NCBI RefSeq assembly: GCF_001468395.1
Contig: NZ_LNSG01000004.1
Coordinates: 372,001 to 436,000, forward strand
Length of the DNA: 64,000 nucleotides
Source of the DNA: Sphingopyxis sp. H073
Lineage (GTDB): Bacteria; Pseudomonadota; Alphaproteobacteria; Sphingomonadales; Sphingomonadaceae
Reading direction: 5' to 3'
Part shown: in pieces, positions 1-64,000 of the stretch
Numbering within the stretch: position 1 is the first letter of the stretch
Layout: every line of letters begins with the position of its first letter
The notes under the pieces: model-generated
Told to the model about the DNA's origin: nothing
Database searches by the model: none
What the model saw: only the letters and a program-made list of their open reading frames with translations
Made by a program: the position numbers and the translations under genes

Positions 1-542
1 CGGCCGACCGGCTGTCGCGCCGCGCCGAGCGCACGGGGAATATCTCGAACATCATCCTCGCCTCGCCTGACGTCGACCGTGAAACTTTCGAGCGCGACAT
101 CGTCGAAGAGGTGCTGGCACCCGACCGCGTCGCGCTCGGGCGGCGGATCACCGTCTATACCTCGCTGAAGGACAAGGCGCTGGCGCTGTCGCGGGCGCTT
201 CACGGCTATCCGCGGCTCGGTTCCCCCTATTGCTTCGATCCGTTCCAGGCGGCGGACCTCAAGGCGAAGGGTCTGCCCGAGCGCTGCTACCCCGCAGGGG
301 TTCCGGGCCTGACCGTGATCGACACGACCGATGTATCGCGCGGAGCCTCGGGGCACAGCAATTTCCTGCGCAGCGCGGTCGTGTGCCGCGATTTCATCGA
401 CGTTATTGCCGACAAGCCGGCACGGCCGCAGCGTGTCGCGACGCACCTCTCGCATGTCTTTCGCCTTGTTCCCGACCCCGCCGATCCCAAGCCGGACGAC
501 AATGCGGCGTGCAGCCGCACGCCCGGCGACGAAGAGGATTGA
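1..542 (+). CDS. Alpha/beta hydrolase, DUF900 type (C-terminal part)
   Basis: The gene enters from the left edge and is open from base 3, so only the last 179 residues or so are visible. The segments 'NIILASPDVD', 'ITVYTSLKDKAL' and 'LHGYPRLGS' are what I know from DUF900-type alpha/beta hydrolases, in which the strand before 'PDVD' carries the acid of the catalytic triad and a late His completes it; 'GHSNFL' is a candidate for that His region. The substrate is unknown. The last 25 residues or so are polar and look disordered. It ends 61 bases before cobT on the same strand, so they may share a transcript. The family call is fairly safe; the function is not. Confidence 0.6.
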   Translation, partial: ADRLSRRAERTGNISNIILASPDVDRETFERDIVEEVLAPDRVALGRRITVYTSLKDKALALSRALHGYPRLGSPYCFDPFQAADLKAKGLPERCYPAGVPGLTVIDTTDVSRGASGHSNFLRSAVVCRDFIDVIADKPARPQRVATHLSHVFRLVPDPADPKPDDNAACSRTPGDEED

Positions 543-603
543 GCCGGGCGGTGCGCCTCCCTCTCTTCCTTCCATTGCAAAAGCTGGCTAGATTCGACTC
601 GAC

Positions 604-2427
604 ATGGCAACCCAATCTCCCCTCGACGATCTGAAAGCCGCGCTGTCGAGCGTCGCGCGCGCGGTCACCCGCGACCCCGAGGTCGAGGTCGGTTTCACCG
701 CCGACGCACCGGTGCAGATCGGCAAGGCGATCAAGGTGCCGACCCCGTCGCGCACCCTGCCCCGCGATCAGGTGGCCGAAGCGCGCGGTTTCGCCGACAG
801 CTATGCGCTGCGAATGAAGCATCACAGCGACAAGATCCACAACGCCGCCCGCCCCGCCGAACCGCTCGCCGCCGCGGCTTTCGACGCGATGGAGCGCGCG
901 CGGATCGAGGCGCTCGGCGCGCGCAACATGGCGGGGATGCGTCAGAATCTGTCTGCCTCACTGACCATGCGGATGCGCAGCGATCCGATCAGCCGCGCAC
1001 AGGCGAAGGATGATGTGCCGGTGTCGAGCGCGCTCGAACTGCTGCTGCGCGAGGCGCTGACCGGCGAGCAGGCGCCGCAGGGCACGGAGACGGGGCTGTC
1101 GCTGGTGCGCGAATGGATCACCAAGGAAGCGGGCGGCGACATCGACGCGCTGGCGATGCTGATCGACGATCAGGCCGCCTTTGCCGAGACCGCCAAGGTC
1201 GCGCTCCGTCACCTCGACCTCATCTATGGCGACGAGCCGATGGAGGAAGGAAGCGAGGACACCGGCGAAGAGGATGAATCCGAGGCCGAGGAAAGTCAGG
1301 AGGAACAGGAAAGCGAAGACGGCGGCAGCGGCGAGAGCCAGGTCGACGCGCGCGCCGAGATGGCGGGCGATCAGGCCGACGATGGCGACAGCGACCCCGA
1401 CGCGCAGGAAATGGAAGCCGACGGCGAGCCCGAGATGGGCGGCGAAGGCGACGAAGGGATGCTGCCCGTGCGTCCCAACCGCCTGCCGACCGACGTTCCC
1501 GATTTCAACTACGTCCGCTTCACCGAAAAGCATGACGAGATCGTCGCCGCGACAGAACTTTGCGACGCCGACGAACTGGCGCGGCTGCGCGCCTATCTCG
1601 ACCAGCAGATGACGCATCTGCAGGGCGCGGTGACCAAGCTCGCGAACCGCCTCCAGCGCCGTTTGATGGCGCAGCAGAACCGCGCCTGGGACTTCGACCA
1701 GGAGGAAGGCCAGCTCGACGCCGCCCGTCTCGCGCGCGTCGTCGTCTCGCCGGGCAGTTCGCTGTCGTACAAGATCGAGCGCGACACCGATTTCCGCGAT
1801 ACCGTTGTCACTTTGCTCATCGACAATTCGGGATCGATGCGCGGACGTCCGATCAGCATCGCGGCGATCAGCGCCGACATCCTTGCCCGCACGCTCGAGC
1901 GCTGCGGCGTGAAGACCGAAATTCTCGGCTTCACAACGCGCACCTGGAAGGGCGGGCAGAGCCGCGAGGACTGGCTCGCCGCCGGACGCCCGCCGCATCC
2001 CGGCCGCCTCAACGACCTTCGCCACATCATCTACAAGCCCGCCGACGAACCCTATCGCCGCGCGCGCAAGTCGCTCGGCCTGATGATGCGCGAAGGGTTG
2101 CTCAAGGAGAATATCGACGGCGAGGCACTGATGTGGGCGCACCACCGGATCATCAACCGTCCCGAAGAACGCCGCATCCTGATGGTGATTTCCGACGGCG
2201 CGCCGGTTGACGACAGTACCTTGTCGGTGAACCACGGCGCCTATCTTGACCAGCACCTCCGCCAGGTGATCGAGTGGATCGAGAAAAAGTCGCCGGTCGA
2301 ACTTTGCGCGATCGGCATCGGGCATGATGTCACGCGCTACTACAGCCGCGCCGTCACGATCATGGACGCCGAGCAACTCGGCGGTACGATGGTCGAACAG
2401 CTCGCAGGCCTGTTCGATATCGATTGA
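604..2427 (+). CDS. cobT: Aerobic cobaltochelatase subunit CobT
   Basis: CobT with CobS forms the AAA+/VWA motor that, together with CobN, inserts cobalt into hydrogenobyrinic acid a,c-diamide in the aerobic cobalamin pathway. The 607-residue protein has the expected build: an N-terminal helical region, a strongly acidic low-complexity linker at about residues 210-290 rich in Glu/Asp/Gly/Ser, and a C-terminal VWA domain. The metal-site motif 'DNSGS' lies near residue 406 and 'ISDGAPVDD' follows about 130 residues later. Length matches the family (about 600-650). cobS is not in the window and probably lies to the left. The start has no strong ribosome site, but no better ATG is nearby. Confidence 0.93.
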
Positions 2428-2620
2428 CCGGGCGACTGCCCGAAACGAGTGGCCACGGGTGGGTGACAAGCCCTTATACCCTCGTTACAAACCTTGCCCG
2501 AAGCAGCAGGGACTCGCGGGGCTTACGACGGGAACCGCTGCATCATCATTGTGCTGAAGGGTCGCCGGCACGAACTGAGGACCGCACCATAGAGGGTGCC
2601 GGCTGAGGGGGCGACTGACC
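2428..2620. other. Intergenic region without a recognised gene
   Basis: This stretch separates cobT from the acetolactate-synthase-like gene. I see no convincing reading frame or RNA gene. A purine-rich GAGGGGG at about 2605-2611 is the likely ribosome site for the GTG start at 2621. A promoter is probably present but I could not pick boxes with confidence. Confidence 0.4.
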
Positions 2621-4267
2621 GTGAAAAAAGCATCCGATCTGTTCATCGAGTGCCTGGAGGAAGAAGGCGTCGAATATATCTTCGGCGTTCCGGGCGAAGA
2701 AAATCTCGACTTTCTCGACAGCCTCTCGCGCTCCAAGAAGATCAAGCTGATCCTGACGCGCCACGAACAGGGCGCGGGCTTCATGGCCGCAACCTATGGC
2801 CGCCACACCGGCAAGACCGGCGTCTGTCTCGCGACGCTCGGGCCGGGCGCAACCAACTTCGTCACCGCCGCCGCCTATGCGCAGTTGGGCGGGATGCCGA
2901 TGATGATGATCACCGGGCAGAAGCCGATCAAGAAATCGAAGCAGGGCCGCTTCCAGATCCTCGACGTCTGCTCGATGATGTCGCCGATCACCAAATATAC
3001 GCATCAGATGGCGTCGTCGGACAATATCCCGAGCCGCGTGCGCGAAGCCTTCCGCCTCGCCGAGGAAGAAAAGCCGGGCGCGGTGCATATCGAGCTGCCT
3101 GAGGATATCGCCGACGAGCACACCGACTCGACGCCGCTGAAGCGCAGCCACTCGCGCCGCCCGAACGCCGATGTGAAGTCGATCCGCGAAGCGGTGAAGG
3201 CGCTCGAAGAGGCGAAATCGCCGGTGCTGGTCATCGGTGCCGGCGCAAACCGCACGATGACCAGCCGCATGCTGCTGCAGTTCATCGAGAAGACCGGCAT
3301 TCCGTTCCTCACGACCCAGCTCGGCAAGGGCGTGATCGACGAGCGCCACCCGAAATTCCTCGGCTGCGCGGCGCTGTCGGCGGGCGACTTCGTCCACCGC
3401 GCGGTCGAGGCGTCGGACTGTATCGTCAACCTGGGTCATGACGTCATCGAAAAGCCGCCCTTCTTCATGAAGCAGGGCGGCCCGACGGTGATCCATGTGT
3501 CGAGCAAGACCGCCGAGGTCGACCCGGTCTATTTCCCCGACATCGAGGTCATCGGCGACATCGCCAACGCGGTCTGGCAGATGAAGGAAGACATCGTCCC
3601 CAACGGCGGTTGGAAGTTCGACCATATGCTCGCCTTCCGCAAGGCCGAGGTCGAACATACCGCGCCGCTCGCCGCCGATACGCGCTTCCCGATCTTTCCG
3701 CCGCATCTGGTGCAGTCGATCCGCGACGCGATGCCCGACGACGGGATCATCTGCCTCGACAATGGCGTGTACAAGATATGGTTCGCGCGCGGCTATACCG
3801 CGTGCAAGCCCAACACCGTGCTGCTGGACAACGCGCTCGCGACGATGGGCGCCGGCCTGCCCTCGGCGATGATGTCGGCGATGGTCTATCCCGACCGCAA
3901 GGTCATGGCGATCTGCGGCGACGGCGGCTTCATGATGAACAGCCAGGAGATGGAGACCGCAGTGCGCCTCGGCCTCAACCTGACGGTGCTGATCCTCAAC
4001 GACAGTTCCTACGGCATGATCCGGTGGAAACAGGCAAACATGGGTTTCAAGGATTGGGGCCTGACCTATGGCAACCCCGATTTCGTCAAATATGCCGAAA
4101 GCTATGGCGCCAAGGGGCATCGCGTCGAGAGCGCGGCGCATCTGAAAGAACTGCTCGCGCACACGCGCGACACGCCGGGCGTGCATCTGATCGACTGCCC
4201 GGTCGACTATTCGGAGAACGACCAAATTCTCAACATCGACATTAAGAAGCTGTCGAAGGAGCTTTAA
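2621..4267 (+). CDS. Acetolactate synthase-like ThDP-dependent enzyme (large subunit)
   Basis: A ThDP-dependent enzyme of 548 residues in the acetolactate synthase/acetohydroxyacid synthase family, which joins two pyruvates (or pyruvate and 2-ketobutyrate). The ThDP-activating Glu is E49 in 'TRHEQGAGFMA'. The metal/ThDP motif begins at 'GDGGFMMN' near residue 433 and continues to 'LNDSSYGMIRW'. The start is a GTG preceded by GAGGGGG. No small regulatory subunit (ilvN) is next to it; the next gene is an aldehyde dehydrogenase. It may therefore be an AlsS-like catabolic enzyme or a relative acting on another 2-oxo acid rather than the branched-chain biosynthetic enzyme. Family confident, substrate not. 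Confidence 0.82.
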   Translation: MKKASDLFIECLEEEGVEYIFGVPGEENLDFLDSLSRSKKIKLILTRHEQGAGFMAATYGRHTGKTGVCLATLGPGATNFVTAAAYAQLGGMPMMMITGQKPIKKSKQGRFQILDVCSMMSPITKYTHQMASSDNIPSRVREAFRLAEEEKPGAVHIELPEDIADEHTDSTPLKRSHSRRPNADVKSIREAVKALEEAKSPVLVIGAGANRTMTSRMLLQFIEKTGIPFLTTQLGKGVIDERHPKFLGCAALSAGDFVHRAVEASDCIVNLGHDVIEKPPFFMKQGGPTVIHVSSKTAEVDPVYFPDIEVIGDIANAVWQMKEDIVPNGGWKFDHMLAFRKAEVEHTAPLAADTRFPIFPPHLVQSIRDAMPDDGIICLDNGVYKIWFARGYTACKPNTVLLDNALATMGAGLPSAMMSAMVYPDRKVMAICGDGGFMMNSQEMETAVRLGLNLTVLILNDSSYGMIRWKQANMGFKDWGLTYGNPDFVKYAESYGAKGHRVESAAHLKELLAHTRDTPGVHLIDCPVDYSENDQILNIDIKKLSKEL

Positions 4268-4273
4268 GCTTTC

Positions 4274-4299
4274 AGCCCCTCCCGCTTACGGGAGGGGCT
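4274..4299. terminator. Strong GC hairpin after the acetolactate-synthase-like gene
   Basis: AGCCCCTCCCG and CGGGAGGGGCT form a perfect 11-bp stem with loop CTTA, seven bases after the stop codon. There is no T-run, so termination is possible but unproven. The stem resembles the second palindrome at 4371-4388 and looks like a dispersed intergenic repeat. Confidence 0.5.
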
Positions 4300-4370
4300 G
4301 CGAAGACTTGCGAGCTTGCTCGCTAGTCGCAGCGGGGTGGGCATCGCACCCTGCTGACCCACCCCCAACC

Positions 4371-4397
4371 CCTCCCGCAAGCGGGAGGCGGGAGAAG
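4371..4397. repeat. Palindromic repeat next to the aldehyde dehydrogenase ribosome site
   Basis: CCTCCCGC and GCGGGAGG form an 8-bp inverted repeat with an AA spacer. The purine-rich right flank, GGCGGGAGAA, ends 7 bases before the ATG at 4402 and contains the only good Shine-Dalgarno sequence. The repeat thus abuts or supplies the ribosome site of the downstream gene. Confidence 0.55.
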
Positions 4398-4401
4398 CTG
4401 A

Positions 4402-5835
4402 ATGAAACTCAAGGACGTCTATCCGCTCTACCTCAACAACAAGGCGGTGCAGCCGAACACGGACCTTGCGGTGATCGACAAGTTCACCGGCGAGATCGCA
4501 TTCCGTACCGCGCTCGCGACCCCGGACGTGATCGACGAAGCGATCGCGGGTGCCGTCCGCGCCGCCGAGCCGATGGCGCGGCTCGCGAGCTTCGAACGGC
4601 GCGATGTGCTCGCCCATTGCGTCGCGCGCTTTCAGGAGCGGTTCGACGAACTCGCCTATGCGCTGTGCGTCGAGGCCGGCAAGCCGATCGCCGACAGCGA
4701 AGGCGAGGTCACGCGCCTGATCGACACCTTCCGCATCGCCGCTGAGGAAGCGACGCGCAATTATGGCGAGATCCAGCCGCTCGATATCTCGCCGCGCGCC
4801 AAGGGCTATATGGGCATGTGGAAGCGCGTGCCGATCGGGCCGTGCAGTTTCATCTCGCCCTTCAATTTCCCGCTGAACCTCGCCGCGCACAAGATCGCGC
4901 CGGCAATCGCGGTCGGTTGTCCCTTCGTGATGAAGCCCGCGTCGATGACCCCCCTCGGCGCGATCATCATGGGCGAGGTACTCGCCGAATGCGACATATT
5001 GCCCGAGGGTGCGTTCAGCATCCTGCCCGCAAGCCGCGACGGTGCCGACCTGTTCACGACCGACGAACGACTGAAACTGCTGAGCTTCACCGGTTCGCCA
5101 GGCGTCGGTTGGGATCTCAAAGCCAAGGCGGGCAAGAAGAAGGTCGTGCTTGAGCTCGGCGGGAATGCTGCGGTGATCGTCGACAAGGACGCCGACCTCG
5201 ACCATGCGCTCGCGCGGATCATCTTCGGCGGCTATTATCAGTCGGGGCAAAGCTGCATCCATGTCCAGCGCACGATCATCCACGAGGACATCTACGACCG
5301 CTTCCGCGACATGCTGACCGCGAAGGTCAAGACGCTGAAATCGGGCGATCCGAAGCTGCGCGATACCTTCATCGGACCGATGATCTCGGCGAAGGAAGCG
5401 CTGCGCCTGAAGGGCTGGATCGACGCCGCGGTGGCGGCGGGCGCGACCTTGCTCGCGGGCGGCGGATGCGAGGGCAACATGCTCGAGGCAACGCTGCTGG
5501 AGAATGTCCCCGATGACACCGACGTCGTGCGCGAGGAAGCCTTCGGCCCCGTCGTCGTCCTGTCGAAATTCGCGCAGTGGGAGGATGCACTTGCCGAGGT
5601 CAACGACAGCGAGTTCGGCCTGCAGGCGGGCATTTTCACGCGCGATATCCACAAGATACTCGAGGCGTGGGACCATCTCGACGTCGGCGGCATCGTCGTC
5701 AACGACGTCTCCTCCTACCGCGTCGACAACATGCCCTATGGCGGCGTGAAGGATTCGGGGCTCGGCCGCGAGGGCGTGCGTTTCGCGATGGAAGACATGA
5801 GCGAAATCAGGAATTTGGTGATCCGGCGAACCTGA
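4402..5835 (+). CDS. Aldehyde dehydrogenase family protein
   Basis: An NAD(P)-dependent aldehyde dehydrogenase of 477 residues. The general base Glu is in 'VLELGGNAA' (around residue 253) and the nucleophilic Cys in 'QSGQSCIHVQR' (around residue 287). The cofactor-binding 'FTGSPGVG' is also present. Length is normal for the superfamily. It follows the acetolactate-synthase-like gene by 134 bases on the same strand, which suggests a shared pathway from a 2-oxo acid to an aldehyde and on to an acid. Sequence style is like the lactaldehyde/phosphonoformaldehyde dehydrogenase branch, but I cannot name the substrate. Confidence 0.85.
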   Translation: MKLKDVYPLYLNNKAVQPNTDLAVIDKFTGEIAFRTALATPDVIDEAIAGAVRAAEPMARLASFERRDVLAHCVARFQERFDELAYALCVEAGKPIADSEGEVTRLIDTFRIAAEEATRNYGEIQPLDISPRAKGYMGMWKRVPIGPCSFISPFNFPLNLAAHKIAPAIAVGCPFVMKPASMTPLGAIIMGEVLAECDILPEGAFSILPASRDGADLFTTDERLKLLSFTGSPGVGWDLKAKAGKKKVVLELGGNAAVIVDKDADLDHALARIIFGGYYQSGQSCIHVQRTIIHEDIYDRFRDMLTAKVKTLKSGDPKLRDTFIGPMISAKEALRLKGWIDAAVAAGATLLAGGGCEGNMLEATLLENVPDDTDVVREEAFGPVVVLSKFAQWEDALAEVNDSEFGLQAGIFTRDIHKILEAWDHLDVGGIVVNDVSSYRVDNMPYGGVKDSGLGREGVRFAMEDMSEIRNLVIRRT

Positions 5836-5987
5836 TTGGCACAGAAACTTGCCGTCATATGTGTCAAATCGGCAACGTCATCGAACTGAAGTCGAACTTT
5901 CATCATTTTGTCGCGGGTTCGCCGCGCACGCTGTAACAAAACTCCTGTCTAGGCCGTGGGCAGCCAAGGCTGCTTACGGAGTACGAC

Positions 5988-6869
5988 ATGGCCTCGATCT
6001 CGACCCTGCCGATCCCCGCCCGTTTTGCCGATCCCTTCACCACCGATCCCCATATTCCGGAACGCGTGATCGGCGAACGGCGAAGCTATCGCACCGTGTG
6101 GGTCAGCGATATCCACCTCGGCACGCGCGGCTGCAACGCGCCGCTGCTGATCGACTTTTTCGACCATGTCGATTGCGAGACGCTGTACCTGGTTGGTGAT
6201 ATCATCGACGGCTGGCGGCTCAAGAAGCGCCACTTCTGGCCGCCCGAGCATAATGACGTCGTCTGGCGCGTGCTGAAGCGCGCAAAGCGCGGCACGCGCG
6301 TCGTCTATGTCCCTGGAAACCACGACGAGATGGTCCGACCCTTTGACGGCTTCGACTTCGGCGGCGTCGAGATCCGCCGCGAGGCTGTCCACGAGACCGC
6401 CGACGGCAAGAAGCTGCTGATCGTCCATGGCGACGAATTCGACGCGGTGATGCTTGCGCATCGCTGGCTCGCCTTCGTCGGCGACGCCGCCTACACCGGG
6501 CTGATGAAGTGCAACGTCGTGGTGAATTGGGTGCGCCACAAGCTCGGCCTGCCCTATTGGTCGCTGTCGATGGTCGCGAAGCACAAGGTCAAGAACGCGG
6601 TCCAGTTCATCGGCCATTATGAGGAAGTCGTGGCGCACGCGGCCCGCGCCCGCGGGGTCGACGGCGTCGTCTGCGGCCACATCCACAGCGCCGAGATGCG
6701 CGAGATCGAAGGCGTCAACTACTATAATGACGGCGACTGGGTCGAGGGATGCACCGCGTTGGTCGAGCACCACGACGGACGCATGGAAATCCTGCACTGG
6801 GCGCAGGAAGTCGCGGCGCGCAACACCCCCGCGCAACTGTCGCTGCCCGCACCGGCCAAGGCGGCCTGA
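5988..6869 (+). CDS. UDP-2,3-diacylglucosamine diphosphatase-like metallophosphoesterase
   Basis: A calcineurin-like phosphoesterase of 293 residues with the dimetal motifs 'SDIHLG', 'VGDIIDGW', 'GNHDEM', 'VHGDEFD' and 'GHIH'. These match the LpxH/YbbF family, which removes UMP from UDP-2,3-diacylglucosamine in lipid A synthesis. The start ATG follows ACGGAG. It is followed 11 bases later by a glycosyltransferase gene. Sphingomonads are known to replace lipopolysaccharide with glycosphingolipids, so this long LpxH-like form may hydrolyse another nucleotide-lipid or phosphate substrate. A small GCAGCC/GGCTGC hairpin (5960-5973) lies just before the ribosome site. Confidence 0.75.
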   Translation: MASISTLPIPARFADPFTTDPHIPERVIGERRSYRTVWVSDIHLGTRGCNAPLLIDFFDHVDCETLYLVGDIIDGWRLKKRHFWPPEHNDVVWRVLKRAKRGTRVVYVPGNHDEMVRPFDGFDFGGVEIRREAVHETADGKKLLIVHGDEFDAVMLAHRWLAFVGDAAYTGLMKCNVVVNWVRHKLGLPYWSLSMVAKHKVKNAVQFIGHYEEVVAHAARARGVDGVVCGHIHSAEMREIEGVNYYNDGDWVEGCTALVEHHDGRMEILHWAQEVAARNTPAQLSLPAPAKAA

Positions 6870-6879
6870 GGCGCGCCGC

Positions 6880-7935
6880 GTGAGAATCCTGATCGTCACC
6901 GACGCCTGGGCGCCGCAGGTCAACGGCGTCGTCCGGACATTGCAGGCGACGATCGGCGAACTTGGCGCCAAGGGGCATGAGGTGGGCGTGATTTCGCCAG
7001 ACCTGTTCCGCTCGATCCCCTGCCCGACCTATGGCGAAATCCGCTTGGCCTTCGCAGGACGGCGTGCGGTCGGCCGGCGCATCCGCGCCTTCGCCCCGCA
7101 GGCGATCCACATCTCGACCGAAGGACCGCTTGGCCTCGCGGCGCGGCGCTGGTGCCTGCAGAATCATTTTCCCTTCACGACCGCCTATCACACGCGCTTC
7201 CCCGAATATGTCGCGGCGCGGCTGCCGGTGTCGCCCGACTTCGTTTGGCGCTTCATCCGCTGGTTCCACCGCCCGGCGCAGCATATCATGGTCGCGACGC
7301 GCAGCCTCGCGCACGAGCTTGCCGCGCAGGGCCTGACGCAAACGATGATGTGGGAACGCGGCGTCGACCATGCGCTGTTCCGACCCGACCGCGCCCCCCT
7401 CTGCGCGTTCGACGGCTTGCAGCGGCCGATCCAGCTCTACGTCGGCCGCGTCGCGGTCGAAAAGAATATCGAGGCTTTCCTCGAAACCGCGCAGCCCGGA
7501 ACGAAGGTCATCGTCGGTGACGGCCCCGCGCTCACCGAATTGCAGGCGCGCTATCCCGAAGCCCGCTTCCTTGGCAAGCTCGGTGGCGAAACGCTCGCGG
7601 CCGCCTATGCCGGGGCCGACGTCTTCGTCTTCCCGAGCCGTACCGACACCTTCGGGCTTGTCGTCATCGAGGCGCTGTCGTGCGGCACGCCGGTCGCCGC
7701 CTATCCGGTTCCCGGGCCCGGCGACATCATCCGCGACAGTGCAGGTGCGCTGGACGACAACCTCGATCGCGCGATCGCCATGGCGCTGGCGTGCAGTCGC
7801 GCCGACGCTGCCGCGCTGGGCGCGCGCTACAGCTGGGAAGCCTGCACCGTGCAGTTCCTGCAAGCGCTGACCTTCGTCCCGTCAGGCGAGACCTCGGAAA
7901 TCGAACCGCTGATGGCAACGCCCAGCCTCGCCTAG
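6880..7935 (+). CDS. Glycosyltransferase, GT4/MgtA type
   Basis: A GT-B fold glycosyltransferase of 351 residues. The N-terminal 'RILIVTDAWAPQVNGVVRT' is typical of GT4 mannosyl/glucosyl lipid transferases such as MgtA and SqdX. The donor-binding half shows 'YVGRVAVEKNIEAFL' and 'FPSRTDTFGLVVIEALSCGTP', including the E-x7-E pattern. The GTG at 6880 is chosen because homology begins right there; longer readings would run into the phosphoesterase gene. Only 10 bases separate the two genes, so they form an operon. A role in glycolipid or surface polysaccharide assembly is inferred. Confidence 0.82.
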   Translation: MRILIVTDAWAPQVNGVVRTLQATIGELGAKGHEVGVISPDLFRSIPCPTYGEIRLAFAGRRAVGRRIRAFAPQAIHISTEGPLGLAARRWCLQNHFPFTTAYHTRFPEYVAARLPVSPDFVWRFIRWFHRPAQHIMVATRSLAHELAAQGLTQTMMWERGVDHALFRPDRAPLCAFDGLQRPIQLYVGRVAVEKNIEAFLETAQPGTKVIVGDGPALTELQARYPEARFLGKLGGETLAAAYAGADVFVFPSRTDTFGLVVIEALSCGTPVAAYPVPGPGDIIRDSAGALDDNLDRAIAMALACSRADAAALGARYSWEACTVQFLQALTFVPSGETSEIEPLMATPSLA

Positions 7936-7945
7936 CGTCTGAACC

Positions 7946-10351
7946 CTAGAAAGACTTGCGCCACTCAAGCTCGACATAGCGGCCCAGCGGGTCGGTATAT
8001 CCCGGCTGGTAGTTGATGGGCACCAGCCCGTTCGCGTCGGTGATGCGGCGCTGGGCGTCGAACAGATTGTCGACCGACAACCGCAGGCGCGAGCCCTTCA
8101 GGAAAGGAAGATTCTTCGTTATTTCGGGTTTCTGGCTGAAATCGACAAAGAAACGCAGGTTGAAAGTCGCTAGGTCGCCGAACTTCAGGTCGCCCGCGCT
8201 GCCGCCGGTGACCGTGCTGCCGCTGTCATATTTCGCGCTGACGCGCGCGCCGAGCCCCTTGTAGAAGACCCCGCCGTCCAGCTCGACGAGATTGCGGTTG
8301 CTGCCGCCGCCATTGCCCGTTGCCGAGCCGTTCAAAAGGTCGAGTTCGGGCACACCCGGACGGATCAGCACCGTGTCGGTCAGCTTGATCGTATGATAGA
8401 GCGACACCTGCCAGCGCCCGCCCTGCGGCTGGCCGAACAGGCCGGGACCGCCGCGACCGCGGAAACCGCCGCCTCCACCGCCGCCCGGACCGCCTGGGCC
8501 ACGCGGGCGCTCGGCGCCGGGTGCGCCGCCGGCGGGGCGAGGCCCGCCAGTCGGTCGCCCTGCACCGGGTCCACCCTGCGCGGGCTGGCCGAAGCTCTTG
8601 CCGAAGTTGAATCCCCAGCGGATCTGCGAGTTTTCGGTGCGGTCGAAATTGACCGGCCGCTGGTCGAGCGCGACGAGGACGCCGTTCGCATCGCGCGTCA
8701 CGCGGTCGGGGAAAGCCGCCTCGATTTCGGGCGTCAGCAACGGGAAGCTGTTCGCCGTGTCATAGCTCTTGTTGCGGTTGTAATTGACCGAGACATTCAG
8801 CCCGTCGACCATCGGCAGCGACCAGTTCAGCCCCAGCTTGAGGTCGCGGCGCTGTTCGGCGCGCAGAAACGGATTGCCGCCCGTCGTCGTTGTGATCTCG
8901 ACCGTCTGGCCGGTCGCGAAGTCGTAATAGGTGACCGCCGGCGTCACCAGCGGCGCAGCGCCAAGTTGCTGGATACCCGGTGCAGCCTCATCGCTGTTGA
9001 AGCTCGCGATCAGCGATAGATTTTTCGTGATCCCCCAGTTGAGGTTCGCACCCCAGCTCGTCAGCGACTGGAAATCGCTGGGGTTCGCCGCCTGACCACT
9101 GAGCGTCAGCGACACGGTGCCGATCTTTCCCACATTATAATCGGGATCGAGCAACGGGATGGTCAGCGACCCGAACACGCTCGGCAGGTCACGGCCGAGG
9201 TCGCTCGTCGTGATCGCGCCCGAGCGTTCGGAGCGGCTGTCGTAGCGGATGCCCGAATAGCTCCCCGTCATCGACAGGCGGATCGGCCCCGCCCAGCCCT
9301 CGGTCACGGTGCCCGACAGATTGCCGCTGCCCCCGAAGGTCTGCTGGCTGCTGTCGAACCGGTCGCGCGCGCCGCTGTCGCGGTCGGTGAAGGTCCGCTG
9401 GTCGGCATCGGCATAATTGCCCGACAGCGACCAGCGCCAGTCGCCGAGCATTCCGTTGACGCTCGCGGTCGAGGTCAGATTCGTGCTGCGGCTGTCGCGG
9501 GTCAGCGGATCGTCGACATTACCGTTCCGCGGCCCGAGGAACGACAGGCTGTCGGTCTGGTCGAAGCGAATGTTGAGCGACGCGTCGGTGACCTTGTTGA
9601 GGCTGCGCTGGATCGTCCCGTCGATCGAATAAGTGTCGGATTCGGGGAGCAGGCTGCGTCCGGTATCGCCCAGATCGCGCTCGCGTTCCAGGAGCATCGT
9701 GCTGTGCTCCCAACCGCCATTGAGGTTGACGCGGCCGTTCTTGCCGATCGCGACGAAGCTCGGCTCGATCTCGCTCTGGAAGCGGCCGCCCTGCGTCGGG
9801 ATGCCGCCCTCGGCCTCGATCGCCAGCTGGCGGAAATTGGGCTTGAGCACGAGGTTCACGACGCGCTCGTCGGCCGAATAGCCGTATTGGAGCGCGACTT
9901 CCTCGGGGAAAATCTCGACCTTCGCGATCGCCTCGGGCGGTAGGTTCCGCACCTCGCCGAAGCCACCGATACGGCGCCCATTGACCAGGATCACCGGCCG
10001 GCCGCTTCCGCGCCCGCGGCCCGAGCGCGTCTGCGGCGCCAGCGCGGTGATCAGGTCGGCGACGTTGGAGACGCCATAGCTCGCGATCGCCGCCTCATCG
10101 AGTTCGGCCTCGGCCGCAATATCGGTCTCGAGCTGGCCGGCAAGCCGCGGCGCGGTGACGACGATCTCGTCGCCGTCGATATCGTCATAATCGTCGTCGG
10201 CCGCCGACGGCGCGGGATCCGCGGCGGGCTGATCGGCAACCGCGACGGCGGCAGCGGCTCCTTCGTCCTCCGCCATCGCGGGCATCGCCAGCGACGCGCC
10301 TGCGGCCAGCAAGATCGCGCGCGTGGAAAGGGAGAGGCGATATTTTTTCAT
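7946..10351 (-). CDS. TonB-dependent outer-membrane receptor with Gly/Pro-rich insert
   Basis: An 801-residue TonB-dependent receptor. A signal peptide ends near residue 27 ('PAMA'), an acidic stretch follows, then the TonB box 'DEIVVTAPR' and a plug with '[19 protein letters not shown]'. The rest is a beta-barrel ending in 'WRKSF', with the terminal Phe typical of outer-membrane proteins. About residues 588-645 form an insertion dominated by Gly, Pro, Arg and Ala ('[18 protein letters not shown]'), probably an extracellular loop. Substrate unknown. It is divergent from guaA, and the shared 195-base region holds both promoters. Confidence 0.9.
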
Positions 10352-10546
10352 TGGGGAGAGGCCTTGTTCTTTGTCTATCTTGGTTTTTTCTTGCCACGCC
10401 GGGGCTTAACGCGGCCTGACACGGCTCTTTGTTCGCGGTTCAGCTATGTCGCAATTGTCGCAACAATGTGTCGGGGCCACCCCCGTTCCACAAACGACCG
10501 ATATCGACCGCTGGACAGCAGGGGCGCGCCTCTTTATCGGCCAGCC

Positions 10547-12133
10547 ATGCCGACTCCCGACTCTCCCATCGCCCCTGAATCGATCCTGATCATCGACTTC
10601 GGAAGCCAGGTCACCCAACTTATCGCCCGCCGCGTCCGCGAAGCCGGTGTCTATAGCGAAATCGTCCCGTTCAGCGCCGCCGAAGCCGCGCTCGCGCGGA
10701 TGCAGCCAAAGGGCGTGATCCTCTCGGGCTCGCCCGCATCGGTTCCCGCCGACGGCAGCCCCCGCGCGCCGCAGTCGGTGTTCGACAGCGGCCTTCCCGT
10801 CCTTGGCATCTGCTACGGGCAGCAGGTGATGAGCCAGCAGCTCGGCGGCCGCGTCGAACCCGGCGGCGTCGACGGCGAGCGCGACGGCGAGTTCGGCCGC
10901 GCCTTCCTGACCGTCACCGAACCCTGCGTGCTGTTCGACGGGCTGTGGAGCGTCGGCGAACGCCACCAGGTGTGGATGAGCCACGGCGACCGCGTCACCG
11001 AGTTCGCGCCCGGCTTCCGCATCGTCGCGGTCAGCGACGGTGCCCCCTTCGCGGTGATCGCCAATGATGAGCGCCGATATTACGGCACCCAATTCCATCC
11101 CGAGGTCGTCCATACGCCCGACGGCGCCAAGCTGATCGCCAATTTCGTCCGCCACGTCTGCGGCTGCGCGGGCGACTGGACGATGGCCGAGTTCCGCGCG
11201 ACCAAGATTGCCGAAATCCGCGAACAGGTCGGCGACCAGCGCGTCCTCTGCGGCCTGTCGGGCGGCGTCGACAGCGCGGTCGCGGCGGTGCTGATCCACG
11301 AAGCGATCGGCGAGCAGCTCACCTGCGTCTTCGTCGACCACGGCCTGCTCCGCATGAACGAACGCGAGCAGGTCGAGCGCCTGTTCCGCGATCATTACAA
11401 TATTCCGCTGGTGGTCGTCGATGCCGAGGAGCGCTTCATGAGCGGCCTCGCGGGCGTCACCGACCCCGAGGCGAAGCGCAAGTTCATCGGCGGCGAATTC
11501 ATCAACGTGTTCGAGGAAGAGGCGAAGAAGATCGGCGGCGCCGACTTCCTCGCGCAGGGCACGCTCTATCCGGACGTAATCGAGAGCGTCAGCTTCACTG
11601 GCGGGCCGAGCGTGACGATCAAGAGCCACCACAATGTCGGCGGCCTGCCCGAACGCATGAACATGAAGCTGGTCGAACCGCTGCGCGAGCTGTTCAAAGA
11701 TGAAGTCCGCCTGCTCGGCAAGGAACTGGGGCTTCCCGACATCTTCGTCGGCCGCCACCCCTTTCCCGGCCCCGGCCTCGCGATCCGCATCCCCGGGGAA
11801 GTGACCAAGGAACGCTGCGACATCCTGCGCAAGGCCGACGCTGTCTATCTCGAGGAAATCCGCAACGCCGGCCTATACGACGCGATCTGGCAGGCGTTCG
11901 CGGTGCTGCTCCCGGTCCGCACCGTCGGCGTGATGGGCGACTATCGCACCTATGACAGCGTCTGCGCGCTCCGCGCCGTCACCTCGACCGACGGCATGAC
12001 GGCGGACATCTATCCCTTTGATGCGACCTTCCTGTCGCGCTGCGCGACCCGCATCATCAACGAGGTCGAAGGCATCAACCGCGTGGTCTATGACTATACG
12101 TCCAAACCGCCGGGCACGATCGAGTGGGAATGA
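10547..12133 (+). CDS. guaA: GMP synthase (glutamine-hydrolysing)
   Basis: Converts XMP to GMP using ATP and glutamine, the last step of guanine nucleotide synthesis. In 528 residues it has a class I amidotransferase domain (nucleophile C89 in 'GICYGQQ', His/Glu in 'TQFHPEV'), the ATP-pyrophosphatase loop '[10 protein letters not shown]', and the dimerisation domain ending in the conserved '[10 protein letters not shown]'. The ATG at 10547 is chosen because the glutaminase domain starts just after it; the reading frame is open further upstream but not conserved. The 3' end of guaA is a known insertion site for integrative elements, and an integrase remnant follows. Confidence 0.97.
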
Positions 12134-12156
12134 TTCGGGGCACGAAAAGCCCCGAA
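12134..12156 (+). terminator. Hairpin directly after guaA
   Basis: TTCGGGGC and GCCCCGAA form a perfect 8-bp stem around ACGAAAA, starting at the first base after the guaA stop. It is a good candidate terminator, although no T-tract follows. Confidence 0.5.
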
Positions 12157-12421
12157 ACCATGTCCAACTTCGAATTCCAACTATTTGGAAAATTTATTTT
12201 GTTGTCGATGTCAATCGACGACAATCGGTGGGCAGCCTTCGTTTCTGGCGGGTCGGCTGTCGGCCTTGGATACCCTTGTGCCTTCCAGAAATCGTGGATA
12301 CCGTCAGGGACACATCAGCCCACGGCGGCATTTTTTCTCTAACATTCGGCAAAGCAGTGGTTTTTCGGGCGGGAGAGCTGCGTTTTGAGGCTGACGGTAT
12401 TTTTCAGTCGGGGTACGACTC
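12157..12421. other. AT-richer leader of the integrase remnant
   Basis: No gene is recognised here. The stretch is visibly richer in A/T than its surroundings and lies between the guaA 3' end and the ATG of the integrase remnant. That is where the attachment site and integrase promoter of a guaA-inserted element would be. I found no second copy of the guaA end to prove the boundary. Confidence 0.4.
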
Positions 12422-12722
12422 ATGCTAACCGATTCAGAACTCAAGCATTTGAAACAAAAAGAAAAACCATATAAGGTCTCGGACTGTGATGGCACGTATG
12501 TGCTGGTCAATCCCCGCTGCACGATTTCCTTTGTGTGTGGGCTACCGTCTGCATAGCAGCGAGAAAAGAGGCGCATCAAGAAAGCAAAGAGCTTTGGCCA
12601 GTTCGGCGAGAAATGGCTGCAAGCGGCTCCCATGGCCGACAGCACGCGAGCTATGCGACGGTCGATTTTCGCACGGGAGTTGCTTCCGATCAAGCCAGTC
12701 TTCTTACCGAGATCACCGCCGT
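12422..12722 (+). pseudogene. Decayed P4-type tyrosine integrase
   Basis: Three frames together read as the first part of a P4-family integrase. From 12422, 'MLTDSELKHLKQKEKPYKV' and 'DGTYVLVNP' are the family's typical N-terminus, but the frame stops at 12554-12556. From 12560, in another frame, 'REKRRIKKAKSFGQFGEKWL' and 'MADSTRAMRRSIF' match the core-binding domain. After about 12697 a single-base shift leads to 'LLTEITA'. There the homology ends abruptly against an SDR fragment on the opposite strand. The catalytic domain (Arg-His-Arg-Tyr) is absent. Its place just downstream of guaA fits an element that used the guaA 3' end as its target. Confidence 0.75.
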
Positions 12723-12905
12723 TGTCAGGTCGGCCCGGACGAACTTGACACCGCCGATGGGCTCGGGGTTGTCGCGGGCCGCGGTGATGACCCGGGCGCC
12801 GCCGGCGAGAAAGGGATCGACGGTGGCGCGACCGAGACCCTTGGTGCCGCCGCTGACGAGCACCCGCTTCCCCGCAAATTCGTTCGGATCAGCCTGGATG
12901 CTCAC
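12690..12905 (-). pseudogene. Short-chain dehydrogenase, C-terminally truncated
   Basis: The 71-codon frame starts like an SDR: 'FAGKRVLVSGGTKGLGRATV' holds the NAD(P)-binding TGxxxGxG-type motif, and 'GVKFVRADLTTA' the next beta strand. After that point (about 12718) the sequence becomes the reverse complement of the integrase remnant, so the Ser-Tyr-Lys active site and about 180 residues are missing. It starts with a 4-base ATGA overlap with the SnoaL-like gene upstream, showing it was once part of that operon. It cannot encode an active enzyme. Confidence 0.72.
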
Positions 12906-13276
12906 AGCGTGATCTCCAGCGTCTTGATAGTCTCGTTTTCGAGCGCAAAGGCGTAGGTGAAGCGGATCGGGCTGCCTTTGAAGTGGCCATGGGCGGGCCC
13001 TTCGACGACAACCTTGCCGTCTTCATGGCGGAGGCTGTCCGGCGTGAAGATTGCTTTCACGGCCACGACTTCCTGTTCGAACAAGGTCCGGAGTGCTGCT
13101 TGGCCCGCGTGCGGACGCCCGATGTCGAAGAGCACCGCATCGGCGGCAAAAGGCTTCAGCATGGCGTCAACGTCGAGCCGTGCGTTGGCCTCGATATAAT
13201 CGGCGATGGGTTTCGGCAACGCGTCGAGAAGCGCTTCGGCGCCGCCGCGCTGATTGTCGTGGGCACTGGTCTGCAT
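12902..13276 (-). CDS. SnoaL-like / nuclear transport factor 2 family protein
   Basis: A 124-residue protein with the cone-shaped NTF2/SnoaL-like fold signature: '[25 protein letters not shown]', '[15 protein letters not shown]', then a strand-rich C-terminal half ending '[13 protein letters not shown]'. Such proteins are often isomerases, hydratases or small-ligand binders; no function can be assigned. The ATG at 13276 has a good ribosome site (GGAG); a longer frame upstream lacks one. It heads an operon with the truncated SDR gene and is divergent from a LysR gene, the usual layout for a LysR-regulated SDR module. Confidence 0.72.
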
Positions 13277-13375
13277 CTCGATTCTCCTTCGGTTTGGCTT
13301 GCCTCCCAATTAGTGCTTGAACATTGTGCGAATAAGTAGGTCAATTTTGGATGAGTTGATGAAGGATTCGGGATA

Positions 13376-14278
13376 ATGAACCGATTGGCGCTTCGAGATT
13401 TTGATGCCGTGATCGCTGTGGCGCGGCGGGCATCCTTCCGGCAGGCGGCCATCGATCTGGACATGTCGACGACCGCGCTCAGCCATATGATTGCGCGGAT
13501 CGAAGCCGAGCTTGGGGTGCGGCTGTTCAACCGGACGACGCGGAGCGTGGCACTGACCGACGCTGGACGGATCTTCGTCGATCGCCTCGGCCCCTCCCTT
13601 CAGGATGTCCGCGACGCCATCGAGATCGTGCGCGAGCGCCGCGGGACGCCGACGGGCATACTGCGCATCAACGCGCCACCCTTCGCCGCGCGCTCGCCCG
13701 TCTTCACAGATCTTATCCTCGCATATGCCCGCCGATACCCCGACATGCATGTCGATCTGGTGACCGAAGGGCAGCTGCGCGATATTGTCGCCGAAGGATT
13801 CGATCTGGGCGTTCGCGTCGCCTCCCTTGTGCCGTCCGACATGATTGCGCTGTCCCTCGGCGAGGCCCAGCGCTTTGCCGTCGTCGCCTCACCTGCCTAT
13901 CTGGCCGAGCGACCGCATCCGTCGATACCGACCGATCTTGCCGGCCACGCCTGCATCCGCGTTCGCCTTCCCGATGGCTCGCTCTACCGCTGGCATTTCG
14001 CAAAAGGCGGCGACACGGCGCAGCTCGAGGTGAGCGGGCCCATGACCTTCGATGACCTTCCGCTATCCCTTGCCGCGGTCCGGGCCGGCCTGGGCATCGG
14101 CTTCTTTTTCGAACAGGACGTCGTCCAAGATATCAAAAAAGGGACACTTGTCCGCCTGCTCGCAGACTGGACACCGCCCTTCCCTGGGCTTTGCCTATAT
14201 TACCCCGGGAGGCGTCACCCTTCAGCCGGCCTCTCCGCATTTCTTTTGCTCGCACGCGAATTGGGGAAGAAGAATTAG
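13376..14278 (+). CDS. LysR-family transcriptional regulator
   Basis: A 300-residue LysR-type regulator. The N-terminal winged helix-turn-helix covers residues 1-60 ('[38 protein letters not shown]'-type pattern), followed by the linker helix and a periplasmic-binding-like effector domain. It is transcribed away from the SnoaL-like gene, and the 99-base gap should contain its operator. Its presumed target operon now contains a truncated SDR gene, so the regulator may have lost its purpose. Inducer unknown. Confidence 0.88.
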
Positions 14279-14284
14279 CGGCGC

Positions 14285-14638
14285 TTGGCCAAGTTGATAC
14301 GGTCGGGTCTCAACGCACCATTCACGATGACCGCCGTTCCCCAAAAGTCGGGAAGCTGCGGGCTGCTCGGCTTCGGAACCGCCGGCAACGACACGCATTC
14401 GGTGCAGTTCGAAGGGTCAGTCGCCTATCAGCTGTCGCGCCGCGCAGTGATCGGCGGCGAATATCGCACCAAGCCCGACAATCTGGCGATCGCGCGCGAG
14501 AATGATTGGTGGGATCTGTTCGCGGCCTATGCGTTGACAAGAAACCTTACCGTCACCGCGGCTTATGTCGATCTCGGCTCGATCGCCACCTTCGACAAGC
14601 AGCGCGGCGGATTCCTGTCCGCCCAGCTCGCCTTTTAA
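14285..14638 (+). pseudogene. DUF3034-type outer-membrane protein, 5'-truncated
   Basis: From about base 14346 the sequence 'GSCGLLGFGTAGNDTHSVQ', 'YQLSRRAVIGGEYRTKPDNL' and 'LTVTAAYVDLG' matches what I recall as the C-terminal third of DUF3034 outer-membrane proteins, ending with 'AQLAF'. The preceding 20 codons back to a TTG at 14285 look random, and no signal peptide is present. The N-terminal two thirds are therefore missing, replaced by the LysR end of the accessory segment. The globin gene follows 10 bases later, the usual DUF3034 partner. Confidence 0.62.
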
Positions 14639-14648
14639 GGGGTCCGCC

Positions 14649-15173
14649 ATGTTTCTGATCGCTGCCGCCCTGCTCCTGCAACCCGCCGCCGAACCGCCCA
14701 CCGATTGGGACAAGGAATTCGGTGTCGAGGAAAAGCAGCGCGACCCGGCCACCGGCGAATTGCCGGTCGACCCTTATGTTCGGGACAATCGCAATGCGGG
14801 CGCAACGCCCTTTGCCGGCACCGCGATGGCCGAGGCCTTTGGCGGACAGGACGGCATCCGCCGCATCGCCAGCCGCACGGCCGAATTGTCGGAAGCCGAT
14901 CCGCGCATCGCCGCGATCTTTGTGTCGCACGACATGGTCCGGCTGAAACGCACCTTGTTCGAACAATTCTGTTATATCCTGAACGCCGGGTGCGATTACA
15001 GCGGCCGCGACATGGCGGCATCGCACAAGGATCTGGGCATCCGGATGCGCGACATGAACGCGCTGGTAGAAAATCTGCAGGCCGCGATGCGCGAAGAAAA
15101 CATCGCCTTCGCCGCGCAGAACCGGTTCCTGAGCAAGCTGGCGCCGATGTCGGGGGACGTAATCGTGCGGTAG
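14649..15173 (+). CDS. Group 1 truncated hemoglobin-like protein
   Basis: A 174-residue protein with an N-terminal hydrophobic segment (residues 1-14, probably signal-peptide-like) and a truncated globin domain from about residue 62: 'FGGQDGIRRIASRTAELSE', then 'LKRTLFEQFCYILNAGCDY' and 'ASHKDLGIRM'. H126 in the latter is the probable proximal haem ligand. The ATG at 14649 directly precedes the hydrophobic segment. It follows the DUF3034 remnant by 10 bases; its original promoter may have been lost with the 5' end of that gene. Function (oxygen or NO chemistry, redox sensing) is not known. Confidence 0.78.
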   Translation: MFLIAAALLLQPAAEPPTDWDKEFGVEEKQRDPATGELPVDPYVRDNRNAGATPFAGTAMAEAFGGQDGIRRIASRTAELSEADPRIAAIFVSHDMVRLKRTLFEQFCYILNAGCDYSGRDMAASHKDLGIRMRDMNALVENLQAAMREENIAFAAQNRFLSKLAPMSGDVIVR

Positions 15174-15224
15174 ATCCGCGCAGGGACTGCAAGTTCCGAG
15201 TCAGTTTGGGCCGGTGCGGATCTT

Positions 15225-15707
15225 TCAGATTCCCGGCCTGCGGCGCGCGACGATCTTGATCTCGACCAACCCCCGATCGGGGACCAAGCGGGTCACGCCG
15301 ATCGCGGTCCATGCGGGGAATGGTCCGCGAATATAGCGATGCTTCACCTTCTTGAAGACTTCGATTTGCGCGGGCATGTCCGTGTGAAAGCTGGTCATCT
15401 CGACCACACCGTCAAAGCCCGCCCCCGAACGTTCGAGCACGTCGCCGATCCTCTGGAAAGCCCGCTCGAAAGCGGCCTCCTGATCGGCGATCGTCTCGTC
15501 CGGGCGAAGCCCCGCCACCACACCCGACAGCCAAACACGGTCTCCGTCGACAACCGCGTCCGCATAGCCCCATTCTTCCAGATCGCGTTGGCGTTCGCGT
15601 TGCACGGGGACGATGACATTCTGCGACGTGCGCGCATAAGGCTCCTCGGTCGCGCCGGCGGCCGGCTGTATCGCGGCGCCGGCGGCTGCGAGCAGGGAAA
15701 GCAGCAT
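15225..15707 (-). CDS. RidA-family protein with signal peptide
   Basis: A 160-residue member of the RidA/YjgF/YER057c family, many of which hydrolyse enamine/imine intermediates. Core elements are 'DRVWLSGVVAG', 'AAFERAFQRIGDVLERSGAGFDGVVEMTSF' and 'PAWTAIGVTRLVPDRGLVEIKIVA'. The Arg that binds the carboxylate in active RidA is not clearly at its usual place ('GVTRL' is the candidate). The ATG at 15707 follows AAGGAAA and begins a hydrophobic stretch (LLSLLAAAGAA), so the protein is probably exported, unlike classical RidA. Stand-alone gene. Confidence 0.78.
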   Translation of the reverse strand: MLLSLLAAAGAAIQPAAGATEEPYARTSQNVIVPVQRERQRDLEEWGYADAVVDGDRVWLSGVVAGLRPDETIADQEAAFERAFQRIGDVLERSGAGFDGVVEMTSFHTDMPAQIEVFKKVKHRYIRGPFPAWTAIGVTRLVPDRGLVEIKIVARRRPGI

Positions 15708-15768
15708 TGATTTTTCCTTATCGACGATGGTCACGGGATGGCGTGCGCGGATTGGCCCGCCTCAGGCG

Positions 15769-16488
15769 CTAGCGCGGGCGAAGCGCCGCGATCGCTCCGC
15801 TGTCCAGCATATCATGAATGGTCCCGGTGATGTCGGCGCCGGGATAGAGCGCGTGCGCGGCCGCCGTGGACACGCCGATCGTTTCACCGATGCGCAGGCC
15901 CGACAGGATACGGTGTGCGGCAGGGCCGATCCGGCGGGCCTCGACGCGATCGGCTGGACGGGTGATCAGCACCCCTTCCGCTTTCCATTCGGTCGCGACC
16001 TCGGCACGCGACGGTGCGAAATGGCCGAGCCAGATCGAGGGAGCGGGCACCGCGAACCATCCGAAACGCGTCGCGGCGTGCAGTTTGACGCGGCTCGCCG
16101 ACCATTGCTGGGCTGTCATGGCCGCGATGACGTCCCGCGATACCGGCGTGTCGGCGGGCGCACGCGCCGCGGCGTGATGTAATCGGTCGATCGCCGCGAC
16201 CGACGACAGATAGGGCAACACGCGGCCCAACTTGCGGCCCACGATCCATTCTGGAAAGCGACAGCCATAGGCGGCAAGGTTCGGGTCGGTCGGCGGCACT
16301 TCCGCGACGAACTCGGCCGCGAGGTCGGCAAAGGACAGATGTCCCAGGATCGCGCCGACCACCGGATAATTTGCGGCGAGCGCTTCGGCGGCGGCGGCCG
16401 ACGGAATCGCATGATAGGCGGCGTGCGATACGCACGACCGCGAGCGCGTGTCGGCGACCGTCCGCCGGACGGCAGCAAGATCAGACAT
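15769..16488 (-). CDS. bufC: BufC/HvfC-type protein (DUF2063)
   Basis: A 239-residue protein whose N-terminal half fits DUF2063: 'LAANYPVVGAILGHLSFADLAAEFV', 'PPTDPNLAAYGCRFPEWI' and 'YLSSVAAIDRLHHAA'. In bufferin operons (bufA-bufB-bufC) this protein is the partner of the DUF692 enzyme BufB that modifies Cys residues of the BufA peptide. Here it sits 67 bases downstream of bufA on the same strand, and no DUF692 gene lies between or nearby. The ribosome site GGAGAGG is upstream of the ATG. The C-terminal half also follows the family pattern. Confidence 0.72.
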   Translation of the reverse strand: MSDLAAVRRTVADTRSRSCVSHAAYHAIPSAAAAEALAANYPVVGAILGHLSFADLAAEFVAEVPPTDPNLAAYGCRFPEWIVGRKLGRVLPYLSSVAAIDRLHHAAARAPADTPVSRDVIAAMTAQQWSASRVKLHAATRFGWFAVPAPSIWLGHFAPSRAEVATEWKAEGVLITRPADRVEARRIGPAAHRILSGLRIGETIGVSTAAAHALYPGADITGTIHDMLDSGAIAALRPR

Positions 16489-16555
16489 GATGGCATCCTC
16501 TCCACAGGATGGGTGTCGCGGCGCAGGGCCGGGACGCCTCGAAGATATTGGCGCG

Positions 16556-16834
16556 TCAGCGCTTTTTGGGGGTCAGCGAGCCGACGCCCTTCGGCGTCCT
16601 GATTTTCGCGCAGCTGCCCTTCGCGACATATTTCCAGGCATTGCCCTGATAGTCGGTGGTCGAGGTCCCTGCGCAGCTCGTACCCGGGCCTGCAGCGCAG
16701 TCATTCTTGCCCTTGAGCGCGATGCCATAGCATTTGTCCTTGCCAGGCTGCGGCGCGACCGGGCCCGCCTGGACGGCGGCTGTGGCGAGAACCGAGAGGG
16801 TGGCGGCGGCAAGCGCAATGGTCGACTTGTTCAT
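16556..16834 (-). CDS. bufA: BufA1-type bufferin precursor (DUF2282)
   Basis: A 92-residue DUF2282 protein. A signal peptide covers residues 1-23 and is followed by a mature part with four cysteines (35, 46, 54, 75) in the family frame '[13 protein letters not shown]', 'GTSCAGTS' and 'YQGNAWKYV'. Bufferins are described as ribosomal peptides whose cysteines are modified by a DUF692 oxygenase with a DUF2063 partner and which help against copper. Here bufC follows directly but bufB is missing. A perfect palindrome at 16917-16933 lies 83-99 bases upstream and may be its operator. Confidence 0.82.
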
Positions 16835-16916
16835 GATGAAAACCTTTCCGTTGTTGGCGCCCGAAGGGCGTATCCGTTCTTTCGACCAAAACGGGTGCCG
16901 CGTCCGCTACCCAGAG

Positions 16917-16933
16917 CGCATCGTTTCGATGCG
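16917..16933. promoter_or_regulatory. Palindrome CGCATCG-TTT-CGATGCG upstream of bufA
   Basis: A perfect 7-bp inverted repeat with a 3-base spacer lies between the patatin stop and the bufA start. Its 15-bp core recurs, on the other strand, at 20376-20390 upstream of the bdhA operon. Operator function is inferred from symmetry, position and recurrence only. Confidence 0.45.
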
Positions 16934-16940
16934 AAAGCCG

Positions 16941-18074
16941 TCAACCGCAGGTCGGCTCGACCATGTGGCCGCCGATCGCCTCATGCAGGATGAAGCCTTC
17001 GAGCGGGTCGAAATCGCCGCGCCACGGCGCCGCCTCCAGCGTCCGCATCGTGTCCGCATATCCCGCCTCGCGGCGCTGGCGAATGCCCGACGGGCTGAAG
17101 TCGATATCCTTGCTGTGATCCTCGTTCGCGAGCGCCGGCGCCAGCAGCCGGATCACATGCATCCGCGTCGGGCAGCCATAGGCCGCCAGTTCGGCGACGC
17201 CCGGCTTCGCGCGGCTTCCGTCGGGGAGTAGCGCGGTCAGTTCGGTGATAACGTGGCGGAGGCGGTGGAGCTGTCGCTGGCGGCGGATATGCGTGCCTGC
17301 GCGGCTCGCATATTGGACATCCTTCTGGCGGTTCATCACGTCCCAGATCGTCTCGGGCTCGGGTCCGTGCGAATTCCAGATATGGACCGCATAGACCATC
17401 GAATCGCGGCGCGGATTGTCGTCGAACACGACCTCGACCGGCGTGTTCGAGAGGATGCCGCCGTCCCAGTAAAGCTCGCCGTCGATCCGCACCGCGGGGA
17501 AAGCCGGCGGCAGCGCGCCCGACGCCATGACATGGTCGAGGCACAGCGGCCGGTCGCGCGAGTCGAAATAATGCATCTCGCTTGTCGTCACCGCCGATGC
17601 GCCGACCGTCAGCCGCATGTCGCCGCCGTTGATACGGTCGAAGTCGATCAGGTCGGAGAGTGTCGTGCGCAGCGGCTGCGTCGAGTAATAGCCCGCCTGC
17701 TCGGCGCCGAGTGTCGCATAGACGCTGCCGAAGGCGCCGGGATTCGGGGTAAAGAAGGTCGGCAGGCCGCCGACCACGGTCGTGAAGTTGCGAAAGAAGC
17801 TCGCGACCTGCGCGGGCAGCGCTTCGTCGAAGACATGGCCATGTTCGACACGGCGCCAGAATTCGGTGAGGCTGTCGAGCCGGTCGTCGAACGCATTGCC
17901 GGCGATGATCGCGGCGTTGATCGCGCCGATCGATGTCCCGATCACCCAATCGGGTTCGACCCCCGCTTCGTGGAGCGCCTGATAGACACCGACCTGATAG
18001 GCGCCGAGCGCGCCGCCGCCCTGCAGCACGAGCACCTGCTGGCCGTGCGCTTCGAGTTCCTTGGAAAGATTCAT
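16941..18074 (-). CDS. Patatin-like phospholipase (DUF3734-containing)
   Basis: A 377-residue patatin-family hydrolase. The oxyanion motif 'LQGGGALGAYQVG' is at the N-terminus, the nucleophile serine in 'GTSIGA' near residue 45, and the catalytic Asp in 'WDGG' near residue 205. The C-terminal third matches the DUF3734 extension usual for this subgroup. It begins with an ATGA overlap with the upstream oxidoreductase gene, so it is the third gene of the bdhA operon. In this setting it may act on polyhydroxybutyrate-related or membrane esters; the substrate is not known. Confidence 0.85.
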   Translation of the reverse strand: MNLSKELEAHGQQVLVLQGGGALGAYQVGVYQALHEAGVEPDWVIGTSIGAINAAIIAGNAFDDRLDSLTEFWRRVEHGHVFDEALPAQVASFFRNFTTVVGGLPTFFTPNPGAFGSVYATLGAEQAGYYSTQPLRTTLSDLIDFDRINGGDMRLTVGASAVTTSEMHYFDSRDRPLCLDHVMASGALPPAFPAVRIDGELYWDGGILSNTPVEVVFDDNPRRDSMVYAVHIWNSHGPEPETIWDVMNRQKDVQYASRAGTHIRRQRQLHRLRHVITELTALLPDGSRAKPGVAELAAYGCPTRMHVIRLLAPALANEDHSKDIDFSPSGIRQRREAGYADTMRTLEAAPWRGDFDPLEGFILHEAIGGHMVEPTCG

Positions 18075-19339
18075 GCTTGGTCTCCATGCAGCGAGGCGTC
18101 GCCGCCGGTGATCAGCCGCGCGCCGCGTTCGAAAGTGAGGTAGTTCCAGAGCCAGTTCGCACCGACGAGCAGCCGGTTGCGAAAACCCGCGAGGAAGAAG
18201 ATGTGCGCCGTGGTCCAGACGAACCACGCGAACACGCCCGACAGCCGCAGCCAGCCGAAATCGATGACCGCACGGTGGCGACCGATCGTCGCGAGATTGC
18301 CATAGTCGCGGTAACGGAAGGGCTTTGTGCGGCCGCGCAGGATCTGCTCGCCGACATGGCGTCCCTGCTGCTTCGCGACCGGCGCGATGCCGGGCAGGCA
18401 GCGCCCCGCGGCATCGGTGAAAGCGGCAGTGTCGCCGATCGCATAGACGCCGTCATGCCCCGGTACCGACAAGTCGGGATCGACGACAACGCGGCCGACG
18501 CGATCGGCTTCGACATTCAACCACGTCGCCGCAGGCGAGGCGCGAACCCCTGCCGCCCAGACGACGGTATGCGTCGGCACGCGAGTCCCGCCGACTTCGA
18601 TATAGGCATCGGTGATCGCGCTGACGCGTTGATCGGTCATCACGGTGACGCCGAGATCCTCGATCGCCTTTCGCGCCTTGTCCGACAGCGCGGGTGGAAA
18701 GGAGGCGAGCAGGCGCGGGCCGGCCTCGACCAGCAGCACCTTCGAGCAATGCGGCGTGATGCTGCGGAAATCCTGCGACACCGATCGCCGCGCAAGCTCG
18801 GCAACCGCGCCCGCCATCTCGACGCCGGTAGGCCCGCCGCCGACGATGACGAAGGTCAGCAACGCCTGCCGCCGCAAGGGATCGGGCTCGGTCTCGGCGC
18901 GCTCGAGCGCGAGCAGCACCTTGCGGCGCACCGTCGTCGCGTCGTCGATCGACTTGATACCGGGGGCGTGCGCCTCCCACTCCTCGCGCCCGAAATAGCT
19001 GTGCCGCGCGCCGGTCGCGACGATCAGCCGGTCGAAGCGCAGCGTGCGGCGGCTGGCGAGCAGTACCCGGCGATCCGCCGCGTCGATGTCGACGACGGTG
19101 TCGAGCAGCACGCGGACATTCTTGTGATGGCGCAGGATCGAGCGGATCGGCGCCGCGATATCGGCCGGGGACAGTCCGGCCGTCGCGACCTGATAGAGCA
19201 AGGGCTGGAACAGGTGATGATTGCGCTGGTCCACCAGCGTCACGCGCACATTGCCGCGCGCGAGCGTGCGTGCGGCGGCCAGGCCGCCGAAGCCGGCACC
19301 GACGATCACGACATGGAGGGGGGAGCCGCCGGTTTTCAT
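18071..19339 (-). CDS. NAD(P)/FAD-dependent oxidoreductase, type II NADH dehydrogenase-like
   Basis: A 422-residue two-dinucleotide-binding-domain flavoprotein. The FAD motif 'VVIVGAGFGGLAAARTL' is at residues 9-25, the NAD(P)H motif 'TFVIVGGGPTGVEMAG' is central, and 'GVYAIGDTA' is the second FAD contact. The C-terminus 'FAWFVWTTAHIFFLAGF' is a membrane-binding helix pair like that of NDH-2. It probably passes electrons from NAD(P)H to quinone. The ATG at 19339 precedes the FAD motif. It lies between bdhA and patatin and could reoxidise the NADH made by BdhA (inference). Confidence 0.86.
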   Translation of the reverse strand: MKTGGSPLHVVIVGAGFGGLAAARTLARGNVRVTLVDQRNHHLFQPLLYQVATAGLSPADIAAPIRSILRHHKNVRVLLDTVVDIDAADRRVLLASRRTLRFDRLIVATGARHSYFGREEWEAHAPGIKSIDDATTVRRKVLLALERAETEPDPLRRQALLTFVIVGGGPTGVEMAGAVAELARRSVSQDFRSITPHCSKVLLVEAGPRLLASFPPALSDKARKAIEDLGVTVMTDQRVSAITDAYIEVGGTRVPTHTVVWAAGVRASPAATWLNVEADRVGRVVVDPDLSVPGHDGVYAIGDTAAFTDAAGRCLPGIAPVAKQQGRHVGEQILRGRTKPFRYRDYGNLATIGRHRAVIDFGWLRLSGVFAWFVWTTAHIFFLAGFRNRLLVGANWLWNYLTFERGARLITGGDASLHGDQA

Positions 19340-19484
19340 CGCCCGATGCTTCGCCACGAGAACCGGACCGGAACGCCGCGCGGGGGGACGGCCCCCTCGC
19401 CGCGCGGCGCCGGTTGCACCTGCCTGGACACGAAGAAAGCGGCAAGGTGCGGCGGCAACGGCGCGCGCATTCTGGCCGGGGGCG

Positions 19485-20309
19485 TCATTGCGCCGTCCAT
19501 CCGCCATCGACCGGCAGCGCGGTGCCGGTGATCGACTGCCCACCCTCCGAACAGAGGAACGCCGCCAGCGCGCCGAGCTCGTCGACGCTCGCAAATTTCT
19601 TGCTCGGTTGCGCGGCGAGGAGGACGTTTTCGATCACCTCTTCGCGGCTGATCCCGCGCGCGTTCGCGGTATCGCCGATCTGGTTCTCGACCAGCGGCGT
19701 CCAGACATAGCCGGGGCAGATCGCGTTGCAGGTCACGCCGTGCCGCGCGCCTTCGAGGGCGACGGTTTTCGTCAGCCCGACGATGCCATGTTTTGCGGCG
19801 ACATAGGCGCTCTTGAAGGGCGAGGCGACGAGGCCGTGCGCGGAAGCGACATTGATGATCCGTCCCCAGCCCGCTTTCTTCATCGGGCCGAAGGCGGTGC
19901 GGATCGCGTGAAACGCGGCCGACAGGTTGAGCGCGAGGATCGCGTCCCATTTATCCGCTGGAAAATCCTCGATCGGGCTGACGTGCTGGATGCCCGCGTT
20001 GTTGACGAGGATGTCGACGCGACCGAAGCGCGACAGGCTGTTGTCGACCAGCGCCACCGCGCCATCGGGCTGCAGCAGGTTGGCGCCGTCATAATCCACC
20101 CGGACGCCGTGCGCGTCAGCAAGCTCGCGGCGCACCGTTTCGATCTGCCCGGCGTCGCCGAGTCCGTTGATCACGATGTCGGCGCCCGCGGCGGCTAGCG
20201 CGCGGGCGATACCGAGGCCGATCCCGCTCGTCGATCCGGTAACGATGGCAACGCGCCCGGCGAGGGGCCGGGCGGGCTTGAGTTCGGCCAGCGGCTGAAC
20301 GGTCATCAT
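19485..20309 (-). CDS. bdhA: 3-hydroxybutyrate dehydrogenase
   Basis: A classical SDR of 274 residues: 'VTGSTSGIGLGIA' binds NAD, 'NNAGIQH' follows, and the catalytic Ser-Tyr-Lys are in 'NVASAHGLVASPFKSAYVAAKHG'. The 'GIQHVSPIEDFP' and 'FKSAYVAAKHGIVGLTKT' stretches are characteristic of D-3-hydroxybutyrate dehydrogenase, which oxidises 3-hydroxybutyrate to acetoacetate in polyhydroxybutyrate breakdown. It leads an operon with the NDH-2-like and patatin genes. A GGAGGAG ribosome site precedes two consecutive ATGs. A palindrome at 20376-20390 lies 67-81 bases upstream. Confidence 0.85.
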   Translation of the reverse strand: MMTVQPLAELKPARPLAGRVAIVTGSTSGIGLGIARALAAAGADIVINGLGDAGQIETVRRELADAHGVRVDYDGANLLQPDGAVALVDNSLSRFGRVDILVNNAGIQHVSPIEDFPADKWDAILALNLSAAFHAIRTAFGPMKKAGWGRIINVASAHGLVASPFKSAYVAAKHGIVGLTKTVALEGARHGVTCNAICPGYVWTPLVENQIGDTANARGISREEVIENVLLAAQPSKKFASVDELGALAAFLCSEGGQSITGTALPVDGGWTAQ

Positions 20310-20375
20310 GCTTCTCCTCCATTGGGTCGGGAGAAACTATGCCGACGCCGACCCGGCCGCTGAAATGCCGTTCGT

Positions 20376-20390
20376 GCATCGAAACGATGC
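20376..20390. promoter_or_regulatory. Palindrome GCATCG-AAA-CGATGC upstream of bdhA
   Basis: A perfect 6-bp inverted repeat with a 3-base spacer in the divergent region between bdhA and the cupin gene. It is the exact reverse complement of the core at 16918-16932 upstream of bufA. A smaller CGGACA/TGTCCG inverted repeat (20390-20407) adjoins it. Operator function is inferred. Confidence 0.45.
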
Positions 20391-20433
20391 GGACAATCGA
20401 ATGTCCGCGCGGCGGGGGCCCGGCTAGTTTGAT

Positions 20434-20507
20434 GAAGCCCCGGGAAGCGGCGCAGCCGTTACCGACCCCCGCTCCCCTGCGTCGGCGTCGCCGCTTTCCG
20501 GGGCTTC
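20434..20507. repeat. 19-bp inverted repeat in the cupin gene leader
   Basis: The arms 20434-20452 and 20489-20507 are reverse complements over 19 bases with one mismatch. The right arm ends 30 bases before the cupin start, so a transcript starting upstream would carry a very stable hairpin in its leader. It could also be a dispersed repeat. Confidence 0.5.
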
Positions 20508-20537
20508 AGCTTTCTTTCAGGCAAAAGGAATATCGCA

Positions 20538-20987
20538 ATGACGTTCAATCGCATGACCCTCGCGGTTCTCGCGGCAACGGCCAGCTTCGTGGCCGCGACC
20601 CCGGCCTTCGCCGGCACCTGCCCCGCGGGCAAGACAGCCGCCAACGCGCTCGACGGCGCGCCGACCGCGCCCTCCAACGTCACCGACACCGTGATCGGTT
20701 CGGTCGACCTCGCCAAGGAAATCGGCGTTGCGAACCGCGACCTCAGGATGCGCCGCCTCGTCGTCCAGCCGGGCGGCATCGTCCCGCTTCACAGCCACGC
20801 CGGACGCCCCGCGCTGATCATCGTCGTGTCAGGCGCGGTCACCGAATATCGCAGCAGCTGCTCGGTCGGCATCGACCACGCCGCCGGCGACATCTCGAGC
20901 GAGTCCGACGGTATTTCCCACTGGTGGCGCAACAACGGAAAGACTCCTGCCGTGCTCCTGTCGGCCGACGTCAAGGCGCGCGACTGA
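20538..20987 (+). CDS. Secreted cupin-domain protein
   Basis: A 149-residue protein with a signal peptide ending at 'TPAFA' near residue 25 and a single cupin domain. The metal-binding motifs are recognisable: 'LVVQPGGIVPLHSHAGRPALIIVVSGAV' with two His, and a second motif near 'GISHWWRNNG'. Two other cysteines ('TCPAGK', 'SSCSVG') could form a disulfide. Activity is unknown. A carboxymuconolactone-decarboxylase-like gene follows 127 bases later on the same strand. Confidence 0.78.
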   Translation: MTFNRMTLAVLAATASFVAATPAFAGTCPAGKTAANALDGAPTAPSNVTDTVIGSVDLAKEIGVANRDLRMRRLVVQPGGIVPLHSHAGRPALIIVVSGAVTEYRSSCSVGIDHAAGDISSESDGISHWWRNNGKTPAVLLSADVKARD

Positions 20988-21114
20988 CCCAGGGCCAAGC
21001 GAGTGTGTCCAAGCCTCCGTCCCGGACCGCTCCCGGCGCGGCCCCGGCGCATTGTCGCCGGAGCCGCGCCGTCCCCGTTTTCGCGTCCCATATCCTTGCC
21101 CAAGGAAAACTGAT

Positions 21115-21504
21115 TTGACCGACTCCTATCGCACCGGGATCGATATCCTCTCGCAAACCGGATCGACGCAGGACGAGCGTCGCAACCGCGCCGCCGAAGT
21201 CGCGCCCGACTTCGTGCGAACCGCCGTCGGCTTCACCTATGGCGACATTTTTGCCCGCCCCGGGCTCGACCTCCGGGTGCGCGAAATGGCGGCGATCGCC
21301 GCCTTCGCCGCGCTCGGCCGATCGACACTGCAGCTTCGCCAGCATGTCGAGGCCGCGCTCCATGTCGGCTGGAGCAAGGAGGAGGTGATCGAGGTGCTGA
21401 TCCAGACCGCCGCCCATGCCGGTGTCGCGATGGCGATCGACGCCATCGCCGACTGCCACGACCTGCTTGTCGAATCCGCCGGCGCTTCTTCCGACTGCTG
21501 CTGA
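21115..21504 (+). CDS. Carboxymuconolactone decarboxylase family protein
   Basis: A 129-residue CMD-family protein: 'RPGLDLRVREMAAIAAFAALGR' and 'HVEAALHVGWSKEEVIEVLIQTAAHAG' are the helical core. The CxxC pair of AhpD-type peroxidases is absent, so it belongs with the non-redox group. No ATG is available near the conserved start; I choose the TTG at 21115 because AAGGAAA precedes it at the right distance. The C-terminus ends with two cysteines. It is probably co-transcribed with the cupin gene, a common pairing. Confidence 0.72.
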   Translation: MTDSYRTGIDILSQTGSTQDERRNRAAEVAPDFVRTAVGFTYGDIFARPGLDLRVREMAAIAAFAALGRSTLQLRQHVEAALHVGWSKEEVIEVLIQTAAHAGVAMAIDAIADCHDLLVESAGASSDCC

Positions 21505-21506
21505 TC

Positions 21507-22394
21507 TCAGACCGCGAGCGCGGGCCAGCCGTGCCGCCGCGCCTCGCGGACGAACGCGCCCACCGCGGGCGAATGCGGGCGGCCGCGCACCGTCGCGAGA
21601 TAGACCGTGCGGCTATATTCGGGCTCGATCAGTGGTCGGACCACCAGGTCGGGATCGGTGACGCTGGACTCGGGGAAAAAGCCAAAGCCGAGACCCGCCT
21701 TGATCATCTTCTGCACCCGTTCGTCGCGCGGCGAACTGAACACCTTTTTCGGAAAAACGTGCCGCTTCACAAAATCGCGCGCGACCGTCTTGAAGACTTC
21801 GCAAGTCGATCGTCCGACATAGGGCTCGCCGTCGAGATCGGCGACCCGGATCGCGTTGCGTTCGGCAAGGCGATGCCCCGGCGGCAACAGGATGACGAAG
21901 CGTTCCTCGAAGATCGGCAGCTGATGGAATTGCTCGGGCAAATCGTCGGGCACGCCGACAAGGCTCAGGTGGATATCGCCCTTCTCCAGCGCGTCGATCA
22001 TCATCGACGCCTCGCCGTCGATCACCCGCACCTCGATATCGGGATGCGCGGCCCGGAAACGGACGATCAGGTCGGCGATCAGATCGGGACCGATCGTGCA
22101 CATCGCCCCCAGGGTCAGCGTGACATGCTCGGCCTTCTTCGCCGACGCTGCGGCCACCTTGGCGGCGCGCGCGCTTTCGGCGACGCTTTCGAGATAGGGC
22201 ATCATCATCCGCCCGAGTTCGGACAGGTGCGTGTTGTTGCGCTCGCGGTGGAACAGCGGCCCGCCGAGTTCATGCTCGAGCTGTTGGATCGCGCGAGTCA
22301 GCGCGGGCTGGCTGACATTGCAATGTTCCGCCGCGCGCGTGAAGTTGAGCGTCTGCGCGAGCGCGACGAAATAGCGGATCTGTTGCATTTCCAT
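21507..22394 (-). CDS. LysR-family transcriptional regulator
   Basis: A 295-residue LysR-type regulator. 'MQQIRYFVALAQTLNFTRAAEHCNVSQPALTRAIQQLE' is the DNA-binding helix-turn-helix region, followed by the effector-binding domain with 'TLGAMCTIGPDLIADLI' and 'GLGFGFFPES'. The ATG at 22394 is preferred over an in-frame TTG five codons upstream. It is convergent with the CMD gene (2 bases apart) and downstream of the YeeE/YedE gene on the same strand, so it may belong to the DUF302-YeeE transcript. A cysteine in 'AMCTIG' lies where OxyR-like proteins bind effectors. Confidence 0.85.
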   Translation of the reverse strand: MEMQQIRYFVALAQTLNFTRAAEHCNVSQPALTRAIQQLEHELGGPLFHRERNNTHLSELGRMMMPYLESVAESARAAKVAAASAKKAEHVTLTLGAMCTIGPDLIADLIVRFRAAHPDIEVRVIDGEASMMIDALEKGDIHLSLVGVPDDLPEQFHQLPIFEERFVILLPPGHRLAERNAIRVADLDGEPYVGRSTCEVFKTVARDFVKRHVFPKKVFSSPRDERVQKMIKAGLGFGFFPESSVTDPDLVVRPLIEPEYSRTVYLATVRGRPHSPAVGAFVREARRHGWPALAV

Positions 22395-22457
22395 AAGCGT
22401 CGTCCCCAAAGCAACGCGGCATCAAGACTATCAGCAACCAAGCGCGGCCGCCAGTTT

Positions 22458-23399
22458 TCAAGGCTTCGCGGTGCGAGCCTCGCCGGTTACAGCCGAAAGC
22501 CGGATCGCGAGCGCGATGGCGAGCGCCATCGTCGCGACGGCGACCCACGCATGCGGCAGCAATGCCGGCAGGCCGAGCAGGATCAGCCCGTCGTTGCTTC
22601 CCGGCACGAGCGAGGCGCCGATCCCCATCAGCGCGCCGCCGACGAGGCAGCGCAGCACGTCCGGAACGCGCGGTCGCTCGCGGCGCAGCTTGCCCGCGAT
22701 CGCGCCGCCCGCCACCGCTCCGCCGAACAGCGCGGCGACCATCAGCACGCGCAGCGACAGCATCGCATCCATCGACCGCGCAAGTGCCGCAAGCGCGTCG
22801 GTATAGGCCCAATAGCCCGCGCTGAGCAGCGTCGTCACGAAGGTCACCGCGATCAGCAGCGTCGCTCGGTGCGGGTGCCACAGATGGCGTCCGATATGCC
22901 GGGCCGACATCGCCTGGATGACGCGCCAGATAGCCAAGAGCGCGAACAGCACCATGATGATTACGCCGTCGGGCCCGGCGCCGAACGATGACCCCGCATG
23001 GCCCATCGGTGCCTCCACCGGAATCAGGCAGCCGAGGAAGAAACCGACCGGTGTCGCCAACCACGCCCATTGCCCCGCCCCGATCCGGGCGACGGCGCCA
23101 AACACGCACGAGCGATTGACCCACGCGCCGACACCCAGCAGCACGCCGCCCGCGACGGTCCAGCCGGTGACAGCATAGGCGGCGGGCGTCATATGCAGCC
23201 ATCCCGCCGCCGCCGCGATCGCAGCGAGCCCGCCAACCCAGATCGCGGCTTCGGCAAGCGCGGCGGCGCGACCGAAGCGCCGCTCGCTGATCGCCTCATC
23301 GAGCGCGGCCACCATACAGGTCGCACCGCGCTGGATGGCAAGCCCCATCAGCGCGGCGGAGACGAGCGCAACGGCAAGGATGCCGGCGGACGGAATCAT
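22458..23399 (-). CDS. YeeE/YedE family membrane protein
   Basis: A 313-residue integral membrane protein with about nine hydrophobic segments and the YeeE/YedE (DUF395) signatures 'IQRGATCMVAA', 'WVNRSCVFGAVARI' and 'CLVGGALMGIGASLVPGSNDG'. The conserved cysteines in the first two match those that relay thiosulfate in the TsuA-type transporters. A role in uptake of a sulfur compound is therefore likely. It overlaps the upstream DUF302 gene by ATGA, indicating translational coupling. Confidence 0.82.
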   Translation of the reverse strand: MIPSAGILAVALVSAALMGLAIQRGATCMVAALDEAISERRFGRAAALAEAAIWVGGLAAIAAAAGWLHMTPAAYAVTGWTVAGGVLLGVGAWVNRSCVFGAVARIGAGQWAWLATPVGFFLGCLIPVEAPMGHAGSSFGAGPDGVIIMVLFALLAIWRVIQAMSARHIGRHLWHPHRATLLIAVTFVTTLLSAGYWAYTDALAALARSMDAMLSLRVLMVAALFGGAVAGGAIAGKLRRERPRVPDVLRCLVGGALMGIGASLVPGSNDGLILLGLPALLPHAWVAVATMALAIALAIRLSAVTGEARTAKP

Positions 23400-23887
23400 T
23401 GCGTGGCGGCGCTCGCAATCGAGGCGGCGACCTCGCCAGCCATCTTGAACTGCGCGGCGCGGTCATTGATGCGGTAGCGCCTGGCGATCGCGCCGAAGTC
23501 GGTCCACGACACGGTGACGGCGCCCACAGCGTCCTCGGTCACGAGCATCCGCACCGGCCAGTCCAGCCCTGCGAGCGGGTTCGATTGCAGGAATTGCACC
23601 CCCAGCGGCGGGTTGCCGAACAGGACGAGCGTCGAGCGCTTCAGCGGCAGGTTCGCGCCGCGCGCGAGGTCGGCCTGGTCGATCGTCGCGAAATGGCGAA
23701 TGCCCTTTACAGCGACATCGGCGGTAAGCTTCGAGACCGTTTCGTCGAAGCTGTTGGCGCTACGAAGCGAGAGGACATCGGCGGCTGTTTCGGCGCGGAC
23801 GGCCGCCCGCTGTGCATGAGCGATCGGGACGGCCGCTACGAAGGAAGCGGAGATGAATAGCGGGATCAGAAACTTGAAGCGGTTCAT
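23396..23887 (-). CDS. DUF302 domain protein with signal peptide
   Basis: A 163-residue exported protein: signal peptide to about residue 25 ('PIAHA'), then a DUF302 domain with 'SANSFDETVSKLTADVAVKGIRHFATIDQ' and 'LVLFGNPPLGVQFLQSNPLAGLDWPVRMLV'. DUF302 proteins often occur with sulfur-metabolism and YeeE/YedE genes, as here. The GGAG ribosome site and ATG at 23887 are clear. It is the first gene of the DUF302-YeeE(-LysR) unit. Biochemical role unknown. Confidence 0.8.
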   Translation of the reverse strand: MNRFKFLIPLFISASFVAAVPIAHAQRAAVRAETAADVLSLRSANSFDETVSKLTADVAVKGIRHFATIDQADLARGANLPLKRSTLVLFGNPPLGVQFLQSNPLAGLDWPVRMLVTEDAVGAVTVSWTDFGAIARRYRINDRAAQFKMAGEVAASIASAATQ

Positions 23888-24178
23888 GGGCGAACTCCTG
23901 CGAAAGATTGTCGCCGACAGTATCGTGCCCCGCCGCCGCGCAGGAAAATCGCCCTTGGCTATGGGTTCGATGCGCTGCCGCTATTGGAGCGCCGAGCTCA
24001 CAATCCTGGCGCCGGACCGGCCGATTGCGGAGATTCGGCGGAGGCCGCCGATCGAGCAGGTCCTGCGGCAGAAGGGCTGCGGGTCGCTTCGGACGAAAAA
24101 TTATCCCCTGCCGCTGTTTCAGCGCTTAGGGTCAGGACCTTAAAGGATCATCGGACTTTTGAACGGGAGTGAGAATAC
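23888..24178. other. Intergenic region between DUF302 and GFA genes
   Basis: I see no convincing gene. The divergent promoters should lie here. The imperfect palindrome TTAGGGTC-AG-GACCTTAA at 24126-24143 shares a core with the perfect hairpin after the phosphatidyltransferase gene at 33121-33142. Confidence 0.4.
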
Positions 24179-24670
24179 ATGGACAGCCCTGAACGCATCG
24201 AAACCGAAGCCTCGGGCGGCTGCCAGTGCGGGGCGGTGCGCTGGCATGTCACCGCGGTGCTCGACACGTCGCACATCTGCCACTGCCGCATGTGCCAGAA
24301 GGCCGCCGGCAATTTCTTCGCGGCGCTGATCGGGGTGCCGCGCGATGCGCTGACCTGGACGCGCGGGAGCCCTGCGACCTTCAACAGTTCGGACAAGGCC
24401 GCGCGCGGCTTTTGCCACGACTGCGGCACGCCGCTCACCTATGATTATTTCGACAGCAAGCACATCAACCTGACGACGGGCTCGTTCGACGAACCCGCGA
24501 AGTTCGCGCCGCGGATGCAGTTCGGCGTCGAAGGCCAGCTTGCCCTCTTCGCCGACCTGCCGATCAGCGCAGAAGGCACCACCGAAGAGACGATGAGCAG
24601 CGTCGCCGACGCGATCAAGGCGAGCAATCACCAGCATCCCGACCACGACACGCCGCACTGGCCCGCATAA
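24179..24670 (+). CDS. GFA family protein (CENP-V/GFA zinc domain)
   Basis: A 163-residue protein with the zinc ligands of the GFA/CENP-V domain: 'GGCQCGAVRW', 'HCRMCQKAAG' and 'GFCHDCGTPL', including the central Cys-x2-Cys. The family is named after glutathione-dependent formaldehyde-activating enzyme, but most members have no proven activity. Length is normal. It stands alone between the DUF302 gene and an MFS transporter gene. Confidence 0.85.
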   Translation: MDSPERIETEASGGCQCGAVRWHVTAVLDTSHICHCRMCQKAAGNFFAALIGVPRDALTWTRGSPATFNSSDKAARGFCHDCGTPLTYDYFDSKHINLTTGSFDEPAKFAPRMQFGVEGQLALFADLPISAEGTTEETMSSVADAIKASNHQHPDHDTPHWPA

Positions 24671-24732
24671 TTCGTCAAGCGCCTCCCCGTCGCCTGTGAT
24701 ATCTCCCTCATGGCTTTGGGGAGGGCTTGCGA

Positions 24733-25968
24733 ATGGCGACACTGCCGATCGGAACGCGCATCAGCCGCGCACGACTGACGTGGGTCGTCGCGCTGATCGC
24801 ACTGTCGGTCCTGCTCAACTACGTCGATCGCGGCGCGATCGGCGTCGCGGCGCCGCTGATGAAGGACGAGTTGCAACTCACCGCGACCGGCTTCGGGGTC
24901 GCGGTGTCCGCCTTTTTCTGGGTCTATGCGCCCGCCTGCCTGTTCGTAGGCTGGCTGTGCGACCGCTACTGCGTCTATCGGGTCTTCGCGTTCGGCGTCG
25001 CAATCTGGTCGATCAGCACCGCGCTCACCGGTTTCGTCGGCGGGCTCGCCTCGCTCGTCCTGTTGCGGCTGTTCCTCGGGCTCGGCGAGAGCATCGCCTT
25101 TCCGGGCAGCAGCAAGATTTTCGCTGCCGAAGTTCCGGTCGAGCGGCGCGGAATCGCCAATGCATCGGTGTCGGCGGCGCTCGCCTTCGGCCCGGCCGTC
25201 GGCGTCCTGCTCGGCGGCGTCATCCTTGGCGGATGGGGATGGCGCGCGGTGTTCTGGGTGTTCGGGCTCGGTACCCTCTTGTGGCTCGTACCTTGGCAAA
25301 TCGCTTCCGCCCCGCTTCGCGCCCAAAGCATCGTCGCTCCGCCCGGCGAGCGCGTGTCGATCACCGGCCTGCTCCGTATTCCAACGCTTTGGCGCATGGG
25401 GTTCGTGCATTTCCTGTCCAACTACGGCTTTTATTTCGTCCTCGCCTGGCTACCGCTCTACCTCGTCAACTCGCGCGGCTATTCGATCGCCGAGATGACC
25501 GCGCTGACGACATTGAGCTTCACGACGCAGGGTGTCGTCGCGCTCGCAGGCGGCTGGTTCTCCGATCGGATGGTGGCCGGGGACGCGAACGAGGGCGAGC
25601 TTCGCCGCTCGCTGATGATCGCGGGCCAGCTCGCGACCGCTGCGGCGATCGCGGGGATCGCGGTCGCCGAAAGCTCGCTGATGCTCGGGATATGGCTCGC
25701 GCTCGCGGGTTTCGGAACCGGGCTGATCGCGACCAACCTGTTTGCGGTCGCGCAGATTTTTGCCGGTCCGCGCGCAGCGGGAAGCTGGGTCGGCGTCCAG
25801 AACGCGCTTGGCAATGTGTCGGGGATCGTCGGACCGATTATCACCGGACTGATCGTCGATTATCTCGGTGGCTATACCTATGCCTTCGCGACCGCGGCTG
25901 CGCTTGCCGCGCTCGGCGCTCTGCTCTGGTGGGTGCTGATCCCCGAAATCCGCACCCTCGACATCTGA
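24733..25968 (+). CDS. MFS transporter, anion:cation symporter (ACS) type
   Basis: A 411-residue transporter with 12 hydrophobic segments. '[16 protein letters not shown]' in the first helix and '[13 protein letters not shown]' as the loop 2-3 motif match the ACS branch (glucarate/phthalate/tartrate-type organic anion importers). The ATG at 24733 follows GGGGAGGG; a TTG two codons earlier is less likely. Substrate unknown. It precedes purT by 70 bases but with no functional link evident. Confidence 0.85.
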
Positions 25969-26038
25969 AACCCGCACTGGCGAATCCCGGCGCGCGCGAT
26001 TAGAGCCGCCGCATTCCAGCCACCGACGGAGCGCGCCC

Positions 26039-27217
26039 ATGACCCCCACCGCCAAAATCCTGCTGCTCGGTTCGGGCGAACTCGGGCGCGAGTTCGTGAT
26101 CTCGGCAAAGCGGCTCGGTTGCCATGTCGTCGCGTGCGACAGCTATGACGGCGCCCCCGCGATGCAGGTCGCCGACGAGCACGAGGTCTTCTCGATGCTA
26201 GACGGCGACGCGCTGCGCGCCGCAATTGAAAGGCACCAGCCCGACCACATCGTGCCCGAGGTCGAGGCGATCCGTACCGAAATCCTCGCCGAGGTCGAAG
26301 CAGAGGGCTTCCACGTCGTCCCCTCGGCGCGCGCGGCGCAGCTGACGATGAACCGCGATGCCATCCGCGACCTTGCCGCGAGCGAACTCGGCCTCAAAAC
26401 CTCGACCTTCGAATATGCAACAAACCGCGAAGAACTGGCGAGCGCTGCCGCACGCATCGGATTTCCGCTCGTCGTAAAGCCCGTCATGTCCTCGTCGGGC
26501 AAGGGGCAGAGCACGGTCAAGGACGCCGAGGGGATCGATGCCGCGTGGGATTATGCCGCCGCCGGAATGCGCGGCGACCGGCTGCGCGTGATCGCCGAAG
26601 CCTTCATCGACTTCGACTATGAAATCACGCTGCTGACCGTCCGCCACAAGGATGGCGTGTCGTTTTGCCCGCCCATCGGCCACCGGCAGGAACGCGGCGA
26701 CTATCGCGAAAGCTGGCAGCCCGCGGCGATGTCGGATGCTGCGCTCGCGAGTGCGCAAGATATGGCAACCAAGGTCGTTGGCGCACTCGGCGGGCACGGT
26801 ATCTTCGGGGTCGAATTTTTCGTGAAGGGCGACGAGGTCATCTTCTCTGAGCTGTCACCCCGCCCGCACGACACCGGCATGGTCACGCTGATCTCGCAGG
26901 CGCTGTCGGAATTCGATCTCCACGCCCGCGCGATCCTCGGCCTGCCCATCCCCGCGATCGACGTTCCCGACGCCAGCGCCAGCGCGGTGCTGCTCGCCGA
27001 CCGCGACGCGGTGGATTTCGCGATCACCGGACTCGCCGACGCATTGACCGCGCCCAATGCCGAGACCGCGGTCGATGCCCGCATCTTCAGCAAGCCCGTC
27101 ACCCGCCCCTACCGCCGCATGGGCGTCGCACTCGCGAAGGTCGAAGTCGGCTCAACCGACGAGGCGCGTGCGGCGGCGGTCGCGGCGGCGGCCAAGCTGA
27201 CGATCGAGTATCGCTGA
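26039..27217 (+). CDS. purT: Formate-dependent phosphoribosylglycinamide formyltransferase
   Basis: An ATP-grasp ligase of 392 residues that makes formyl-GAR from GAR, formate and ATP, step 3 of purine synthesis. Diagnostic segments are '[19 protein letters not shown]', '[12 protein letters not shown]', '[12 protein letters not shown]' (ATP-binding loop) and '[28 protein letters not shown]'. Length equals the family norm. The ribosome site GGAG precedes the ATG. With guaA and purA also in the window, it serves purine synthesis but is not in an operon with them. Confidence 0.96.
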
Positions 27218-27259
27218 CAATTCCGCCGATCGGCGCTATGACGGCGCCGGAGGATGGCT

Positions 27260-28273
27260 ATGCTCCGGTGGCTGGTTCGCATCGTCGCGCTGTTGGTCGC
27301 GGTCGCCGCATTATTGTGGTTGACCGTTTCTTACGTGACGCCGCAGCCTGCGATCTGGGCGATCCGCGCCCTGTTCGATTCAGGATCGGATGCAGCGAGC
27401 GCAAAGCTGCTCCCGAAAGTCCCAGCCAATATCGAGACGACGGGCGCCGTCCGCTATGACCCGTCCGATCCCGACGCGCTGCTCGATGTCTTTCGCCAGA
27501 GAGGTGCAGCGGCGTCCCAACCCGCGATCATCTGGATTCACGGCGGCGGTTTCGTTTCGGGTAATCGCCATATCGTCGCCGAATATCTGAAGATTCTGGC
27601 AGCCCGGGGCTTCGTCACCGTGACGGTCGACTATACGATCGCGCCCGAGGCGCATTACCCGACCCCGATACGCCAGACGAACAAGGCGCTAGGCTATATC
27701 GTCGCCAATGCGGCGCGTTACGGCATCGATCCCGACCGCGTCCTGATCGGCGGCGACAGCGCCGGGGCCCAGATTGCGGCGCAGGTGGCGGCGCTGGCCA
27801 CCAACCCCGCTTATGCCAAGGCCGTAGGCATTTCCCCTTCGGTCGGGCCCGATCGGATCAAGGGCGCGATCCTGTTTTGCGGCGCGCACGACGTGACGAT
27901 GCTCAATCTCGACGGCAAACTCGGCCCCTTTCTGCGCGCGGTCGTCTGGGCCTACGGCGGCAAGCGTGACGCGATGAGCGACCCGGCGTTCCGCCTGATG
28001 GCTGTCCCCGATCATGTGACAAAGGATTTCCCGCCCGTCTTTATCACCGCCGGCAATGCCGACCCGCTCCTCGGCCAGTCGAAAAGGCTCGCCAATCGGC
28101 TGAAAGCCGCGGGAGCGATAACCGATCCGCTATTCTTTCCTGCGGATTATTCGCCCGCTCTCGGCCACGAATATCAGTTCGATCTCGACAGCCCGGCGGG
28201 CCGGCAGGCCTTCGAGCGCACCGTCGCCTTCGCGCGCCGCGTGACAGAGAAGAAAGCGGGACCATCACGCTAG
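27260..28273 (+). CDS. Alpha/beta hydrolase, HSL-type esterase
   Basis: A 337-residue esterase/lipase of the hormone-sensitive-lipase family: oxyanion motif 'IHGGGFVSGN', nucleophile serine in 'GGDSAGAQ', Asp in 'GNADPLL' and His in 'GHEYQFD'. A hydrophobic N-terminal segment (residues 3-22) suggests a membrane anchor or signal. Two ATGs occur; 27260 has the GGAGG ribosome site six bases away, whereas the one at 27254 abuts it. Physiological substrate unknown. Confidence 0.83.
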   Translation: MLRWLVRIVALLVAVAALLWLTVSYVTPQPAIWAIRALFDSGSDAASAKLLPKVPANIETTGAVRYDPSDPDALLDVFRQRGAAASQPAIIWIHGGGFVSGNRHIVAEYLKILAARGFVTVTVDYTIAPEAHYPTPIRQTNKALGYIVANAARYGIDPDRVLIGGDSAGAQIAAQVAALATNPAYAKAVGISPSVGPDRIKGAILFCGAHDVTMLNLDGKLGPFLRAVVWAYGGKRDAMSDPAFRLMAVPDHVTKDFPPVFITAGNADPLLGQSKRLANRLKAAGAITDPLFFPADYSPALGHEYQFDLDSPAGRQAFERTVAFARRVTEKKAGPSR

Positions 28274-28305
28274 GCCGCCCGCGCCGCCGCTGCTACACCG
28301 CCGCC

Positions 28306-31119
28306 ATGTCCGAGAAGAATCATCTCTATCTGGTCGATGGCTCCAGCTACATCTTCCGCGCCTATCACCGCCTGCCGCCGCTGACGAACCCGAGCGGCGT
28401 GCCGGTCGGCGCGGTCTATGGCTATACGACGATGCTGTGGAAGCTCGCGAAGGACCTGCACGACGCCGACGGGCCGACGCACCTTGCGGTCATCCTCGAC
28501 CATAGCAGCCAGTCGTTTCGCAACGAGATTTACGACCAGTATAAGGCGAACCGCCCCGAACCGCCCGAGGATCTGCGCCCGCAATTCCCGCTGATCCGCG
28601 ACGCGACCCGCGCCTTCTCGCTGCCGTGCATCGAGATGGAGGGGTTCGAGGCCGACGACCTGATCGCCAGCTACGCCGAAGCCGCGGTGCGCGAGGGCTG
28701 GGACGTTACCATCGTGTCCTCGGACAAGGATCTGATGCAGCTGATCCGCGAACCCGCCGGCGGCCCGCACGTCGACATGCTCGACACGATGAAGAATGTC
28801 CGCCTCGGGCTGGCGGCGGTCGACGAGAAGTTCGGCGTCTCCCCCGACCTTGTCGGCGACGTGCTCGCGCTGATGGGCGACAGCGTCGATAACGTCCCCG
28901 GCGTGCGCGGTGTGGGACCGAAGACGGCGACCAAGCTGATCCAGGAATATGGCAACCTCACCGCCGCGCTCGACGGCGCCGGGACGATGAAGGCCAGCAA
29001 GCTTCGCGACAATCTGATCGAGCACCGCGGCATGGCTGAACTGTCGCGCATCCTCGTCGACCTCAAGCGCGACGTGCCGCTGCCCGATCCGCTCGATTCG
29101 CTGAAGCTCGGCGCAATCCCGCCCGCGCCGCTGAAAGCCTTCCTCGACGAGCATGGGTTCCGCTCGCTCTCGGCCAAACTCGACAATGGCGCGACGCCAA
29201 GCGGGCCGCCGACGTTGCCGCGCGCGAACGCGAAGGTTGCGCCCGCGGCTCTCGCCGTTCCGTCGACGCCCACCCTGCCCGCGTGGCCGGCGATCGACCG
29301 TGCGCTCTATGAAACGGTGGCGACGCTCGATGCGCTCGACCGCTGGATCGCGGAGGCGCGCGCCGCGCATGTCGTTGCGATCGACACCGAGACGGCAAGC
29401 CTCGACAGCGTCACCGGCGACCTCGTCGGGGTCAGCCTGTCGACCAGCGCCGGCAAGGCCTGCTACATCCCGCTCGGCCACGGAGGCACCGACATGTTTG
29501 CCGAAAAGCCCGAGCAAATTCCCATGAAGGAAGCGCTCGCACGGCTCGGCGCGCTGTTCGCCGACGATGCAGTGCTCAAGGTCGGGCACAACCTCAAATA
29601 TGACATCGGCGTGCTGGCGCAGCATGGGCTGACCGTCGCGCCCTATGACGATACGATGGTGATGAGCTTCGCACTCGACGCGGGCAAGCACGGTCATGGC
29701 CTCGACGAATTGTCGAAGCTGCACCTCGACCATGTCTGCCTGTCGTTCAAGGAAGTGTGCGGCGCCGGCAAGTCGCAGATCAGCTTTGCCGAGGTGCCGC
29801 TCGACCGGGCGACCCAATATGCCGCCGAGGATGCCGAGGTCGCGTGGCGGCTTTGGAAGCTGCTGAAACTCCGCCTGCCGCTCGAAGGCGGGACGCGCGT
29901 CTATGAAATGGTCGATCGCCCGCTTGCCGCCATCGTCGAGGGGATGGAGCGCGTCGGCATCACCGTGAACCGCGACTATCTGGCGAAGCTGTCGGCTGAA
30001 TTCGCAAGCGAGATGCTGCGTATGGAAGGCGAGATTCACGCACTCGCGGGTCAGCCATTCACGATCGGAAGCCCGAAGCAACTCGGCGAAATCCTGTTCG
30101 ACAAGCTCGGGCTCAAGGGCGGGCGCAAGGGCAAATCGGGCGATTGGTCGACCGACCAGAGCGAACTCGAACGGCTCGAACGCGACGGGGTGCCGATCGC
30201 GAGGCTGATCCTCGAATGGCGCCAACTCGCGAAGCTCAAATCCACCTATACCGACGCGCTGCAACAGCAGATCAACGCGAAGACCGGACGCGTGCACACC
30301 AGTTACAGCCTCGTCGGAGCGCAGACCGGGCGACTGTCGTCGACCGATCCGAATCTGCAGAATATCCCGATCCGCACCGAAATCGGCCGCCAGATTCGGG
30401 ACGCCTTCATCGCTGCTCCGGGCAAGGTGCTGATCGCGGCCGACTATAGCCAAATCGAACTCCGCCTGGCTGCGCACATGGCCGATGTTCCCGAACTCAA
30501 ACAGGCCTTCGCCCAGGGGCAGGATATTCATTCGGCGACCGCGATCGAACTGTTCGGAGAGGTCAACCGCGACACGCGCGGCAAGGCGAAGACGGTCAAT
30601 TTCTCGATCCTCTACGGCATTTCGCGCTGGGGCCTCGCGAACCGCCTCGAAATCACGCCCGACGAGGCGCAGGCGCTGATCAGCCGCTATTTCGAGCGCT
30701 TCCCCGGCATCTCGGACTATATCACCGACACGCTCGAAACGGCGCGGGCGCGCGGCTACACCGAGACACTGTTCGGGCGGAAGACCTGGTTCCCGCGCAT
30801 CAAGGCGCCGAACCAGAACGAACGCGCGGGCAGCGAGCGCGCCGCGATCAACGCGCCCATTCAGGGCACCAGCGCCGACCTGATCAAGCGCGCGATGGCA
30901 CGGATGCCGAAGGCGCTGGCGGACGCCGGCCTCGCCGACGTCAAGATGCTGTTGCAGGTCCACGACGAACTCGTCTTCGAGGCGCCCGAGGACAAAGCCG
31001 AAGCCGCGGGCGACGTCATTCGCCGCGTCATGATGGGCGCCGCCGAGCCGGTGCTGACGCTCTCGGTCCCGCTGGAGGTCGAGATCGGCATCGGCAAGAG
31101 CTGGGGCGAAGCGCATTGA
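28306..31119 (+). CDS. polA: DNA polymerase I
   Basis: A 937-residue family A polymerase with all three domains. The N-terminal 5'-nuclease shows 'LVDGSSYIFRAYH' and 'EADDLIASYA'. The 3'-5' exonuclease keeps its acidic residues ('VVAIDTETASLDS', 'GHNLKYDIGVL'). The polymerase domain has motif A 'DYSQIELRLAAH' near residue 712, motif B 'RGKAKTVNFSILYGIS' and motif C with H886 in 'QVHDELVFE'. It repairs gaps and replaces Okazaki primers. The last bases overlap a small downstream gene (ATTGA). Confidence 0.97.
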   Translation: MSEKNHLYLVDGSSYIFRAYHRLPPLTNPSGVPVGAVYGYTTMLWKLAKDLHDADGPTHLAVILDHSSQSFRNEIYDQYKANRPEPPEDLRPQFPLIRDATRAFSLPCIEMEGFEADDLIASYAEAAVREGWDVTIVSSDKDLMQLIREPAGGPHVDMLDTMKNVRLGLAAVDEKFGVSPDLVGDVLALMGDSVDNVPGVRGVGPKTATKLIQEYGNLTAALDGAGTMKASKLRDNLIEHRGMAELSRILVDLKRDVPLPDPLDSLKLGAIPPAPLKAFLDEHGFRSLSAKLDNGATPSGPPTLPRANAKVAPAALAVPSTPTLPAWPAIDRALYETVATLDALDRWIAEARAAHVVAIDTETASLDSVTGDLVGVSLSTSAGKACYIPLGHGGTDMFAEKPEQIPMKEALARLGALFADDAVLKVGHNLKYDIGVLAQHGLTVAPYDDTMVMSFALDAGKHGHGLDELSKLHLDHVCLSFKEVCGAGKSQISFAEVPLDRATQYAAEDAEVAWRLWKLLKLRLPLEGGTRVYEMVDRPLAAIVEGMERVGITVNRDYLAKLSAEFASEMLRMEGEIHALAGQPFTIGSPKQLGEILFDKLGLKGGRKGKSGDWSTDQSELERLERDGVPIARLILEWRQLAKLKSTYTDALQQQINAKTGRVHTSYSLVGAQTGRLSSTDPNLQNIPIRTEIGRQIRDAFIAAPGKVLIAADYSQIELRLAAHMADVPELKQAFAQGQDIHSATAIELFGEVNRDTRGKAKTVNFSILYGISRWGLANRLEITPDEAQALISRYFERFPGISDYITDTLETARARGYTETLFGRKTWFPRIKAPNQNERAGSERAAINAPIQGTSADLIKRAMARMPKALADAGLADVKMLLQVHDELVFEAPEDKAEAAGDVIRRVMMGAAEPVLTLSVPLEVEIGIGKSWGEAH

Positions 31120-31619
31120 TCGCGGCCCCTATCCTCCTGCTGATCGCCGCGCTTGAAGGCGGTCCAACGATCGCGGCCTCGGCTGCGGCGGCAACCGAAA
31201 CCGCTCCCCCCGCGATCGCCGACGCGGATATCCGCGAATATGCTGCGGTCGCGGGGCGCAAGGTCGCCGGGCGTCCGGTCGGCGGCCCCTATCCCACTGC
31301 CGACAAGGTGTTGCTGATTGTCCGCGACGCGAAGGGCTATCCATCGATCGCGGGCAGCTTCGGCTTTCCGGTCAAGCAGCCGCTTCGGCCGCCGCCCGAG
31401 GGCACCCTGGCTGTCATCCGCCTGCACCAGCGGTCGGAAACCGTCGTGCCCGGCCCGACTGCCGACGACCTCGCCTTTGTCGTCGCAAACCGCCTGCCGC
31501 TGTTCGTGATCGGCGAATGGGCTCGCCCAGCGCCGATGTGGGAGGTCGCGTGGGTCGACGGCGCCGTCCGTTATCGCACTATCGGGGACATCGGCGAAAT
31601 CGGCCCCTGGCAGGATTAG
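31116..31619 (+). CDS. Uncharacterised exported protein coupled to polA
   Basis: A 167-residue protein starting with a TTG that overlaps the polA stop (31116-31119), so it is probably translated by coupling. Residues 1-25 look like a signal peptide. The rest includes 'ADKVLLIVRDAKGYPSIAGSFGF', 'LAVIRLHQRSETVVPGPTADDL' and 'MWEVAWVDGAVRYRTIGDIG'. I do not recognise the family. The 'LH...PGPTADDL' arrangement faintly recalls a JAB/DUF4329 fold that has lost its metal ligands; this is speculative. Confidence 0.62.
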   Translation: MIAAPILLLIAALEGGPTIAASAAAATETAPPAIADADIREYAAVAGRKVAGRPVGGPYPTADKVLLIVRDAKGYPSIAGSFGFPVKQPLRPPPEGTLAVIRLHQRSETVVPGPTADDLAFVVANRLPLFVIGEWARPAPMWEVAWVDGAVRYRTIGDIGEIGPWQD

Positions 31620-31626
31620 CCGGGCT

Positions 31627-32250
31627 TCATTCAGGCGCTGGGCCGAAGCGATTGGGACCGTCGGTCCCGGCGCGCGCCAGCTCGATCGCCAACCAGGCAA
31701 GCAGCAGCCCGCCGACGATCGCCGGCCAATCGGGGCCGTGCGTCGACGCGTTCGCCTGCGCCACCCAATCGATCATCGACGCCGGATTGCCGGGCTGACG
31801 TTCCATTTTTTCCATGAGCGCCGGTAACCGCTCGGCCGCCTCGGCCGTGCGGCGCGCCTGCCCCAGCCCCGTCGCGAACAGGCCGAACGGCAGGATCAGC
31901 GCCCACCAGCCCGCGCGCGCGCGATCGTGCAACCGGCGCGCCGTCGCCGAGAGCAGCAGCAGCGCCCCGATCAGGAAGATGCCGATACTGGCGTAGGCCG
32001 CGCTGACCATGCCCTTCATCTGGCTCTCGAACATCGCGCGGCTCGCCTCGGCATCGCCTGGCGCGTTCGCCGCAAGAACGTCCATCGATGGAAAGGCCAG
32101 CACGATCTGCATCGCGAACTGCAGGACGATCAACGGGCCGAACACGAGCGCGACGAAAATCCAGAAATCCATCCGGCTGTCGCGGCCGTACGCGCTGAAC
32201 AGCCGTCCGAACCCGCGCCGCGAAATCCGTCCAACCGAAAAGTCCGCCAT
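31627..32250 (-). CDS. DUF805 family membrane protein
   Basis: A 207-residue inner-membrane protein. 'YGRDSRMDFWIFVALVFGPLIVL' and 'SATARRLHDRARAGWWALI' are the two halves of the DUF805 signature; 3-4 hydrophobic segments are visible. The ATG at 32250 is preceded by a G-rich ribosome site and sits just before the conserved 'YGR' region. Function unknown. It converges on the polA-coupled gene and is divergent from the phosphatidyltransferase gene. Confidence 0.82.
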   Translation of the reverse strand: MADFSVGRISRRGFGRLFSAYGRDSRMDFWIFVALVFGPLIVLQFAMQIVLAFPSMDVLAANAPGDAEASRAMFESQMKGMVSAAYASIGIFLIGALLLLSATARRLHDRARAGWWALILPFGLFATGLGQARRTAEAAERLPALMEKMERQPGNPASMIDWVAQANASTHGPDWPAIVGGLLLAWLAIELARAGTDGPNRFGPAPE

Positions 32251-32444
32251 ATCCCCCCACTTCCGCGACAGTCTATCGACCGCGCGGACAGGTGCCAATC
32301 GCCCAACCGCCCCGAATTGGCGGTAAAAGGCCTGCTATTGCGTCAAAGAGGCCCGCCGCCTCTTCCCCACTTGCCCCGCACCATCTATGACAGCGCGATG
32401 ACATCCCGCTGGCACTTTTGCGACAGCAGCGACGAAAGGCTTTC

Positions 32445-33116
32445 ATGACGACGACCCCGGCGGCGACTGCGCCGACCCGCATTCAGCAGAATATCCTCGC
32501 GCGCAGCGAACGCCGCCTGCTTAACTGGATCTGTCCCCGCCTGCCCCATTGGGTCACCCCCGACCAGCTCACCGCGCTCGGTTTCGCGGGTGCGCTGCTC
32601 GTCGCCGCCGGCTATATGCTGAGCTGGATCGAGGGTGAGTGGCTTGTGCTTTCGCTGATCGGCTATGTCGTCAACTGGTTTGGCGATTCGCTCGACGGCA
32701 GCCTTGCCCGCTGGCGGCGAATCGAGCGCCCCGCTTACGGCTATTTCCTCGACCACAGCGTCGACGCCGTTGGCACGCTGCTGATGATCGGCGCGATCGG
32801 CGCAAGCCCCTACATGCGGCTCGACGTCGCGCTGATGGCGGTGATCGGCTATTTCCTGTTGTCGATCCACACCTTCCTCGCCGCGAAGGTCGTCGGCGAG
32901 TTCCGCCTGTCCTATATGGCCGGGGGGCCGACCGAATTGCGGCTGATGCTGATGGCGATGACGGTCGCGATGCCGCTTATCGGGGGACACAAAGTTCTTG
33001 GCAGCAGCTTCTCGGCCTTCGACCTGTTCGCGCTGGTCGTCGCGAGCATTCTCGTGACGCTGTTCGTGGTCCAGAGCCTCGCGACCGCCCACATGCTCCG
33101 CAAACGCGGAGTCTAG
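32445..33116 (+). CDS. CDP-alcohol phosphatidyltransferase family protein
   Basis: A 223-residue membrane enzyme. The catalytic CDP-alcohol motif D-x2-D-G-x2-A-R-x8-G-x3-D-x3-D is present as 'DSLDGSLARW' followed by 'GYFLDHSVD', and several transmembrane helices follow. Such enzymes transfer a phosphatidyl or other phospho-alcohol group from a CDP-activated donor. The acceptor cannot be read from the sequence. The ATG at 32445 follows GAAAGG. A perfect hairpin lies just after the stop. Confidence 0.85.
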   Translation: MTTTPAATAPTRIQQNILARSERRLLNWICPRLPHWVTPDQLTALGFAGALLVAAGYMLSWIEGEWLVLSLIGYVVNWFGDSLDGSLARWRRIERPAYGYFLDHSVDAVGTLLMIGAIGASPYMRLDVALMAVIGYFLLSIHTFLAAKVVGEFRLSYMAGGPTELRLMLMAMTVAMPLIGGHKVLGSSFSAFDLFALVVASILVTLFVVQSLATAHMLRKRGV

Positions 33117-33120
33117 AAAG

Positions 33121-33142
33121 CCCTAGGGTCAGGACCCTAGGG
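33121..33142. terminator. Hairpin between convergent phosphatidyltransferase and pheA genes
   Basis: CCCTAGGGTC and GACCCTAGGG form a perfect 10-bp inverted repeat around AG. It overlaps the pheA stop codon and begins 4 bases after the other gene's stop, so it could end transcription from both sides. The core recurs at 24126-24143. Confidence 0.5.
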
Positions 33143-34027
33143 CCGCAGGCGCGCTTGGGGATAAGTGCCGAGCAGGCGCAGCGATTTCGTCTGGAAGTCG
33201 AGCTCCTCGAGCGCGCGGTCGATGCGCTCGTCGCCCGGCGCGCCGACGATGTCGGCATAGAATTTCGTCGCGGCGAAGCTACCGCCGACCTGATAGCTTT
33301 CAAGCTTGGTCATGTTGACCCCGTTCGTCGCGAAGCCGCCAAGCGCCTTGTAAAGCGCAGCGGGAATATTTTTCACCTCGAATACGAAGGTGGTCATCAG
33401 CGGCATGCCCGCCGGCGGTTCGGCCAGCGGTTCCCGCGCCAGAACGACGAAGCGCGTCATATTGTGATCCGCATCCTCCATTCCGGTCCCGTGCAACGTC
33501 AGCCCGTACAGTTCGGCGGCGTGCGGCGGCGCCAGAGCGGCGAGCCCAACTTCGTCGCTGTCGGCGACCCATGCGGCGGCGCCCGCGGTATCGCTGTGCG
33601 CGATCGGGGAGATATTGTTGGCGCGCAGCCATTTCCGGCACTGTCCAAGCGCCTGCTCGTGGCTCATCGCGCGGGTCACGGGACCGAGGTCGCGGCTCAT
33701 CAGACCGTAGCGGATCGGCAGGAAATGCTCGCCGACGATATAGAGGCCGGATTCGGGGAGCAGGAAGTGGATGTCGGCGACGCGGCCGTGCAGGCTGTTC
33801 TCGATCGGGATGATCGCGCGGTCGACGCTACCGCCCAGCACCGCCTCGATCGCATCCTCGAACGAATAGCAGGGCAGCGGCAGAGAATTCGCGTCATATT
33901 CGCGCGCGGCAAGGTCGCTGTTCGCACCGGGCGCTCCCTGAAAGGCCAGCCCGCGCGCCGGATCGGCGAGCGCCGCCGCCTTCATTTCGTCCACCAGATG
34001 CTGCGCCGATGCCGTGTAGCTACCCAT
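33137..34027 (-). CDS. pheA: Prephenate dehydratase
   Basis: Converts prephenate to phenylpyruvate in phenylalanine synthesis. The 296-residue protein has the two-lobed catalytic domain ('LAFQGAPGANSDLAA', 'PIENSLHGRVADIHFLL', the Thr-Arg-Phe motif in 'NMTRFVVL') and a C-terminal ACT domain ('ALYKALGGFATNGVNMTKLESYQVGGSF'), where feedback inhibition by phenylalanine occurs in relatives. The ATG at 34027 is preferred over one five codons upstream. No chorismate mutase is fused. Confidence 0.94.
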   Translation of the reverse strand: MGSYTASAQHLVDEMKAAALADPARGLAFQGAPGANSDLAAREYDANSLPLPCYSFEDAIEAVLGGSVDRAIIPIENSLHGRVADIHFLLPESGLYIVGEHFLPIRYGLMSRDLGPVTRAMSHEQALGQCRKWLRANNISPIAHSDTAGAAAWVADSDEVGLAALAPPHAAELYGLTLHGTGMEDADHNMTRFVVLAREPLAEPPAGMPLMTTFVFEVKNIPAALYKALGGFATNGVNMTKLESYQVGGSFAATKFYADIVGAPGDERIDRALEELDFQTKSLRLLGTYPQARLRP

Positions 34028-34194
34028 GACCGCCCTTCCCAACTGCGCCGCGGCGCATAGCGAGGCATGGCAGCGCGCGCAACCGGCGCTGCGTGCGATT
34101 TCATCCCCTTGCGCCGCGCACCATGCCCCAGTAAGGGAGCGACCAAATCATATCACGCGCTCAAGGGCGGGCGCCAGCGAACGGGGCTGCAAGC

Positions 34195-34842
34195 ATGGAC
34201 AATCGCAACAACACTATTGCCGGCTGGGTATTGTTCGCCGGTATTTGCGCACTGGGCCTGACGATCGGCTCGGGCATGTTGTTTGCCAGCCACGATCCCC
34301 ACAAGCCCGGCTATCCGATCGAGGATGCCGAGGGCGGCGAAGGCGGCGGCGCGTCGGCTGTTCCGCTCCCCAACCTGCTCGCTGCGGCCGATGTCGCAAA
34401 GGGCGAGGCGGTGTTCGCCAAGTGCGCGGCGTGCCACACGATCAATCAGGGCGGTGCCAACGGCATCGGCCCCAACCTCTATGCGACGATGGGTGAACCG
34501 ATCGGCCAGGGCAAGGCGGGCTTCGCCTTTTCAGACGCGCTCAAGAATGTCGGCGGCACCTGGGACTTCGAAAAGATGGACCATTGGCTGACCAGCCCGC
34601 GCAAGTTCGCCAACGGCACCAAGATGTCGTTCGCGGGCCTGTCGAACCCGGAAGACCGCGCGAACCTGATCGTCTATCTCAACGCGCAGGGTTCGAACCT
34701 GCCGCTGCCCGCGGCCGAAGCCGCTCCGGCCACCGACGCGGCCGCTGCCCCGGCTGCAGGCGCCGGCAAGGCCGCGGCTCCCGCCGAAGCCGCCAAGGGT
34801 GCCGAAGGCGCGCCCGCTGCTCCGGCCGAAGCCAAGAAATAA
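34195..34842 (+). CDS. Membrane-anchored cytochrome c, CycM-like
   Basis: A 215-residue class I cytochrome c. An uncleaved hydrophobic anchor spans about residues 10-31; the haem motif CAACH is at residues 77-81 and the axial Met is probably in 'GTKMSFAG'. Such anchored cytochromes carry electrons from the bc1 complex to terminal oxidases in alphaproteobacteria. The last 50 residues are an Ala/Pro/Glu/Lys-rich tail with no haem function, unusual for the family. The stop overlaps the start of the next cytochrome gene (TAATG). Confidence 0.9.
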   Translation: MDNRNNTIAGWVLFAGICALGLTIGSGMLFASHDPHKPGYPIEDAEGGEGGGASAVPLPNLLAAADVAKGEAVFAKCAACHTINQGGANGIGPNLYATMGEPIGQGKAGFAFSDALKNVGGTWDFEKMDHWLTSPRKFANGTKMSFAGLSNPEDRANLIVYLNAQGSNLPLPAAEAAPATDAAAAPAAGAGKAAAPAEAAKGAEGAPAAPAEAKK

Positions 34843-35276
34843 TGCGCCTCGCGCCCGTCCTGCTGGCGGGCGCGTTGCTGCTTGCCGGCTGCGGCAAGAG
34901 CGAACCGCCCGCCGACACGTCAAGCCCCGAAACGGCTTCTGCCGAAACCGCCGCACCCGCGGTCGAGCCGACCGCCGCGATGGGCGAGCAGGTCTTCAAG
35001 CGATGCGTCGCGTGCCACACGATCGACAAGGGTGGCGCCAACGGTATCGGCCCCAACCTCCACGGCGTCGTCGGCCGCGCGGTTGCGGCGCATGAAGGCT
35101 TCTCCTATTCGTCGGCCCTGAAGGCGAAGGGCGGCGCTTGGGACGCCGCGAACCTCGACCGGTTCCTTGAAAGCCCGATGAAATACGCCCCGGGCACGCG
35201 CATGGCGTTCGCGGGCGTCATCGACGCATCCGATCGCAAGGCGCTGATCCTGTATCTGGAAGCGCAGTCGAAATAA
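34842..35276 (+). CDS. Lipoprotein c-type cytochrome
   Basis: A 144-residue class I cytochrome c. The signal has a lipobox ending in Cys17 ('LLAGC'), then a flexible Ala/Pro/Glu linker, and the haem motif CVACH at residues 55-59 with an axial Met in 'GTRMAFAG'. Its haem domain is closely similar to the preceding gene ('GGANGIGPNLHGVVGR' versus 'GGANGIGPNLYATMGE'), so the pair arose by duplication. The genes are coupled (TAATG) and place two differently anchored cytochromes side by side. Confidence 0.88.
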   Translation: MRLAPVLLAGALLLAGCGKSEPPADTSSPETASAETAAPAVEPTAAMGEQVFKRCVACHTIDKGGANGIGPNLHGVVGRAVAAHEGFSYSSALKAKGGAWDAANLDRFLESPMKYAPGTRMAFAGVIDASDRKALILYLEAQSK

Positions 35277-35283
35277 CACGAAT

Positions 35284-35304
35284 CCTCCCTGTGCCGCAGG
35301 GAGG
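35284..35304. terminator. Bidirectional hairpin between cytochrome and LOG genes
   Basis: CCTCCCTG and CAGGGAGG pair around TGCCG, between two convergent stops at 35276 and 35314. A terminator for both genes is likely. Confidence 0.55.
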
Positions 35305-35313
35305 GTCGTTAGA

Positions 35314-36186
35314 TCAGTGATGTTCGATATTCGCGTAGAAGTCCTGGATGATCGCCCAGGCTTCGTCCGCCGTCTCGACGAATTTGAATAGGTCGAGGTC
35401 GCGTGCGCTCACCACGCCTTCTTCGACCAGCGCGTCGAAATTGACGACGCGCTGCCAGAAATCCTTGCCGAACAGGACGATAGGGATCGGCTTGATCTTG
35501 CCCGTCTGGATCAAGGTCAGCAGCTCGAACATCTCGTCGAAGGTGCCGAAACCGCCGGGGAACACGGCGACCGCGCGGGCGCGGAGCAGGAAGTGCATCT
35601 TCCTGAGCGCGAAATAGTGGAACTGGAAGCTCAGCGACGGGGTGACATAGCGGTTCGGCGCCTGCTCGTGCGGCAACACGATGTTGAGCCCGATCGACTC
35701 GCGACCCTCGTCGGCGGCGCCGCGGTTCGCGGCCTCCATGATCGACGGACCGCCGCCCGAGCAGACGACGAAATGGCGGCAGCCTTCCTCGTCGCACGGC
35801 ACTTGGCTCGCGATCCGCGCGAGGCTGCGCGCTTCGTCGTAATATTTGGCCTTGGCCTTCAGGCGCCGCGCGATGTTGCGCTGGATGTCGTCAGTCGCCG
35901 CGGCTTCGAGCGCGTCGGCTTCGGCAGGCTCGGGGATGCGCGCCGAACCATAGATGACCAGCGTCGACTCGATCCCGGCCTCGTCGAGGAGCAGTTCGGG
36001 CTTCAGGAGCTCGAGCTGGAAGCGGACCGGACGCAGATCCTCGCGCAGCAGGAAGTCGGTGTCCTGGAAGGCCAGCTTGTAAGCCGGGTCGGCGGTCTGC
36101 GGGGTGGTCGTCGCCTGCTTGGCGAACTGGGCGTCATCCTTGGCCTTGTGGAAGCGCGAACGATGGGGTTGCTTGTCTTTTGTCAT
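35314..36186 (-). CDS. LOG family protein (TIGR00730-like)
   Basis: A 290-residue Rossmann-fold protein of the LOG (LONELY GUY) superfamily, formerly annotated 'lysine decarboxylase'. The signature PGGxGTxxE is present in 'FPGGFGTFDEMFE', and 'VCSGGGPSIMEAANRGAADEG' precedes it. Close relatives act as nucleotide 5'-monophosphate nucleosidases. The N-terminal 70 residues are an extension beyond the usual LOG core. The ATG at 36186 is chosen over one 12 codons upstream, which lacks conserved sequence. Confidence 0.84.
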   Translation of the reverse strand: MTKDKQPHRSRFHKAKDDAQFAKQATTTPQTADPAYKLAFQDTDFLLREDLRPVRFQLELLKPELLLDEAGIESTLVIYGSARIPEPAEADALEAAATDDIQRNIARRLKAKAKYYDEARSLARIASQVPCDEEGCRHFVVCSGGGPSIMEAANRGAADEGRESIGLNIVLPHEQAPNRYVTPSLSFQFHYFALRKMHFLLRARAVAVFPGGFGTFDEMFELLTLIQTGKIKPIPIVLFGKDFWQRVVNFDALVEEGVVSARDLDLFKFVETADEAWAIIQDFYANIEHH

Positions 36187-36232
36187 TGGCGGACGGCTAG
36201 CCGTTTCGCGTGACTTTGCCAAGTCAGGCGCC

Positions 36233-36934
36233 TTATCGGCAGTATCCGTTGCCGCTCATGTCCATGTGGAAATGATTGTAGTGCGCTGCGTTGTAATCGG
36301 GGCTCAGCACGGTCCCGAAACGGCGGCACGCCGATTTGTGCAGCGCGCGCAGGAAATCGCGCGATGCCTGATCGCCGTTCCAGCCCCCGTCGAGCATGAT
36401 GCGGCGCCCGTCGGCGAGCACGAAACCTGCGACGTCGATCGCGTTCGAATAGGCGTGCTGCGAAATCCGTCCCGACCGGCCGCCATAGATGTTGCGGCAG
36501 CTGTAGGTGCCATAGGTCTCGATCTTCACGACATCCTGCCCGAAGAACTGGCGCCCCGCCGGCTTCACCGCATAGCGTGCCCACGCCGCGAAATTCTTGG
36601 CTAGCGGACAGGTCATCGGGCCCAGGTTGGTGACCGGCATGCCGATGTCGAGCAGCTTCACCGAATCGATCGAGCTGCACCCGCCGCCATGATCCGCATT
36701 CGGCAGCGGCGTGAAGCGCACCCCCGCCTGCTTGAGGTCGAAGGCGCATTGCTTCGCGTCCGGGCTGGTGAAGGACGGCGTTCCGGTAACTTGCGGCCGC
36801 TGCGGCGCATTGGCGCCCGCGCGCTTCCCGCCCCCCTGTTTCATCACGTCCGGCGCGCCGAAACAGGCCGAAAGCGCCAGGGCAGCAGTCGCCGCGACAA
36901 GCACCCGAGGCCGAAGGAAAGCAGGGAATGCCAT
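36233..36934 (-). CDS. Extensin-like lipoprotein
   Basis: A 233-residue exported protein with a lipobox ('LALSAC', Cys24). The C-terminal domain matches the extensin-like family of alphaproteobacteria: 'KQCAFDLKQAGVRFTPLP', 'CPLAKNFAAWAR', 'YSCRNIYGGRSGRISQHAYSN', 'AIDVAGFVL' and 'NHFHMD'. The conserved His/Asp pattern resembles zinc D-Ala-D-Ala peptidases (LAS fold), so a cell-wall role is plausible. Six or more cysteines could form disulfides. Stand-alone gene. Confidence 0.85.
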   Translation of the reverse strand: MAFPAFLRPRVLVAATAALALSACFGAPDVMKQGGGKRAGANAPQRPQVTGTPSFTSPDAKQCAFDLKQAGVRFTPLPNADHGGGCSSIDSVKLLDIGMPVTNLGPMTCPLAKNFAAWARYAVKPAGRQFFGQDVVKIETYGTYSCRNIYGGRSGRISQHAYSNAIDVAGFVLADGRRIMLDGGWNGDQASRDFLRALHKSACRRFGTVLSPDYNAAHYNHFHMDMSGNGYCR

Positions 36935-37048
36935 GGCGCCAATCTGTAACGAATATGGTTAACAAATCGCTAACCCCGGCCCTCGGCTCATCGAAAATTT
37001 CGCCCGGCTCGCGCATTTTGTTTGACAGTTGCGCGTCCATCCCTAAAC

Positions 37049-37106
37049 GCGGCGCCGGGCCACGCGGTCCCAACGCCGCGCGAGCTCTCTGTGAGGAGAG
37101 TATGAC
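37049..37106 (+). ncRNA. Probable serC leader RNA (two hairpins)
   Basis: Upstream of serC two hairpins can be drawn. The first (37049-37079) pairs GCGGCG with CGCCGC and has an inner GGGCC/GGTCC stem. The second (37085-37100) pairs CTCTC with GAGAG and includes the GGAG ribosome site 6 bases before the ATG. An alphaproteobacterial 'serC' RNA motif upstream of serC-serA operons is known in the literature; position and architecture agree, but I could not run a covariance search. Confidence 0.55.
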
Positions 37107-38234
37107 ATGACTGACGTGCGTAAACCGCAGGCAAGGCCTGCGCGTCCTTTCTTTTCCTCCGGTCCGTGCGCCAAGCCGCCGGTCTGGTCCCCCGACAAAC
37201 TCGCCACCGAATCGCTCGGCCGCTCGCATCGCGCCAAGATCGGCAAGACGCGTCTCGCCTATTGCATCGACCTGATGCGCGAGATGCTGCAGCTCCCCGA
37301 TACCCACCGCATCGGCATCGTGCCCGGATCGGACACCGGCGCCTTTGAGATGGCGATGTGGACGATGCTTGGGCAGCGGCCCGTCACGACGCTCGCGTGG
37401 GAGAGCTTCGGCGAGGGCTGGGTCACCGATGCCGCCAAGCAGCTCAAGCTCGATCCGACCGTTATCCGCGCCGACTACGGCGAGCTTCCCGACCTGGGCC
37501 AAGTCGACTGGTCGAACGACGTCCTCTTCACCTGGAACGGCACCACCAGCGGCGTCCGCGTGCCCGATGGCGACTGGATCGCCGCCGATCGAGCAGGGCT
37601 GAGCTTCGCCGATGCGACCAGCGCGGTGTTCGCCTACGACCTGCCGTGGGACAAGATCGACGTCGCGACCTTCAGCTGGCAGAAAGTGCTTGGCGGCGAA
37701 GGCGGCCATGGCGTACTGATCCTCGGCCCGCGCGCGGTTGAGCGGCTTGAGAATTACACCCCCGCCTGGCCGCTGCCCAAGGTCTTCCGCCTCGTCAGCA
37801 AGGGCGCGCTCGCCGAGGGCGTGTTCAAGGGCGAGACCATCAACACCCCGTCGATGCTCGCGGTCGAGGACGCGATCTTCGCGCTCGAGTGGGCGAAGTC
37901 GCTGGGCGGACTCGACGGCCTGAAAGCGCGCAGCGACGCCAACGCCGCGGCGCTCGACAAGATCGTCACCGACCGCGACTGGCTCAGACACCTCGCCGCC
38001 GATCCTGCCAGCCGATCGAAGACCTCGGTCTGCCTGTCGGTCGCCGGCGCCGACGAAGCCTTCATCAAGACGTTCGCCGGGCTGCTCGAAGCCGAAGGCG
38101 CGGCCTATGACATCGCGGGCTACCGCGACGCCCCTCCGGGCCTTCGCATCTGGTGCGGCGCGACCGTCGACACCGCCGATATCGAAGCGCTTGGGCCGTG
38201 GCTCGACTGGGCCTACGCCTCGCTCAACCCATAA
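37107..38234 (+). CDS. serC: Phosphoserine aminotransferase
   Basis: A 375-residue fold-type I PLP enzyme that makes 3-phosphoserine from 3-phosphohydroxypyruvate. The start 'RPFFSSGPCAKPPVW' and 'IGKTRLAYCIDLMREMLQLP' are typical of the alphaproteobacterial SerC branch; the PLP lysine is in 'TFSWQKVLGGEGGHGVL'. It heads the serC-serA pair. Only a dispersed inverted repeat separates the two genes. Expression may be controlled by the leader RNA just upstream. Confidence 0.95.
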   Translation: MTDVRKPQARPARPFFSSGPCAKPPVWSPDKLATESLGRSHRAKIGKTRLAYCIDLMREMLQLPDTHRIGIVPGSDTGAFEMAMWTMLGQRPVTTLAWESFGEGWVTDAAKQLKLDPTVIRADYGELPDLGQVDWSNDVLFTWNGTTSGVRVPDGDWIAADRAGLSFADATSAVFAYDLPWDKIDVATFSWQKVLGGEGGHGVLILGPRAVERLENYTPAWPLPKVFRLVSKGALAEGVFKGETINTPSMLAVEDAIFALEWAKSLGGLDGLKARSDANAAALDKIVTDRDWLRHLAADPASRSKTSVCLSVAGADEAFIKTFAGLLEAEGAAYDIAGYRDAPPGLRIWCGATVDTADIEALGPWLDWAYASLNP

Positions 38235-38308
38235 CGTCGTCCCAGCGAAAGCTGGGACCGCCATCGATCATCCCCATTCCCAACGATCCCAGCTTTCGCT
38301 GGGATGAC
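38235..38308. repeat. Inverted repeat between serC and serA
   Basis: Arms at about 38235-38257 and 38287-38308 both contain the palindrome-like core TCCCAGCGAAAGCTGGGA or its complement, separated by 29 bases. Each arm can also fold on itself. It lies inside the presumed operon, 13 bases before serA, so it is either an attenuating or stabilising structure or a dispersed repeat. Confidence 0.65.
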
Positions 38309-38320
38309 GGAGAAAATGAC

Positions 38321-39907
38321 ATGACCGCTCCCAAAGTTCTGATTTCCGACAAGATGGACCCCAAGGCCGCCACGATCTTCAAGGAACGCGGCATCGACGT
38401 CGACGTCATCACCGGCAAGACCAAGGACGAGCTGATCGCGATGATCGGCGCCTATGACGGCCTCGCGATCCGCTCGGCCACCAAGGTCACCGCCGACGTT
38501 CTGGCCGCGGCGACGAACCTCAAGGTCGTCGGCCGCGCCGGGATCGGCGTCGACAATGTCGATATCCCCTCGGCGTCGAAGCAGGGGGTCATCGTGATGA
38601 ATACGCCCTTCGGCAACAGCATCACTACGGCCGAACATGCGATCGCGATGATGTTCGCACTCTCCCGCCAGATCCCCGAAGCGAACGCGCTGACGCAGGC
38701 GGGCAAATGGCCAAAGAACGACTTCATGGGCGTCGAGCTGACCTCGAAGACGCTCGGCCTGATCGGCTGCGGCAACATCGGCAGCATCGTTGCCGAGCGT
38801 GCGCTGGGCCTGCGCATGAAGGTCGTCGCCTTCGACCCCTTCCTGACGCCTGAGCGCGCGATCGAGCTTGGCGTCGAAAAGGCTGATCTCGACACGCTGC
38901 TCGCCAAGGCCGATTTCATCACGCTGCACACGCCGCTGACCGACCAGACGCGCAATATCCTGTCGGCCGAGAATATCGCCAAGGCAAAGAAGGGTGTCCG
39001 CATCATCAACTGCGCACGCGGCGGCCTGATCGACGAGGCGGCGCTCAAAGACGCGCTCGACAGCGGCCATGTCGCGGGCGCGGCGCTCGATGTGTTCGCG
39101 ACCGAGCCGCCTCCGGCCGATCATCCGCTGTTCGGCACCCCGAACTTCATCTGCACCCCGCACCTCGGTGCCTCGACCGACGAGGCGCAGGTCAATGTCG
39201 CCATTCAGGTCGCCGAGCAGATCAGCGACTACCTCCTCACCGGCGGGATCACCAATGCGCTCAACGTCCCGAGCCTGTCGGCCGAGGAGGCGCCTAAGCT
39301 CCGCCCCTATATGAGCCTTGCCGAAAAGCTCGGCAGCCTCGTCGGCCAGCTTGCGCACGACAATCTGACGACGATCTCGATCGAGGTCGAGGGCGCCGCC
39401 GCCGAGCTCAACCTCAAGCCGATCACCGCCGCAGTGCTGACCGGCCTGATGCGCCGCTATTCGGACGCGGTGAACATGGTCAACGCCCCGCACCTTGCGC
39501 GCGAACGCGGTCTCGACGTCCGCGAAGTGCGCCACGACCGCGACGGCGACTATCACACGCTCGTCCGCGTAACGGTCGCGACCGAAGCGGGCGACCGTTC
39601 GGTCGCGGGCACGCTGTTCAGCAACGGCGACCCGCGCCTGGTCGAGATGTTCGGCATCAAGGTCGAGGCCGATCTCGACGGTCACATGCTCTACATCGTC
39701 AACGAGGACGCGCCGGGCTTCATCGGCCGCATCGGCACGACGCTGGGCGACGCGGGGCTCAACATCGGCACCTTCCACCTCGGCCGCCGCGCCGCAGGCG
39801 GTGAAGCGGTGCTGCTTTTGAGCCTCGACTCGCCGCTGCCTGAGCCCCTTCTGTGGCAGATCTGTCAGCTTCCGGGCGTGAAGACGGTGAAGGGCCTGAA
39901 GTTCTAA
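38321..39907 (+). CDS. serA: D-3-phosphoglycerate dehydrogenase
   Basis: The first enzyme of serine synthesis. The 528-residue long form has a substrate domain, an NAD domain ('TLGLIGCGNIGSIVAERA'), the catalytic Arg/Glu/His region ('NCARGGLIDEAAL', 'TPHLGASTDEAQ'), an intervening domain, and a C-terminal ACT domain ('LYIVNEDAPGFIGRIGTTL') that in relatives binds serine. The ATG at 38321 is the first after the intergenic repeat and begins the conserved 'PKVLISDKM'. Confidence 0.96.
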   Translation: MTAPKVLISDKMDPKAATIFKERGIDVDVITGKTKDELIAMIGAYDGLAIRSATKVTADVLAAATNLKVVGRAGIGVDNVDIPSASKQGVIVMNTPFGNSITTAEHAIAMMFALSRQIPEANALTQAGKWPKNDFMGVELTSKTLGLIGCGNIGSIVAERALGLRMKVVAFDPFLTPERAIELGVEKADLDTLLAKADFITLHTPLTDQTRNILSAENIAKAKKGVRIINCARGGLIDEAALKDALDSGHVAGAALDVFATEPPPADHPLFGTPNFICTPHLGASTDEAQVNVAIQVAEQISDYLLTGGITNALNVPSLSAEEAPKLRPYMSLAEKLGSLVGQLAHDNLTTISIEVEGAAAELNLKPITAAVLTGLMRRYSDAVNMVNAPHLARERGLDVREVRHDRDGDYHTLVRVTVATEAGDRSVAGTLFSNGDPRLVEMFGIKVEADLDGHMLYIVNEDAPGFIGRIGTTLGDAGLNIGTFHLGRRAAGGEAVLLLSLDSPLPEPLLWQICQLPGVKTVKGLKF

Positions 39908-39923
39908 GCCCACGTTTCAATCC

Positions 39924-40003
39924 CCGTTCGTGTCGAGCGAAGTCGAGACACTCATCGTCGATGCACGCCTTCTCGGCATCTCGACTTCGCTCGATGCGAA
40001 CGG
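39924..40003. repeat. Inverted repeat between serA and hisZ
   Basis: Arms 39924-39948 and 39979-40003 are 25-base reverse complements with two mismatches; the core is GTCGAGCGAAGTCGAGA. The element lies 17 bases after serA and ends 46 bases before hisZ. It may terminate serA transcription and belongs to a dispersed repeat type, by its look. Confidence 0.6.
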
Positions 40004-40048
40004 AATTCGGGATTGTTGACTCTCTTCGACCATCCTAAGGCCGCACGC

Positions 40049-41164
40049 ATGACCAAGGCCCCTGCCCTGCTGCCCGAAGGCCTCCGCGACCGCCTGCCCG
40101 CGCAGGCCGAGGCCGCGTCGCGCGTCACCCGCGCGCTGGTCGACGCGATGCGCGCGCACGGCTATGGTCGTGTATCGCCGCCGCTCGCCGAGTTCCGCGA
40201 GACGCTGGGCGGCGACGACGATCGCAGCTCGCGCGACCTTCTCCGCTTCACCGATCCGGTGTCGCAGCGCACGCTGGCCCTCCGCCCCGACATCACGCGG
40301 CAGGTCGGCCGCATCGCGACCTCGCTGCTCGCCAAGGCACCGCGTCCGTTGCGGCTTTGCTACGCCGGCCAGATCGTCAAGCTGCGCGCCAGCCAGCTCC
40401 GCCCTGCGCGCGAGATGCTGCAGGTCGGCGCCGAACTGATCGGCAGCGACGGCGTCGCGGCGGCGCGCGAGATCGTCAGCGTCGCGATCGACGCGCTGGA
40501 GGCGGCGGGCATCGGTCAAGTGACGATCGATTTCACGCTGCCCGACGCGGTCGGCCTGCTCGCGGGCGGGCCGCTGCCGGTCGCTGCCGAAATCGAAAGC
40601 CTGCGCGACGAACTCGACGCCAAGGACGCCGGCGCGCTCGTGCGCATCGGTGCCGAGGCCTATCTGCCGCTACTCCGCGCGACCGGCCCGTTCGACCGCG
40701 CGATCGCCGACCTGCGAGCGTTCGATACGTCGGGCGTGCTCACGAGCCGCATCGACGCGCTCGAAGAGATCGGCGCGCCGATCCGCAACCGCGCGAACCT
40801 GACTCTCGACCCGACCGAACGCCACGGTTTCGCCTATCAAAGCTGGTTCGGCTTCCAGATCTTCGTCCCCGGCCAGGGCGACGCGATCGGCCGCGGCGGC
40901 GGCTATGCCATCCCGGTCGGCGACGAACAGGAAGAGCCCGCGGTCGGCTTCTCGCTCTACCCCGACCCGCTGATCGACGACGGCCTCGGCGTCGAGGATG
41001 AGGCCGAACGCCGCATCTTCCTGCCCCTCGGCCACGATCCCGCGCTGGCAACAAGCCTGCGCGCCGACGGCTGGCAGACGGTCGCAGCGCTGTCCGAGGC
41101 CGACGACGCCCGCGCGCTCGGTTGCGGCTGGCGGCTTGGTCCCTACGGCCCTGTCGAGGCGTGA
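40049..41164 (+). CDS. hisZ: ATP phosphoribosyltransferase regulatory subunit
   Basis: HisZ is a histidyl-tRNA-synthetase-like protein that activates the short HisG in the first step of histidine synthesis. The 371-residue protein has class II synthetase-like motifs: 'LLPEGLRDRLPAQAEAASR', 'FTDPVSQRTLALRPDITRQVGRI' (motif 2-like) and 'GRGGGYAIPVG' near the end (motif 3-like). The anticodon-binding domain is missing, as expected for HisZ. The ATG at 40049 has AAGG eight bases upstream. hisG is not in the window. Confidence 0.86.
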   Translation: MTKAPALLPEGLRDRLPAQAEAASRVTRALVDAMRAHGYGRVSPPLAEFRETLGGDDDRSSRDLLRFTDPVSQRTLALRPDITRQVGRIATSLLAKAPRPLRLCYAGQIVKLRASQLRPAREMLQVGAELIGSDGVAAAREIVSVAIDALEAAGIGQVTIDFTLPDAVGLLAGGPLPVAAEIESLRDELDAKDAGALVRIGAEAYLPLLRATGPFDRAIADLRAFDTSGVLTSRIDALEEIGAPIRNRANLTLDPTERHGFAYQSWFGFQIFVPGQGDAIGRGGGYAIPVGDEQEEPAVGFSLYPDPLIDDGLGVEDEAERRIFLPLGHDPALATSLRADGWQTVAALSEADDARALGCGWRLGPYGPVEA

Positions 41165-41166
41165 GC

Positions 41167-41233
41167 TGTTCCCCGGCAAAAGCCGGGGCCCATAGCAGCG
41201 TCCGATCTGGGCCCCGGCTTTCGCCGGGGAACA
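41167..41233. terminator. 26-bp inverted repeat between convergent hisZ and dioxygenase genes
   Basis: Arms 41167-41192 and 41208-41233 are reverse complements with one mismatch (core CCCCGGCAAAAGCCGGGG), separated by 15 bases. It fills the whole gap between the two stops and should act as a bidirectional terminator; it also looks like a dispersed repeat. Confidence 0.6.
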
Positions 41234-41238
41234 TGTTC

Positions 41239-41616
41239 CTAGAAATCCGATACCCCAAACCGCGGAATCCCCTGGTTCACACCGGGTGGATCGAGCACGG
41301 TCACGTCGAGTTCGACCGGCTCGCCGATCCAGTGCGCAAGGCTGGTGTGGTCGGCGAGATCGTCGTCGGTGAGCGGATGGACAAGCGCGCGCAGTCCCGT
41401 CGCCTCGATCGCCGCGACCACCGCAGGCCGATAGCTGGCCAGGAAGTGCACCTCATATTGCGCGATCGGATGCGGCCCCGCCGCGCCATCGGTCAGCGCG
41501 CCGACGAACAGGATCGCCGGATCCGCGCCGAACGCATCGCGGAGCGCGACCGCCGCCGACCGCTCGGCGGGGTCGTAATAGATATGCGCATGATAGGGCG
41601 CGTCGGGGTTCGTCAT
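41239..41616 (-). CDS. DOPA 4,5-dioxygenase family protein
   Basis: A 125-residue protein with the motifs of the DOPA-dioxygenase-like family: 'YHAHIYYDP' near the start, 'PHPIAQYEVHF' in the middle, and 'LVHPLTDDDLADHT' with 'AHWIG' near the end; the conserved His residues would bind iron. Bacterial members have unknown substrates. Two ATGs further upstream would add 9 or 37 residues but lie in the repeat element at 41645-41706, so 41616 is preferred. Convergent with hisZ. Confidence 0.8.
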   Translation of the reverse strand: MTNPDAPYHAHIYYDPAERSAAVALRDAFGADPAILFVGALTDGAAGPHPIAQYEVHFLASYRPAVVAAIEATGLRALVHPLTDDDLADHTSLAHWIGEPVELDVTVLDPPGVNQGIPRFGVSDF

Positions 41617-41644
41617 CTCGGCATCGCTTTCCACTTGTGTCATC

Positions 41645-41706
41645 TCGGGCTTGACCCTGGGTGCGTCATTTGAAGGAAAAGGCGGGTTCCGGGTCAAGCC
41701 CGGGAT
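41645..41706. repeat. Repeat copy left of the entericidin gene
   Basis: The segment folds through GGGCTTGACCC and GGGTCAAGCCC. Its right part (41672-41706) recurs in inverted orientation at 42042-42076. It covers the upstream region of the dioxygenase gene. Confidence 0.55.
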
Positions 41707-41842
41707 TCGCCCCGGCCCGGCGATCATTTCGAACGCTTCGGCTAGCCCGACGCTGCCGAAGGGAACAATCGTAGCGAACGACGGTTGTCAGAACACCGAA
41801 ACCAAAATGGGGGCCGATCGCCCTCGTCGCCGGAGAGAAACA

Positions 41843-41977
41843 ATGAAAAAGCTTCTGAAAATTTTCGCAATTGGCAGCTCGATATTGATCCTGTCGGCTT
41901 GCAATACGATCGAAGGCGCCGGGAAGGACGTAGGCTCTGTCGGCGACTGTGCCGATGGCGTGAAGGGCAACTGCTAG
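41843..41977 (+). CDS. Entericidin A/B family lipoprotein
   Basis: A 44-residue lipoprotein: 'MKKLLKIFAIGSSILILSAC' is a type II signal with the lipobox Cys at residue 20, followed by 'NTIEGAGKDVGSVGD', the hallmark of entericidins EcnA/EcnB. Enterobacterial EcnA/EcnB act as antidote/bacteriolytic pair; a single copy is common in alphaproteobacteria and its role there is unclear. A ribosome site GGAGAGAAA precedes the ATG. Flanked by inverted copies of an intergenic repeat. Confidence 0.85.
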   Translation: MKKLLKIFAIGSSILILSACNTIEGAGKDVGSVGDCADGVKGNC

Positions 41978-42041
41978 GCGGCGGGGACCGATATCAGCGG
42001 ATCACCATTATTGCCGGGTTGCTGCCGTTTCCGATATCGTC

Positions 42042-42076
42042 ATCCCGGGCTTGACTCGCGACCCGCCTTTTCCTTC
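42042..42076. repeat. Inverted repeat copy right of the entericidin gene
   Basis: About 35 bases match the reverse complement of 41672-41706 with few differences (shared ATCCCGGGCTTGAC and ACCCGCCTTTTCCTTC). With the left copy it brackets the entericidin gene. Confidence 0.55.
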
Positions 42077-42143
42077 CAGCTAGGCGCGCCCGAGGTGACG
42101 TCCGTCGGAGCCGAAATATCCGATTCTCGCCCCAAAGCTGACC

Positions 42144-43091
42144 CTACCGCGCTGCAAACAGCTGCTTCAACCACGCATCGACCGTCGCGGTCGGCGCATA
42201 GGTCGGATCGCCCAGCCGCCTGTTGATCTCGGCATGGCCCTGCAACCCCTCGCCCGGGAAGCTCCCGCGCTCGACCTTGCTGCCGCCCGACGTCAGCGCC
42301 TTGTCCAGCGCTTCGGCCTGCCGGACCCCGTCGGGGCGCTGGACATAGAGCAGCAGGAATTGCGGCGCATTGGGCGCCCCCGCCTGCGAGGTCGGCGACA
42401 GCGCCCGCTGCCGCGCCGGATCGGACCCGAACGCCTGAGCATAGGTCTTTTGCATGATCGGCGGCCCGTCCCTCATCTGCGCAGGCACGTCATAGGCGGC
42501 GCCGTCGATCGGGACCACCCCCGCGATGTCGGCAAAGCTCAGCCCTGCATCGCGCAGATATTTTTCGTCGGTCCCGACCAGCGCTACCAGGTGCGCGCCC
42601 GCGCTATGCCCCATGAGGACGATCCGCCGCCGGTCGATACCCAGCGCGCCGGCGCGGTCGACAAGCGCCTTCACCGCCCCCGCGACATCGGCCGCCTGCT
42701 GCTCGACCGTCGCGTCGGGAACGAGCCGATAGTTGATCGACGCGAAGGCATAGCCCAGCTGCGGATAATGCACCGGCTTGTATTGTCCCGTCGCATTGTC
42801 CTTGCTGCCCCGCTTCCAGCCGCCACCGTGGACGAAGACGACCAGCGGCGCCGGCCCCTTCGCGTCCTTCGCGCGCCAGATATCGAAATTTTGCAGCGCG
42901 TTGCTGCCATAGGAGATCGTCTCGCCGCCCGGCGCCTTCGGACCTTCGTCGGCGCCCATCCGCTCGGCGATCCGCTCGCGCAGCCGGTCGCGCATCTTCT
43001 CGCGCGCATCTGCAAAAGGCACTGGCACGGTCACACTCGCGACCGCAAAGGCCGTCAACAGGGCATATCCAAACCAATTTCGTTTCGTCAT
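42144..43091 (-). CDS. Secreted alpha/beta hydrolase (carboxylesterase-like)
   Basis: A 315-residue esterase with an N-terminal signal peptide to about residue 29 ('PFADA') and a charged linker. The hydrolase domain has the oxyanion motif 'FVHGGGWKRGS', nucleophile serine in 'LMGHSAGAHLVALVG', and a C-terminal His in 'GEGLQGHAEIN'. It resembles BD-FAE/feruloyl-esterase-type enzymes. Substrate unknown. Divergent from purA; the 147-base gap contains both promoters. Confidence 0.82.
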   Translation of the reverse strand: MTKRNWFGYALLTAFAVASVTVPVPFADAREKMRDRLRERIAERMGADEGPKAPGGETISYGSNALQNFDIWRAKDAKGPAPLVVFVHGGGWKRGSKDNATGQYKPVHYPQLGYAFASINYRLVPDATVEQQAADVAGAVKALVDRAGALGIDRRRIVLMGHSAGAHLVALVGTDEKYLRDAGLSFADIAGVVPIDGAAYDVPAQMRDGPPIMQKTYAQAFGSDPARQRALSPTSQAGAPNAPQFLLLYVQRPDGVRQAEALDKALTSGGSKVERGSFPGEGLQGHAEINRRLGDPTYAPTATVDAWLKQLFAAR

Positions 43092-43238
43092 CGCCTGTCT
43101 CCACTATCCCGGCCGTGCAGGTCTTGCCTGCAATTGTCGCAAAATCATCCCGCTTTGGGTTGCCTCCGTGCCCAAATCCGCTAAGGCCGCGCCGGGCCCG
43201 CACTGGTCGTTTTTGGCCCGGTTCAGCAGGACAGCATC

Positions 43239-44528
43239 ATGGCAAATGTTACCGTCATCGGGTCGCAATGGGGCGACGAGGGCAAGGGCAAGATTGTCGA
43301 CTGGCTCGCCAGCCGCGCCGATGCCGTGGTGCGGTTCCAGGGTGGTCATAATGCCGGTCATACGCTCGTCGTCGGCGACCAGGTGTACAAGCTGTCGCTG
43401 CTTCCCTCGGGTATCGTCACCGGCACGCTGTCGATCATCGGCAACGGCGTCGTCCTTGATCCGTGGGCGCTGCGCGATGAAATGGCAAAGCTGCGCGGCC
43501 AGGGCGTCGAGATCAACGCCGACAATTTCGCGATCGCCGACAATTGCGCGCTGATCCTGCCCTTTCACCGCGACCTCGACGCGCTGCGCGAAACCGCCGC
43601 AGGCGCGGGCAAGATCGGTACCACCGGGCGCGGCATTGGCCCGGCCTATGAAGACAAGGTCGGTCGCCGCGCGATCCGCGTCTGCGACTTGGCCCACCTC
43701 GACAAGCTTGAACCGCAGCTCGACCGCCTGACCGCGCATCACGACGCACTCCGCGCCGGTTTCGGCCAGCCGCCGATCGACCGCGACAAGCTGGTCGCCG
43801 ACCTGTCCGAAATCGCCGATTTCGTGCTCGAATATGCGCAGCCCGTCTGGAAGCGGCTGAAGAAGGTCCGCAAGGCCGGCGCGCGCATATTGTTCGAGGG
43901 CGCGCAGGGCGTGCTGCTCGACGTCGACCACGGCACTTATCCCTTCGTCACCAGCTCGAACACCGTCAGCGGCACCGCTGCCAGCGGATCGGGGCTCGGC
44001 CCTTCGTCGGTGGGCTTCGTGCTCGGCATCGCCAAGGCCTATACGACGCGCGTCGGCAGCGGCCCCTTCCCGACCGAGCTCGAGGACGAGATCGGCCAGC
44101 GGCTTGGCGAGCGTGGGCACGAGTTCGGCACCGTCACCGGGCGCAAGCGCCGCTGCGGCTGGTTCGACGCGGTGCTCGTGCGGCAGAGCTGCGCCGTGTC
44201 GGGCGTCACCGGCATCGCGCTCACCAAGCTCGACGTGCTCGACGGCTTCGACACGATCCGCATCTGCACCGGCTATCGCCTGCGCGGCAAGATCCTCGAC
44301 TATTTCCCCTCGCACTCGGCCGATCAGGCCGAGGTCGAACCGATCTACGAGGAAATGGACGGCTGGCACGAATCGACCGCCGGCGCGCGCAGCTATGCCG
44401 ACCTGCCCGCGCAGGCGATCAAATATATCCAGCGCGTGCAGGAATTGATCGAAACCCCGATCGCGCTCGTCTCGACCAGCCCCGAGCGCGAGGACACGAT
44501 CCTGATCCGCGATCCGTTCAGCGACTGA
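43239..44528 (+). CDS. purA: Adenylosuccinate synthetase
   Basis: Joins IMP and aspartate with GTP, the first step from IMP to AMP. The 429-residue protein starts with the glycine-rich '[19 protein letters not shown]', keeps '[11 protein letters not shown]', and has '[21 protein letters not shown]' and the GTP-specificity '[13 protein letters not shown]'-type region. Length is the norm. The ribosome site AGGA is clear. Its 3' end overlaps the convergent dehalogenase gene by 11 bases. Confidence 0.97.
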
Positions 44529-45408
44529 TCGCCGCCGCGACGTCGCGGATCGCGGCGACGAAGCCTGCCGGATCATTTTCCTGCACGAAATGGCCGCCGT
44601 GTAGCGTCCGGTGCGCCATGCCCCGCGCGCCCGGGACGCGGTCGATAAACGGCGCATCGCCGCCGCGCGTGATCGGATCGCCATCGGTAAAGCAGCACAG
44701 GAATGGCTTGTCGAATGCTTCCAGCGCGGCCCAGGCGCGCTTCTGGTCAAGGACCGCGACATTGTCGCCGAGCGGCACGAGGGAGGGAAAGACGCGCGCC
44801 GCAACTTTCGACGCCCGTGTCGGGAAGGGCGCGTCATAGGCAGCAATTTCCTTTGCCGTCAGTTGCTTCTGCGCGCCCGCATTGACGATCCGCCCGATCG
44901 GGAACAGCGGACTGAAGCGGGAAAAAGCGCGCCAGATAGCAAAAGCACGCGGCGCCGGTTGCCCCTCGGGAAGCCCGCCGTTCGACAGCGCGACCCCCGC
45001 GAACCGCTCGGGCATTTCGGCAACGAGGCGAAGGCCGATCAGCGAGCCCCAGTCCTGGCAGGCGAGGATGATGTCCTTAAGGTCGAGCGCCTCGATGAAT
45101 TGCCGCATCCACGCGACCTGCCCGGCATAGCTGTATGCCGAACGATCGAGCGGCTTGTCCGACCGGCCGAAACCGATCAGATCGGGCGCGACGACGCGAA
45201 AGCCGGCCTGGACCACCGGACCGATCATATGGCGGTAGAGATAGGACCAGGTCGGCTCGCCGTGCAGCATCAGCACCGGCTGCGCATCGGCGGCGCCCTC
45301 GTCGACATAGTGGACGCGCAGCCCGCCCGCGATCTCCACATAGTTCGGCTTGTACGGCCAGTCGGGCAGCCCCTCGAAGCGCGCGTCGGGCGTGCGATAG
45401 ATCTGCAT
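44518..45408 (-). CDS. Haloalkane dehalogenase (HLD-I type)
   Basis: A 296-residue alpha/beta hydrolase with haloalkane dehalogenase features: '[13 protein letters not shown]' (oxyanion region), the nucleophile D119 followed by the halide-binding W120 in 'CQDWGS', an acid Asp in 'TDGDPIT' and the base His in '[10 protein letters not shown]'. Asp in place of Ser separates it from esterases. It resembles DhmA/DhlA-type enzymes that cleave carbon-halogen bonds. The real substrate is not known. Tail-to-tail overlap of 11 bases with purA. Confidence 0.82.
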
Positions 45409-45487
45409 AGTGTCCCCCCTCTTCCCGGGGTCAGCTTAGCGCCGAGCGCGGCCTTGTCCATGCGCGGCGATCGGTTAAGGTACGGCG

Positions 45488-45985
45488 ATGCGCTTCGCCG
45501 TCGCCCTGCCCCTCCTGCTGCTGTCGGCCTGCGGGACCGCGCAATCGCAGCCGCTCGCCGCGGGCACAAAGCTCGACCGACTGATCGTCGACAAGAGCGA
45601 CCGGGTGCTGATCGGTTATGCGAAGGGGCGCGAAATCGTCCGCTACGCGAATGTCCGACTCGGCGGCTCGCCGGTCGGGCACAAGCGCTTCGAAGGCGAC
45701 GAGAAGACGCCCGAGGGCAGCTACACGATTAGCGGCCGCAATCCGACAAGCGCCTATCACCTGTCGCTTCGCATTTCCTATCCCAATGCCGCCGACCGCG
45801 CTTATGCGGAGGCACGTGGGCGCTCGCCGGGCGGCGACATCTTCATCCACGGCCAGCCCAATGCGTGGCGCGGCCCGGCGATCGCGCGCGACTGGACCGA
45901 CGGGTGCATCGCGCTGTCGAACGCGGAAATTAAACAATTGTGGGACATCGTGCCCGACGGCACCCCGATCACCATTCGCCCCTAA
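45488..45985 (+). CDS. L,D-transpeptidase (YkuD domain) lipoprotein
   Basis: A 165-residue exported protein with a lipobox Cys15 ('LLLSAC') and a YkuD domain. The catalytic His is H121 in 'IFIHGQPN' and the nucleophile C140 in 'DWTDGCIALSN', the family pattern HxxN-x(n)-SxGC with Thr/Asp replacing Ser/x. Such enzymes make 3-3 cross-links in peptidoglycan or attach lipoproteins. Small size is typical of single-domain members. Nine bases separate it from the flavin reductase gene. Confidence 0.87.
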   Translation: MRFAVALPLLLLSACGTAQSQPLAAGTKLDRLIVDKSDRVLIGYAKGREIVRYANVRLGGSPVGHKRFEGDEKTPEGSYTISGRNPTSAYHLSLRISYPNAADRAYAEARGRSPGGDIFIHGQPNAWRGPAIARDWTDGCIALSNAEIKQLWDIVPDGTPITIRP

Positions 45986-45994
45986 GGAGCCCGT

Positions 45995-46585
45995 ATGTCG
46001 CGCCATATCCTCGTCTTCTACGGCAGCTATCGCCGCGACCGGCAGGGCATCAAGCTTGCGCACTGGCTTGTCGAGGCGATCAAGGCCCGCGGCGACAGCG
46101 CCGAACTGATCGACGCCAAGGCGGTCGGTCTGCCGATGCTCGACCGCATGTACAAGGAATACCCGCGCGGCGAGGCACCGCCCGCCATGGAAGAATTGGC
46201 GGCAAAGATCCGCGCCGCCGACGGCTTCCTGTTCGTCACCGGCGAATATAATTGGGGGCCGCAGCCGGGGCTCAAGAACCTGACCGACCATTTCCTCGAG
46301 GAATGGTTCTGGCGGCCCGCCGCGATCGCCTGCTACTCGGCCGGTCCCTGGTCGGGGGTGCGCGCGATGATGGGGTGGCGCGACATATTGGGCGAGATGG
46401 GCATGGCCGTAATCTCCTCGATCCTGCCGGTCGGGCGGATCGGCGGCGCCTTCGATGCCGACGGCAAGCCCACGGGCGACGATGGCGCGCGGCTGGAAAA
46501 GAGCTTCCCACGTTTCGCCGACGATCTCGACTGGTGGATCGACGCGGCGAAAGTGCAGCGCGCCGCGAAGGCCCCGCCCTACTAG
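45995..46585 (+). CDS. NADPH-dependent FMN reductase family protein
   Basis: A 196-residue flavodoxin-like protein: phosphate loop 'FYGSYRRDRQGIKLAHWL' at the N-terminus, 'FLFVTGEYNWGPQPGLKNLTDHF' as the flavin-contact segment, and 'GPWSGVRAMMGWRDILGEMG'. These are standard for the NADPH-dependent FMN reductase/ArsH-like group. Probably co-transcribed with the L,D-transpeptidase gene (GGAG ribosome site). Electron acceptor unknown. Its stop overlaps the convergent MFS gene by four bases. Confidence 0.86.
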   Translation: MSRHILVFYGSYRRDRQGIKLAHWLVEAIKARGDSAELIDAKAVGLPMLDRMYKEYPRGEAPPAMEELAAKIRAADGFLFVTGEYNWGPQPGLKNLTDHFLEEWFWRPAAIACYSAGPWSGVRAMMGWRDILGEMGMAVISSILPVGRIGGAFDADGKPTGDDGARLEKSFPRFADDLDWWIDAAKVQRAAKAPPY

Positions 46586-47898
46586 CCCGTCTTCAGTTCC
46601 GCATTGAGCCGCAGGCTGGCGCGCCAGAAGAAGAAAGCCGGGATCAGCCCGAGCCACGCCGCGCCGTAGAGGACGTAGCGCACGCTTTCCTGCCCATAGG
46701 TCGGCGCGAGCTGATCCGACAGCACGCCGAACAGGAACGGCCCGAAGCCCAGCCCGATGAGATTCTGTCCGAATAGCATGATCGACGCCGCAACCGCCCG
46801 CGCCTGCGGGCGGACGAGCCCCTGAACACAGGCATAAGCCGGGCCGTAATAGGCGGAGTTGAGGATCGTCGGGATGATCAGCAGGGCGACCGCGACGCGC
46901 CAGTCCTCCATATAATAGCCGAGAAACAGGATCGGCGCCGCGACCGCCATCCCATAGGCGGGAAAGGTCAGAATGTGCCGCTTGTCGCGCGCGCCGAACC
47001 GGTCGGCCATCTTGCCGCCAAGCCACGTACCGAACGCCCCGGCGAGGCCGAGGACGACCGCCATCGACAGCCCAGCCTCGGTGGTCGACAGCCCGTGGCT
47101 GCGAATGAAGAAGCTGATGGTCCACAGCGCCTTGCCATAACCGAGGAAGGCGACGACCGACGACGCGATCAATATGTAGATGAAGGCGCGCGAGGCAAAG
47201 ATTTCGCGCATCGCCTCGCCGGTCGAGAGACGGGTTACCGCCGCAGCAGTCGCCGCGGCTTCGGCGGTGCGGCTGTGCCGCGGCTCGCGCATCACGAACA
47301 GCACGACGACTGCAAGCAGTAGCCCGGGCGCACCGACGAGCATCAACGCAATGCGCCACCCGTAAAGATCGTTGACGATCCCGCCGATAATCAGCCCGAG
47401 CAGCGATCCGATCGGCACGCCAAGGCCATAGAAGGCAATCGCAGACGAGCGTTTTTCGGCGGGTACGGTGTCCGAAATCAGCGAATGTGCTGCGGGGGTG
47501 CATCCTGCCTCGCCTACCCCGACGCCGATGCGCGCGAACAGCAATTGCACGAAATTCTGCGCGAGCCCGCACACCGCGGTCATCGCCGACCAGATCGCGA
47601 GCGCGAGGGCGATCAGGCGGACGCGGTTCGTGCCGTCCTTGTCGGCATAGCGCGCGATCGGGATGCCGAGCAGCGCATAGAAGACCGCAAAGGCCGGCCC
47701 CGCGAGCAGGCCGAGTTCCGTATCGGTAAGGCCCAGGTCGGCTTTGATCGGCTCGGCGAGGATGTTGACGATCTGACGGTCGAGAAAGTTGAAGATATAG
47801 ACGATCAGCAGAATCCACAGCATCGTCCGCGCGTGCGCGGCGGCGCTGTCGGAGGGCGGCGGGGCGATGCCGGCGGCAAGCGCAGGTTTATCCGTCAT
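46582..47898 (-). CDS. MFS transporter, spinster-like
   Basis: A 438-residue transporter with 12 hydrophobic segments. 'VYIFNFLDRQIVNILAEPIKADLGLTDTELGLL' at helix 1 and 'GEAGCTPAAHSLISD' in helix 4-5 are typical of the spinster-type MFS group common in sphingomonads. The ATG at 47898 is preceded by GGGAGAG. Reading frames extending further upstream are not conserved. Substrate unknown; neighbours (flavin reductase, amidase) give no firm hint. Confidence 0.86.
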   Translation of the reverse strand: MTDKPALAAGIAPPPSDSAAAHARTMLWILLIVYIFNFLDRQIVNILAEPIKADLGLTDTELGLLAGPAFAVFYALLGIPIARYADKDGTNRVRLIALALAIWSAMTAVCGLAQNFVQLLFARIGVGVGEAGCTPAAHSLISDTVPAEKRSSAIAFYGLGVPIGSLLGLIIGGIVNDLYGWRIALMLVGAPGLLLAVVVLFVMREPRHSRTAEAAATAAAVTRLSTGEAMREIFASRAFIYILIASSVVAFLGYGKALWTISFFIRSHGLSTTEAGLSMAVVLGLAGAFGTWLGGKMADRFGARDKRHILTFPAYGMAVAAPILFLGYYMEDWRVAVALLIIPTILNSAYYGPAYACVQGLVRPQARAVAASIMLFGQNLIGLGFGPFLFGVLSDQLAPTYGQESVRYVLYGAAWLGLIPAFFFWRASLRLNAELKTG

Positions 47899-48009
47899 TT
47901 TTCTCTCCCGGACGGCCAAGGTGCAGACCGGAGCGCAGCCTGTCAACGCCGCCAAGGCGGGGCGAAACAAGGCGCTTGCAATTGCCGCTACGGCTGCCAG
48001 CCTGCGCCT

Positions 48010-49584
48010 ATGAAGAAAATTTCCCTTGCCGCCGCCGTATCGCTTCTCGCTCTCGCGCCCGCCGCTGCAATGCCGCCGCCGCTGCCACCCGTCGCCGAGA
48101 AGGATGCTGCGACCTTGCAGGCGGAGATGACGCAGGGTTCGATGTCCGACGAACTGCTCACCACCCTCTTTCTCGACCGGATCACGAAGATCGACGACCA
48201 TGGCCCAAAGCTCGACGCGGTCATCGCCACCTTTCCCGACGCAGCGAGCGAGGCGAAGCGCCTGTGGGAGGAACGAAAATCCGGCAAGGTCCGCGGGCCG
48301 CTCCATGGCATCCCCGTGCTGATCAAGGACAATATCGAGGCGAAGGGTCCGCTGCCGACGACCGCGGGCAGCCAGGCGCTCAAGGATAATGTCACGAACC
48401 GCGACGCGCCGATCGTCGCACGTCTGCGCAAGGCGGGCGCGGTCATCCTCGGCAAGACGAACCTCAGCGAATGGGCGAACATTCGCTCGGGCGATTCGAC
48501 GAGCGGGTGGAGCGCGGTCGGCGGGCTGACGAAGAACCCGCACGCGCTCAACCGCAACGCCTGCGGCTCGTCATCGGGCAGCGGCGCCGCGGTCGCGGCG
48601 AGCCTCGCGCCACTCGCGATCGGCACCGAGACCGACGGATCGATCACCTGCCCCGCCGCGATCAACGGCATCGTCGGCTTCAAGCCGACGGTCGGTCTCG
48701 TCAGTCGCACCTTCATCGTGCCGATCAGCCACAGCCAGGATACCGCCGGCCCGATGGCGCTGACGGTGCGCGACGCGGCAGCGCTGCTGGGCGTCATCGC
48801 AGGGAGCGACCCCGCCGATCCCGCGACCGCCGAGGCCGATGCGCGCAAGACCGACTATGTCGCGAAGCTGTCGTCCGGCGCGCTGAAGGGCAAGCGCATC
48901 GGCGTGCTGCGCGATCGGATCGGCGGCCGCGCCGACATCGCGGCGCTGTTTGACGCGGCGCTGAAGGCGATGGAGGGTGCAGGCGCGACGATCGTCGACA
49001 TCAAGGACAGCCAATCGGGCCTCGACGGCCTTGGCGGCGCCGAGCTCGAAATATTGATGACCGAGCTCAAGGCCGACATCGCCGCCTATCTCGCCGCGCT
49101 TCCGGGCAAGGACGGTCCGAAGTCGCTCGCCGAGTTGATCGCCTTCAACAAGGCGCATCCGGAAGAACTGCGCTGGTTCGACCAGTCGCTCTTCGAGCTT
49201 GCCGAAACCAAGGGCGGGCTCGACAGCGCCGCCTATGTCGAGGCGAAGGCGACGGCGGCGCGGCTCGCCGGTCCCGAGGGAATCGACCGGCTGCTGAAGG
49301 ATAACAAGGTCGATTTCCTTGTCGGCGTGACCAACGGCCCGGCCTGGACGACCGACCTCGTCAACGGTGATCATTATACCGGGCCGAGCGTCAGCCAGAT
49401 GCCCGCGGTCGCCGGCTATCCGCACCTCACCGAACCGATGGGCGCGGTCGAGGGCCTGCCGATCGGCCTCTCTATCATCGGCACGAAGTGGAGCGACGCC
49501 GATGTCCTCGCGGCGGGCTATGCCTATGAACAGGCAAGCCGCAAGCGCGTGACGCCGGCCTACCGGACCGGCGCCGCGCCCTGA
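48010..49584 (+). CDS. Amidase with signal peptide
   Basis: A 524-residue amidase-signature enzyme. A signal peptide covers about residues 1-20. The Ser-cisSer-Lys triad is in 'HGIPVLIKDNIEAKG' (Lys), and 'ACGSSSGSGAAVAASLAPLAIGTETDGSI' (both Ser). It therefore hydrolyses an amide bond in the periplasm. It could be a peptide amidase, judging from its export and similarity of 'GRPLHGIPVLIKDNI'-type segments, but this is inferred. Divergent from the MFS gene, possibly a functional pair for nutrient use. Confidence 0.86.
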   Translation: MKKISLAAAVSLLALAPAAAMPPPLPPVAEKDAATLQAEMTQGSMSDELLTTLFLDRITKIDDHGPKLDAVIATFPDAASEAKRLWEERKSGKVRGPLHGIPVLIKDNIEAKGPLPTTAGSQALKDNVTNRDAPIVARLRKAGAVILGKTNLSEWANIRSGDSTSGWSAVGGLTKNPHALNRNACGSSSGSGAAVAASLAPLAIGTETDGSITCPAAINGIVGFKPTVGLVSRTFIVPISHSQDTAGPMALTVRDAAALLGVIAGSDPADPATAEADARKTDYVAKLSSGALKGKRIGVLRDRIGGRADIAALFDAALKAMEGAGATIVDIKDSQSGLDGLGGAELEILMTELKADIAAYLAALPGKDGPKSLAELIAFNKAHPEELRWFDQSLFELAETKGGLDSAAYVEAKATAARLAGPEGIDRLLKDNKVDFLVGVTNGPAWTTDLVNGDHYTGPSVSQMPAVAGYPHLTEPMGAVEGLPIGLSIIGTKWSDADVLAAGYAYEQASRKRVTPAYRTGAAP

Positions 49585-50064
49585 TCAGCGGCCTTGCCGC
49601 TTCCGCCGACCGATTTCCTCGATTTCCAGAAGGTCCATCGGAACCTGGATTGCGCGGATTGCCATGCGGACCCCGACGAAGAACAGCACAAGCGAAACGA
49701 GCAGCAGAAGCATCGCAAGCGCAAAGGCCCATGATGCGGCGACACCAAGGTTGATGCCGGTAAAGGCCTGGGTGAACAGCAGTGCGACGAGCAGGCAGAC
49801 GACGATGCCGCACGCGACCGCCGAGCCGATCGAATTGTTGATCACGCCCATGCGGCGGTCCGCCCATCGCAATTCGGCGACGACGCGCGCATGTTCGTCG
49901 CCCTCGGTCGCCGCCGAACGCTCCATCAGCGCGCGCGAGCGGTCGACGACGCGCGACAACCGGCCCGTCAGCACGTTGAGCAGGCTGCCCGTTGCGACCA
50001 GCAGGAACACCGGCGTGACCGACAACTGGATCGTCTGGGCAATCGCTCCCGCGTCGGTCGCCAT
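49585..50064 (-). CDS. DUF2721 family membrane protein
   Basis: A 159-residue membrane protein with the DUF2721 pattern: an N-terminal helix 'VTPVFLLVATGSLLNVLTGRLSRVVDRSRAL', a charged central segment and two further helices in the C-terminal half. Function unknown. Its ATG overlaps the stop of the caspase-like gene by one base (TGATG), so the two are translationally coupled. I prefer this start to one 17 codons upstream. Confidence 0.8.
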   Translation of the reverse strand: MATDAGAIAQTIQLSVTPVFLLVATGSLLNVLTGRLSRVVDRSRALMERSAATEGDEHARVVAELRWADRRMGVINNSIGSAVACGIVVCLLVALLFTQAFTGINLGVAASWAFALAMLLLLVSLVLFFVGVRMAIRAIQVPMDLLEIEEIGRRKRQGR

Positions 50065-50822
50065 CAATACCCCCCGGCCGCGCTGGCCGCCCCGGCGAAG
50101 GGGTCGTTGCGGCATCCGCCATAGAATAAAAGATTCCGCTGATGCGCGCGCCCGGCCCCCGCGATCTCGTCGAGCATGATCGCACGCGTCGGCAGCGCCG
50201 CCGCACCGCCGCGCGCCGGATAGTCGCCAGGCAACAAGGCGATCCGGCCGCGATGCTCGACACCATGCCCGGTCACATAGATTAGCGACGTGTCCGCGTC
50301 GGCCGACCGCAGGCCATGCGCGGTGAGCGCAGCCCGCAATTCGGCGCTGTCCCGCGCCACCACCATCTCGGTCGCGAAACCCGTCGATCGCAGCGCCCGC
50401 GAGATCCGGATGGCATCGAACGCGGCCCCGGGCAGCGACGGCAATTGGGTATCGAGCCGATATTCGGCAAATACGGCGACCAGTGCGACGCGGCGCTCGC
50501 CAGGCGCCGGCACGCCCAGCCGCCAGCCATCGTCGGCAAGCGCACCCGCGACCGGATGATGCAATTCGTCGCTATAGGCCGCGGTCAGTTCGAGCAGCCG
50601 GGGAAGCGCATCGCGAAACGCTGTATGGCCATCCTCCGCAACCTTGACGAGCGCCGACGCCAACGGATTGCCGCCGAACGCGTCGCGGTCCATCGCTTCC
50701 TCGCCCGGCGCGACCGAGGTGATCAGCACGGTCGGCGCGACATCGGCAGCCTGCGCGCTCGCGCCCGCAGCAAACAGATGCGCGGCGACGATCAGTGCCA
50801 TCCGGTGCACGGCGGCCGGCAT
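50064..50822 (-). CDS. Secreted caspase-like protein with permuted p10/p20 parts
   Basis: A 252-residue protein with an N-terminal signal sequence to about residue 25. Residues 110-240 match the p20 part of C14/caspase-like peptidases: 'RRVALVAVFAEY', 'LPGAAFDAIRISRALRSTGF', the catalytic H186 in 'YVTGHGVEHRG' and C237 in 'FYGGCRNDP'. Residues 31-95 ('VLITSVAPGEEAMD', 'NPLASALVKVAEDG') resemble the p10 part that normally follows p20. The order is thus inverted. The protein ends 15 residues after the catalytic Cys. It lies between an aminotransferase and a DUF2721 gene. Start choice is open between 50822, 50849 and 50801. Confidence 0.68.
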   Translation of the reverse strand: MPAAVHRMALIVAAHLFAAGASAQAADVAPTVLITSVAPGEEAMDRDAFGGNPLASALVKVAEDGHTAFRDALPRLLELTAAYSDELHHPVAGALADDGWRLGVPAPGERRVALVAVFAEYRLDTQLPSLPGAAFDAIRISRALRSTGFATEMVVARDSAELRAALTAHGLRSADADTSLIYVTGHGVEHRGRIALLPGDYPARGGAAALPTRAIMLDEIAGAGRAHQRNLLFYGGCRNDPFAGAASAAGGY

Positions 50823-50835
50823 CGTCTCCGGGCCT

Positions 50836-52047
50836 TCAGCCCGCTGCAACCGAGGGCGTGTTCACGCCATGCATCTGCAGGAATTTGCGAATGTTGCGCG
50901 CGGCCTGACGGATCCGCTGCTCGTTCTCGACCATGGCGATGCGGACAAAACCCTCGCCATCTTCGCCATAGCCGACGCCGGGCGCGACCGCGACCTTGGC
51001 GTGGGTCAGGAGCTGCTTCGAAAACTCGAGGCTACCCATCTCGCGGAGCGCGGGGGGCAGCGGTGCCCATGCGAACATCGACGCAGGCGGGCTCGGAATG
51101 TCCCATCCGGCGCGCGAAAAACTCTCCACCATGACGTCGCGGCGCTTCTGATAGAGTTCGCGGTTTTTCGCGACGATGTCCTGCGGTCCGTTGAGCGCCG
51201 CGCAAGCGGCGGCCTGGATCGGCGTGAAGGCGCCATAGTCGAGGTACGACTTCACGCGCGTCATCGCCGCGATCAGGCGCTTGTTGCCGACCGCGAAACC
51301 CATGCGCCACCCCGCCATCGAATAGGTCTTCGACATCGACGTGAATTCGATCGCGACATCCTTGGCGCCCGGCACCTGCAGAATCGAGGGCGTGGGGTTG
51401 CCGTCGTAGTAGAGTTCCGAATAGGCAAGGTCGCTGAGAACCCAGACCTTGTTCTCCTTCGCCCAGGCGACGAGCCGCTCGTAAAAAGCGAGATCGACGG
51501 TCTCAGCGGTCGGGTTCGACGGGTAGTTGACGACGAGGATCGACGGGCGCGGCACGGTGAAGGCCATCGCGCGGTCGAGCGCGCGCCAGTAATTCTCGTC
51601 GGGGGTCGTCGGCACACTGCGGATCGTCGCGCCGGCGATGATGAAGCCGAAGGTGTGGATCGGATAGCTGGGGTTCGGCGCCAGCACGACGTCGCCGGGG
51701 CCGGTGATCGCGGTCGCCAGGCTCGCAAGCCCTTCCTTCGATCCCATCGTCACGACGACCTCGCTTTCGGGGTCGAGTTCGACGTTGAAGCGGCGCGCAT
51801 AATAATTGGCCTGCGCGCGGCGGAGTCCCGGAATGCCCTTCGACTGCGAATAGCCGTGCGCATCGGGCTTCATCGCCACTTCGCACAATTTCTCGATGAC
51901 ATGCGCCGGCGGCGGCAGGTCGGGGTTGCCCATCCCCAGGTCGATGATGTCTTCGCCCGCGGCCCGCGCGGCCGCTCGCATCGCATTCACTTCGGCGATG
52001 ACATAGGGCGGCAGGCGCTTGATGCGATAGAATTCATCTTCGGACAT
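50836..52047 (-). CDS. Class I/II PLP aminotransferase (AlaC-like)
   Basis: A 403-residue fold-type I aminotransferase. 'DIIDLGMGNPDLPPP' at the N-terminus, 'NPSYPIHTFGFIIAG', 'VVNYPSNPTAETVD' and the PLP lysine in 'SMSKTYSMAGWRMGF' identify it. The style matches alanine transaminase AlaC and related LL-diaminopimelate/methionine aminotransferases; the amino donor cannot be fixed by eye. The caspase-like gene begins 13 bases after its stop, so they may share an operon. Confidence 0.88.
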   Translation of the reverse strand: MSEDEFYRIKRLPPYVIAEVNAMRAAARAAGEDIIDLGMGNPDLPPPAHVIEKLCEVAMKPDAHGYSQSKGIPGLRRAQANYYARRFNVELDPESEVVVTMGSKEGLASLATAITGPGDVVLAPNPSYPIHTFGFIIAGATIRSVPTTPDENYWRALDRAMAFTVPRPSILVVNYPSNPTAETVDLAFYERLVAWAKENKVWVLSDLAYSELYYDGNPTPSILQVPGAKDVAIEFTSMSKTYSMAGWRMGFAVGNKRLIAAMTRVKSYLDYGAFTPIQAAACAALNGPQDIVAKNRELYQKRRDVMVESFSRAGWDIPSPPASMFAWAPLPPALREMGSLEFSKQLLTHAKVAVAPGVGYGEDGEGFVRIAMVENEQRIRQAARNIRKFLQMHGVNTPSVAAG

Positions 52048-52175
52048 GGGAAACTAGAACAACTCCTTTTCGTGTGCGCTGACCTATTTGTTCAAGTTGA
52101 CGCTTGCGGCAGTCTCGCCAGCCGCATCGCGGCTTGTTATAGGCATTATATCGGCACTGACCAGCAGGAACGAGC

Positions 52176-53948
52176 ATGAGCGATACGGGTAAGGACGACA
52201 CCAGCGACACGCCGAATCCCTTCCTGCCCTCGCCCGAAGACATACAGCATTGGACGAGCGTCATGGGCCGCGCGCAGCAGATGATGCTCGAATATGCGCT
52301 CGGTCAGGCGAACCAGGGCAACAGCGCCGCCGCCGGCCTGTTCGACCCCGCGAGCTGGCTGCAGAACCCGACGACGCAGGCCTGGGCCGAGCAGTCGACC
52401 AAGATGTGGGAGCAGGGCGCGCGCTTCTGGACCTCGCTCGCGACGCTCCAGCCGCCCTTCGCGCCCGCCGCCGATGCGCCCAAGGACAAGCGCTTCGCCG
52501 ACCCCGACTGGACCGCGAACCCGGTCTTCGCGCTGATCCGCCAGACCTATGGCCTGCTGACCGAACAATTGTTGACGACAACACGCACGATGGCGGGGCT
52601 CGATGACCATGCGCGGGCGAAGATGGAGTTCGCGGCACGGAACATGGCCGAGGCGCTGTCGCCCTCCAACCTCGCGATCACCAATCCCGAAGTGATCAAG
52701 CGCGCGGTCGAGACGCGCGGCGAAAGCCTGCTCAAGGGCTTGAAGCACATGCTCACCGACCTGTCGCGCGGGCAGCTCTCCCATGTCGACCCCGACGCGT
52801 TCGAGGTCGGCGTGAACATCGCGACGACGCCGGGGAAGGTGATCCACGAGACCGACCTTTACCAGCTCATCCAATATGAACCGACGACGAAGGACGTCTT
52901 TACCGTCCCGCTTGTCATCTTCCCGCCGTGGATCAACCGCTTCTACATCCTCGACCTCAATCCGGCGAAGAGCTTTGTCGCCTGGGCGGTCGAACAGGGG
53001 CTGACGGTGTTCATGGTGTCGTGGAAATCGGCCGATACCTCGATGAGCGAAATCGTCTGGGACGACTATATTGCGTCGCAGGTCGACGCGATCGATACCG
53101 TGCGCGAGTTGCTGGACGTTCCGCACGTCCACAGCATCGGCTATTGCGTCGCGGGCACGACGCTTGCCGCGACACTGGCGATGCTCGCCGCGCGCGGCGA
53201 GGGCGACAAGGTCAAGTCGGTGACCTTCTTCACCGCGCAGGTCGATTTCGAGCTCGCGGGCGACCTCAAGATGTTCGTCGACGACAGCTATCTGGCGCTG
53301 CTCCAGCAGCTTTCGGCGGGCGGGTTCCTCGACGGCCGCTATATGGCCGCGACCTTCAATTCGCTGCGCGGACGCGACCTGATCTGGAACTATGTCGTCG
53401 GCAATTATCTGCTCGGCAATGACTATCCGCCGTTCGATCTGCTCTACTGGAACGGCGACGTCACCAACCTGCCCGCGAAGTGGCACCGGCAATATCTGAT
53501 CGACCTCTATCGCGACAATCGCATGGTGATCCCGAACAGCCTGTCGGCGATGGGCACACCGATCGATCTCAAGAAGATCGAGACTCCGGCCTATATCCAG
53601 GCGGGGCGCGAGGATCATATCGCGCCGCTCGCCAGCGTCTGGCGGTTGATGGACCATCTGTCGGGACCGAAGACCTTCCTGCTTGCCGGCTCGGGCCATA
53701 TTGCGGGCGTCGTCAATCCGCCCGCCGCTGGCAAATACCAGTATTGGACCGGCGACAACGATGCCGCGACGCTCGACGATTTTATCGCGAGCGCGACCGA
53801 GACCAAGGGCAGCTGGTGGCCGCACTGGATCGGCTGGATTTCGGAACAGGATAGCGCAAAAACGGCTGCAAAAGGCGCGCGCATTCCGGGAAAAGGTGCT
53901 AAAAAGGCGATAGAGGATGCGCCCGGCCGCTATGTCAAGCAGCGGTAA
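52176..53948 (+). CDS. phaC: Class I poly(3-hydroxyalkanoate) synthase
   Basis: Polymerises 3-hydroxyacyl-CoA into polyhydroxyalkanoate at the granule surface. The 590-residue protein has the N-terminal region with 'NPFLPSPEDIQHW' and the alpha/beta core with the lipase-like box 'GYCVAG', placing the catalytic Cys at residue 324. 'PPWINRFYILDLNP' and 'WNGDVTNLPAKWH' are conserved, and the catalytic His is in 'GSGHIAGVVNPP'. Length is right for class I. The phasin gene follows; phaA and phaB are not in the window. Confidence 0.96.
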   Translation: MSDTGKDDTSDTPNPFLPSPEDIQHWTSVMGRAQQMMLEYALGQANQGNSAAAGLFDPASWLQNPTTQAWAEQSTKMWEQGARFWTSLATLQPPFAPAADAPKDKRFADPDWTANPVFALIRQTYGLLTEQLLTTTRTMAGLDDHARAKMEFAARNMAEALSPSNLAITNPEVIKRAVETRGESLLKGLKHMLTDLSRGQLSHVDPDAFEVGVNIATTPGKVIHETDLYQLIQYEPTTKDVFTVPLVIFPPWINRFYILDLNPAKSFVAWAVEQGLTVFMVSWKSADTSMSEIVWDDYIASQVDAIDTVRELLDVPHVHSIGYCVAGTTLAATLAMLAARGEGDKVKSVTFFTAQVDFELAGDLKMFVDDSYLALLQQLSAGGFLDGRYMAATFNSLRGRDLIWNYVVGNYLLGNDYPPFDLLYWNGDVTNLPAKWHRQYLIDLYRDNRMVIPNSLSAMGTPIDLKKIETPAYIQAGREDHIAPLASVWRLMDHLSGPKTFLLAGSGHIAGVVNPPAAGKYQYWTGDNDAATLDDFIASATETKGSWWPHWIGWISEQDSAKTAAKGARIPGKGAKKAIEDAPGRYVKQR

Positions 53949-53989
53949 TATCGGGAAATCATAAGGCCAACGAGATCGAGGCGAGTCTA

Positions 53990-54010
53990 TTTTTGTGCAC
54001 TGCACAAAAA
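53990..54010. promoter_or_regulatory. Palindrome TTTTTGTGCA-C-TGCACAAAAA upstream of phasin gene
   Basis: A perfect 10-bp inverted repeat centred on 54000. It contains TTGTGCACTGCA, repeated 48 bases downstream over the phasin promoter. TGC/GCA-rich sites are known targets of the PHB regulator PhaR; assignment here is inference. Confidence 0.5.
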
Positions 54011-54015
54011 ATGTC

Positions 54016-54052
54016 TTGAAATCCCCGATCCACTCCTATATTGTGCACTGCA
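54016..54052 (+). promoter_or_regulatory. Candidate phasin promoter with overlapping operator
   Basis: TTGAAA (54016-54021) and TATTGT (54039-54044) are spaced by 17 bases and could be -35 and -10 boxes. TTGTGCACTGCA (54041-54052), the second copy of the element in the upstream palindrome, overlaps the -10 box, a position that suits a repressor. Confidence 0.45.
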
Positions 54053-54071
54053 ACATAAAGGAGTTGTCACG

Positions 54072-54824
54072 ATGGCTACCAAGATGGATAGTGCCGAAAA
54101 GGCTTTCGAAGCCGCGACGCTGGAAACCGCCGCCAAGCCGGTGGCTGCTCCCGCCGCACCGGTTGCTGCTGCCGCGCCCGCGGTGGAAGCAAAGGCCGCT
54201 CCGGCGCCCGTGAAGACCAAGACTGTCGCGGCGAAGGCCAAGCCGGTCCAAAAGAAAGCCGCAAAGCCGGCACCGAAGAAGATCGCCGCCAAGAAGGCGG
54301 TCGCGAAGACCATTGCCCCGAAGCCCGTCAAGGCAGCGCCGAAGCCGGCCGCCGCCGTCACAAAAGGATTCAAGACCATGAACGACACCGTCAAGAAGTT
54401 CGCCGAAGAAGCCAAGACCCGCACCGAAGCGCTGACCGCCGATTTCAACGAAAAGGCGAAGGAAGCCATGGCGAAGACCAGCAAGCTCGCTGAAGAAGCG
54501 GTCGAATTCAACAAGGCGAACGTCGAAGCGCTCGTCGAATCGGGCAAGATCGCTGCCAAGGGCATCGAAACGCTCGGCCAGGAAGGCGTCGCCTTCGCTC
54601 GCAAGAGCTTCGAAGACACGACCGCTGCGCTCAAGGGCTACACTGCGGTCAAGTCGCCGGCCGAATTCCTGAAGCTCTATGCCGAAAACAGCAAGAAGGC
54701 GTTCGACGCCGCTGTTGCGCAGACGTCGAAGACCAGCGAACTCGTCGTCAAGCTGACGAACGACAGCTTCGCGCCGATCTCGAACCGCGTTTCGGTCATC
54801 ACTTCGAAGATGAAGGCAGCCTAA
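54072..54824 (+). CDS. Phasin family protein with histone-H1-like N-terminus
   Basis: A 250-residue phasin. The C-terminal part from about residue 100 is the helical granule-binding domain ('FKTMNDTVKKFAEEAKTRTE', 'LAEEAVEFNKANVEALVESG', 'SPAEFLKLYAENSKKAFDA'). Residues 15-95 are almost only Ala, Pro, Lys and Val ('KKAAKPAPKKIAAKKAVAK'), like histone H1 tails and the DNA-binding tail of PhaF. It may coat granules and also touch DNA. Strong ribosome site AAAGGAG. Preceded by two operator-like elements and followed by a terminator. Confidence 0.9.
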   Translation: MATKMDSAEKAFEAATLETAAKPVAAPAAPVAAAAPAVEAKAAPAPVKTKTVAAKAKPVQKKAAKPAPKKIAAKKAVAKTIAPKPVKAAPKPAAAVTKGFKTMNDTVKKFAEEAKTRTEALTADFNEKAKEAMAKTSKLAEEAVEFNKANVEALVESGKIAAKGIETLGQEGVAFARKSFEDTTAALKGYTAVKSPAEFLKLYAENSKKAFDAAVAQTSKTSELVVKLTNDSFAPISNRVSVITSKMKAA

Positions 54825-54892
54825 GGCCTTCACCTTCCCGTTGGCGCGGGCCTTCCCCCCCTCCTCTCCCCGTCCGCGCCGACACCATCAAG

Positions 54893-54930
54893 ACCGCTCG
54901 CTTCCTTCGGGGGGCGGGCGGTTCTTGTTT
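54893..54930 (+). terminator. Rho-independent terminator after the phasin gene
   Basis: ACCGCTCGC (54893-54901) pairs with GCGGGCGGT (54914-54922) through one G-U pair, with further pairs inside, and is followed by the T-rich TCTTGTTT. It lies 69 bases after the phasin stop. Confidence 0.7.
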
Positions 54931-55023
54931 CTCTGCTCCGCTTTTCTTCCAGCCACTCCCCACACGAGACGGAATTAACCACCCCGCCCTCTTGCGATTC
55001 CGCATCGGCTTGCGATATTCCCG

Positions 55024-55392
55024 ATGATGATGCTTCCGGCTTCGATCCCTCATGTCGTCCGCGCAATGGCGGGCAAGGATGACGACACGTCCGGTGCGCC
55101 GGGTGTCGGCATCGCGACGCGCACGCGCGCGAAGCCCAAGAAGCCCTCGATGTACAAGGTGCTGCTGCTCAACGACGACTATACGCCGATGGAATTCGTC
55201 GTGATGGTGCTGCAGCGCTTCTTCAACATGGACATCGAACGCGCGACGCAGGTGATGCTTCACGTCCACCAGCAGGGCGTCGGCGTGTGCGGCGTGTTCA
55301 GCTATGAAGTCGCCGAGACCAAGGTCAACCAGGTGATGGACGCCGCGCGGCAGAACCAGCACCCGCTGCAGTGCACGCTGGAAAAGGCATAA
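55024..55392 (+). CDS. clpS: ATP-dependent Clp protease adaptor ClpS
   Basis: ClpS delivers N-degron substrates to ClpAP. The 122-residue protein has a flexible N-terminus and the conserved core '[26 protein letters not shown]' with the N-end-residue pocket (Asn-Asp-Asp, Met), then '[25 protein letters not shown]'. Three consecutive ATGs occur at the start; any could be used. clpA is not in the window. Confidence 0.94.
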
Positions 55393-55399
55393 AAATTCT

Positions 55400-55485
55400 T
55401 CGTCATTGCGAGGAGCCGCAGGCGACGCGGCAATCTGGCGGTGCGGAAACCGCTCTGGATTGCTTCGCTTCGCTCGCAATGACGA
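55400..55485. repeat. Dispersed palindromic repeat between clpS and the HxlR gene
   Basis: TCGTCATTGCGAG (55400-55412) and CTCGCAATGACGA (55473-55485) are perfect 13-base inverted arms with further pairing inside (GCAATC/GATTGC). It fills the gap between two convergent genes and probably ends transcription of both. Confidence 0.65.
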
Positions 55486-55490
55486 GATGA

Positions 55491-55979
55491 CTAGCCGGCC
55501 CTTGCCGCCTGCTCGGCCCTGAGCGCTTCCGACGGCTCCCCTTTCAGATCGCCATAGCGCAGCGGCTCGCCGCACCCCGGACAGACGGTCGATGTGCCGA
55601 CATCGGTTCCACACGCGCGGTGAACGTAGCGCATCGCCGGCCCGCCGATTTCGCCGTCTTCATAGGCCCAACGCTCAGCCCAGTTGCGCATCGCGTAGAG
55701 GACGTCGAACAGATCCTTGCCCTTTGCGGTCAGACGGTATTCGTGGCGCGGCGGGCGCTCCTGATAGGCGTGCCGCTCGACCACTCCCTGCTTTTCCATC
55801 AGCTTGAGCCGCGCCGAGACGAGTTGCGGCCCGAGCCCGGTGTTCGCCGCGATCGCCTCGAACCGCCGCCGACCGAAGAACAGATCGCGCAGGATCAGCA
55901 GCACCGCGCGGTCGCCAAGCAGCTCGGCCGACCGTCCAACGGGGCAGAAGGTATCCGACAGATCCGTGCGTTTGGGCAT
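55491..55979 (-). CDS. HxlR-family transcriptional regulator
   Basis: A 162-residue winged-helix regulator. 'CPVGRSAELLGDRAVLLILRDLFFGRRRFEAI' and 'GPQLVSARLKLMEKQGVVERHAY' are the HxlR DNA-binding domain with its characteristic N-terminal Cys12. After residue 120 an added part contains a Cys-x2-Cys knuckle ('VCPGCGEPL') that may bind zinc, an extension seen in some members. It is divergent from an SDR/isomerase operon and a perfect operator-like palindrome lies between them. Confidence 0.87.
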   Translation of the reverse strand: MPKRTDLSDTFCPVGRSAELLGDRAVLLILRDLFFGRRRFEAIAANTGLGPQLVSARLKLMEKQGVVERHAYQERPPRHEYRLTAKGKDLFDVLYAMRNWAERWAYEDGEIGGPAMRYVHRACGTDVGTSTVCPGCGEPLRYGDLKGEPSEALRAEQAARAG

Positions 55980-56009
55980 CGCTCACCTCTACGGCGAAAT
56001 AATCGCTTG

Positions 56010-56030
56010 TAACTATGATTATCATAGTTA
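56010..56030. promoter_or_regulatory. Operator-like palindrome between HxlR and SDR genes
   Basis: TAACTATGA and TCATAGTTA form a perfect 9-bp inverted repeat with spacer TTA, 31 bases from the HxlR start and 28 from the SDR start. It is AT-rich in a GC-rich setting and is the obvious binding site for the HxlR dimer. Confidence 0.65.
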
Positions 56031-56057
56031 CTATCGGGCGCAAGAGGAGAGTCGCCC

Positions 56058-56789
56058 ATGCCCAATCCCGCAGCCGTCATCATAGGCGCCGGCGATGCCA
56101 CGGGCGGCGCGATCGCGCGCGCCTTCGCCGCCGAGGGGCTCACCGCCTGCGTCAACCGCCGCGAGCGCAACGCCGACGCGCTCGAAGCGCTGGCGCAGTC
56201 GATCCGCGGCGAAGGGTATCGGGCACGCGCTTTCCCCGCCGACGCCCGCAACGAAGAGGCGATGATCGCCCTCTTCGACCAGGTCGAAGCCGAAGTCGGG
56301 CCGGTGGAAGTCGCGGTGTTCAACATCGGTGCCAATGTGAACTTCCCGATCGCCGAAACGACGGTGCGCGTTTACACCAAAGTCTGGGAAATGGCCTGCC
56401 TCGGCGGTTTCCTGATGGGCCGCGAGGCGGCGAAACGCATGAGCCCGCGCGGCCGCGGCACGATCATCTTCACCGGCGCGACCGCCAGCCTGCGCGGCGG
56501 TTCGGGCTTCTCAGCCTTCTCGGGCGCCAAGGGCGCTCTCCGCATGCTCGCGCAATCGATGGCGCGCGAATTGGGTCCCAAGGGCATCCATGTCGCGCAC
56601 ACGATCATCGACGGCGCGATCGACACCGAGTTCATCAAGGGCCGCCATCCCGATTTCGACAATGCGAAGGCGCAGGAGCTGATCCTGAATCCGGGCGCCA
56701 TCGCGGCCAATTATGTGATGCTCCACAAACAGCCGAGAAGCGCATGGACGCACGAACTCGACCTCCGTCCCTGGGGAGAGAAATGGTGA
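56058..56789 (+). CDS. SDR family oxidoreductase
   Basis: A 243-residue short-chain dehydrogenase. The cofactor motif is the variant 'IIGAGDATGGAIARAFA' (residues 7-23) and the active-site region 'FTGATASLRGGSGFSAFSGAKGAL' has Ser and Lys, but the usual catalytic Tyr is replaced by Phe ('FSAFSGAKG'). The protein may therefore be a poor or atypical reductase. It is the first gene of a two-gene operon with a DsbA-fold isomerase, overlapping it by 7 bases, under likely HxlR control. Confidence 0.83.
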   Translation: MPNPAAVIIGAGDATGGAIARAFAAEGLTACVNRRERNADALEALAQSIRGEGYRARAFPADARNEEAMIALFDQVEAEVGPVEVAVFNIGANVNFPIAETTVRVYTKVWEMACLGGFLMGREAAKRMSPRGRGTIIFTGATASLRGGSGFSAFSGAKGALRMLAQSMARELGPKGIHVAHTIIDGAIDTEFIKGRHPDFDNAKAQELILNPGAIAANYVMLHKQPRSAWTHELDLRPWGEKW

Positions 56790-57385
56790 CCAAAAGCCTT
56801 GAACTCATCTTCGATTTCGGCAGCCCCAACGCCTATCTGACGTTGAAAGTGCTACCCGAATTGCTCGAGCGCACCGGCGCCGACCTGATCATCACGCCGT
56901 GCCTGCTCGGCGGCATCTTCAAGGCGACGGGCAACAAGGCGCCGATGATCCAATATGCCGAAGCGCCCGCGAAACTGGCCTATGAAAACCTCGAAATGCG
57001 GCGCTTCATTGCGCGGCACGGCTTGACGAAGTTTCGCCTCAACCCGCATTTCCCCGTCAACACGCTGACGATCATGCGCGGCGCGATCGTTGCCGAGGAT
57101 GAGGGCAATCTCGACGATTATGTCGACGCGGTGAACCGCGCGATGTGGGAGGAAGGCCTGAAAATGGACGATCCCGAAATCATCGCGACCTTCCTTTCGG
57201 CGAACGGCTTCGATGGCCCCGTGCTTCTCGCGCGCACGCAGGAGCCCGGGATCAAGGCAAGGCTTGTCGCCAATACCGACGCCGCGGTCGCACGCGGTGT
57301 ATTCGGCATCCCGACCTTCTTCGTCGGGGACGAGATGTTCTTCGGCAAGGATCGCCTCGGTCAGGTTGAAGAGGCACTCGCCTGA
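56783..57385 (+). CDS. 2-hydroxychromene-2-carboxylate isomerase family protein (DsbA fold)
   Basis: A 200-residue thioredoxin-like protein of the HCCA isomerase/kappa-GST family: 'LIFDFGSPNAYLTLKVLPELL' with the active Ser replacing Cys, 'KFRLNPHFPVNTL', and 'VARGVFGIPTFFVGDEMFFGKDRL' at the end. Relatives isomerise 2-hydroxychromene-2-carboxylate in naphthalene breakdown or conjugate glutathione. The 7-base overlap with the SDR gene means coupled translation and perhaps sequential reactions. Confidence 0.86.
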   Translation: MVTKSLELIFDFGSPNAYLTLKVLPELLERTGADLIITPCLLGGIFKATGNKAPMIQYAEAPAKLAYENLEMRRFIARHGLTKFRLNPHFPVNTLTIMRGAIVAEDEGNLDDYVDAVNRAMWEEGLKMDDPEIIATFLSANGFDGPVLLARTQEPGIKARLVANTDAAVARGVFGIPTFFVGDEMFFGKDRLGQVEEALA

Positions 57386-57441
57386 CCATCGCTCGCCGCC
57401 CCCGCCTCACGCGGAGGCCCCAAGGCCGAAGCCGATGACCC

Positions 57442-58407
57442 TCAATTGAAATCGAGCTGGATGATGTCACTCGGCGTCGCGCGGCAATACATCTCGATCG
57501 GCTTGGCGCCGTCGGGATAGGTCGCGGTCATCGCCGCGCGGATGCGCCAGCCGCCATTGCCCTGTTCGAGCGAAACGAGCTTGTCATAGGACAGCTTCGT
57601 CCCGCCGGTAGCACCGATCTGCCGCGCGGCATCGTTCATGCAATTCTGCACCGACGGCCGCGCCGCGCTCGGCAGGCCGCTCAGATTGGCGCTCAGCGCG
57701 GCCGGGCCGGCCGATGCGGGCGGTGGCGCACTTTCCTCCGGCGTGCCGTCGGCCTTTTTCTTCTTCTGGCTCGCCAGTAGTGCGAGCAGCCCGCCGGCGA
57801 CGACGATCCCGCCGATGATCAGCCCGGTGCTCGGGCCCTTGTCCTTGTCGGGCTTCGGACCCGGCAGCGGCGCCAGATTGGCGTAGCCATAGCCGAATTC
57901 GGCGCGGCAGCCGTTGGTGACCCAGACATAGTCGGCGCCATAGCCCCATTGCCGTCCGGCGTTGCATTTGCCGCCGAGCTTGCGCACGAGCTCGACGCGG
58001 CCATTGGTCTGCACCGCGCATTGTTCATAACGGTTGCTGCGCGATTCGCAGCGGAGCGTCCCAGCGAAATCATTCCCCGGATAGGCGCCGCCGGCATAGC
58101 CATAGCGAAATTCGGCGCGGCACCCGCCCGACACCCAGACGCCGTCGGCATCGAATCCCCAATCGCGCCCCTTCGAGCAACGCCCGCCGATCACACGGGT
58201 CAGTTCGACGCGATTGTCGGTGCGGACGTTGCAGCGTTGCTGGCGGTTACCATAGGATTCGCAGCGGATCGTGCCCGCCCATCCCTGATTATAGCCCGAG
58301 CCCGGCGGCGGCGGATAGGGATAGGTGGTCTGCGCAAAAGCCGGGACGGCAAGCTGGCCCGTGACGAACGACGCGGCCGTGATGACCGAAATGACGCGGT
58401 TCCGCAT
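57442..58407 (-). CDS. DUF3011-containing exported membrane protein
   Basis: A 321-residue protein. Signal peptide to about residue 25, a Pro/Tyr-rich stretch, then two DUF3011 repeats (about residues 43-102 and 113-172), each with 'RCES', 'V..TNGRVELVR', 'GGKC', 'WG..AD.VWV..GCRAEF'. A single transmembrane helix 'GLIIGGIVVAGGLLALLA' follows, then a small C-terminal domain with two cysteines. DUF3011 is a lectin-like module of unknown ligand. Stand-alone gene. Confidence 0.84.
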   Translation of the reverse strand: MRNRVISVITAASFVTGQLAVPAFAQTTYPYPPPPGSGYNQGWAGTIRCESYGNRQQRCNVRTDNRVELTRVIGGRCSKGRDWGFDADGVWVSGGCRAEFRYGYAGGAYPGNDFAGTLRCESRSNRYEQCAVQTNGRVELVRKLGGKCNAGRQWGYGADYVWVTNGCRAEFGYGYANLAPLPGPKPDKDKGPSTGLIIGGIVVAGGLLALLASQKKKKADGTPEESAPPPASAGPAALSANLSGLPSAARPSVQNCMNDAARQIGATGGTKLSYDKLVSLEQGNGGWRIRAAMTATYPDGAKPIEMYCRATPSDIIQLDFN

Positions 58408-58602
58408 AGCTGTTTCTCCCCTGCTGATATCGTGCTTCGACCGTCCTCAATTGCTTCGACTATCGCCGTGTATAGTTTCACATTTCCTGCTCCGGCGCCA
58501 CGAGCAAAGACGCCATTCCTGCACGCAGCATGGCTTCCCTTGCCCGCGCGCATCATCTAGCCTCGTTCCGGGTCGCGCCACCGCAAGCAAGGGAGCCGAC
58601 AT

Positions 58603-59070
58603 ATGACGACATCGATCATCGACGGGCGCATCGAAGCCGCCGACCTCAAGCGCACAAAGGGAGGCGTCTCGGTTTTTCGCAGCCTCACGTTCCAGCCCGA
58701 CGCCGGCCCGACGCGCACGATCAAGAATGCGGTGGTGAAGGACAATGTTGCGAGCGAGCTCGTGCCCGGCACGGCCGGCCGCTTCTATATCTACAACGCC
58801 TTCGACCTGAAGGGCGTCCACGGCGTCCGCACTCGCGACGGCCGCGCGACCTACGGCTTCGCCACGAACAACAAGAAGATCTTCCTCATCGTCGGCATCG
58901 TCAACATCGCGTGGATCGCGCTGCGCGTGTTCGCAATCGACGGACAGGTGCCGCTGCTCGCCATCCTGCTGATGATCCTCTCGGTCGCGGGCTTCGTCTT
59001 CATGAGCAAGGGCGAGAAGGACGCGAAGGCGCAATTCGACGGCGACGCAGGCTATGCACCGCCAGCATAG
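58603..59070 (+). CDS. Uncharacterised membrane protein
   Basis: A 155-residue protein I do not recognise. Residues 1-90 are a soluble, strand-rich domain ('RSLTFQPDAGPTRTIKNAVV', 'GTAGRFYIYNAFDLKGVHGVR'). Two hydrophobic helices follow (about residues 95-110 and 117-135, 'IFLIVGIVNIAWIALRVF' and 'VPLLAILLMILSVAGFVFM'), then a polar tail. The ribosome site GGGAG precedes the ATG. It precedes murA by 43 bases and could share its transcript. Confidence 0.68.
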   Translation: MTTSIIDGRIEAADLKRTKGGVSVFRSLTFQPDAGPTRTIKNAVVKDNVASELVPGTAGRFYIYNAFDLKGVHGVRTRDGRATYGFATNNKKIFLIVGIVNIAWIALRVFAIDGQVPLLAILLMILSVAGFVFMSKGEKDAKAQFDGDAGYAPPA

Positions 59071-59113
59071 CTAGTCGGCTTGCGCGCGCCGACGCATCGG
59101 CTAATGACGACGG

Positions 59114-60397
59114 ATGGATCAAATCGTCATTCGCGGCGGCCAGCGACTCAAGGGCCGTATTCCAATCTCCGGCGCCAAGAATGCCGCGCTGACCCTGCTG
59201 CCTTGCGCGCTGCTCACCGACGAGCCGCTGACCTTGCGCAACCTGCCGCGCCTCGCCGACGTCGACGGCTTCGGCCACCTGCTCAACCAGCTCGGCTGCT
59301 CGACGACGATCGAGGGCTCGCGGCCCGAAGATTTCGGCCGCGTGATGACCGCGCGCGCGACGACGCTGACCTCGACCGTGGCGCCCTATGACATCGTCCG
59401 CAAGATGCGTGCGTCGATCCTCGTCCTCGGCCCGCTCCTCGCCCGCGCAGGCGAAGCAACGGTGTCGCTTCCCGGCGGCTGCGCGATCGGTAACCGTCCG
59501 ATCGACCTGCACCTCAAAGCGCTCGAAGCCTTCGGTGCCGAGATCGAGCTCGCCTCGGGCTATGTGAAGGCCGTCGCGCCCGGCGGGCGACTCAAGGGCG
59601 GCAAGTTCACCTTCCCCGTCGTCTCGGTCGGCGCGACCGAAAATGCCGTCATGGCGGCGGTTCTCGCCGGCGGCACCTGCGTCCTCGAAAATGCGGCGCG
59701 CGAGCCCGAGATCGTCGACCTCTGCAACTGTCTCGTCGCGATGGGCGCGCATATCGACGGGATCGGCACCGAGACACTGACGATCGAGGGCGTCGACCGC
59801 CTCCACGGCGCGACCTACCGCGTGATGGCCGACCGCATCGAGGCGGGCAGCTATGCCTGCGCCGCCGTCATCACGCAGGGCGACGTCGAGCTGGTCGGCG
59901 CCAAGGCCGACGAGATGGAAGCCACGCTCACCGCGCTGCGCGAAGCCGGCGCCACCGTCGAGGCCACCAAGGGCGGGATCCGCGTCGCGATGGACGGCCG
60001 CGCGCAGCCGGTCACGCTGTCGACCGCGCCCTACCCAGGCTTCGCGACCGATATGCAGGCGCAGTTCATGGCGATGGCGACGCTCGGCACCGGCGCGTCG
60101 CTGTTCACCGAGACCATCTTCGAGAACCGCTACATGCACGTTCCCGAGCTCGCGCGCATGGGCTGCGACATCCAGGTCAAGGGCCGTACCGCGATCGTCC
60201 GCGGCGTTGACCATCTGGTCGGCGCGCCGGTGATGGCGACCGACCTTCGCGCCTCGATGAGCCTGATCATCGCGGGTCTCGCCGCCGAGGGCCAGACCGA
60301 GGTCAACCGCGTCTATCACCTCGACCGCGGCTACGAACGGCTGGAGGAGAAGCTGCAGGCGGTCGGCGCCGATATCGAACGGATCAGCGCAGGCTGA
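59114..60397 (+). CDS. murA: UDP-N-acetylglucosamine 1-carboxyvinyltransferase
   Basis: The first committed step of peptidoglycan synthesis: transfer of enolpyruvate from PEP to UDP-GlcNAc. The 427-residue protein has '[22 protein letters not shown]', '[17 protein letters not shown]', and the PEP-binding, fosfomycin-target Cys in '[14 protein letters not shown]'. 'GYPTDMQAQ'-type and 'RAGASLV'-type segments appear as '[10 protein letters not shown]' and 'DLRASMSLI'. Length is the norm. Confidence 0.96.
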
Positions 60398-60402
60398 CGC
60401 CT

Positions 60403-61359
60403 CTAGTCCGGATCGACGGGCACAGACACCATATTGCCGCTGACCGACGGCCGCTCGGGCCGTTTCGCGACCGCGATCACCAGTCCGATCAACGCCACGA
60501 TGCCGCCCGCGATCGACAGCGGTGCCCAGCGATAGCCCTCGAACACCGTCGAAAAGCCCATCGCGATGATCGGAATCAGCACGCTCGACCAAGCGGCCTG
60601 CCCCGGCCCGACCGCGCGGATGACATTGAAATAGAGCGGAAAGGTTACCGCGCTGGCGATGATGCCCAGATAGAGTATTCCGCCCAGATAGACCCCCGTC
60701 TTCTCGATCACCGGCGGCCCGGTCGTTATCCATGCATAGCTTCCGTCGGCGAGCGCCCCGAACAGCATCGCCCATGCAATCATCACGACCATCGACTGCG
60801 CGCGCGCGATTCCGGTCCCCTGCATCACATTGGCGGTCGACGCGCTCATCACACCGGCCAGCGTCAGCAGCGTCCCCATGATCACCTCGTCCGCCCCCAA
60901 AGCAGCGGCGCGATATTCGTGCAGGATCATCAGCGCGACGCCGACGATCGCAATCCCCGCCCCGGCAAGGAAGCGGCGTTCGAGCGGCGTCTTCAGAAAC
61001 AACCGCCCCAGCAACGTGTTCGGCACTATCAGCAGAGCGAAGAGCACTGCGACAAGGCCCGAAGTGATATGCTGCTCGGCGCGATAGACGAAGTTGAAAT
61101 TCAACGCGAACTGCGCCAGCCCGAGGACCGCGGCAAAGGCCATCGCGCGCGGTTCCAGCCACAGTCGTTCGCGCCGCGCCGCGGCAAAGACGAACATCGC
61201 CGCCCCGGCGACCACGAAGCGATAGGTCACCGACCAGCTCGGCGGCACGACACCCAGCTGACCCTTGATCACGATCCACGTCGATCCCCAGATCAGCGTG
61301 ACCAGCGCGAAGGGCAGAAAGACGCGTGGCGAAAGCAGCGTCGTCGGCTGCTCGCTCAT
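60403..61359 (-). CDS. EamA/DMT-family transporter
   Basis: A 318-residue drug/metabolite transporter with ten hydrophobic segments in two EamA repeats: 'LVTLIWGSTWIVIKGQLG' opens the first, 'TLLTLAGVMSASTANVMQG' the second. Likely exporter of small metabolites; the substrate is unknown. It overlaps the threonine-aldolase-like gene by ATGA and follows it in the same operon, which suggests an amino-acid-related role. Convergent with murA. Confidence 0.86.
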   Translation of the reverse strand: MSEQPTTLLSPRVFLPFALVTLIWGSTWIVIKGQLGVVPPSWSVTYRFVVAGAAMFVFAAARRERLWLEPRAMAFAAVLGLAQFALNFNFVYRAEQHITSGLVAVLFALLIVPNTLLGRLFLKTPLERRFLAGAGIAIVGVALMILHEYRAAALGADEVIMGTLLTLAGVMSASTANVMQGTGIARAQSMVVMIAWAMLFGALADGSYAWITTGPPVIEKTGVYLGGILYLGIIASAVTFPLYFNVIRAVGPGQAAWSSVLIPIIAMGFSTVFEGYRWAPLSIAGGIVALIGLVIAVAKRPERPSVSGNMVSVPVDPD

Positions 61360-62366
61360 AGCCCGGCGATGGCGGCCGCCAGCGGCGCGACCGCGGCGGC
61401 ATCCTGATCCCAGCTCACGACGAGGCGGATCGCGCCGTCGCCCCAGTCATAGAAATCGAATCCCTGCGCGCGCAGGTCCGCCGCCTCTTCGGCGCTGATC
61501 CGCACGAACAGCTCGTTCGCCTCGACCGGATGCATCAGCCGCGGACCGCACGCCGCCGCAAGCGCGGCCGCGCCGGCGTTCGCGGCGCGCGCGTTGGCAA
61601 GCCAGAGATCGTCCTTCAGCATCGCGCGGATCTGCGCCGCGACGAAACGTCCCTTACTCAGCAGGTGCCCCCCGCGCTTCTTGAGCTCGCGCACCCCCGC
61701 GCCGCCGCTGCCGCCGAAAAAGACCAGCGCCTCGGCCATCATCGCGCCATTTTTGGTGAAGCCGAACGACAGCGCATCGACCCCGGCGCGCCAGGTGACG
61801 TCGGCGGGCGAGCAGCCGAGGAACGCAACCGCATTGGCGAAGCGCGCACCATCCATGTGCAGCTTCATCCCGCTCGCCTTGGCGACCTCGCTGATCGCGC
61901 CGATTTCGCTCGCACGCCAGGCGAGTCCATATTCGGTCGCGTTGGTGATGCTGATCGCGGCGGGCTGGACCTGATGGACGTCTTTGCGGATACCCGCGAT
62001 CCGTTTCCTCAGCGCCTCGGCATCGATCTTCGCTCCCGCGCCGGGGAGCGTCATCAACTGCGCACCGCCCGAATAGAAGGTCGGCGCGCCGCACTCGTCG
62101 ACCTCGATATGCGCTTCCTCGTAACAGAGTATGCCCTGCCAAGGCCGTACGAAATGCGCGAGGATGATGCTGTTTGCGGCCGTCCCGGTCGCGATCCACA
62201 CGACCTCGCAATCGGTTTCGAACAGGTCGGAAAAGGCGGCATCGAGCGACTGGCTGAGCGCATCGCCGTCATACGCCGTGTCGACATGATTGGCGGCGGC
62301 GAGAGCCTCCATCACCGCCGGATGGACGGTGGCGGCATTGTCGGAAAAGAAGCGCAGCGCGGTCAT
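61356..62366 (-). CDS. Low-specificity threonine aldolase family protein
   Basis: A 336-residue fold-type I PLP enzyme. 'FFSDNAATVHPAVMEAL', 'TGTAANSIILAHFVRPWQGILCYEEAHI', 'LHMDGARFANAVA' and the PLP lysine in 'SFGFTKNGAMMAEAL' match threonine/beta-hydroxyaspartate aldolases, which split threonine to glycine and acetaldehyde. It is followed by the coupled EamA transporter gene. Confidence 0.88.
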   Translation of the reverse strand: MTALRFFSDNAATVHPAVMEALAAANHVDTAYDGDALSQSLDAAFSDLFETDCEVVWIATGTAANSIILAHFVRPWQGILCYEEAHIEVDECGAPTFYSGGAQLMTLPGAGAKIDAEALRKRIAGIRKDVHQVQPAAISITNATEYGLAWRASEIGAISEVAKASGMKLHMDGARFANAVAFLGCSPADVTWRAGVDALSFGFTKNGAMMAEALVFFGGSGGAGVRELKKRGGHLLSKGRFVAAQIRAMLKDDLWLANARAANAGAAALAAACGPRLMHPVEANELFVRISAEEAADLRAQGFDFYDWGDGAIRLVVSWDQDAAAVAPLAAAIAGL

Positions 62367-62399
62367 GCCGCGCCCTTAGCGCAGGAATCGCGATCGCGC

Positions 62400-62517
62400 T
62401 AACATGTTAATATTTTGGCGGCACGCCCCGCCGAACCAAAGGGCTCGGCGCTCGTTCCCCGCGGGTGGGATCCGCCCCATGAGCCGGTGCAGCGCAGCGG
62501 AGGAAACCGATGCGCGG
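62400..62517. other. Intergenic region without a recognised gene
   Basis: Between the aldolase start and the small gene at 62518-62703 I see no reading frame or known RNA. The sequence is GC-rich with several short self-complementary pieces. Confidence 0.35.
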
Positions 62518-62703
62518 CTAGCCCTGCGGATTGCGATACAGCCAGTAGCCGTGCGTTCGGGAACGTCGGAACTCGTAGCGGCCGGGCATGATAAGCCGGG
62601 TGCGCATCCCGTTGCGGCTCAGAAATTTGACGAAACGCGGCAAGATGACAGAACAGGACTGCCATTCATGGGTCGCGACGTCGATGGGTGCATGTTGTGT
62701 CAT
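62518..62703 (-). CDS. Small uncharacterised basic protein
   Basis: A 61-residue frame with a good ribosome site (AAGGTGG, seven bases before the ATG). The product 'MTQHAPIDVATHEWQSCSV' ... 'GRYEFRRSRTHGYWLYRNPQG' is basic, rich in Arg and aromatics, with no signal or membrane segment. I do not recognise it. It lies in a 468-base gap without other genes, between argG and the aldolase gene on the same strand. Coding potential is plausible but unproven. Confidence 0.42.
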   Translation of the reverse strand: MTQHAPIDVATHEWQSCSVILPRFVKFLSRNGMRTRLIMPGRYEFRRSRTHGYWLYRNPQG

Positions 62704-62834
62704 AAAGTACCACCTTGATGGGTGGCCGATCTCGTTCCGTCGCCGGAATTATATCCCTCTATTGCCATAAAGATAGCCGGTTACGGGCCGCAGCCGACGG
62801 CTGTGCCCGATATGCCGCACGGCTCGCCGAGGGA

Positions 62835-64000
<1,166 letters not shown>

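Follow-up and report, generated by a model that had tools for sequence, protein, structure and literature searches.

The window, a stretch of 64,000 nucleotides from Sphingopyxis sp. H073, carries on its minus strand an aminotransferase gene, a caspase-like gene and a DUF2721 gene, in this order. The caspase-like reading frame opens, 13 nt after the first gene, with an ATG at 50822, and its stop codon, in overlap with the third gene, ends at 50064. Based on our data, a circular permutation of the caspase domain is very likely real in its product, P0001. The features considered here are the following.

50836 to 52047, minus strand: upstream gene for a class I/II aminotransferase (PRK09148 is the best NCBIfam model and exceeds its cut-off)
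50823 to 50835, minus strand: GGAG motif resembling a ribosome-binding site before the ATG, in the 13-nt gap after the aminotransferase gene (motif by eye)
50064 to 50822, minus strand: gene of the very likely permuted caspase-like protein P0001, 252 amino acids (open reading frame and full-length relatives)
50748 to 50822, minus strand: residues 1-25, signal-peptide-like, with a putative cut after AQA, at residue 25 (hydropathy)
50508 to 50732, minus strand: residues 31-105, p10-like segment (profiles for about 31-62, predicted model, alignment with cpCasp2)
50415 to 50417, minus strand: Asp136, retained and aligned with one putative S1-pocket Asp (alignment; S1 role presumed)
50265 to 50267, minus strand: catalytic His186 in GHG (His at this column in 33/33 canonical relatives)
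50115 to 50120, minus strand: Gly235-Gly236 preceding Cys237, with Gly235 at the canonical Asp column (alignment; Asp in 33/33 canonical relatives)
50112 to 50114, minus strand: catalytic Cys237 in GGCR (Cys at this column in 33/33 canonical relatives)
50103 to 50495, minus strand: residues 110-240, p20-like catalytic part (PF00656, our p20 HMM, predicted model)
49585 to 50064, minus strand: DUF2721 gene, with an ATG that shares 1 nt with the stop codon of the caspase-like gene, TGATG (PF11026, E 6e-32)

Pfam recognised only the p20 part of P0001 (PF00656, residues 110-195, E 5.5e-7), with 29.9 bits against a cut-off of 21.4; the relatives P0002 and P0004 scored 42.2 and 44.1 bits. Against our own p20 HMM this part of P0001 reached 86.9 bits. 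By the curated caspase model and the His/Cys dyad in its sequence, P0001 is a member of peptidase family C14. The initial annotation had described a signal sequence at the start of the protein, both catalytic residues in the C-terminal half and a chain ending 15 residues past Cys237, and all three points are borne out. The first 25 residues show a peak mean hydropathy of 1.83 over 15 residues, with AQA just ahead of residue 26, and a signal-like N-terminus was seen by eye in all three distinct members of the family.

The GC content of the gene is mildly raised (69.7% vs 65.4% for the window). Elsewhere in the window (52176-53948 and 54072-54824) lie a gene for a PhaC polyhydroxyalkanoate synthase and, downstream of it, an alanine/lysine-rich open reading frame that appeared phasin-like by eye.

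Relatives of the permuted protein and their active site

When 298 genomes from the same bacterial family were searched with the protein, full-length matches to P0001 came only from its own genome and three others (G253, G112 and G094; ranges on the query of 19-243 or 8-243); the other matches listed begin at residue 84 or beyond and are thus p20 matches. Among 80 congeneric genomes, the full-length permuted gene was present in one, that of the window (E 1e-10 in both searches). Profile searches at 1e-20 gave full-length matches in 3 of 396 genomes at the order level and 1 of 385 at the class level, a cut-off that could hide distant members at these two levels, as well as in two of the three genomes searched in the genus of G112 and one of three in that of G094. 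A junction profile, made of the p10 and the start of p20, matched 1 of 398 genomes across the phylum and two among 297 relatives of G112 (1e-5). Apart from the genomes of the three relatives, these searches yielded no new full-length member. These counts come from overlapping genome sets searched with different cut-offs, and in the family, order, class and junction searches many genomes had only part of their first-look candidates scored.

Additionally, a scan of genome contigs with two narrow peptide patterns, which tests absence elsewhere only weakly, returned one locus, in the metagenome-assembled genome Erythrobacter sp. 34-65-8 (L043), and its protein reads identically to that of G253. 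Viral contigs held no further full-length permuted member, and a phage search with P0002 gave no match. Among the best 30 of 127 and the best 30 of 119 plasmid records, no match covered at least 80% of the query, and some of the plasmid matches listed start as early as query residue 64 or 85. Among the genomes searched, the permuted family looks rare and patchy.

The set amounts to three distinct sequences and one near-copy, with open frames of 233-252 amino acids in four genomes. The relatives (P0002 to P0004) align with P0001 from end to end at 38-42% identity, share with it the GGNP and LPGA motifs besides the dyad, and the chains of the distinct members end 7, 15 and 19 residues beyond the Cys. 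In a tree of p20 sequences (58 rows), one clade (support 100/99) holds the permuted proteins; its long stem measures 2.29 changes per column, and it is weakly placed (90/83) beside 14 canonical proteins of the same bacterial family. This placement is unsure, as the tree program flags long branches that meet, including those of P0001 and P0004. We assume an origin from bacterial C14 peptidases, independent of the algal type III metacaspases. Relatives of canonical bacterial C14 peptidases are also encoded at 24 viral-contig loci of IMG/VR (L085-L108); two of these (L103:1501-1881 and L104:539-919) have no GHG at the expected His and may be pseudo-orthocaspases.

The dyad, with its GHG and CR motifs, is invariant in the four aligned permuted rows, that is, in all three distinct members, and Asp136 and the p10 residue Asp45 are also kept in every one of them. 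The column two positions before the Cys differs: the permuted members carry Gly or Ala where 33/33 canonical relatives have Asp. On the basis of structures of metacaspases and MALT1, we take this column and that of Asp136 to line the S1 pocket for Arg/Lys. Because an Asp kept by all canonical relatives is absent here, the P1 preference is probably altered, and the same loss might mean that the enzyme is inactive.

The latter possibility leads to the idea that the protein has the permuted fold but is a pseudo-peptidase or a binding protein, in which the altered S1 pocket ended protein cleavage. The loss of the Asp in all three distinct members would fit such a change of function, as would the long stem branch, and many pseudo-orthocaspases are reported from Alphaproteobacteria in the available sections of PMC6426788. 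Nevertheless, the His and the Cys are invariant in every permuted member, while the pseudo-variants of that survey, as far as these sections describe them, are defined by loss of the dyad. We regard a pseudo-peptidase as unlikely.

Gene neighbourhood and integrity

The initial annotation had also coupled the caspase-like protein to the DUF2721 membrane protein as a possible protease and membrane partner, the former acting on or with the latter. In the window, the start codon of the DUF2721 gene overlaps the stop of the caspase-like gene (TGATG), a hint that the two are co-translated. However, a DUF2721 match was found in 76 of the 80 congeneric genomes, that of the window included, against the single genome with the permuted gene. 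Of the other 75 congeneric DUF2721 loci we read the 29 best-matching, and in all of them the aminotransferase and DUF2721 genes adjoin with no caspase match between them (tblastn, E 1e-6). The gap between the two genes is at most 82 nt in 28 of these loci; the remaining one (L074) has 409 nt of other sequence in this place, and the junction thus seems to accept small inserts.

The permuted relatives have other neighbours. In G094, G112 and G253, the permuted gene follows a MlaD-like gene (a label based on a weak Pfam match, under the cut-off) and an ABC_trans_aux gene, which is a lipoprotein gene, and precedes a convergent ATP12 gene. The start of the permuted gene overlaps the end of the ABC_trans_aux gene by 16-19 nt (L010:1477-1495, L011:2157-2175, L012:1489-1504), a tight, operon-like junction. 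In G182, G243 and G194, the ABC_trans_aux and ATP12 genes adjoin without it. The genome of the window has the MlaD-like and ABC_trans_aux genes, and the flanking sequence fetched there contains neither a caspase nor an ATP12 match. Since the flanking pairs occur without the permuted gene at both sites, its presence varies at two sites, and it has no fixed partner in DUF2721. The proposed pairing did not survive this comparison, and a functional pair with the DUF2721 protein is highly improbable.

A rare and patchy distribution and a short C-terminus could also point to decay, the gene being a rearranged and truncated canonical gene that is now a pseudogene. Against this stand the open frames of 233-252 amino acids in four genomes, the retention of the dyad and motifs at 38-42% identity and, in a very small sample, four synonymous differences and one non-synonymous difference between the near-identical copies of G253 and G112. 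Decay of this kind is very unlikely.

A canonical protein that lost its C-terminal p10 through a frameshift was considered as well and rejected: no such p10 is hidden downstream, because the stop codon runs into the start codon of a DUF2721 gene that is near full length by Pfam and the relatives likewise end soon after the Cys, 7 and 19 residues past it.

The N-terminal half and the predicted fold

To compare the N-terminal half with canonical p10 we used profiles built from 33 canonical C14 domains found in the same searches, leaving out the repeats L036-L038 and a fragment (the second frame of L021). Against the canonical p10 HMM, the N-terminal halves scored 20.9 bits in P0002 and P0003, 17.5 in P0004 and 7.7 in P0001, and the maxima of 200 shuffles of each were 6.3, 5.7, 6.5 and 6.0 bits, respectively. 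The p10 match is clear for the relatives and marginal for the window protein taken alone. When the sequences were doubled, the alignment to the HMM of the whole canonical domain crossed the junction in all four proteins, reaching model position 189-194 of 235. Rotated sequences of the relatives exceeded their best shuffles (P0002, 92.4 vs 83.9; P0003, 92.4 vs 88.2; P0004, 102.1 vs 97.9), whereas rotated P0001 fell under its own (91.8 vs 95.9), its N-terminal half adding nothing beyond chance.

The family was also compared at the level of profiles. With HHalign, the N-terminal half matched canonical p10 with 93.8% probability (score 39.9, 30 columns) and canonical p20 with 0.6% (score 13.8), while 100 column-shuffled N-terminal profiles reached at most 1.4% and a score of 14.4 against p10. 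Between distinct members, residues 31-65 share 32-50% identity, comparable with p20 (42-50%), and residues 66-105 share 20-40%, the signal region having 18-44%. The p10-like stretch, formerly placed at residues 31-95, now extends from 31 to about 105, of which about 31-62 is recognisable from sequence, the remainder being placed by the predicted model.

A first structural model, for which P0001 and the protein of L043 were the two input sequences, was weak (pLDDT 52.5, pTM 0.59). Its best matches were the engineered caspase cpCasp2 (8vp4 and 9c2y, Z 13.6 over 198 residues), with Z of at most 8.9 for the remaining entries listed. A second model, by AlphaFold2, also drew on 20 p20 fragments taken from viral contigs and included zero canonical p10 rows. 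In its alignment (A7), four of the 24 viral-contig loci contribute no row (L093, L103, L104 and L108), L093 because the M at the start of its row stood for a GTG codon. Another alignment (A5), to which p10 fragments had been added, misplaced p20 rows and was unused for folding.

The second model reached a pLDDT of 80.2 and a pTM of 0.82, with a p10 part informed by two sequences only and a fold program that may know caspases from training. It shows a strand at 31-35 and helices at 53-63 and 69-83, followed by the p20 pattern from strand 111-117 through strand 229-234. It matched 9c2y and 8vp4 with Z of 20.3 and 20.2 over 203 residues at 3.0 A (range 23-241), followed in the list by MALT1 (Z 11.7 for range 97-245 and 11.4 for 99-242) and by native caspase chains at Z of about 11. 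MALT1 is a fair control, since p20 and p10 follow each other on its chain in the usual order; this does not apply to many native caspase entries, which split the two parts between chains. Foldseek also favoured the permuted entry (E 2.7e-9) over the best non-permuted chain (7.5e-6). That cpCasp2 is a circularly permuted caspase-2 is stated in the entry title, agrees with the numbering of 8vp4_B (356 to 1324) and is described in the available part of PMC7760212. No structure of an algal type III metacaspase was among the matches listed, and a sequence-only PDB search with P0001 gave nothing significant (a nanobody at E 0.31 on top, then MALT1 at 0.49).

In the predicted model, residues 31-95 pack as the p10 of the same fold, as in cpCasp2, and P0001 would accordingly have a caspase fold that includes p10. 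The order proposed in the initial annotation, p10 ahead of p20, agrees with both the profiles and the predicted structures. An ordinary p20-only orthocaspase behind an unrelated, merely p10-like segment would explain why residues 32-105, submitted alone, gave zero Pfam matches, why P0001 scores weakly with the p10 HMM and why residues 66-105 are poorly conserved, but with the N-terminal halves of the relatives matching p10 far above shuffles, both models matching a permuted caspase across the p10 part and residues 31-65 conserved like the catalytic part, it is extremely improbable.

Comparison with known caspases and possible activation

The p20 part of the permuted protein shares 27-38% identity with canonical C14 peptidases of the alphaproteobacterial type (orthocaspase or type I metacaspase-like) from the same bacterial family and class. 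Both groups have the dyad, the Asp column of the 'ND' motif and a p10 strand motif with a conserved Asp, and the two canonical paralogs in the genome of the window show, by eye, a signal-like start ahead of p20 as the permuted protein does. Unlike the permuted members, the canonical proteins run p20, linker and p10, have open frames of 437-697 amino acids in 32 of 33 cases and carry Asp rather than Gly or Ala two positions before the Cys. Canonical orthocaspases and type I metacaspases have p10 absent or C-terminal, while the p10-like segment is here N-terminal.

In type III metacaspases p10 ends before p20 starts, and the profiles and the model place the two parts of P0001 in this manner. According to the available sections of PMC5756287 and PMC6426788, type III enzymes have p10 N-terminal to p20 and are eukaryotic, calcium-dependent proteins of algae derived from secondary endosymbiosis; our comparison with them is by description alone. 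An Arg/Lys preference at P1 and calcium dependence are reported for them in PMC5756287, in the part available. The 2019 survey of caspase homologs in prokaryotes (PMC6426788) reports no p10-first type III enzyme from bacteria or archaea, with a cut-off of 30 bits to its own p10 HMM. The permuted p10 segments score 7.7-20.9 bits with our HMM, under that value although on a different model, and the survey could have missed proteins that score like these.

Engineered cpCasp2 and P0001 both have the small part before the large one, with new termini at the inter-subunit linker. As the best structural match of the P0001 model (Z 20.3), cpCasp2 shows 17% identity in the alignment; it is man-made from a human enzyme, is Asp-specific and has no bacterial signal peptide. 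Rearranged caspases-3 and -6, with the small part before the large part, have reportedly been engineered too. The paracaspase MALT1 matches by its p20 fold (Z 11.7), the aligned range being confined to the p20 part (97-245). P0001 thus shares its arrangement with type III metacaspases and with the engineered circularly permuted caspases, and is a C14 member by profile and dyad. In the open-licence PMC literature, we recognised no description of a circularly permuted caspase occurring naturally in bacteria, and such a protein is unmentioned in the available parts of PMC7889975, PMC8195603, PMC8580257, PMC3482391 and PMC3501461.

We consider it rather probable that the gene encodes a small, exported, circularly permuted cysteine peptidase of the caspase fold that needs no inter-domain cleavage. 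In such a protein, the p10 part would follow the signal peptide, a short linker would join its end to the first p20 strand, and the chain would stop just past the catalytic Cys, where canonical relatives have the p20-p10 linker. Because the chain ends right after the Cys and begins with p10, the new termini would fall at the linker whose cleavage activates animal caspases. The signal peptide may be removed about 2-6 residues ahead of the p10 strand, as judged by eye, after which the protein could fold directly into a working active site. Putative substrates would be envelope proteins, cleaved with a P1 preference unlike the usual Arg/Lys. We infer the export, activity, constitutive competence and changed specificity of the protein, as well as its periplasmic location, and propose that it may be a peptidase matured by export in place of linker cleavage.

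In the available part of PMC7760212, engineered single-chain cpCasp2 'was constitutively active', and all but one of the earlier circularly permuted caspases still cut themselves at the linker. Type I metacaspases, as described in the available sections of PMC5756287, are never auto-processed between p20 and p10, and for this reason a linker cut may be equally unnecessary in the canonical relatives from bacteria. If they remain uncut, the permutation removes no needed cleavage. A further reading makes the protein a natural bacterial counterpart of the engineered, permanently active caspases, namely an exported, permuted protease with a new pocket and a maturation tied to export, in which removal of the signal peptide, and not inter-domain cleavage, would free the N-terminus of p10. 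We hold this as a tentative and somewhat doubtful possibility, its odds being lowered by the reported lack of processing between p20 and p10 in type I metacaspases.

P0001 and its relatives would form a small family representing a bacterial p10-first case with canonical relatives in the same bacterial family, and would provide a simple system for asking how a chain break at the inter-domain linker affects activation. They would also be a natural counterpart to the engineered circularly permuted caspases used as tag-removal enzymes, possibly with a new cleavage preference.
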